IMG/VR virus record: IMGVR_UViG_3300033149_003672
Coordinates: 1-29,381 of that record
Strand: one strand, 5' to 3'
Length of the DNA stretch: 29,381 nt
Origin: a virus
Position 1 is the stretch's first letter; each line of letters starts with the position of its first letter. The notes under the pieces are model-generated. The model made no database searches, was not told the DNA's origin, and saw only the letters and a program-made list of their open reading frames with translations. Below, in pieces: positions 1-29,381 of the stretch. The translations under genes and the position numbers were made by a program.

Positions 1-43
1 ACCCCGCGCATTTTTTCGAAGGTTTCTTCATGGGGGGTATCAG

Positions 44-358
44 ATGGAGCGGGTATTTATCTGCAGTCTGTATGCCGGAGCCACGGCCCGTAATGAAGCT
101 GTGGCCGGGCGACTGTACCGAAAGGCGATCGAGGTGGACCACGCCCCCTTCGCGCCGCACCTACTCTACCCGCGTTTCCTTGATGCTCGCCGCCGGGAGG
201 AGCGCGACCTGGGCATCGCTTGTGAACAGACCTTCATGGAAGCCTGCGACGAGGTTTGGATCTACGTAGGGAATGGAATCTCCAGCGGGATGGACCGCAA
301 AATAATACGCGCCCTCGAGCTCGGCAAGCCGATCGTCGAAATTAAAAAATCTAACTAA
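44..358 (+). CDS. DUF7768/DUF4406-like nucleoside 2-deoxyribosyltransferase-fold protein
   Basis: This 104-aa protein matches the small phage proteins related to nucleoside 2-deoxyribosyltransferases. It opens with a beta strand and an ICSLYAG segment (residues 6-12). It then has the APHLLYPRFLD block (37-47), a CDEVWIYVGNGISSGM block (68-83) and an EL-GKPI ending, all usual landmarks of the DUF7768/DUF4406 group. Members are thought to bind nucleotides or act on N-glycosidic bonds, but their substrates are mostly unknown. The start is ATG 44, supported by a G-rich Shine-Dalgarno run at about 32-37. It lies just before the ParB-like gene, and with the glycosyltransferase and phosphoribosyltransferase downstream it fits a nucleotide-modification neighbourhood. 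The fold is fairly sure; the reaction is not. Confidence 0.7.
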   Translation: MERVFICSLYAGATARNEAVAGRLYRKAIEVDHAPFAPHLLYPRFLDARRREERDLGIACEQTFMEACDEVWIYVGNGISSGMDRKIIRALELGKPIVEIKKSN

Positions 359-383
359 GTATATTTTGGGCGAGACTGAAAAA

Positions 384-1121
384 ATGAGCAAGAGGAATAA
401 GAAAAAAGCAGCCAGTGTAAAGATACGGAGGACAAAGCTGAGCGAGATTACGCCGTCCGATGAGAACGAAAAGAGCCGAAGAATCACTCCCAACGCGTTC
501 GATGCTCTCAAAAAATCTATCGCTCAGTTCGGGTACGTAGAACCGATCGTTGTGAATGAAAAAACAATGAGAATAGTCGGAGGGCATCAGCGCTACAGAG
601 CTCTTCTGGAGGAAGGGATCGAGGAAGCCGATATCGTTCTCGTGAATATCGAAAATAAGGATGAAGAAAAAGCCCTAATGCTAGCCCTAAACAACCCCGG
701 GATGAAAGGGGAGTTCAGGGCGGAAGTTAGGGATCTCTTACGTGAAATAACCGACTGTGCGCCAGACATCTATGACAGTCTACGTCTTTTCGAAATCGAA
801 AAGAATCTTTCAGGTAAAAAAGATGATATTGAGGTCGAGAAAATCGATCCTGATGAAACGAAGGATAAGTATCCGGAAATGGAGCTAAGGCCGTATGAGC
901 ACTACGATTACATTATTGTACTCGCTCGGAACATACACGATTGGAATAAGCTCGCCAACGTTTTCGGAATCGAGAAAGTAAACGCACATCCGGTTCCAGG
1001 AAAGAAGCGAATTGGAATCGGACGCTGTGTAAGCGCTGAGAAGGTGCTGCAAATCATAGAGAGAAAGAAAAATGGAGATTCCACGATACCGAATCGTGAT
1101 CCCAAGCCACAGACGGCCTAA
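384..1121 (+). CDS. ParB-like (ParB/Srx fold) phage protein
   Basis: The N-terminal half carries a ParB N-terminal domain: an ITPNAFDALKKSIAQFGYVEPIVVN-type region begins about 35 residues in, followed by IVGGHQRYRAL, where GGHQR is the family's nucleotide-contacting motif. The rest is phage-type. After an acidic linker comes a separate C-terminal block with YEHYDYIIVLARNIHDW, which I have seen as a second domain in phage ParB proteins but cannot name. ATG 384 is preferred over TTG 366 because TTG would add only six unconserved residues. The end overlaps the glycosyltransferase gene by 50 nt. Phage ParB proteins beside base-modification and terminase genes are thought to help in DNA modification or packaging rather than plasmid partition. 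That role is inferred. The stretch looks more AT-rich than the structural genes. Confidence 0.8.
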   Translation: MSKRNKKKAASVKIRRTKLSEITPSDENEKSRRITPNAFDALKKSIAQFGYVEPIVVNEKTMRIVGGHQRYRALLEEGIEEADIVLVNIENKDEEKALMLALNNPGMKGEFRAEVRDLLREITDCAPDIYDSLRLFEIEKNLSGKKDDIEVEKIDPDETKDKYPEMELRPYEHYDYIIVLARNIHDWNKLANVFGIEKVNAHPVPGKKRIGIGRCVSAEKVLQIIERKKNGDSTIPNRDPKPQTA

Positions 1122-1827
1122 AAGTGCAAAAAGGATGTTATCTCTTTTCCCGACGGCGTTTTTTTCTGTCGGGGAGGATGAAGTCCAGGAATATGTAAAA
1201 GCCGGTGTGCCTCAAAGTAAGATTATTTCGCGCCCCCACGAAACAAATGGAAATCTATCCAGGGTTCGAAACTGGATAAATCTCCATGTGAAGGAGGAAA
1301 TAGTCGTCCAGCTTGATGACGATATTACATCGGTCTATTCGATGGTCGGTCGCACTCCTAGGAAAATAGATGATCCAGCAGCGATCTTAAGGGTAATCGA
1401 AAATACGATGATCTGCGCAAGGGACGCGGGCACTGCCGTTTTCGCTTGGGGAAACTCAATGGAACCGTTCAACCATGTTCCTCACGACCCAATCCGGCTC
1501 TATTCGCCTCCTAGCGGCGCGATTGGCTTTATAGGGAAGAAAATCCGCCTAGATGAAAACATCATCACAAAGGGAGACTGTCTTGATCTCTTGTGCCAGG
1601 TCTTACTTGAGTGGCGAATTATCTTTGTCGACTCTAGATTCGTGTTCAACCATGGTCGGGTAGGTAAAAACACTGGCGGTCTTCAGCTCTACCGAACCGC
1701 GGAAAGCGAAAAATACGCGCTTGAATACCTAAAAAAGAAGTGGGGATTCTGGATCTGTAATGAAATTAAAAAAAGAGGAAAGACCACGAAGATGTATGTG
1801 AGAGTCCCGCGACGGATCAAGATGTGA
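1072..1827 (+). CDS. GT-A-fold glycosyltransferase, TET-associated glycosyltransferase (TAGT)-like
   Basis: This 251-aa protein has the GT-A layout. It starts with a first strand and PSHRRP (residues 11-16), continues with ISRPHE and a SRVRNW segment, and has a metal-binding-type DDD at 82-84 following a VVQL strand. Near the C-terminus, NHGRVGKNTGGLQLYRT resembles the GG-x-YRT block of phage TAGT proteins. That family is known from comparative genomics to glycosylate modified bases in phage DNA, often beside TET/JBP oxygenases and ParB. No TET gene lies in this window, so the acceptor base is unknown; it could be made by a gene upstream of the window. ATG 1072 lies inside the 3' end of the ParB gene, so the two are probably translationally coupled. 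A glycosyltransferase acting on a protein or glycan remains possible. Confidence 0.68.
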   Translation: MEIPRYRIVIPSHRRPKSAKRMLSLFPTAFFSVGEDEVQEYVKAGVPQSKIISRPHETNGNLSRVRNWINLHVKEEIVVQLDDDITSVYSMVGRTPRKIDDPAAILRVIENTMICARDAGTAVFAWGNSMEPFNHVPHDPIRLYSPPSGAIGFIGKKIRLDENIITKGDCLDLLCQVLLEWRIIFVDSRFVFNHGRVGKNTGGLQLYRTAESEKYALEYLKKKWGFWICNEIKKRGKTTKMYVRVPRRIKM

Positions 1828-1828
1828 T

Positions 1829-2305
1829 ATGAGAGGTCCTCCACCGAAACCAACGAAGCTTCGCGTTCTGCAGGGAAACCCTGGAAGAAAACCGATCCGG
1901 AAGCGCGAGCCGGAACCCAGGGTCGGAACCCCGCAGTGCCCGGCCTGGCTGAAGGGCGAAGCCAGAAAGTGCTGGCAACGGAACGCCCCGAAACTAATCG
2001 AACTGGGACTGCTGACCGAGCTGGACGAGGACGAGTTCACTCGGTACTGCATTTCCCATGCGCAGAGGGTTGCAGCGGTCAAGTGGCTGGAGGAGCACGG
2101 AACTGTCTATCCGATCCGCGACGAAAAAACGGGACGAATCCGGTATCTCCAGCAAGTTCCGCAGGTTTCGATCGCGCGAAATGCCGCAAAACTGGCCTCC
2201 GTCCTCGGTGCTAAGTTCGGTCTCTCACCTGCCGACCGGACACGGATCCAGGTCCCAGAAAAAACAGTGTCGGACGACGACCTCGAGCACCTGCTCGGGT
2301 CTTAA
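1829..2305 (+). CDS. terS: Terminase small subunit, P27 (Terminase_4) family
   Basis: The 158-aa product begins GPPPKPTKLRVLQGNPGRKP, the highly typical opening of P27-family small terminases. PEPRVGTPQCPAWL and a helical core (ARKCWQRNAPKLIELGLLTELDEDEF) follow, and the C-terminal part has LGAKFGLSPADRTRI, another family landmark. TerS binds the packaging start site on phage DNA and loads the TerL motor. The start, ATG 1829, lies one base after the glycosyltransferase stop codon. TerS and TerL genes usually adjoin, but here TerL starts at 7866, so seven genes and about 5.5 kb separate the pair. Confidence 0.93.
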   Translation: MRGPPPKPTKLRVLQGNPGRKPIRKREPEPRVGTPQCPAWLKGEARKCWQRNAPKLIELGLLTELDEDEFTRYCISHAQRVAAVKWLEEHGTVYPIRDEKTGRIRYLQQVPQVSIARNAAKLASVLGAKFGLSPADRTRIQVPEKTVSDDDLEHLLGS

Positions 2306-2314
2306 ACTTAACCT

Positions 2315-2320
2315 AGGAGG
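2315..2320 (+). promoter_or_regulatory. Strong Shine-Dalgarno that sets the Csf2-like start
   Basis: AGGAGG lies 7 nt upstream of ATG 2328. It rules out the upstream in-frame ATG at 2058, which lies inside terS and would add 90 residues of out-of-frame terS sequence. The full leader, with TTAAAC and CCTAG before AGGAGGAAAAA, is closely echoed before the gene at 6741. Confidence 0.85.
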
Positions 2321-2327
2321 AAAAAAC

Positions 2328-3575
2328 ATGGAAAGGACACTTCGCTGTATCGGTGCCATCTATCGAGATGCAAAACTGCGCTCAGGCTCGTCGAGAAAAT
2401 CTGATCTGTTGGAATCGAGAATAGCTCAGGCCTGTGGGCAGCGGGATCTGGTGCGATTCGTCGAGATGCTTGCGGAACTGCTTCAAGCCACATTGGACAA
2501 CGAACACCTGCCTGGGGTGTTCCAAGAGGCAAACCGGGACGGCGAATCGATCCTGCGATGGATCCGAGAACATGTAAAAGCTACAGCTGCGCTGGCTATC
2601 CTGAGCGTATATGAAAAGGATCAGTTCGCTGCAGCCGTAAAAGATCTTACGAGCGAAGGTATACGTACGGAGAAGGCTGGGGATAAAACTGTCGAATCGC
2701 CTGCCCATGATATTGATGTGATGGTCGAGGTTCTGACACCGCTATCCCATGGTGCAGACAACAAGATGGGAAATTTCACTCTTTTCCGGCGTCAGGAAAT
2801 GATCGCCCGAAATGGTGGAGTTATTCGTCTCCCGTTCTATTCCGGGAATGCGTTGCGAGGACAGATTCGGGATCTATTGGCCGACCATCTCACGCTCTCG
2901 CTAGGGCTTTCGACGGACAAAGATCGCATGGCATACCGGCCATGGTTCTTCCATACCTTGTACGCTGGTGGGGAATTGGCGGAAACAGGGAAAGGTAAGG
3001 CGGCGGTCCCCAGGGCCGCGCTCAAGGTGATCGGTGAACGGCCCAACCTGACAGTTGATCTAGCAGATCACAAGCGATTCAGGACGATGATCCCGATGCT
3101 ATCGCTTCTCGGATGTGCGATCGGGAATCAGATCTTCGCTGGCCGGGTCAGGATCGGAGATCTGTTGCCTGAATGTGCAGAGACGGGAGCTGGGGACACC
3201 CCTGCGCACGAGCTCCTTACGTGGGAGTATCTTACGCGTCGGGACGACAGGGAAAATCTAGGCGAAGAAGACCAACACCACGGGATGGTCGCGACATGGG
3301 AGGTCATTAAGGCTGGCACTCACATGCGTGGGGGAATCGATCTCGAACCAAATATTCAGGAAATCGAAAAGTCCTGCCTTGCGCTTGGCCTGCAGCTGCT
3401 CCAGGACCACGGTGTGCTCGGCGCCTGCGCCCGGCGTGGATGGGGGCAGGTACGAATCGAATATTCTGGTGATCTTCCCTCTACAAAAACATATGTTTCT
3501 TTCCTTGAGAAGAGTAAGAAAGAAATTCTGAGCTACCTACAGGAGATGGAGGCAATCGAGAATGCTGGCGATTGA
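2328..3575 (+). CDS. Csf2/Cas7-like RAMP protein of a type IV CRISPR-like module
   Basis: This 415-aa protein carries the hallmarks of a Cas7-group RAMP subunit from about residue 128. It has a first strand leading to LTPLSHGADNK (136-146), then IRLPFYSGNALRGQIRD (166-182), the Cas7/RAMP P-x-x-x-G-x-x-LRG signature. WEVIKAGTHMRGGIDLE follows (324-340), and near the C-terminus GACARRGWGQVRIEY (365-379), a glycine-rich loop. The order and spacing best match Csf2, which forms the backbone that coats RNA in type IV effector complexes. The first 125 residues are an extra, apparently all-helical region, making it longer than the roughly 320-350 aa usual for Csf2. It overlaps the Csf1-like gene by 14 nt. 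I see no Cas6, array or adaptation gene. The RAMP call is strong; the type IV label rests on the neighbours too. Confidence 0.8.
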   Translation: MERTLRCIGAIYRDAKLRSGSSRKSDLLESRIAQACGQRDLVRFVEMLAELLQATLDNEHLPGVFQEANRDGESILRWIREHVKATAALAILSVYEKDQFAAAVKDLTSEGIRTEKAGDKTVESPAHDIDVMVEVLTPLSHGADNKMGNFTLFRRQEMIARNGGVIRLPFYSGNALRGQIRDLLADHLTLSLGLSTDKDRMAYRPWFFHTLYAGGELAETGKGKAAVPRAALKVIGERPNLTVDLADHKRFRTMIPMLSLLGCAIGNQIFAGRVRIGDLLPECAETGAGDTPAHELLTWEYLTRRDDRENLGEEDQHHGMVATWEVIKAGTHMRGGIDLEPNIQEIEKSCLALGLQLLQDHGVLGACARRGWGQVRIEYSGDLPSTKTYVSFLEKSKKEILSYLQEMEAIENAGD

Positions 3576-4224
3576 ATGGCTGGTTAACCAGCTAGATTCC
3601 TCTTCGTTCGAGAGATCCCATAAACCGGAAATCTGTGCCGTCACGGGGAAGCTGACTTGGTATCCTAAGCGTCGTGGAGGATACGTGTGGGAAGGGATGG
3701 CCGCGCCGCAGTCAGAGTGGATTGACGCGCGGTTGGCGACTGTGCTCGAGAATGGATATCTACGCTGGCAATCCTGGATTGTCGATCGCCATGGCCTTCG
3801 GGATAAACTAAAGCGCGCGGATATTCGTGATCTAGTTCTCAACCAGAGTGCAGAGCCGCCATGGGGAGCTTACGCGGCAGAAGATATGCGTCGCCATGGA
3901 GGTCTTCTCACGATTCTGAATCCAGCCTGGGATGAGAACGCAGTTATCCAGTTCGGAGCGTCGAGAACGTCAGTGGCTAGAACCCGCGAATGCTACGAGG
4001 CGATTTATCCGCTATACGCCGCCGGGTTCAGCAGAAAGGATCTGACCGAGCCGGATAGGTGTGGCGGAAAACGTATCCAGCAGTATGGGATCCTGAAGTG
4101 GATCGCTTTTCTGGATCGTTGGCGAGAGCGCTTCGGTTCGCCAGAATGGCGACTCGCGGTGTGGCTTCTGCCACCGCGGAAACAGGAGAAAAGTGAGGAG
4201 GAAAGCCATGGGGGGAGTGTATAA
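3562..4224 (+). CDS. Csf1-like (type IV large-subunit-like) protein, divergent
   Basis: This 220-aa protein sits between the Cas7-like and Cas5-like genes, where a Csf1-type subunit is expected. Seen directly: a CAVTG motif (25-29) followed by a basic/aromatic strand, PPWGAYAAEDMRRHGG (99-114), and several conserved-looking aromatic segments near the C-terminus. Csf1 proteins usually start with a Cys-containing motif, have a P-W/F segment followed by K/R-H in mid-protein, and are about 200-280 aa, which fits. The typical Csf1 zinc finger (two CxxC pairs) is not there: the only cysteines are C25, C144 and C167. ATG 3562 is preceded by GGAGG at 3548-3552 and overlaps the Csf2-like stop. In type IV complexes Csf1 occupies the position of Cas8. 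Without the neighbours I would not have named this protein. Confidence 0.55.
   Translation: MLAIEWLVNQLDSSSFERSHKPEICAVTGKLTWYPKRRGGYVWEGMAAPQSEWIDARLATVLENGYLRWQSWIVDRHGLRDKLKRADIRDLVLNQSAEPPWGAYAAEDMRRHGGLLTILNPAWDENAVIQFGASRTSVARTRECYEAIYPLYAAGFSRKDLTEPDRCGGKRIQQYGILKWIAFLDRWRERFGSPEWRLAVWLLPPRKQEKSEEESHGGSV
4196..4201 (+). promoter_or_regulatory. Shine-Dalgarno that sets the Csf3-like start
   Basis: AGGAGG lies 6 nt upstream of ATG 4208. This favours ATG 4208 over the in-frame GTG at 4193, which would place the Shine-Dalgarno inside the coding region. The site sits within the last codons of the Csf1-like gene, so the two genes are translationally coupled. Confidence 0.8.
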
Positions 4225-4867
4225 GATCACGTTCGAGCTGGACGGGCGGGGGGTCATTTATGACCCCCATGAACCGATCCATCTAGATGGAATTATAGCA
4301 TGGGCCGGTGCCTTCCGTTACCCGCCCGGCCCGCCGCCGGGCCGAACGGGGCCGGTTGAGGAACTGAATTTGCCACTCCGACAGGTGGAAATAAATGGCA
4401 CGCGAATTTACAAGGCATCGGCATTGTCCCCGGAGGGTGATGCTATCTATATTGGGCGGCATTTTCGAAAGCGCTTTCGGATCGAGCGCGCCGAGTTCTG
4501 TACCGATGCGATTATCAACCAATCGACTGGCCTTTACCGCCGAGTGAACAGGCGACTCGAAGTCGTACTGTGTCGGAAAATGGTCGGATGGTTCGATGGC
4601 ACGCCGAAGGACATCCGAAAATGGCTCAAGGCGCTGAGGGCGATCGGGCGAAAACGCGAGATGGGATATGGTCGAATCGTTTCGTTCAAAATAGAGCCGT
4701 CGGAAGAAGATCGGACCTGGCAGTGGGAAGGGATGGCGACACGGTATGTGCCACATCCTGCCGGTCTGAAACTCGTTCGCCCGCGCCCTCCCTACTGGAA
4801 CGCCACCGGGCGCGTCAAGTGCCTCGTTCCTGGGGAGAAGATTCCTGATGAAAATCCGCATGATTGA
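4208..4867 (+). CDS. Csf3/Cas5-like RAMP protein of a type IV CRISPR-like module
   Basis: This 219-aa protein starts with a RAMP-type strand, YKITFELDGRGV, followed by PIHLDGIIAWA (23-33). The P-x-x-LDG-x-(L/I)-A motif is characteristic of Csf3, the Cas5-like subunit that caps the 5' handle of the guide RNA in type IV complexes. A mid-protein segment has IYKASAL, and GRKREMGYGRIVSF (147-160) is the glycine-rich RNA-binding loop near the C-terminus. The two motifs together, at this spacing and in this gene neighbourhood, make this the best-supported type IV-specific call in the module. The 5' end overlaps the Csf1-like gene by 17 nt and the 3' end overlaps the radical SAM gene by 20 nt. Confidence 0.8.
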   Translation: MGGVYKITFELDGRGVIYDPHEPIHLDGIIAWAGAFRYPPGPPPGRTGPVEELNLPLRQVEINGTRIYKASALSPEGDAIYIGRHFRKRFRIERAEFCTDAIINQSTGLYRRVNRRLEVVLCRKMVGWFDGTPKDIRKWLKALRAIGRKREMGYGRIVSFKIEPSEEDRTWQWEGMATRYVPHPAGLKLVRPRPPYWNATGRVKCLVPGEKIPDENPHD

Positions 4868-6113
4868 AGCTACACATCTGCGGAACAGGGGATCGATTGG
4901 CTGCCACTACGTCGTCGAGGCAGCCCGGCGAGCGGGATTCTCCGTGGATTGGGAGCTAAGGCAGGAATACCATCACCATGAATACGATGTAGAGCTGATT
5001 TCTCTTCATCACTGTTTGGATTTCTTGCAGTTGCGCGACCTCCCGCGCCGCGGGAAAATCCGTCTCGTCGGTGGGCATGTAATGGCTAACAACCCGAGGC
5101 CGGCGATTCCGTTTGCAGATGTGATCTGTATCGGCGAAGGCGAGGAGTGGATCGTAATGGCGCTCAAAAGAATTCGAGAAGGAGCGAAAGCGAGGGACCT
5201 TGTGTCGCTTCCGGGGACGATCGTTCCATCAGCGTGGGATGGTGGGATTCCGTCTCCGAATGCAGTTACTCCTCTTCCTCGGCACAGACCTTACCTGAAT
5301 CGATGCGGGGAGGGTCACGCGCGCGTGTGGTATATCGAGATGGCTCGTGGCTGTCCGTTTGCCTGCCGGTTCTGCGAACTCGGGTGGAGCGTGAAATACA
5401 GGAAGCAGGAGAGGAAATGGCTATTCACCTGCCTCGACCTGATCGATACCTCTCGATCGAAGCGGGTCAGCTTTTTTGCGCCAGACGAAGCGTCTCATCC
5501 TGACTATCCAGATCTACTCGAAGAAATCCATCGTCGGGGGCTAATTACTTCGTTCGGATCTATGCGCTTGGATCGAGTGATGAAATCCAACCTTCCGTTC
5601 AGGAAAAATATGCTGATTCGTGTCGGCTTGGATGGCCTGACGGAAGCAACGCGAAAGCGGGTAGGAAAACCTCTCTCTGATGTGACCGTAGTCGAATACT
5701 TCAGGATGATGAGCACACGAGGGCACTCTAATTTCAAGGTTTTCGTAATCTTCGGTTATCCGTGGGAGGAACTGGAGGACTTCGACGAGTGGGAGCGGTT
5801 ATGGGGCCACATTACATCCATCCCACGGAAGCAATCCGCCCACGTCCGTGTGAAGTTTACGCCGTTTATTCCGCAGCCCTCTACGCCTCTCGGCCGAGAA
5901 ACGGCGAAGTACGACGAAAGAATGGTCGCTCGGATTCGGCGATGGCTTGATCGAGTTCGTGAACCGCACCGATATCCAGGGTGGTATATTGAGAGCGATG
6001 GCGTGATGTCAAAGCAAGCACACGAAATCCAATGTCGTCTCACACAAGGAGACGAAAATATCGTGTTCGATCTCGAGAAAGAGGGAATAAGATGCTCAAG
6101 TCTGTCGCGCTAA
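4848..6113 (+). CDS. B12-binding-domain-type radical SAM enzyme
   Basis: This 421-aa protein contains GCPFACRFCELGW, so C169, C173 and C176 form the CxxxCxxC motif that binds the radical SAM [4Fe-4S] cluster. The N-terminal ~150 residues look like the Rossmann domain of B12-dependent radical SAM proteins: LVGGH (73-77) and DVICIGEGEE (91-100) are landmarks of that class. The DxHxxG motif for base-off cobalamin is absent, so cobalamin binding is uncertain. Downstream blocks such as FGSMRLDR and IRVGLDGLTEATRKRVGK fit the TIM-barrel core. Such enzymes methylate, methylthiolate or rearrange unreactive carbons, including on nucleotides and RNA. ATG 4848 has GGGGAG at 4832-4837. It is coupled to the Csf3-like gene upstream and to the phosphoribosyltransferase downstream (22-nt overlap). 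The substrate is unknown; a nucleobase or guide RNA is my inference. Confidence 0.85.
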   Translation: MKIRMIEATHLRNRGSIGCHYVVEAARRAGFSVDWELRQEYHHHEYDVELISLHHCLDFLQLRDLPRRGKIRLVGGHVMANNPRPAIPFADVICIGEGEEWIVMALKRIREGAKARDLVSLPGTIVPSAWDGGIPSPNAVTPLPRHRPYLNRCGEGHARVWYIEMARGCPFACRFCELGWSVKYRKQERKWLFTCLDLIDTSRSKRVSFFAPDEASHPDYPDLLEEIHRRGLITSFGSMRLDRVMKSNLPFRKNMLIRVGLDGLTEATRKRVGKPLSDVTVVEYFRMMSTRGHSNFKVFVIFGYPWEELEDFDEWERLWGHITSIPRKQSAHVRVKFTPFIPQPSTPLGRETAKYDERMVARIRRWLDRVREPHRYPGWYIESDGVMSKQAHEIQCRLTQGDENIVFDLEKEGIRCSSLSR

Positions 6114-6703
6114 AAAGAGGTAGACTCTCGGAAGAAGAACGGCAGATTCTCCTGGGGGAGATAAGGACCTCACTGAGAGGCGCAATCCGGACGGCTTCTC
6201 CGGGCCACGCGTTTCGCCTGGCGCCCGATCTGCTCAGTAGTCAGCAGGTCGATATGAAGAAAGTTATCCACTCGCCGATTCCGCTGCTGTGCATCTCCCG
6301 GGTCGTATTCGAGATGCTCCGCGACGAGCCTGTCGAGGCGATCGGAGGGCCAGAGATAGGTGCGGTTCCGATTGCCGCAGGCGTGTCAATGCTCGCTGCG
6401 ATTCTTGGAGCTAGTCTGCCAGCGTTCATCGTTCGCAAGACGGCGAAGGGACACGGCCTTCGAAAAGACGTGGAGGGAACAGATATTAAGAGTAAGCGAG
6501 TGGCGCTCGTAGAAGATGTGATCGTGACGGGACGCACAATTTCTGAAGCGGTCCGGGTAGTGCAGCAAAAGAAAGCGAGAGTGATATCCGTAATCGTCCT
6601 ACTAGATTGGGAGCTGAGCGAATCCAGCGCGATAAGGAGAACAGAAATCCCGTGCTGGCCTCTCTTCAGAACGCGGGACCTACTTAGCGGTAAAGCGTCC
6701 TAG
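6092..6703 (+). CDS. Orotate phosphoribosyltransferase-like type I PRTase
   Basis: This 203-aa protein has VALVEDVIVTGRT (137-149), the PRPP-binding motif of type I phosphoribosyltransferases, in the form most like PyrE. IGGPEIGAVPIAAGVSM (84-100) and VRKTAKGHGLRKDVEG (114-129) match the phosphate- and substrate-side loops of orotate PRTases. The length fits as well. PyrE joins orotate to PRPP, but phage and mobile-element copies may handle modified pyrimidines or exchange bases. ATG 6092 is chosen because GAGGGAA at 6081-6087 precedes it; an upstream in-frame ATG at 6032 would add 20 basic, unconserved residues from within the radical SAM gene. The 22-nt overlap makes this the last gene of the coupled five-gene unit. 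Confidence 0.85.
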   Translation: MLKSVALKRGRLSEEERQILLGEIRTSLRGAIRTASPGHAFRLAPDLLSSQQVDMKKVIHSPIPLLCISRVVFEMLRDEPVEAIGGPEIGAVPIAAGVSMLAAILGASLPAFIVRKTAKGHGLRKDVEGTDIKSKRVALVEDVIVTGRTISEAVRVVQQKKARVISVIVLLDWELSESSAIRRTEIPCWPLFRTRDLLSGKAS

Positions 6704-6740
6704 ACGCGGCGATTAAACCTAGAAGACAGGAGGAAAAACC

Positions 6741-7523
6741 ATGAGCACGACTGACTTGGATCTTGTTCTTCAGGCGCTTGCGAAGATAATGCATCTGGTC
6801 TTCCCCGTACATGATGAGCCAGATCTTGCCAGGAAGCTGGTCTACGAGGAAGGGGCCTGGAGGGAAAAGGAGTATACGAAATCTAAGGAAATCAGGCATA
6901 ACTTCCACACTCTCGATGACCTTGTCGATTACGTGAAACGGCGAGAAAAGAAAGCTATCGTAACCGTCTCGCAAGATAAAATCCTGGCCGACCTGGAGCC
7001 CTGGAAGAATTCCGTCCACCGAGCGGAAATTAGTCTGGATCACGCTATCCCGTTTGCGGAGCTGGTTTGCTTCGACAGAGGTGATCCCGTTTCGGCGGAA
7101 AGCCTCTGGATGAGTCTGGAGAGAGAGCTATATAGCTACGTTCCCTCGGCGCTCTCCCTCGCGATCGGCCAGGTCGAGGTGAGTAGCCAAGGGACCAGTC
7201 GTGTGCAGTTCGGCCTCAGTGGAAGGAACCGCAAACAGGAAAAAGCGGTCAACGTCTTCGTGATAGAAACGAAAGGCAATGGTGATGAAACGCGGCGAAC
7301 ACAGTTCCAGACGGACTGGTTTTACGAGGGGCCGATCTGGAGCTGCGATCTGAACGCGCGGTGGAAAGTCGGCTTTAGGGTAATCCCGCGGGTCCAGAAC
7401 GGAACGGTTCTGTTTTCTGTAGCTATCCAGGACCGTGAAAAGGTGATCACCGAATCGCTGGCCGCGATTAAGGAACGTCTGCAAAGCGACCTCGGGGATT
7501 TGGCGGAAGTCTATCTAGCCTGA
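6741..7523 (+). CDS. Phage protein of unknown function, weakly DUF2303-like
   Basis: I do not firmly recognise this 260-aa protein. The order of landmarks weakly recalls DUF2303 (YfdQ) phage proteins. There is an early FHTLDDLVDYV segment, then a strand-rich stretch followed by an HRAEISL block, a FAELVCF stretch, a central helix, and a C-terminal GFRVIPRVQNGTVLFSVAI strand pair before a last helix. No catalytic motif, signal peptide or membrane segment is visible. The gene starts at ATG 6741 with AGGAGG directly upstream, in a leader (TTAAAC, CCTAG, AGGAGGAAAAA) much like that of the Csf2-like gene. The 37-nt gap after the PRTase is the first break in the chain of overlaps, so it may belong to the packaging genes rather than the RAMP unit. 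Confidence 0.45.
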   Translation: MSTTDLDLVLQALAKIMHLVFPVHDEPDLARKLVYEEGAWREKEYTKSKEIRHNFHTLDDLVDYVKRREKKAIVTVSQDKILADLEPWKNSVHRAEISLDHAIPFAELVCFDRGDPVSAESLWMSLERELYSYVPSALSLAIGQVEVSSQGTSRVQFGLSGRNRKQEKAVNVFVIETKGNGDETRRTQFQTDWFYEGPIWSCDLNARWKVGFRVIPRVQNGTVLFSVAIQDREKVITESLAAIKERLQSDLGDLAEVYLA

Positions 7524-7539
7524 AAGAAGAGGCCAACTG

Positions 7540-7869
7540 ATGTCAGCCCAGATGGATCCTGACGCCTTCGCGCAGCTTTCACGCTGCCTCAGGCAGTTCA
7601 CAGGAACAACTCAGCGGGAGTTCGCGGCTATCTGCGGCGTCCGGTGTGAGACGATTCAGAGGCTGGAGCGAGGCGAGGCAATGGGCGCGACGACTCTGGC
7701 GCGCGTGATCCTATACAGCTTCTGCTACTACGCAGATCGGGTGGCCCAGGAAGAAAACGGGACGAGAGTGCTGACGATCCACCGCCTCGCGACAGATTTC
7801 ACTCGAGCGCTGATCGGCTCTAACGGACCCGGGGCGGTAGACGGAAGGATCAGAAGACAGGTCGAATGA
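7540..7869 (+). CDS. Small helix-turn-helix (XRE/HTH_3-like) protein
   Basis: This 109-aa protein has an N-terminal helix-turn-helix of the Cro/C1 type: FTGTTQREFAAICGV forms helices 1-2 and CETIQRLERGEAMGATTL the recognition helix and turn. A helical tail follows, and the last 30 residues look disordered. It could be a DNA-binding adaptor or a local regulator; no operator is visible nearby. AAGAGG at 7526-7532 precedes ATG 7540, and the stop overlaps the TerL start by 4 nt (ATGA). Placement directly before terL hints at a packaging or late-gene role, but the terS position is already filled by the P27-family gene at 1829. Confidence 0.65.
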   Translation: MSAQMDPDAFAQLSRCLRQFTGTTQREFAAICGVRCETIQRLERGEAMGATTLARVILYSFCYYADRVAQEENGTRVLTIHRLATDFTRALIGSNGPGAVDGRIRRQVE

Positions 7870-9425
7870 TCGAATACAAGTTTGACGAACAGGAAGCGCA
7901 GCGCGCTGTTGACTTCTTTGAGAAGCTGCTTCACCACGTGAAAGGGGAGTGGGCCGGGCAGCCGTTCCTTCTCGCCTCGTGGGAGAAGGAGTTTATCCGC
8001 GAGCTGTTTGGGTGGAGGCGCGAGGATGGGACGCGTCGCTACCGGATGGCCTACTTGGAGATCCCGCGTAAGAACGGGAAATCCTCCCTCGCCGCTGGCT
8101 TGGCGCTATACCTCCTCTTCGCGGATCGAGAGCCGGGGGCGGAGATTTATTCTGCCGCCGGCGACCGCGGCCAGGCGGCGCTCGTGTTTGAGATCGCGAA
8201 AGGGATGATTGAGCGCAGCCCGGTCCTCCGGAAACGCTGTGAGGTCTTCAAGCACAGCGTGTATGTTCCGAGTTCAGGAAGCGTCTATAAAGTGCTCTCC
8301 GCCGAGGCCTATTCGAAGCACGGAATAAATGCTCACGGGATAATCTTCGACGAGCTGCACGTCCAACCGAACCGAGAACTCTGGGACGTGCTCACGACCT
8401 CGACTGGCGCGCGAAGACAGCCGATCGTCGTGGCGATCACGACCGCCGGATACGATCGGCACTCGATCTGCTGGGAAATCCACGACTACGCGCTGAAAGT
8501 TCGGGACGGAATCGTTGAGGATGACACGTTTCTGCCGATCATCTATACCGTCGGCGAGAAAGAGGACTGGACCGATCCGGAGGTCTGGGCGAAGGCGAAT
8601 CCGAATCTCGGGATCTCGCTGAAGAGGGAATACCTCGAGCAGGAGTGCCGTCGCGCGAAGGAAGTCCCGGCCTACGAAAATACGTTCCGGCGTCTCCACC
8701 TGAATCAGTGGACAGAGCAGGCCGTTCGCTGGCTGCCCATGGATCACTGGGACGAGTGCGCCGGCGGCGAGATAGACGAGGAAGCGCTCGCCGGGAAACC
8801 GTGTTACGCAGGGCTGGATCTCGCGAGCACAATTGATATCGCCGCGCTGGTTCTGCTATTTCCAGGCTCGGGAGAGGACGGGCCGCGGTACAGAGTGATC
8901 TGTCGGTTCTGGGTTCCCGAGGAGAATCTGCGTGAGCGCGCAGATCGGGACAGGGTTCCGTATGACCAGTGGGCGCGGGAAGGCTGGATCACTCCGACGG
9001 AAGGAAACGTGATCGACTACGACAGGATTCGTGCGGACATCAATGTGCTTGGGGGGCGGTTCGAGATCCGCGAGATCGCGATCGACCGGTGGAACTCAAC
9101 CCAGCTCCAGACACAGCTGGACGGAGACGGTTTCACCGTCGTACCATTCGGCCAAGGGTTCGGATCGATGAGCGCGCCGACGAAAGAACTCGAAGGGCTC
9201 GTGCTGGGAAAGAAAATTGAGCACGGTGGGAACCCAGTCCTGCGATGGATGGCGTCGAACGTTTCGGTAAGACAGGATCCGGCCGGAAACCTGAAGCCTG
9301 ACAAGAGCCGGAGCGCCGAAAAGATCGACGGAATCGTGGCGCTGGTTATGGCCCTCGGCCGAGCAATGGTCCATCGCGACGAGGACAGCAGCGTGTATGA
9401 AGATCGCGGAATTGTGCTAATATAG
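7866..9425 (+). CDS. terL: Terminase large subunit (Terminase_1-type packaging ATPase/nuclease)
   Basis: The 519-aa product is a complete TerL. Its ATPase domain has Walker A IPRKNGKSS (66-74), a QxxxF-like region just before it, and Walker B GIIFDELH (158-165) with D162 and E163; the TTAGY block (192-196) is the coupling motif. The C-terminal RNase H-fold nuclease has acidic residues at YAGLDLAS (D318), IAIDRW (D407) and KIDGIVALVMA (D488). This is the motor and headful/cos nuclease that packages DNA into proheads through the portal. It overlaps the HTH gene by 4 nt. The match and length are those of Terminase_1-type large subunits linked with P27-family small subunits. Confidence 0.95.
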   Translation: MIEYKFDEQEAQRAVDFFEKLLHHVKGEWAGQPFLLASWEKEFIRELFGWRREDGTRRYRMAYLEIPRKNGKSSLAAGLALYLLFADREPGAEIYSAAGDRGQAALVFEIAKGMIERSPVLRKRCEVFKHSVYVPSSGSVYKVLSAEAYSKHGINAHGIIFDELHVQPNRELWDVLTTSTGARRQPIVVAITTAGYDRHSICWEIHDYALKVRDGIVEDDTFLPIIYTVGEKEDWTDPEVWAKANPNLGISLKREYLEQECRRAKEVPAYENTFRRLHLNQWTEQAVRWLPMDHWDECAGGEIDEEALAGKPCYAGLDLASTIDIAALVLLFPGSGEDGPRYRVICRFWVPEENLRERADRDRVPYDQWAREGWITPTEGNVIDYDRIRADINVLGGRFEIREIAIDRWNSTQLQTQLDGDGFTVVPFGQGFGSMSAPTKELEGLVLGKKIEHGGNPVLRWMASNVSVRQDPAGNLKPDKSRSAEKIDGIVALVMALGRAMVHRDEDSSVYEDRGIVLI

Positions 9426-9480
9426 AGGTAGGCCCGGGGGAGCCGGAAAGGAAAGAAGCCGATGAAAGGCGGGGCATAAC

Positions 9481-9633
9481 GTGTCGGCGAGAAAGTGTCC
9501 TCTCTGTGGAAGCGGCAGTAGTGTCGTCCGGGTCGTCGAGAATCGGCGTGGAGTCGTGATCCGGTATCGTGTCTGCAGAAAGTGTCGGTATCGGTTCACG
9601 ACAGAGGAAAAACAGCGAACCCCCTCCCTCTAA
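9481..9633 (+). CDS. 50-aa zinc-ribbon protein, NrdR zinc-finger-like
   Basis: Reading from GTG 9481 gives a 50-aa protein with CPLCG (6-10) and CRKCRYRFTT (32-41), a four-cysteine zinc ribbon. The spacing and the C-x-x-C-x-x-RFTT ending recall the N-terminal zinc finger of NrdR, the ribonucleotide reductase repressor, but the ATP-cone domain is absent. A G-rich run at 9468-9474 could serve as Shine-Dalgarno; an ATG at 9462 gives only a five-residue frame and is not the start. It lies between terL and the portal gene. Small zinc-ribbon proteins of this kind are common beside phage packaging genes and are probably nucleic-acid or protein adaptors. Confidence 0.7.
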   Translation: MSARKCPLCGSGSSVVRVVENRRGVVIRYRVCRKCRYRFTTEEKQRTPSL

Positions 9634-9766
9634 CTTCCTGCCGAATGAAGATTCCCACCCGAAATTGTCTATATGTAGACAAAAGTGTTGACTTCTGACG
9701 ATTGATATTGCACTGACTGTAATTTCTGCTATGGCTACGGGCAGGACCTCTGGAGGAGGCTGCCCC
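9634..9766 (+). promoter_or_regulatory. Upstream region of the portal gene with possible promoter
   Basis: This 133-nt gap, longer than usual here, is AT-rich against its surroundings. It contains the dyad described separately and a TTGACT at 9688-9693 that could act as a -35 box, but I see no matching -10 box at 17 nt. It probably carries control signals for the head genes. The ATG at 9731 is inside it and is not favoured as a start. Confidence 0.35.
9665..9682 (+). promoter_or_regulatory. Perfect 7-bp inverted repeat, operator-like
   Basis: TTGTCTA (9665-9671) and TAGACAA (9676-9682) form a perfect dyad around a 4-nt centre, TATG. It stands 100 nt upstream of the portal start and just after the zinc-ribbon gene. 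The AT-rich dyad could be a repressor binding site, possibly of NrdR-box type. With a 4-nt loop and no U-run it is unlikely to be a terminator. Confidence 0.45.
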
Positions 9767-11068
9767 GTGTTTGACCGGCTTCGGCGTGTCGTTTCCGCCG
9801 CGATCCGCGAGTGGAGAGAATTCCAGTCGCTCTCCGATCTTGACCGGCTGATTGAGCTCGGAGAATACGTAGATACGGCCGCCGGCGTCCGGGTCACACC
9901 GACCCGGGCGATGCAATTTTCGGCCGTCTTCGCTTGCGTTCGTGTGCTCTCCGAGACGATCGCCAGCCTCCCCCTCCACCTCTACCGCAGACAGAACGAC
10001 CGAAAAAGCCGCGCGCCGGATCACCCTCTTTATGGAATTCTTCACGACCAGCCAAATCCGATCATGACCTCGTTCGAGTTCCGCGAAGTCATGCAGGGCC
10101 ACGTGGCCCTGAGAGGGAATGCCTACGCGGAGATCGTTCGCGGGAACGATGGGGAGGTAAAGGAACTCTGGCCGATCCACCCGGATCACGTCCGGATCTA
10201 CGTGGACGGCTGGCAGGTCTACTACGTGATCCGCGCGAAGGACGGAACAGAGACGGTCTGGCCTTCGCGAGATATCCTCCACCTGCGCGGCCTATCAAGC
10301 GACGGAATTCGCGGGCTATCGCCGATCATGACAGTCATGGAGGCTGTCGGTCTAGGCCTGGCTGCAGAAGAGTATGGCGCGCGGTTCTTCCAGAACGACG
10401 CGCGACCCTCTGTCGTCCTGAAGCACCCCGGGAAGCTGGGCGAGGAGGCGGCATCCAATCTCAGGAAGTCCTGGAAGGAAGCCCACGCCGGGTCGGCTCG
10501 CGCGCACCGGGTCGCGGTCCTCGAGGAGGGGATGTCGATCGAGAAAATCGGGATCTCGCCCGAAGAGGCGCAGTTCCTCGAGACGCGAAAATTCCAAGTA
10601 AGTGAGATCGCCCGGATCTTCCGGGTCCCGCCGCACATGATCGGTGACCTCGAAAAAGCGACCTACTCAAACGTCGAGCAGCAGGCGATTGACTTCGTCG
10701 TTCACACGATCCGGCCCTGGCTCGTCAAATGGGAGCAGGCGATCTCGAAATCACTCCTGACCGAACAGGAGCGGCGTGAGTATTTCGCGGAATTTATGGT
10801 CGACGGCCTCCTGCGCGGCGACGCGAATTCCCGGTGGCAGGCTTACGCGACAGCAATCCAGTGGGGAGTGATGTCGCCGAACGAGGTCCGCGACCGGGAG
10901 AACATGAACCCGCGACCCGGTGGAGACGCTTACCTGACTCCGCTGAATTTTGTGCAATCCACGAAACCGCGGCCGGATAGCGTCGAGGGGGACGAGGAAA
11001 CGAAGAGTGCAGTCGGGCGGTACGAGGTAGTATCGGCCGTTCGGCTAAACGGGAAGGATAGGCGATGA
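9767..11068 (+). CDS. Portal protein, HK97 family
   Basis: The product is 433 aa from GTG 9767. The start is chosen because GGAGGAGG at 9752-9759 precedes it at good spacing, whereas ATG 9731 has no Shine-Dalgarno. The family landmarks are an early VTPTRAMQFSAVFACVRVLSETIASLPLHLYRR-type block, HPLYGILHDQPNP, GNAYAEIVR and LRGLSSDGIRGLSP, with FRVPPHMIGDLEKATYSNVEQQ late in the protein. Portal dodecamers form the unique prohead vertex through which TerL drives the DNA, and later hold the connector. The 3' end overlaps the protease gene by 4 nt. Confidence 0.93.
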   Translation: MFDRLRRVVSAAIREWREFQSLSDLDRLIELGEYVDTAAGVRVTPTRAMQFSAVFACVRVLSETIASLPLHLYRRQNDRKSRAPDHPLYGILHDQPNPIMTSFEFREVMQGHVALRGNAYAEIVRGNDGEVKELWPIHPDHVRIYVDGWQVYYVIRAKDGTETVWPSRDILHLRGLSSDGIRGLSPIMTVMEAVGLGLAAEEYGARFFQNDARPSVVLKHPGKLGEEAASNLRKSWKEAHAGSARAHRVAVLEEGMSIEKIGISPEEAQFLETRKFQVSEIARIFRVPPHMIGDLEKATYSNVEQQAIDFVVHTIRPWLVKWEQAISKSLLTEQERREYFAEFMVDGLLRGDANSRWQAYATAIQWGVMSPNEVRDRENMNPRPGGDAYLTPLNFVQSTKPRPDSVEGDEETKSAVGRYEVVSAVRLNGKDRR

Positions 11069-12147
11069 ACGTTCTCGAATTCCGAAAGGCGCTGCCTGTT
11101 CATCACACGGATACGTCGGACGGTCCCTGGGACGGACCGCAGATGAGAAAAAACCTCCGGAACGACGAGACGGCGAAATACTACCGCCAGGCGTTTGCTT
11201 GGGTCGATCCGGAGGGCGACCCCAATGTGAAATCATCGTACAAGTTCATTCACCATGAAGTCAACAGCGACGGTGAAATCGGCGCCGCCAATGTCCGGGC
11301 CTGCGTAGCTGGAATCGCCATTCTGAACGGTGCGCGAGGCGGAACGACAATCCCGCAGGCGGATCGGGAGGGAGTATACCGACACTTGGCAGCGCATATC
11401 CGTGATGCGGACCAGGAGCCGCCGGAGCTGCTGAGTCGGCCGGTCAAGAAGAGGGGTGTGGAGTTCTATCGCGAGTTCGAGCTGCGCGAAGTGCGTGCGG
11501 CGGAAGACGGGCAGCGGAAGATCGGAGGATATGCAGCGGTCTTCGATCAGGAGACCGATATTGGCGGGTTTTTCCGCGAGGTGATCCGGCCCGGCGCGTT
11601 CAAGAAGACCCTCCAGGAATCGGACGTTCTCGCGCTGTGGAACCATGACACGAGCAAACCGCTTGGGCGGGTCAGTAACGGCACGCTGGAGCTGACAGAG
11701 GACGAGCGGGGACTGCGGTTCGAGCTCCAGCTTCCAGATACGACCTGGGGGGTCGATGCGTTCAAGAGTATCTCCCGGGGGGACGTGCGCGGGATGTCCT
11801 TCGGCTTCGTCGTGACGAAGGAGTCCTGGAGTGGAAAGACTGAGGAAAATGGAAAAGAAGACATCTTGCGTGAGATTAAGGAAGTAGCGCTCTACGAGAT
11901 TTCGCCCGTTACGTTCCCGGCCTACGAGGCGACCGAGGTCGAGGCGCGGGCGATTTTGGCGGCGCGGGGGATCGAAGTCAGCGAAAAAGCGGATTCCAGT
12001 GCCAGATCCGGCACCACTGGTGAGCCGGGGAGGACGCGTGGACAGGATGGCCGCGCGCAGGATCCCCACTCGGCAGCCGGGCGGAGAGAGCACGATCCGA
12101 TAACGGCCTGGCGCGAACGAGATGCGAGGCTGAAACGGTACGTGTGA
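11065..12147 (+). CDS. HK97-type prohead protease (S78) with an extra N-terminal domain
   Basis: Residues ~133-320 form a peptidase family S78 prohead protease. The block GGYAAVFDQETDIGGFFREVIRPGAF precedes LWNHD, with catalytic H194, and GMSFGF provides catalytic S245, followed by the VALYEISPVTFPAYEAT segment. The enzyme trims the capsid delta domain during maturation. The first ~125 residues are a separate alpha/beta module: GPWDGPQMRKN, YRQAFAWVDPEG, YKFIHHEV, and GGTTIPQADREGVYRHLAAHI. I have seen this module fused to other phage proteases but cannot name its job. The last ~70 residues are charged and probably disordered. The gene overlaps the portal gene by 4 nt. Confidence 0.92.
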   Translation: MNVLEFRKALPVHHTDTSDGPWDGPQMRKNLRNDETAKYYRQAFAWVDPEGDPNVKSSYKFIHHEVNSDGEIGAANVRACVAGIAILNGARGGTTIPQADREGVYRHLAAHIRDADQEPPELLSRPVKKRGVEFYREFELREVRAAEDGQRKIGGYAAVFDQETDIGGFFREVIRPGAFKKTLQESDVLALWNHDTSKPLGRVSNGTLELTEDERGLRFELQLPDTTWGVDAFKSISRGDVRGMSFGFVVTKESWSGKTEENGKEDILREIKEVALYEISPVTFPAYEATEVEARAILAARGIEVSEKADSSARSGTTGEPGRTRGQDGRAQDPHSAAGRREHDPITAWRERDARLKRYV

Positions 12148-12158
12148 GGTGAAAGAGA

Positions 12159-13538
12159 ATGCCTGATATCAACGATCTCAGAAAGAAACGGGCGGCCCTG
12201 GTCGACGAGGCGAGGGCGCTGAATGACAAGGCGAAAGAAGAAAGCCGGGATTTCACCGAGGATGAACAGAAGCGCTGGAACGAGATCGAGGCAGAGCTCG
12301 ACAAGATCCGCGAGCAAATCGAGACCGAAGAGCGGGCGCTCGCGCGACAGCAGCGAATCGTCGCGGAAATGCAGGATCTCCAGCTCCCGCAGAATGACCC
12401 TGTTCAGCCTCCGATCGGAGACGACGGAGGCAACGGCGGCGCGACTCGGACGCGAGTCGAGTTCCCGCAAGGTGAACCGGCGTGGCGATCGCTCGGCGAG
12501 TTCCTCGTCGCAGTGAAGCGGGCGTCCGATCCGACGATGAGGCATGACCCGCTTGTCCAGAAGCTGGTGAAGTACAACGAGCGGGCGGCCTCTGGACTCT
12601 CGGAGGGGGTTCCATCTGATGGCGGATTCCTCGTGCAGCAGGACTTCGCCGAGGAGCTCCTGAAGAATGTGTACAAGACTGGAGTTCTGGCTTCCCGGGT
12701 CCGCCGGATCCCGATCTCGAACCCGCGGTCGAACGGCCTGAAGATCTACGGGATCGACGAAACCAGTCGGGCGGACGGATCCCGCTGGGGCGGCGTCGTT
12801 GCCTACTGGACCTCCGAGGCCGAGGCGAAGACGAAATCCAAACCGAAGTTCCGTGAGATTAACCTGAAGCTAAACAAGCTCACGGGGCTCTGCTACGCGA
12901 CCGACGAGCTCCTCGAGGATGCGGCGGCGCTGGAGACGATCATTCGGCAGGCGTTTCGAGATGAGTTCGGCTTCAAGATGGATGACGGGATTCTAAACGG
13001 AACTGGCGCGGGCCAGCCACTCGGAATCCTCCAGTCAAATGCAGTCGTCACAGTCGCGAAGGAATCCGGGCAGGCAGCGCAGACGATCGTGGCCGAGAAT
13101 ATCCTAAAGATGTGGTCGCGCTGCTTCGGGCGATCACGGCCGAACGCGGTCTGGCTGATCAACCAGGATATCGAGCCGCAGCTCTACTCGCTCAGCCTGA
13201 AGATCGGAACGGGTGGAGTGCCGCTCTATATGCCGGCGAACGGCCTCGCCGGGCAGCCGTGGAGCACGCTATTTGGTCGCCCCGTTATTCCGGTCGAGCA
13301 CTGCCAGACGCTCGGAACGAAGGGCGATATCGTGCTGGCCGACCTGAGCCAATACGTGATGATCGACAAGGGCGCGCCGCGCTCGGCGGCGTCGATTCAC
13401 GTGCGGTTCCTCTACGACGAGACCGTCTACCGGTTCGTCTACCGCGTGGACGGCCAGCCGATCTGGTCTGCGCCCCTGACGCCCTATAAGGGCTCGAATA
13501 CTCTGTCGCCGTTCGTGACGCTGGCGACGAGATCGTAA
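12159..13538 (+). CDS. Major capsid protein, HK97 fold
   Basis: The 459-aa protein begins with a helical, charged coiled-coil region (residues ~1-75). This is typical of the HK97 delta domain, which acts as an internal scaffold and is removed by the protease. A glycine/proline-rich linker follows, then GVPSDGGFLVQQDFAEELL (150-168), the usual opening of the mature HK97-fold shell protein. The rest shows the family's DGILNGTGAGQPLGI, a VWLINQDIEPQLYSL segment and the IVLADLSQYVMIDKGAP block. It lies directly after the protease, as expected. The cleavage site is probably somewhere between residues 75 and 150, but I cannot fix it. Confidence 0.95.
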   Translation: MPDINDLRKKRAALVDEARALNDKAKEESRDFTEDEQKRWNEIEAELDKIREQIETEERALARQQRIVAEMQDLQLPQNDPVQPPIGDDGGNGGATRTRVEFPQGEPAWRSLGEFLVAVKRASDPTMRHDPLVQKLVKYNERAASGLSEGVPSDGGFLVQQDFAEELLKNVYKTGVLASRVRRIPISNPRSNGLKIYGIDETSRADGSRWGGVVAYWTSEAEAKTKSKPKFREINLKLNKLTGLCYATDELLEDAAALETIIRQAFRDEFGFKMDDGILNGTGAGQPLGILQSNAVVTVAKESGQAAQTIVAENILKMWSRCFGRSRPNAVWLINQDIEPQLYSLSLKIGTGGVPLYMPANGLAGQPWSTLFGRPVIPVEHCQTLGTKGDIVLADLSQYVMIDKGAPRSAASIHVRFLYDETVYRFVYRVDGQPIWSAPLTPYKGSNTLSPFVTLATRS

Positions 13539-13558
13539 GGATCGACACTTCCCCCGCA

Positions 13559-13595
13559 GGCGGGAGGAGGGTTCTTCCTCCGCTCTCCTCCCGCC
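13559..13595 (+). terminator. Hairpin after the capsid gene
   Basis: GGCGGGAGGA (13559-13568) and TCCTCCCGCC (13586-13595) form a perfect 10-bp stem with a 17-nt loop, and an inner GGAGG/CCTCC pairing is also possible. No U-run follows, so it is not a textbook intrinsic terminator. In phage late operons such a hairpin after the capsid gene may protect capsid mRNA or partly attenuate transcription. Confidence 0.5.
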
Positions 13596-13629
13596 AGCCC
13601 CGAGGGATAGAAGAAAGGATGAGAAGAAA

Positions 13630-14115
13630 ATGGCGGTCAACTTTCTCGAAGAGCACAAGATCGTAAACGTTGGGAATTCTAGCTTCATCTCCTCAAATAA
13701 CGACCTATTTAACGGTAACCCGGCGACAGACGTCGTGAATCTGTCAGAGTGGGGCCGGATCACGTTCGTGGTCCAGAAAGGATCTGGAGACACCGGGACG
13801 GCGACGATCACGGTGGAGTCCTGCGACGACACCACGCCGACAACCGCGACGGCGATCGCGTTCAAGTACCGGAAATGCACCTCCGGGGACACGTTCGGCG
13901 CGTGGACCGACGCGACCTCGTCAGGGTTCACCACAGACGCCGGGGCCGACCAGGTCTACGAGATCTCCGTGTCCTCGTCCGACCTGCACAGCGACGACAA
14001 GTACGTCCGGCTCAAGATGACTGAGGTCGTAGATTCTCCCGTCTACGGGGGCGTAATCGCGATTCTGACTGAGCCGCGGTACGCCGAGGACGTGAATCGC
14101 ACGGTCCTGACCTGA
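13630..14115 (+). CDS. Probable capsid-associated beta protein
   Basis: I do not recognise a named family in this 161-aa protein. It is Thr/Ser/Asp-rich, strand-rich and without cysteine clusters, with repeated TxTxTV-type strands (GTATITVESCDDTTPTTATAI) and a DKYVRLKMTEVVDSPVYGGVIAIL ending. These features, and the position right after the major capsid gene, fit a head decoration or head-fibre protein. No signal peptide or membrane segment is visible. ATG 13630 is preceded by an A/G-rich leader, which contains GAAAGGATGAGAAG. Confidence 0.5.
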   Translation: MAVNFLEEHKIVNVGNSSFISSNNDLFNGNPATDVVNLSEWGRITFVVQKGSGDTGTATITVESCDDTTPTTATAIAFKYRKCTSGDTFGAWTDATSSGFTTDAGADQVYEISVSSSDLHSDDKYVRLKMTEVVDSPVYGGVIAILTEPRYAEDVNRTVLT

Positions 14116-14134
14116 ACCTGAGAAGGAGCGAATC

Positions 14135-14974
14135 ATGAATGAGCGTAAAGAAATCCATCTGCTCACTCTGGCGGCGCTGCTAATCCTCCTTGCTATTCTC
14201 CCCCCAGCTCCGCAGGCGGAGACGCGGTCCGAGTGGCGGAACGGAATCCTCGTCTTCTACGACACGACGAACTACGAGACAGTCGAGGCCTTCGCGCCTG
14301 TGAAGGTGTTCGACGAGTTCGTCTATTCCAGCTCGTCTGCGTCAGTCGGGATCGAGGCGGTTACGACTGTCTGGATAGTCAACACGAACTCGGTCGCTGC
14401 GAGTGCAGGCGGCCTCTCGATCGTATCGGCGACGGGCGGGATCGCGAGACTGACCTGTGGCGCGTCGGATAACGACGACCAGGAGCTGGCGAGCGATTTT
14501 CTTTGGTCTGCCTCGAAGGCCTGCGCAATGGAAGCGCGGATCCGGGCCGGGACGAGCGTGATCGCGTTCTGCGTCGGCTTCTCCGATTCGCAAAACGAAC
14601 CAGCCGACACACTCGCCGTTACGTACTCCGGGACCACGCTCACGAGCACGGCGTCGGACTGCGCCGTCTTTTTCTTCGATTCGGATGCGACGACGGACAA
14701 CATCTACGCTGTCGCCGTGAAAGGCGACACGGACGGAACCGTCGTAAATTCAGGGGTGTCGCTCCAGGCGAGCACGTGGCACGTGTACAGAGTGGAAATC
14801 AATGAGAACGGCGACGTGGATTTCTGGCTCGACGGGGTGCATGTCGGGTCGGAGAGTACCGGGATCACGACGAACGTTCCGCTCTGCGTCTACCTTGGCG
14901 TGATCAAACGAGACAGCGCCGCCGGAAGCGTAACGCTGGACGTGGACTATATCCGCGCCTGGCAGCGGAGGTGA
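14135..14974 (+). CDS. Secreted-type protein with LamG/concanavalin-like domain
   Basis: The 279-aa product starts with MNERKEIHLL followed by a hydrophobic run (LTLAALLILLAILPP) and a PQA-ET junction near residue 28. This looks like a Sec signal peptide, unusual in a head-gene cluster. The rest is strand-rich. The C-terminal part, WHVYRVEINENGDVDFWLDG and a DVDYIRAWQRR ending, is typical of a LamG/concanavalin A-like beta sandwich, a carbohydrate- or surface-binding fold. It lies between the capsid-associated protein and the connectors, so it may decorate the virion. AAGGAG upstream supports ATG 14135. Confidence 0.6.
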   Translation: MNERKEIHLLTLAALLILLAILPPAPQAETRSEWRNGILVFYDTTNYETVEAFAPVKVFDEFVYSSSSASVGIEAVTTVWIVNTNSVAASAGGLSIVSATGGIARLTCGASDNDDQELASDFLWSASKACAMEARIRAGTSVIAFCVGFSDSQNEPADTLAVTYSGTTLTSTASDCAVFFFDSDATTDNIYAVAVKGDTDGTVVNSGVSLQASTWHVYRVEINENGDVDFWLDGVHVGSESTGITTNVPLCVYLGVIKRDSAAGSVTLDVDYIRAWQRR

Positions 14975-14977
14975 ACC

Positions 14978-15364
14978 GTGGCCGGAACCGTTACGATCAC
15001 TTATTCCGAGACGCGGACCGTGAAAAAGGTCACGTTTGACTGGACCTCCGACGCGGCCGGAGACGCCACGGCGGACTCGAAGGCGCTGTCCGGGCAAATT
15101 CTCCGCGTGTGCTTTGTGCCAGATTCCGGCGGAACGCAGCCGACGGACCTCTACGACGTCGTGCTGAACGACGCGGACGGACTTGATGTACTCCAGGGAC
15201 TTGGAGCGAATCTGTCAAACACAACTGCCTCGAACGTCGTTCCGATCGTGACTGACGGGACCGCCGGGAATGCGGCTCCCGTCGCAATCGATGGCGTACT
15301 GAGCCTTTCCGTCTCGAACGCTGGAAACGCGAAGGGTGGGAAAGTAATTCTTTACCTGAGGTGA
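14978..15364 (+). CDS. Small phage structural beta protein
   Basis: The 128-aa product starts at GTG 14978, four bases after the previous stop. It has alternating strands: VTITYSETRTVKKVTFDWTSD, and a C-terminal LSVSNAGNAKGGKVILYLR. The mid part contains PTDLYDVVLNDADGLDVLQG, which I have seen in other phage genes near the head-tail junction. No enzyme motif, signal or membrane segment is visible. A head-decoration or minor structural role is inferred from fold type and position only. Confidence 0.5.
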   Translation: MAGTVTITYSETRTVKKVTFDWTSDAAGDATADSKALSGQILRVCFVPDSGGTQPTDLYDVVLNDADGLDVLQGLGANLSNTTASNVVPIVTDGTAGNAAPVAIDGVLSLSVSNAGNAKGGKVILYLR

Positions 15365-15371
15365 AACGACC

Positions 15372-15653
15372 ATGAAATTTCGGCTGCTGATGCGTGCTCA
15401 GTCCGGGGAATACCGGACTGGGTGTATCTACGATCTTCCGGCGGAAAAGGCAGCTCCGCTGATCAAGGGCGGGTATGCAGAGATCCTCGAGAAGATCCCC
15501 GACCCCGATTCAAGCGATCAAGAAAAGGCGGACGAGCCGGAGAAGGTGCCGGAAGAGGAATCGAAGCCCGCCGGCGCTCCTGAGACGGCTGCGGTCGAAC
15601 CGCCGGAGAAAGCAGTCCGACAGACCGGGAGGCCTCGGAAGGCAGGGAAATGA
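15372..15653 (+). CDS. Small hypothetical protein with GRPRK tail
   Basis: This 93-aa protein has a short folded start in which YDLPAEKAAPLIKGGYAEIL resembles the small phage proteins that sit before the gp6-like connector. It then has a long Glu/Pro-rich disordered tail ending TGRPRKAGK. GRP with flanking basic residues resembles an AT-hook, so minor-groove DNA contact is possible but unproven. The stop overlaps the connector gene start by 4 nt (ATGA). Confidence 0.55.
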   Translation: MKFRLLMRAQSGEYRTGCIYDLPAEKAAPLIKGGYAEILEKIPDPDSSDQEKADEPEKVPEEESKPAGAPETAAVEPPEKAVRQTGRPRKAGK

Positions 15654-16246
15654 GCGGCAGCTTGGAGCTCCAATCGGCCCCGGCGGTAGAGCCGATCTCG
15701 CTGGACGAGGCGAAGGCTCACCTCCGGGTCGATTCCAGCGACGAGGACGACCTGATTACGTCGCTGATTCAGGCGGCACGCGAGTACGCGGAGGAGTTCC
15801 TCGGACGTGCGCTGATCACCCAGACGTGGGACTGGTATCTCGACGACTTCCCGTCGTCTGATTCCGTCCCGCTCTACGTTCCGAAACCTCCGCTTCAGTC
15901 CGTGATGTCGATTCAGTACGTCGACTCGAACGGGGACACGCAGACCTGGGACAGCTCGGAATACGACGTGGATGTAAAATCGGACCCGGGTCGAATCGCG
16001 CCGGCGTACGGCGAGAGCTACCCTGATCCGAGAGATCAGCTGAATGCGGTCACGATTCGATTCACGGCTGGATACGGCGACTCGGCGAGCGACGTGCCGC
16101 AGAGGATTCGCCAGGCGCTCCTGCTGATCCTCGGCCACTGGTACGAGAACCGGGCGGAGGTCGTGATCGGAGGCGGGAGTGTGGTCCAGGTTCCGCTCGC
16201 CGCCCAGGCGCTGCTCTGGCAGGACAGGATTCTGAGGTTCGACTGA
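15650..16246 (+). CDS. Head-tail connector, gp6-like (DNA-packaging) family
   Basis: The 198-aa product has PISLDEAKAHLRVDSSDEDDLITSLIQAAREYAEEFLGRALI-type sequence from residue ~13, the hallmark of HK97 gp6-like head-tail connectors. A TWDWYLDDFP segment and a C-terminal VPQRIRQALLLILGHWYENR helix follow. It forms a ring under the portal that continues the DNA channel. It overlaps its neighbours by 4 and 1 nt. The length is about double that of HK97 gp6 itself but usual for this wider family. Confidence 0.9.
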   Translation: MSGSLELQSAPAVEPISLDEAKAHLRVDSSDEDDLITSLIQAAREYAEEFLGRALITQTWDWYLDDFPSSDSVPLYVPKPPLQSVMSIQYVDSNGDTQTWDSSEYDVDVKSDPGRIAPAYGESYPDPRDQLNAVTIRFTAGYGDSASDVPQRIRQALLLILGHWYENRAEVVIGGGSVVQVPLAAQALLWQDRILRFD

Positions 16247-16581
16247 TGAGCGCTCTCGTGACAGGACGGCTGGACAGACGAATCACGTTTCGGAGGCCGA
16301 CGTTTATCCAGAACGAGTTCGGCGAGGCGGAGGCTTCCTGGGAGGACGTGACGACCGTCTGGGCGGAAGTGAAGCCGCTTCGGGGGCGGGAATACTTCGC
16401 CGCGCAGCAGGTGAATTCAGAAGTGACGACCCGGTTCCGAATCCGCTATCTCTCCGGCGTCGACACGCGATGGCGGATTCTGCATGACGGGCTCGAGTAC
16501 GACATCTTCTCCGTGGCGGAGATCGGTCGGAGGGAAGGACTCGAGATCCTCGGAGCGGCGAAAGAGGAGCGAGATACGTGA
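16246..16581 (+). CDS. Head-tail joining/stopper protein (Phage_H_T_join)
   Basis: The 111-aa protein has GRLDRRITFRRPTFIQNEFGEAEASWED-type opening sequence and AEVKPLRGREYFAAQQVNSEVTTRFRIRY in the middle, both typical of SPP1 gp16/HK97 head-closure proteins. It plugs the connector after packaging. The start is in a TGATG overlap with the gp6-like gene, and the gene is followed directly by the gp10-like protein, the usual order. Confidence 0.92.
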   Translation: MSALVTGRLDRRITFRRPTFIQNEFGEAEASWEDVTTVWAEVKPLRGREYFAAQQVNSEVTTRFRIRYLSGVDTRWRILHDGLEYDIFSVAEIGRREGLEILGAAKEERDT

Positions 16582-17033
16582 TCGATTTCGAGGTGGAAAT
16601 CAAGGGAGCCCGGGAGCTCCACGACGCGATCCTTCGACTCGGAGACGCGAAGGCGATCAAGCGCGCCCTGAAAAAGACGATTCGCGCTGGGGCGTCCGTG
16701 CTACGCCGCGAGATCCGCAAGCGCGCACCGAAGAAGACAGGAACGTTGAGGAAGTCAATAAAGGTGAAGCCGTGGTCGCGGACGCGAAATACGCTCGGAT
16801 TTTCTGTCGGGCCGGACATGCGGGTCGCTCCTCATGCGCCGCTCGTCGAATACGGAACCGGGCCGAGAAAACAGAAGTCAACAGGTCGCTCAACGGGCCA
16901 GATGCCCGCGCGGCCATTCATGCGCCCCGCCTACGAGGCGATAAAGGACGAGGTCGTGAAGGCGATTCTCGATCGCGGGTGGAAGGCGGTCGAGGAGGAA
17001 ACGAGGAAGCTAAGCGTTGGTGCTGGAAAATAG
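16578..17033 (+). CDS. HK97 gp10-like tail completion protein
   Basis: The 151-aa protein has KKTIRAGASVLRREIRKRAPKKTGTLRKSI, the signature of the HK97 gp10-like/Phage_TTP-adjacent family, and a HAPLVEYGTGPRK segment with the typical ARPFMRPAYEA near the end. These proteins act at the head-tail junction during tail joining. The start is GTG 16578, overlapping the previous stop. Confidence 0.9.
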   Translation: MIDFEVEIKGARELHDAILRLGDAKAIKRALKKTIRAGASVLRREIRKRAPKKTGTLRKSIKVKPWSRTRNTLGFSVGPDMRVAPHAPLVEYGTGPRKQKSTGRSTGQMPARPFMRPAYEAIKDEVVKAILDRGWKAVEEETRKLSVGAGK

Positions 17034-17415
17034 TGTCGCGATTCATCTACAGGACGATTCGGACGTCTACGAGAAAGTGCAGAACCGAATCTATCCGCTC
17101 GTGATGCCGCCAAAGGTCAAGCTTCCGGCGCTCTCCTACCAGCGGGTGGCGAGCGTTCACGTCGGGTCGGTGGACGGATCGAGCGGCCTGGAATCGGTCC
17201 GAAGCCAGATCGACGCGTGGGGAAGGACGGATAGGGAGGCGAAAGAAGTCGGAGAAGTGACCCGACTCGCGATGCTTCGAATGAGTGGCACGATAAACGG
17301 GGAAGTAATTCGAGGCGTCGAACACGACGGCTCACAGGATTTTTTCGAGTCCGCTCCTGAAATCTATCGCCAGTCGATGGATTTCGTCGTCTGGCACGAG
17401 GAGACGAAACCATGA
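17020..17415 (+). CDS. Tail completion/terminator protein, DUF3168-like
   Basis: The 131-aa protein starts at GTG 17020 (TTG 17017 would add one residue and cannot be excluded). It has NRIYPLVMPPKVKLPALSYQRV near the start and SQIDAWGRTDREAKEVGEVTRLAM in the middle, both typical of DUF3168 tail-terminator proteins. They cap the tail tube and set its end for joining to the head. It starts 14 nt inside the gp10-like gene and ends in an ATGA overlap. Confidence 0.88.
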   Translation: MLENSVAIHLQDDSDVYEKVQNRIYPLVMPPKVKLPALSYQRVASVHVGSVDGSSGLESVRSQIDAWGRTDREAKEVGEVTRLAMLRMSGTINGEVIRGVEHDGSQDFFESAPEIYRQSMDFVVWHEETKP

Positions 17416-17828
17416 GGATAAACGTTTATCTTGCGACGATTCTTGCATTCGCCCTGTCGGTCATTCTGACTGTAGCCTTCGGCGCGACGCTGACTGTGAT
17501 CTCTCCGACCGGCCCGTATCCGTCGAGTGTGTCGGCGGACGGACTGGATTTCACGTGGACTTCTGCGACTACAGCGATCGACAGTTTCTCCTCGACTGGC
17601 AGCGAGCTCCTGCTGATCTACTACCCGGCGGGAACGACGGCGACGGTTACGCTAGACAGCGTGCCCGATGTGTATAACCGTGAGAATGATATCGTCTACA
17701 CGCTTTCGGCCGGAGATTACGCAGCGTTCTGGTTCGGAAATACAGCGGGGTGGAGGAACGCGACCGGAGAGATCCAAATCCAGTCCAGCACGACTGCCCT
17801 GAAGTGGGCGGTTATTCGGATTCCGTGA
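17412..17828 (+). CDS. Small beta protein with signal peptide, between tail terminator and tail tube genes
   Basis: The 138-aa product begins MRINVYLATILAFALSVILT and has AFGAT around residues 22-26, a clear Sec signal peptide or membrane anchor. The remaining ~110 residues are strand-rich, ending with a LSAGDYAAFWFGNTAGWRN and IQSSTTALKWAVIRIP arrangement seen in small phage structural proteins. The signal is odd in a protein encoded between the tail completion and tail tube genes, because virion parts normally assemble in the cytoplasm. No family name is supported. Confidence 0.55.
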   Translation: MRINVYLATILAFALSVILTVAFGATLTVISPTGPYPSSVSADGLDFTWTSATTAIDSFSSTGSELLLIYYPAGTTATVTLDSVPDVYNRENDIVYTLSAGDYAAFWFGNTAGWRNATGEIQIQSSTTALKWAVIRIP

Positions 17829-17844
17829 AACGAGGTGAGATAAG

Positions 17845-18273
17845 ATGGCGACTTCAAACGCGATCGCGGCGATCGGAACACAGTTCCAGCGAGGGGACGG
17901 CGGTACGCCTGAGTCCTTCACGATCGTGGCGGAAATCACGGCGATCAACGGGCCCGGGCTGTCCCTCGAGTTCCTGGATATTACGCACATGCAGTCCGAT
18001 GACGAGTACCGTGAGGTTCTGCCGTCCTTCAAGGATGCCGGCGAGATCTCGCTGGATCTTAACTTCGTCCCGTCCGACTCGACACAGCAGGACCTAATGA
18101 CCGACTTCAATAACCGGACGAAGCGAAACTTCAAGATTATTTTCCCTGACGCGGGCAACACGACCTGGTCGTTCTCGGGCTACGTGACGGGGTATTCGAT
18201 CTCCGGGTCCGTCGGGGATAAGTGGTCTGGCTCGATCACGATCAAGGTGACCGGCTCAATTTCAATCACATAA
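17845..18273 (+). CDS. Major tail tube protein
   Basis: The 142-aa protein shows the pattern of siphovirus tail tube proteins. It has a start with IGTQFQRGD, a TIVAEITAINGPGLSLEFLDITHMQSD block, and LPSFKDAGEISLDLNF; the C-terminal SFSGYVTGYSISGSVGDKWS is a common family feature. It lies between the tail terminator group and the tail chaperones, as expected. It forms hexameric rings of the tail tube. The length suits a minimal tube protein without an extra C-terminal Ig domain. Confidence 0.9.
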   Translation: MATSNAIAAIGTQFQRGDGGTPESFTIVAEITAINGPGLSLEFLDITHMQSDDEYREVLPSFKDAGEISLDLNFVPSDSTQQDLMTDFNNRTKRNFKIIFPDAGNTTWSFSGYVTGYSISGSVGDKWSGSITIKVTGSISIT

Positions 18274-18295
18274 ACCTGAACGGAGGAAAACTGAC

Positions 18296-18691
18296 ATGGG
18301 AGAAGATCACGTCCTGACACGAGAGCAGATTCTAGGGAACGGGGAACTGAACCTGAAGACAGTAGATGTCGAGATCCCCGAGTGGGGAGGAGTGGTGCGG
18401 CTGCGCGAGATGCGCGGCCGAGAGCGAATGGAGTACGAAGAGTTCGTTTCGCAGGAAGGCGTCGGCAGCGCGGATGTAATCACGAAACTGATTGTTCTTA
18501 CGGCGGTCGACGAAAAGGGAACGAGGATTTTTACCGACGAGGATGCGGAGCGACTAAAGAATCTAGGGACCTCGGTGCTGCTGAAGATTTTCAACGCGGC
18601 GCGGGAGCTCAACATGTTGACCGAGGAGGCGGTAGAGAAACTGGAAAAAAACTCCGAACCCGAACCGAGCGAAGATTCTGTTTTGGCTTAG
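18296..18691 (+). CDS. Tail assembly chaperone, gpG-like
   Basis: This 131-aa acidic protein lies after the tail tube gene and before the tape measure gene, the constant position of the gpG-like chaperone. It has an EIPEWGGVVRLREMRGRERMEYEEF opening and a helical C-terminal part. Such chaperones bind the tape measure and recruit tube protein. The last ~13 codons follow the slippery site; most ribosomes are expected to stay in this frame and stop at 18691. Confidence 0.85.
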   Translation: MGEDHVLTREQILGNGELNLKTVDVEIPEWGGVVRLREMRGRERMEYEEFVSQEGVGSADVITKLIVLTAVDEKGTRIFTDEDAERLKNLGTSVLLKIFNAARELNMLTEEAVEKLEKNSEPEPSEDSVLA

Positions 18692-18984
18692 CGCTCGCGC
18701 TCGGGTGTACGGTCAGGGAACTACTGGAGCGGATCGGGAGCCGGGAGCTGTCAGAGTGGATGGCGTTCTACCGAATCGATCCGTGGGGAGAGTGGAGGGC
18801 GGACGTTCGGTCCGCCCTACTCGCATCACTCGTGGCGAACGCGAACCGGGATCCGAAGAGAAAGGCGACGCCCTATCGGCTTGAGGACTTCATGCTCTTC
18901 GAGAAAGAGAAGAAACGGCAGTCCGTCGAAGAGCAGAAAGCGATCGCGAAGATGGTACACGCTGCATTTCAGAAGAAGAGGTAA
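18296..18984 (+). CDS. gpGT-like frameshift product of the tail chaperone genes
   Basis: A second frame continues where gpG ends. The -1 frame from 18652 to 18984 has no start codon of its own nearby and encodes ALALGCTVRELLERIGSRELSEW followed by a DPKRKATPYRLEDFMLF block, which is gpT-like. A -1 slip at 18646-18652 would join 119 codons of gpG to 110 codons of the T part, a 229-aa gpGT. The 'call' spans both frames. In lambda-like phages gpG and gpGT must be made in a fixed ratio for tail assembly. Confidence 0.85.
18646..18652 (+). other. Programmed -1 ribosomal frameshift site A_AAA_AAC
   Basis: In the gpG frame the codons read GAA AAA AAC, so the heptamer fits the canonical X_XXY_YYZ form exactly. 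The -1 shift leads directly into the T frame. The overlap of the two reading frames after the site supports its use. Confidence 0.85.
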
Positions 18985-18990
18985 GGAATC

Positions 18991-20904
18991 GTGGCCGCGA
19001 AGATCGGGACGCTGCGCGTGGACATGTACGCGAATACGATTCGCTTCCAACGTGAGATGCGAAAAGCCGCATCCACATTTACATCCACTATCTCTGGAAT
19101 GCAGAAGTCAATCAAGCGGCTCAAAAACGTTCTCGGCGCGCTCGGCGGCGCATTCGCGATTAAGCAGATCGCAGGATACGTGCGAAGCACGATTTCGGCG
19201 GCCTCAGAGATCGCGAAGGCGGCGGATACGGCTGGACTCGCGATCGAAACCTACCAGGGTCTTCAGCAGGCGGCAGAGGAAGTTGGAATCGCACAGGAGC
19301 AATTCACGAGGGGGCTGGAACGGTTTGCCCGGGTGATGGGTGACGCGAGACAGGGGGTCGGCGAGGGTGCGAAGGCCTTCGAGGAACTTGGGATAAACGT
19401 TAGGGAGCTGACGACAGAACAAGCGCTGTTCAGAATCGCAGACGCGGTCAGCCAAATCCAGAACGAGTCGAAACGAGCCGCAATCGTGATGGACTTGTTT
19501 GGCCGCTCCGGGGCGCGGATGGGCCTGCTATTTCGGCAGTCGAGCAAGAATCTAAAAAACACGATCGAGCAATTCAAGGAGATGGGCCTAATCCTTGATG
19601 AATCGCTCGTGCGTAACGCGGAAAAGGCCGATGACGCGCTGCGTAGAATGGAAAAATCATTATCCGTTCTGGCTCAGGAAGCTACACTCACACTGGCTCC
19701 AGCGATCACGAAGTTATCGCAAGCCCTTGCTGAATTCCTCAAGCAAATGCGCGAGCTAGATAAACCACAAGGAAACCCACTACGTCCAGATATAAATTTC
19801 CACAGAAGGATAATGGATCGGTTGGACGCGAGACTTGGCATATGGTCTGGAAGTGCTGGGATCCATAGAAGAAAACCACTCGCGTCATCGCTTGGCGATA
19901 GTGCGGCGGCTGTGCGAGAATATAGATCTTTCGTGCAAAAAATGATTGATCTGCAGCAAAAAATGGTGAACGAGCGGTATCTGCTGCAGGTTGAAGGGTT
20001 GGATCGAGAGATCGCTAGGGAAAAATTTGCGACTGTAGAGAAAATTAGGGAGCTCGAACGACAACGCGATGAAATTCTGGAGGTCAGTGGACTAACTGCG
20101 GAACAGCGGCTCCAGGTTTTGCGAGAGTTCGAAGCCACGGCTAGTGCCGTAATGGCCGCAAGCAGTGAGAGAATAAAAAAATTGCGCGAGTCCTGGAAGG
20201 ATCTCGGCGATACCGCTGAATCGGAACTCCAGTTCGAGGAAAGAATTCAACAGCGTTTGCTAGATCTTGAAAATGAGAGGTTATCTGCTCTGCGTGAAGT
20301 CGAATTTATCCGCCGCCGGATGATGACAGAGCGTGACTGGTACCAGCAGGATGTACAGCTCCTCGAACGAGCCAGGAAGATGCAAGCGATCACCGAAGAA
20401 GAGTTCAGGAGTATGCGCCAGTTCGTAGAAGACGAATTCAACGGCCTCGTCGAGGCCAGCCGCCGGACAGCACAACTGATGGAGAGTACGTTCTCTGACT
20501 TTTTCTTTGGGATTATGCAGGGCCACCTCGATAACCTCGTCGAGCGATTCAAGGTGGCGATGGATCGAATCGTCGCGGACATGCTAGCCAGGAGGCTCTT
20601 CAACACGCTGCAGAAGGCGGCGTTCGGGGCGGGTGGGATCTTCAGCTTCTTCTTCGGCGGGACACGACAGGAGGGCGGCCCTGTTCAGCCTGGGCGCGCT
20701 TACCTCGTTGGGGAAAGAGGTCCCGAGCTGTTCATGCCGAAGGTCCCCGGCGTTGTCATGCCGGAGCCGGCGGTCGCAGGACCGCCGGTCCAGGTGACAA
20801 TAAACGTTTCCACGCCAGACGCTGAGTCGTTCCGGCGATCCGGGCCACAGATAATGGCTGACCTCGAGCAATATATGCAGCGGATCCGGAAGCGCTATCT
20901 GTGA
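18991..20904 (+). CDS. Tape measure protein
   Basis: The 637-aa protein starts at GTG 18991. The N-terminal part is helical and basic (MRKAASTFTSTISGMQKSIKRL), with a short hydrophobic ALGGAFAIKQIAGY segment. Coiled-coil-like stretches follow, and the C-terminal GGPVQPGRAYLVGERGPELF is a lambda gpH-type ending near a Phe/Gly-rich FSFFFGG. It sets tail length and is ejected with the DNA. Using ~0.15 nm per residue, the tail would be about 95 nm, a rough estimate. The part from about 19,560 to 20,300 looks more AT-rich than either flank and may be a recombined patch. Confidence 0.92.
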   Translation: MAAKIGTLRVDMYANTIRFQREMRKAASTFTSTISGMQKSIKRLKNVLGALGGAFAIKQIAGYVRSTISAASEIAKAADTAGLAIETYQGLQQAAEEVGIAQEQFTRGLERFARVMGDARQGVGEGAKAFEELGINVRELTTEQALFRIADAVSQIQNESKRAAIVMDLFGRSGARMGLLFRQSSKNLKNTIEQFKEMGLILDESLVRNAEKADDALRRMEKSLSVLAQEATLTLAPAITKLSQALAEFLKQMRELDKPQGNPLRPDINFHRRIMDRLDARLGIWSGSAGIHRRKPLASSLGDSAAAVREYRSFVQKMIDLQQKMVNERYLLQVEGLDREIAREKFATVEKIRELERQRDEILEVSGLTAEQRLQVLREFEATASAVMAASSERIKKLRESWKDLGDTAESELQFEERIQQRLLDLENERLSALREVEFIRRRMMTERDWYQQDVQLLERARKMQAITEEEFRSMRQFVEDEFNGLVEASRRTAQLMESTFSDFFFGIMQGHLDNLVERFKVAMDRIVADMLARRLFNTLQKAAFGAGGIFSFFFGGTRQEGGPVQPGRAYLVGERGPELFMPKVPGVVMPEPAVAGPPVQVTINVSTPDAESFRRSGPQIMADLEQYMQRIRKRYL

Positions 20905-20917
20905 GGAGAGTGCAGTC

Positions 20918-21784
20918 GTGTCATTTCACGAAGTGCGATTCCCGGAGTCGATCTCTTACTCGTTCAGCGGCGGCCCCTCGTTCAGGACGGACGTGACCGT
21001 TCTCCAGTCAGGATACGAGCAGAGGCAGTCGGACTGGGAGGATGCGCGACGAAGCTATACAGCGGAGCTGGTCGGCTACACGGAAGCGCAGATGGGAATC
21101 GTCACCGCCTTCTTCCTCGCCCGAAAGGGTCGCGCTTATGGGTTTCGATTCAAGGACTGGGGAGACTACCAGGGCAGCGGGGAACGGATCGGGACGGGAG
21201 ACGGATCGACGACTACGTTCCAGCTGGTGAAGAACTATAAGAATCAGTCCTACGCCGCAGGATCGGCGACGAACTTTACTCTCTCGATCTCAGCCGTGGA
21301 CCAGGCGAATAAGCAGTTCACGATTTCGGGCGATCACTCCGACCTGTTCGCCTCCGGGCACTGGATCGAGGTTACAGGATCGACCGGGAATGATGGCTGG
21401 TATAAGGTCAGTGCAGTCACGACCTCCGGCGGGAATACAGTTATGGCTGTTGACGAGTCGATTCCGGATGCGACGGCGGACGGGAGTGTGATTCCCTACG
21501 TAACGCGAACGATCACGAAGCCGGTCCACGGTGGGGTCCCGCCCGGGACGAGCGACACGGTCGTGATCTATCTGGACGGAGTGCAGCAGGGGAGCGGGTG
21601 GAGTGTGGACGCGACGACGGGGATCGTAACTTTTTCGTCCGCGCCGGCGGCCGGGAAGCGAATCACGGCCGATTTCGAGTTCGACGTGCCGGTCCGATTC
21701 GATACGGACCTGCAGAATATCAGCCAGGCAGGTCCCGGGCTCCGGTCCTGGGGATCGATCAGTCTGATCGAGGTGCGGATCTGA
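20918..21784 (+). CDS. Distal tail protein, DUF2460 (GTA gp12-like), with inserted beta module
   Basis: The 288-aa protein starts MSFHEVRFPESISYSF, the typical DUF2460 opening, and has FKDWGDYQ (78-85) and FDVPVRFDTDL (255-265), both family hallmarks. In GTAs this protein links the tail tube to the hub. Unusually, residues ~118-195 are an insert. It splits the domain between FQLVKNY and RTITKPV, and contains FTISGDHSDLF and TGSTGNDGWYKVSAVTT, a repeated module also present in the protein at 26457. The start is GTG 20918, and the stop overlaps the next ATG. Confidence 0.87.
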   Translation: MSFHEVRFPESISYSFSGGPSFRTDVTVLQSGYEQRQSDWEDARRSYTAELVGYTEAQMGIVTAFFLARKGRAYGFRFKDWGDYQGSGERIGTGDGSTTTFQLVKNYKNQSYAAGSATNFTLSISAVDQANKQFTISGDHSDLFASGHWIEVTGSTGNDGWYKVSAVTTSGGNTVMAVDESIPDATADGSVIPYVTRTITKPVHGGVPPGTSDTVVIYLDGVQQGSGWSVDATTGIVTFSSAPAAGKRITADFEFDVPVRFDTDLQNISQAGPGLRSWGSISLIEVRI

Positions 21785-22695
21785 TGAAGACTCTCTCGAC
21801 GGAACTGCGGAATCACCTCGCCGGGGAAAACGTAACGGTCGCGGTCTGTCTGAAGATCACGCGACAGGACGGGACCGAACTCGGCTTCACGAACCACGAT
21901 CGGGATATCACGTTCGAGGGAGTCACGTACGAAGCGGAGTGGGGTTATACGCCTTCGGAGCTGAGCGGGACGGCTAACCTGGCCGTTGATAACTTGACGA
22001 TTCGCGGAATCACGACGGTCAACGGGATCGCGCGTGAGGACCTAATCACGGGAAAATACGACCAGGCTGAGGCGGAGATCTTCCTCGTGAATTACCGCGA
22101 TCTCACCCAGGGGCGTGTGATCCTTCGCCGGGGCTGGCTCGGCGAAGTCGTCGTTCGGGATAACGGATTCGAGGCGGAGTTCCGTGGACTCGCACAAGCG
22201 TTCCAGCAGGAGATCGGCGAGGTCTATACGCCCGGATGCCGGGCTGACCTCGGGGACTCGCGATGTGGAATCAACCTGGACGACTGGACGGAGACGGGTC
22301 AAGTGACGGCGGTCGGCGTCGGAAAATTCGCTGCGACGATCACGGAGCAGCACCCCGGCCAGGGACACGAAACCTACTACGGATCCGCCGGGACGGACTG
22401 GTTCACTGGCGGACTGCTTACCTGGACAAGCGGAGGGAACGCCGGGAGTTCAGTCGAAGTAAGGAAGTGGGATATTGAGGCATGGCCGGGGTTGGGAAAC
22501 GTACACGTGTTCTATCTCGCTCTGCCCACGACGGAGACGATCCAGGTCGGCGACCAGTTCGAGGTCTACGCAGGCTGCCTGAAGACGGTGGATCACTGCG
22601 CATACAAATTCTCGAATATCGCTAACTTTCGGGGCGAGCCGTATGTCCCCGGACCGGACGTGGTGAATAACTATCCTGACTACAGGGGGCCGTAG
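21784..22695 (+). CDS. Tail tip hub protein, DUF2163 (GTA gp13-like), probable Fe-S protein
   Basis: The 303-aa protein from ATG 21784 has VTYEAEWGYTPSEL, then GCRADLGDSRCGINL (151-165) and GCLKTVDHCAYKFSN (264-278), with NFRGEPYVPGPD at the end. This is the DUF2163/Phage_BR0599 pattern. The four cysteines C152, C161, C265 and C272 match those that bind a 4Fe-4S cluster in lambda gpL-type tail tip proteins. The protein makes part of the hub at the tail end. The ATGA-type overlap with the DUF2460 gene couples the two. Confidence 0.88.
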   Translation: MKTLSTELRNHLAGENVTVAVCLKITRQDGTELGFTNHDRDITFEGVTYEAEWGYTPSELSGTANLAVDNLTIRGITTVNGIAREDLITGKYDQAEAEIFLVNYRDLTQGRVILRRGWLGEVVVRDNGFEAEFRGLAQAFQQEIGEVYTPGCRADLGDSRCGINLDDWTETGQVTAVGVGKFAATITEQHPGQGHETYYGSAGTDWFTGGLLTWTSGGNAGSSVEVRKWDIEAWPGLGNVHVFYLALPTTETIQVGDQFEVYAGCLKTVDHCAYKFSNIANFRGEPYVPGPDVVNNYPDYRGP

Positions 22696-22697
22696 GG

Positions 22698-25600
22698 ATG
22701 GGTCTTCTCGGACTGCTGTTCCCTCTTGCGGGCGCGTTCCTCGGCGGAGCGTTCGGCGGTCCGGTCGGGGTGATGTGGGGCTGGGCAATCGGCTCCACGA
22801 TCGGCTCTCTCCTCTCCCCACAGAAAGTCGAGGGGCCAAGGCTATCCGATCTCTCCGTCCAGACGAGCACCTACGGAACGACGATCCCGATCGTATACGG
22901 CCGGGCGCGGATCGCGGGAAACGTGATTTGGTCGACGGACCTGCAGGAACGTGCAGTCACACGGACAGTCTCGTCCGGTGGCTTCTTTATTTTTTCGTCG
23001 AAGATGAAGATCACGGAGTATAAATACTCGGCTTCGTTCGCCGTGGCTCTCTGTGAAGGCCCGATTGATTCTGTTGCGCGAATTTGGCTCGATACGAAAC
23101 TGCGATACGACGTGCGAGACAGCGCTGACGATACGACGCGGGAACGCAGTCAGGCGTGGGCGAACAAGTACCTGACGATCCATCTTGGGGGAGAGGGAGC
23201 GGACCAGGATCCCGATCCGTTCCTGGCTGAGAAGATAACGAACCTACCTGCCCACCGGGGGATGGCCTATCTCGTTCTGAAGAATCTCGACCTTGAGGAC
23301 TTCGGGAACCGGATCCCGAATCTAACGGTCGAGGTCGTCCGGCGCGCGGACGTGTTGCCCGACCACTGGGAGCAGATCGACCTCGACGCGACCCTATCGA
23401 CCTGGTTCAAGGTCGATCGCTGGTCGCACGCGGCGGTTGAGTTTCAGGAAAAACTCTGGGCGATCGGAGGATGGAACGCGCGGGACGGTGCACTGTCGAG
23501 CGTCGGAAAATCAGAAGACGGCAGCGCGTGGAATCCAGGTGTTTCGCTCGGAGCGGCGCGGTACAGTATCCGGGCTGTCGTGCTGAACGACAAGCTCTGG
23601 GTGATCGGCGGGGCGGATGATACCTCGACTTACGAAGGAACGTTCGACGCCGGCGGCGGGTCCGATATGGTCACCTACTTGGAGGACGAATCCGGCGGCT
23701 GGCAAACGAACTCGCTTACCGGCGACGGAAGCGTCTCCGACGGCCGCGGCGCGGGCCATCCGTTCTATCAGCTGCCCTTCCCCCGCGAGGGCTATGCGAT
23801 GGCGGTTCACGATTCCGGCTATCCGCTCGGGAAAGGAATCTTCTTCCTCGGCGGCCACTGCTATCTCGGAGCCGCAGACAGTCCTCCCGGAAAGGGGCCC
23901 TACGACTCCTACCAAGACCTCTGGTTCAGCCATAACGGGACGACCTGGCAGCGTCTGAACGAGACGGGCGGGGCTGGATATCGCGCCTATGCGACGATGC
24001 TTTCGTTCAATGGAGATCTCTATCTGTTTGGCGGGACGGCGTATAACCCCGGTGGGATCGACGCGGACACGTGGAAGAAGTACGTAAACGGCTGCTTCCG
24101 GTATTCGAGCGGGAGTCAACAGTTCGTCCAGATTGCGGGCAATATAACCGGTGATTTCGACGACGTGATCGTCTCGGGCGCGGTCTGGAGGAATCGCATG
24201 ATCGCGCTCGTCAGCCACTCGCCTGATCCGGTCGGCGAGTTGACTTCTGATAATCGTTACTTTCTCTGGGAGAGTTCAGACGGCGTCACCTGGATCCCGC
24301 TCAGTAAGGCAGTCTTTGATATCTATGACATCACTGGAAGCTACACTTTCCGGATCTCCGGGGACAAGACTGACACGATCGAGGCTGGCGACTGGCTTTC
24401 TTTCTATCATGATAGCACTTTCCTCGGGCCGGAATACCCGAGTGAAGTCAAGACGGCGGATGCCTACGGAAGAGTGCAGTCGATTACTTACGATGGCAGC
24501 ACTGGACTAACGACTGTCACGATTCAGGGAACCGCGATCTACTCCGCGGCGAATCGCGTGTACGTCCACGCGGTCAGCGGCGACCTGGATGCGAAGGACA
24601 TCGGGAATGACGCTAACATTCTCGACACACAAACACTGACCAATTTCGGCGGAACGCTCTACGTGGTCGGGGGCGGAGATCTCACGAAGACTACGTTCGA
24701 CCAGAACGAAGTCTGGAAGACGAGTCCAGTTTCCGTGAGCGCAAACCAGATTTCGTTGGCGGATATCGTCGAGGACCTCTCTGCCCGAGCGGGGCTCTCG
24801 GCCGGGGATATCGACGCGACGGAGCTGCGCGCCGACATGGTGGACGGCTACGTCGTGAAGGATCGGAAGACAGTCCGCGAAGCGATCGAACCGCTGCAGC
24901 GCGCGTTCTTCTTCGACGCGGTCGAGTCGGACGGGAAGGTGCGCTTCGTGAAACGCGGGGGCTCGTCCGTCGTGACAATCTCCGACGCGGATCTCGCGGC
25001 CCACCGGGCTGAGGAGGATCTGCCGGACAAGGCAGAATATACGCGCGGTCAGGAGATGGAGCTCCCGGACGTAGTGAACGTGAATTTTCTCGACGTGAAC
25101 CGAGACTACCAGGAGGGGACGCAGACCGCGCAGCGGATCGTTGGGGAGGGGCGCCGGAAAGTCTCCGTGAATTTGCCGATCGTGATGACTCCTTCCCGGG
25201 CCCGTCAGATCGCGGAGGTCCTGCTGTACGACGCCTGGCTGGAACGGTCCTCAATTTCGTTCCGGATCGGCCCCGAATACCTCTACCTCGATCCGGCGGA
25301 CGTGATCACGCTCACCGTGGAGAACCGGTCGTTCACCGTGCGGATCACGAAGATGAACTACTCTCTTCCCGGCGTAATTCAGTGTGACGGCGTCGTGGAG
25401 GCGCAGGAAATCTACTCGATCGACGCGACGGGGGTCGAAGGGCAGGCGACGAATACAGGAAACAATCTTCTCGACCACCCAGAGGTCGAGGCGGAGTTCC
25501 TTGATATCCCGATCCTCTCTTCGCGTGATGACGATTACGGATTCTACCTCGCGGTCCACCCGGCGGCCGGGGAGGACGAAACGAGGTGGATCGGCGCGAA

Positions 25601-26444
25601 CGTGTACGTCTCGCTCGACGGCGGTCAGACCTACGGGGCCGCTACGGACCTGATCACCCACCTTTCGCCCGCCGGAACGGCGCAGACCGTCCTGGCTCCT
25701 GCAGATCCTGCGCTCTGGGATCGAGGGAACACAGTGACGGTCGTGTTGACCGCCGGCTCTCTTTCCTCGATGAACGAGGACCAGATCCTCAGCGGGGAGG
25801 AAGGCGTCGGCCGGAATACAGCACTGCTCGGTGATGAGATCATTCACTTCGCCACGGCGGAACTGGTCGGGACGAAGACTTACCGCCTCTCGAATCTGCT
25901 GCGCGGGCGATTCGGGACGGAATGGGCGATGAATCAGCACGCCGTCGGCGAGCGTTTCGTCGTTCTGGACGGCGCGACGCGGCTGAACCTGTTCCCGAAG
26001 GAACTCGTCGGGACGACGCTGAAGTGGAAGATTTTCCCGGCCGGTGGAGTGGCCGACTCAGCCACTGCGGTTGAATTCACGAATACAGCGATCGGAAAGA
26101 AACCGTGGGCTCCGACGCACGTGACAGGCCGGAAGACAGCGAAGGGTAACTGGGTGATCGAGTGGATCCGGCGGTCAAGACTCGGAGGAGACAGTGCACG
26201 GGGCGCGCCCCTCGGAGAAGCGTTCGAGCGGTACGAGGTGGACATCCTGGATGGCTCCGGAAACGTGCTGCGCACTCTCGAGGTCGAGCCGATCCGATTG
26301 GAGGCGACGGTCTCGGCGATCTACTGGAAGGAATGGCAGATCGAGGACTTCGGTCAGCCTGTTACGCACTTCCACGTTCAGATCTACCAGATTTCGGAAG
26401 ACGTCGGTCGGGGCTATCCGGCGGAGGCGATCCTGACCGTATAG
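22698..26444 (+). CDS. Tail tip attachment/host-specificity protein (GTA gp15/J-like) with kelch-like insert
   Basis: This 1248-aa protein has the J/gp15 layout. An N-terminal glycine-rich hydrophobic stretch (residues 3-40) precedes TYGTTIPIVYGRARIAGNVIW and SASFAVALCEGPID (~113-126). A Phage-tail_3-type hub core begins near residue 688 (DIVEDLSARAGL), followed by a VSVNLPIVMTP region and C-terminal FNIII/Ig-like strands. Between about 228 and 676 lies an inserted kelch-like propeller: LWAIGGWN, LWVIGGAD, IFFLGGHC, LYLFGGTA and LYVVGGGD with W-x-x-L/W segments between them. Near residue 545 a loosely related ISGD-type strand module is embedded in it. The protein carries the host-receptor function, so the propeller may do the binding. 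The start has a G-rich Shine-Dalgarno. Confidence 0.88.
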   Translation: MGLLGLLFPLAGAFLGGAFGGPVGVMWGWAIGSTIGSLLSPQKVEGPRLSDLSVQTSTYGTTIPIVYGRARIAGNVIWSTDLQERAVTRTVSSGGFFIFSSKMKITEYKYSASFAVALCEGPIDSVARIWLDTKLRYDVRDSADDTTRERSQAWANKYLTIHLGGEGADQDPDPFLAEKITNLPAHRGMAYLVLKNLDLEDFGNRIPNLTVEVVRRADVLPDHWEQIDLDATLSTWFKVDRWSHAAVEFQEKLWAIGGWNARDGALSSVGKSEDGSAWNPGVSLGAARYSIRAVVLNDKLWVIGGADDTSTYEGTFDAGGGSDMVTYLEDESGGWQTNSLTGDGSVSDGRGAGHPFYQLPFPREGYAMAVHDSGYPLGKGIFFLGGHCYLGAADSPPGKGPYDSYQDLWFSHNGTTWQRLNETGGAGYRAYATMLSFNGDLYLFGGTAYNPGGIDADTWKKYVNGCFRYSSGSQQFVQIAGNITGDFDDVIVSGAVWRNRMIALVSHSPDPVGELTSDNRYFLWESSDGVTWIPLSKAVFDIYDITGSYTFRISGDKTDTIEAGDWLSFYHDSTFLGPEYPSEVKTADAYGRVQSITYDGSTGLTTVTIQGTAIYSAANRVYVHAVSGDLDAKDIGNDANILDTQTLTNFGGTLYVVGGGDLTKTTFDQNEVWKTSPVSVSANQISLADIVEDLSARAGLSAGDIDATELRADMVDGYVVKDRKTVREAIEPLQRAFFFDAVESDGKVRFVKRGGSSVVTISDADLAAHRAEEDLPDKAEYTRGQEMELPDVVNVNFLDVNRDYQEGTQTAQRIVGEGRRKVSVNLPIVMTPSRARQIAEVLLYDAWLERSSISFRIGPEYLYLDPADVITLTVENRSFTVRITKMNYSLPGVIQCDGVVEAQEIYSIDATGVEGQATNTGNNLLDHPEVEAEFLDIPILSSRDDDYGFYLAVHPAAGEDETRWIGANVYVSLDGGQTYGAATDLITHLSPAGTAQTVLAPADPALWDRGNTVTVVLTAGSLSSMNEDQILSGEEGVGRNTALLGDEIIHFATAELVGTKTYRLSNLLRGRFGTEWAMNQHAVGERFVVLDGATRLNLFPKELVGTTLKWKIFPAGGVADSATAVEFTNTAIGKKPWAPTHVTGRKTAKGNWVIEWIRRSRLGGDSARGAPLGEAFERYEVDILDGSGNVLRTLEVEPIRLEATVSAIYWKEWQIEDFGQPVTHFHVQIYQISEDVGRGYPAEAILTV

Positions 26445-26456
26445 GAGTGAGAAATC

Positions 26457-27623
26457 ATGGACCTGTTGACTGGCGTGCTCGTCGCAGCGGCGATCGTGAC
26501 TGGAACGACGACGGAGAACCTGGCGCTGCCGGAGCTCCAGCAGAACCAGGCCTCGATCTACGTGACGCACAACGAAGCGCTCAAAATTCTGGACGGCGTT
26601 CTGCAGCGCGGGATCGTTGACCGGGATCTCTCTACTCCGCCGAATGTGTCTACACTCTCGGACGGCGCGGCCTATATCGTCGCGGCGGCAACCTACGCGA
26701 TCGCAGCGGTTTCGGTGGACGTGGATACGTTCGCGATCAGCGGGAACCATATTGACTCAATCACGGACGACGACTACTTCGAGGTCAGTGGTTCCACGGG
26801 GAACGACGGGATCTGGCAGGCCTCGGCCGTCGTGTACAATACCACGCTCTCGCAGACTGTAATTACGGTAACTGGCGACATCACCGCCGCCACGGCGGAC
26901 GGTGAGATCATCCACTCGGCGTCATACTGGAATAATCACCGATACGATATCGCCCACTGGAAGAACGGCTGGAATTTTTACGAGCCGCAAGAGGGCTGGC
27001 GGGCATGGGTGAACGACGAGGACGTCCTCTACGTGTTCAACGGTGTCTCGTGGGCGCAGGTCTCCACGGGCGGCGGAGGAGGGACGAACGATCACGGCTC
27101 GCTGCTCGGTCTGACAGATGACGACCACACTCAGTACGTGATCGACGACCCGGCGAACTCTTCCCGGAACGTAATTGATCCGAGCGTGGCGAGTGTAGTC
27201 CCGCTGACGATTCGTGGAGATAATGAAATCCTGCGGCTGGAGCGGGATACGGGTGGGACGATCGAGTACCAATTTAAGTTCGACAATCTCTTACTTTTCG
27301 ACGGAAAGGGATCGATCGCTCGGGGGCCGGACCGGATTTACCTGATGAATCTTGAGGCTCCGTATGCTTACCTCGTTGTTGAGGCGACGCCGCAGCAGGT
27401 CTGGACGCTCGCCCCGGCGGTAGGCCTCGGAACTATCGCCCCGAAGGCGCAACTGCACTCAGCCGGCGCGACGATCCTTGGAGCTTCCGCTTCGGAAAAC
27501 GTGGATTCTGATCTCGGGACGAATCAGGTAAACGTGTGGCTGGATGAGACACACAATTCGCTTGTGTTCAAGGTGAAATACAGCTCAGGAACAATCAAGT
27601 ACGGGACGGTGACTCTCCAGTAG
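26457..27623 (+). CDS. Tail fibre/adaptor-like protein, DUF2793 with inserted beta module
   Basis: The 388-aa protein has a DUF2793 domain split in two: VTHNEALKILDGVLQRGIVDRDL (36-58) and the RYDIAHWKNGWNFYEPQEGW part (162-181), with an FNGVSW ending. The break holds residues ~77-154, containing TFAISGNHID and SGSTGNDGIWQASAVV, closely like the insert in the DUF2460 protein. Next comes LLGLTDDDHTQY, a common phage tail fibre trimer motif, and a strand-rich tail with a conserved-looking KAQLHSAGATILGASASEN segment. TAGGAG precedes ATG 26457. It is probably a fibre or attachment protein fixed to the hub. Confidence 0.75.
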   Translation: MDLLTGVLVAAAIVTGTTTENLALPELQQNQASIYVTHNEALKILDGVLQRGIVDRDLSTPPNVSTLSDGAAYIVAAATYAIAAVSVDVDTFAISGNHIDSITDDDYFEVSGSTGNDGIWQASAVVYNTTLSQTVITVTGDITAATADGEIIHSASYWNNHRYDIAHWKNGWNFYEPQEGWRAWVNDEDVLYVFNGVSWAQVSTGGGGGTNDHGSLLGLTDDDHTQYVIDDPANSSRNVIDPSVASVVPLTIRGDNEILRLERDTGGTIEYQFKFDNLLLFDGKGSIARGPDRIYLMNLEAPYAYLVVEATPQQVWTLAPAVGLGTIAPKAQLHSAGATILGASASENVDSDLGTNQVNVWLDETHNSLVFKVKYSSGTIKYGTVTLQ

Positions 27624-27643
27624 AGTGCAGGACGATATGACCT

Positions 27644-28087
27644 GTGGCTACTCGAACGAAGATTATAAATCTGCCGGCGGACGTGATCGAGACTGGGAGA
27701 GCCGAGTTCAAGGAGCTCCGGCTGCACGTCTCGACCGAGCCGCCGGAGAACCCGGAGATCGGACAGGTCTACTGGGATTCGACGAAGGGAAAACTCGGAG
27801 TCTATACGGGCTCAGACTGGATCTACCTTTCGTTCGAGCGGCAGGAGAAGATGTACGGCTTCGTCGGGGATGGGACGAACAACTGGGTGGATCTCGGGGA
27901 AGAGTTCGTCCCGGAATCGACCCGGCTGATCGTGAATCACTCGCAGTGGTACCTCCGGACGAAGGCCACGGAGAGTCCGGACATCTGGGAGTACGAGGAA
28001 AGCGATGATCATCAGAAAATTAGGCCGCGCTATCGGATCCATACTGGCGCTCCTTGTGTGGTCTACTACCTTCCTGCTGCCTCCTGA
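27644..28087 (+). CDS. Small tail-associated beta protein
   Basis: The 147-aa product starts at GTG 27644. It has PPENPEIGQVYWDSTKGKLGVYTGSDWIYL, a short repeat typical of phage fibre and tail-associated proteins that ends in a G-x-x-W strand. The rest is strand-rich, with a C-terminal YRIHTGAPCVVYYL. It could be a fibre tip or chaperone; no name is supported. The last 83 nt overlap the next gene. Confidence 0.55.
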   Translation: MATRTKIINLPADVIETGRAEFKELRLHVSTEPPENPEIGQVYWDSTKGKLGVYTGSDWIYLSFERQEKMYGFVGDGTNNWVDLGEEFVPESTRLIVNHSQWYLRTKATESPDIWEYEESDDHQKIRPRYRIHTGAPCVVYYLPAAS

Positions 28088-28625
28088 GAGTGCAGCGCAG
28101 GATCCGACGGACGTGATTGGCTACGGGGATAAGTGGCTCTACGGAAATCTGACGCTTCAGGGTCTGTTCGGGAACGTGGATTCAGCCACAGTGACAGATT
28201 CGGCTGGAAACTTCGCGCAAGACAACCTCGAGTGGATTCTCGACTACCTCGCGACGAACGCTCCGGCGAGTGCAGTCGTCGAGGCGACCGCCGGAACGGT
28301 AAGCGGGAACGTGTGGAGGCATTACTTCGGTTCCGGAAAACGCCTCACAACATCGTGGCCGTTCACCGTCGTGATCGGCGGCGCGCCCTATCAGGAGATC
28401 GGGGAAAGCCTGCACGTCCTTCCCGGGGCGTGGCCAGGAGCAGATGCGGGAATTGAGGTTCATCTGGACGGAGCGACCTGGCCGCCGGGCACCGAATTCA
28501 GGGCGATCTACAGGCTGGAGATTGCAGCGGTCGTAACGACCCCGACTGAGGAAGTCTCTCTCGCGCTGCCGATCCACTACGGCACGCTGGAGACAGTTCT
28601 GGACGATAAGCTTCTGCAGCCGTGA
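28005..28625 (+). CDS. Secreted-type phage protein with signal peptide
   Basis: The 206-aa product begins MIIRKLGRAIGSILALLVWS, followed by TTFLLPPESAAQD, a clear signal peptide with a likely cut after Ala31. The mature part has NFAQDNLEWILDYLATNAP and a strand-rich C-terminal half with HYFGSGKRLTTSWPFTVVIGG, which looks like a beta sandwich. I do not recognise a family. GAGGAA at 27995-28000 supports ATG 28005; the 83-nt overlap with the previous gene means the two are co-translated. It is the third signal-bearing protein in the late region. Confidence 0.6.
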   Translation: MIIRKLGRAIGSILALLVWSTTFLLPPESAAQDPTDVIGYGDKWLYGNLTLQGLFGNVDSATVTDSAGNFAQDNLEWILDYLATNAPASAVVEATAGTVSGNVWRHYFGSGKRLTTSWPFTVVIGGAPYQEIGESLHVLPGAWPGADAGIEVHLDGATWPPGTEFRAIYRLEIAAVVTTPTEEVSLALPIHYGTLETVLDDKLLQP

Positions 28626-28636
28626 GGAGAAGAGAG

Positions 28637-29381
28637 ATGAATCGCGTGAAGGAAGTAAATAAAATCCGCCGGAGGCCCACCCGAGCATATTCCGAGGAGG
28701 CGATCTGGTGGGCTGTGATCGGCGTGCTGGTTGGGATTCTGATTGTCCTGAGCATGCTTGTCGCGCCCGCCCAGGAAATCCTCCGTCCGATCCGGGCGGA
28801 TCAGGTGAAACCCGACCTGGTGATCGGTTTTGCGTTTGAGCAGAAGGATGGCTCGTTCGATTTCAGGCCGCTGAAGGGTGTGAAATATCGATCGTCTACT
28901 GACGAGCGTGGCCGGACGTGGATTCACTTGCCCGCGCCCGCCGGGGCAATCCTGCCCCTCCCCACGAGCATTGTGCGAAGTGGAACACCGTATCTGGCAA
29001 TTAAAAAGCAGGCTAACTTTCCGCCTGGGTGCATCCTTCGGGCGGGTAGGCGGATATACGAGGCGACCAGTGTTGTCCTTGCTCAGCGGTTCGAGGTCCT
29101 GAATGCTCTGGGAGTTCAGATTGGTGAAATCCAGGAGGCGGTTTGTAAGGGAATAAGGCTGTCTCCCAGAGAGGCACAGCCAGAGACGTTCCCAGGCTAT
29201 CTGTTATGGAATGCGGGTAACCTGATGGTTTTGTTTAATTGGGAATACGCGCGCCGGTGTGTGTCGTTCGACCCTACTATCACGTATCATGGAACACAGT
29301 ATCTGAAGGAAACTCACATTCAGGAAAACACCAGCGGGACGAATTACGAGACTGCTACAAATCCGATGGTGCGGGGATATA
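28637..29381 (+). CDS. Membrane-anchored or secreted protein, incomplete at window end
   Basis: From ATG 28637, preceded by GAGGAGAAGAGAG, an open frame runs without stop to the last base, giving 248 codons so far. After ~20 basic residues (KIRRRPTRAYSEE) comes a hydrophobic stretch AIWWAVIGVLVGILIVLSML (22-41) followed by VAPAQE, an anchor or signal peptide. The rest is strand-rich, with a YLAIKKQANFPPGCILRAGRRIYEAT block and a late FNWEYARRCVSFDPTITYHG. No family is recognised. Because it is truncated, its role cannot be settled. It may be a virion-associated or host-envelope protein. Confidence 0.6.
   Translation, partial: MNRVKEVNKIRRRPTRAYSEEAIWWAVIGVLVGILIVLSMLVAPAQEILRPIRADQVKPDLVIGFAFEQKDGSFDFRPLKGVKYRSSTDERGRTWIHLPAPAGAILPLPTSIVRSGTPYLAIKKQANFPPGCILRAGRRIYEATSVVLAQRFEVLNALGVQIGEIQEAVCKGIRLSPREAQPETFPGYLLWNAGNLMVLFNWEYARRCVSFDPTITYHGTQYLKETHIQENTSGTNYETATNPMVRGY

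Follow-up and report, generated by a model that had tools for sequence, protein, structure and literature searches.

A widespread, terminase-linked gene pair in phages encodes a ParB-domain protein and a TAGT-like glycosyltransferase and probably serves DNA modification

To our knowledge, every known DNA glycosyltransferase requires a base that has been hydroxylated beforehand. The TAGT enzymes of phages T2 and T6, beta-glucosyl-HMC-alpha-glucosyltransferases (PF20691; PHROG 842), are described systems of this kind, and in T6 glucosylation is carried out in two steps (PMC13216743). ParB-domain genes are also found beside phage enzymes that modify bases. For example, ParBc genes adjoin phage carboxymethyltransferase genes and are fused with DNA methyltransferases, with a role described as unknown, and the phage CmoX carboxymethylcytosine system, in which ParBc-domain genes likewise lie beside base-modifying enzymes, installs a carboxymethyl handle and an amide (PMC12783734). 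Another example is Rhodococcus phage Tonitrus, which has been described as encoding thymine hypermodification (PMC11955845).

Here we analyse a phage locus in which a ParB-domain gene precedes a separate glycosyltransferase (GT) gene. The pair resembles the TAGTs of T2 and T6 in the GT-A fold, the DDD site, the full-length PHROG match of the enzyme and its being phage-encoded, but differs from them in that no TET or hydroxymethylase genes were found in its carriers, in its near-obligate ParB partner and in its position close to the terminase genes. With the ParB-DNA methyltransferase fusions of PHROG 498, several of which lie just before terS-like genes, it has the ParB N-domain family in common, but the GT is encoded by its own gene and the ParB carries a short C-terminal domain (C-domain) instead of the methyltransferase. 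In Tonitrus, a ParB gene is followed by TET, aGPT-PPlase2 and kinase genes a short way ahead of the terminase gene, an arrangement that is similar in joining ParB to DNA-modifying enzymes at this position; however, Tonitrus has no TAGT and its ParB lacks the GT-type C-domain. Unlike the CmoX system with its carboxymethyl handle, ParB-GT carriers are almost devoid of C5 methyltransferase-type genes.

The DNA analysed, referred to below as the window, is the entire 29,381-bp IMG/VR record IMGVR_UViG_3300033149_003672 and, because it has no end repeats, is probably a fragment of a phage genome (Table 1). The ParB and GT genes both start with ATG and have 50 nt in common; the stop codon of the GT occupies positions 1825-1827 and terS starts at 1829, one base past it. 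A preliminary description of this DNA had reported the overlap of a GGHQR-type ParB with a GT and the start of terS one base later, with coordinates that were all correct when compared with the open reading frames and the sequence, and the DDD and GGLQLYRT motifs it had placed in the GT are present at residues 82-84 and 202-209, respectively. The 50-nt overlap is unique to the window and stems from a C-terminal tail on ParB, other loci usually showing an overlap of 1-7 nt or a gap of a few nucleotides. The terS gene is a conserved neighbour of the pair and stands outside the enzyme unit, and no counterpart of the DUF7768 gene on the other side was seen in other ParB-GT loci. Third-position G+C is 51% in ParB and GT against 69% in the preceding gene and 66-79% in terS, terL, portal and capsid genes, a difference in composition that fits recent acquisition of the pair as a cassette by the window phage.

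Table 1. Features of the window and loci sharing its radical SAM-csf arrangement
Feature	Position	Strand	Evidence or remark
DUF7768 / nucleoside 2-deoxyribosyltransferase-like gene, upstream of ParB	44..358	+	family match 8.8e-30
ParB_N-domain protein with GT-associated C-domain (~residues 168-230)	384..1121	+	Pfam ParB_N 5.6e-7; AF2
TAGT-like GT-A glycosyltransferase, probable DNA base glycosyltransferase	1072..1827	+	phrog_842 1.3e-9; Pfam TAGT 2.6e-5; AF2; BFVD
Terminase small subunit terS, P27 family	1829..2305	+	NCBIfam 4.6e-17
Likely Cas11-Csf2 fusion, type IV csf operon	2328-3575	+	Cas11 part weak
Csf1, type IV csf operon	3562-4224	+	
Csf3, type IV csf operon	4193-4867	+	
B12-type radical SAM protein, csf operon	4848-6113	+	
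pyrE-like phosphoribosyltransferase (PRTase)	6032-6703		82-nt overlap with radical SAM gene
Gene without assigned family	6741-7523		
Terminase large subunit terL	7866..9425	+	split from terS by inserted genes
Radical SAM-csf loci	window 2328-6113; L069, L098/L107, L100-L106, L108, L109		

The window GT matches PHROG 842 over its full length, whereas its match to Pfam TAGT (PF20691), at 24.7 bits, falls just below the curated cut-off of 27.5, which 9 of the 12 ParB-GT carriers tested pass. Among 27 aligned GT relatives, 26 match Pfam TAGT and none matches another Pfam family. Fifteen alignment columns are invariant across the 27 sequences, and the invariant residues include R15, Y41, G60, R66, N67, D82-D84, D161, E162, D169 and W224; the GT start at 1072 is supported because relatives start at the same residue. 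The AlphaFold (AF2) model of the protein (pLDDT 88) aligned in BFVD with phage proteins named TAGT at TM 0.68-0.77, with the beta-glucosyl-HMC-alpha-glucosyltransferase of Klebsiella phage PKO111 at TM 0.75 and with an unnamed top match at TM 0.82, and it reached at most TM 0.55 with solved GTs among the matches listed (TarP 0.49; RmlT 0.49-0.55). On this modelled structure, the window GT is an enzyme of the TAGT kind, with a predicted GT-A fold and a DDD metal site.

To find relatives, IMG/VR was scanned with the GT only, leaving ParB unused. Scans with the single window sequence of the GT, or of Csf2, gave no matches and small alignments were used instead, which for the GT yielded 58 loci; a scan of genome contigs gave one locus only, in an Acidobacteria MAG (L067). 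In 57 of the 58 IMG/VR loci the GT is immediately preceded by a ParB of the same family, the exception being a contig that begins inside the GT (L060), and in a few loci, e.g. L047 and L008, one small gene separates the two. For GT relatives found without ParB, such linkage is far beyond chance. At 80% identity, the GTs fall into 20 clusters, the window and Streptococcus prophage Javan291 counting as two of them. In the 20 loci with a placeable candidate terL, this gene lies a median of 365 bp from the GT stop, and within 1 kb in 16 of them; the candidate terL proteins, taken as a group, match mainly PHROG terminase large subunit families, of which there are several. In Javan291 the pair lies immediately before terL. 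In Microbacterium phage Gina (Quhwahvirus) it is near the right genome end and terS is the first gene of the genome; cluster EC phages are lytic and their genomes circularly permuted (PMC7302621). The coupling of a TAGT-like GT to ParB beside the terminase, proposed from the window, is thus borne out by the 57 loci, the PHROG 842 match and the fold matches, and the pair is a real unit that is widespread and tied to the terminase across many unrelated phages.

Some of these loci contain further genes. Tandem GT genes follow ParB in L006, L007, L009, L011, L015, L016, L018-L022, L042 and L055, recalling the two-step glucosylation of T6 (PMC13216743) and possibly reflecting stepwise addition of two sugars. 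In L047 (5330-5998) and L045 (1756-2424), a gene that we named by eye as an FkbM-like methyltransferase lies between ParB and GT and possibly serves O-methylation of the transferred sugar. Both arrangements are what the assembly and decoration of a sugar would lead one to expect.

The window ParB contains the motif VGGHQRYRA (GGHxR type), and a fold search with the AF2 model of its N-domain matched ParB, Noc and PadC. The further features of a chromosome or plasmid partition ParB were not found: a family match was obtained for the N-domain only, with none for a helix-turn-helix DNA-binding domain or a C-terminal dimerisation domain, and the window genes covered by the Pfam scan included none recognised as parA. 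The C-domain has conserved columns in the alignment, and its presence follows that of the GT. A scan for ParB, using a profile built from GT-linked members, gave 78 new classifiable loci. The GT is present beside 35 of the 36 ParBs that reach through the C-domain, the remaining one (L132) having an FkbM-like methyltransferase, named by eye, next to it. The 42 ParBs without the C-domain comprise 14 long fusions, 3 with a GT and 25 with other neighbours, and all 14 fusions carry a DNA methyltransferase motif (DPPY, DPPF or SPPY). The association of C-domain and GT has a Fisher p of ~2e-17, which is indicative only, the contigs being non-independent and the profile derived from GT-linked members. 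Since this ParB module otherwise occurs in fusion with DNA methyltransferases, or beside TET and other modification genes in Tonitrus, glycosylation of DNA is the best reading of the GT-linked form.

Phage hydroxymethylases belong to the thymidylate synthase family. We searched for this family (PF00303) and for TET/JBP (PF12851) in the 45 records carrying the pair, which include the full-length genomes of Gina (53.4 kb) and Javan291 (39.6 kb) and contigs of 64, 49 and 45 kb, many others being fragments. Neither was found in any carrier (0/45), and both searches detected positive controls, the TET gene of Tonitrus at 7.7e-10 and PF00303 matches in 9 of 14 control genomes. A C5 methyltransferase that might supply a handle was found in one virus record of the 45 only. 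The usual acceptor routes are therefore absent from the ParB-GT family as a whole and not from the window alone, with many of the contigs being fragments. The proposal that the phage glycosylates a modified base thus stands in part: DNA glycosylation remains the best reading, given the TAGT fold and the ParB-methyltransferase and TET context, but the hydroxylation route is not supported, and the suggestion that a TET/JBP or hydroxymethylase gene lies outside the window goes against the carrier searches. The acceptor would be either a canonical base, a modified base supplied by the host, or a handle that comes from an enzyme not recognised so far. It is possible, if rather doubtful, that the GT glycosylates a canonical, unmodified base directly, without a hydroxymethyl handle, the C-domain of ParB presenting the DNA to it; this would be comparable to Mom, which acts on plain adenine.

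We consider it likely that phage DNA is modified by ParB and GT acting as a two-component unit, in which the GT glycosylates the bases. The ParB N-domain would engage DNA (or nucleotide), its short C-domain would dock or license the separately encoded GT, and this GT-A enzyme, with its DDD metal site, would use a nucleotide sugar as donor to place a sugar on the bases. Expressed from genes immediately ahead of the terminase genes, the unit would act late in infection, and the sugar on the packaged DNA may confer resistance to host nucleases. That the GT instead acts on a base hydroxylated by a TET or dUMP/dCMP hydroxymethylase encoded elsewhere in the phage would follow the classical TAGT route of T6-like phages (PMC13216743, PMC13390438), and the window is only a fragment; nevertheless, we hold this to be improbable, since no such gene was found in the carriers, full-length Gina and Javan291 included, by a search that did detect the TET of Tonitrus.

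Other substrates have to be weighed against DNA. The GT could modify a surface glycan of the host or teichoic acid, in lysogenic conversion or superinfection exclusion, ParB being either uninvolved or a regulator, as might be suggested by the best PDB match among those listed, the wall teichoic acid GT TarP; we find this unlikely, because the TM of ~0.49 to TarP compares with 0.68-0.82 for the phage TAGT-type matches, ParB linkage is near-obligate in ~20 clusters, the pair is present in lytic phages (PMC7302621) and the terminase-side slot is shared with ParB-methyltransferases. The strict ParB linkage and the place beside terS-terL would also suit glycosylation of a phage or host protein, e.g. 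ParB, terminase or capsid, as a means of regulating packaging. DNA is instead indicated by the TAGT fold and by the swapping of the GT for DNA methyltransferases on one ParB module, and the terminases of the carriers belong to several families, so that no common protein target is evident; there is accordingly little chance that a protein is the substrate. A single hypermodification pathway comprising ParB, GT, radical SAM and PRTase, the last two having been put forward as partners in the preliminary description, is suggested by the presence of the four genes within 6.7 kb on one strand but is, in our judgement, extremely improbable. The radical SAM gene accompanies csf1, csf2 and csf3 in all 11 viral loci recovered by a scan for its family and never ParB-GT, no homologue of the PRTase occurs in any fetched locus, and third-position G+C is 51% in ParB and GT versus 56-62% in the genes from csf to PRTase. 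Neither gene thus has support as a partner.

The operon to which the radical SAM gene belongs is a module separate from the ParB-GT unit. It begins with the type IV CRISPR genes csf2, csf1 and csf3 (2328-4867), which lie between terS and terL. The window Csf2 has a 125-residue N-terminal extension that is weakly Cas11-like (0.012; 0.0012 in L069:241-1512) and, judged by this similarity, is likely a Cas11-Cas7 fusion. The window thus has the csf1, csf2, csf3 and cas11 content of type IV-B, with a weak Cas11 part, and contains no CRISPR array; no convincing array was found near csf loci. The radical SAM loci show two gene orders, csf2-csf1-rSAM-csf3 and csf1-cas11-csf2-csf3-rSAM. CysH lies within 6 kb of 0 of the 12 radical SAM loci versus 29 of 34 other csf loci (Fisher 1.6e-7, a few near-duplicate contigs being counted). 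No radical SAM of this family was found on plasmids at 1e-20, and our literature search found no description of type IV csf genes with a radical SAM gene; this is apparently an undescribed, virus-borne type IV variant with radical SAM in place of CysH. That ParB-GT travels with csf genes was considered and rejected, as the two co-occur only in the window, and the gene at 6741-7523, like the PRTase, has no relatives in any fetched locus. In another phage contig (L093:1-6580), csf2-csf3-CysH is followed by a DNA methyltransferase, terS and a terL related to that of the window (2.9e-151); together with the window, this indicates a recurrent association of type IV genes with the terminase region. 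In plasmid or viral type IV-B loci (L063, L064, L066, L072, L082 and L096), a ParB-domain gene lies beside further CysH/DUF3440-type genes, and GNAT genes are also present in L064 and L066.

From the point of view of phage DNA chemistry, a widespread, terminase-linked ParB-TAGT unit in phages without a hydroxylation pathway points either to direct base glycosylation or to an acceptor chemistry as yet unknown. If true, direct glycosylation of a canonical base would be a new phage DNA modification chemistry across many unrelated phages. Since cultured carriers exist (Quhwahvirus on Microbacterium), the hypothesis can be tested, and it offers a testable role for the ParB domain repeatedly found next to phage enzymes that modify DNA, a domain whose function in this setting has been described as unknown (PMC12783734).
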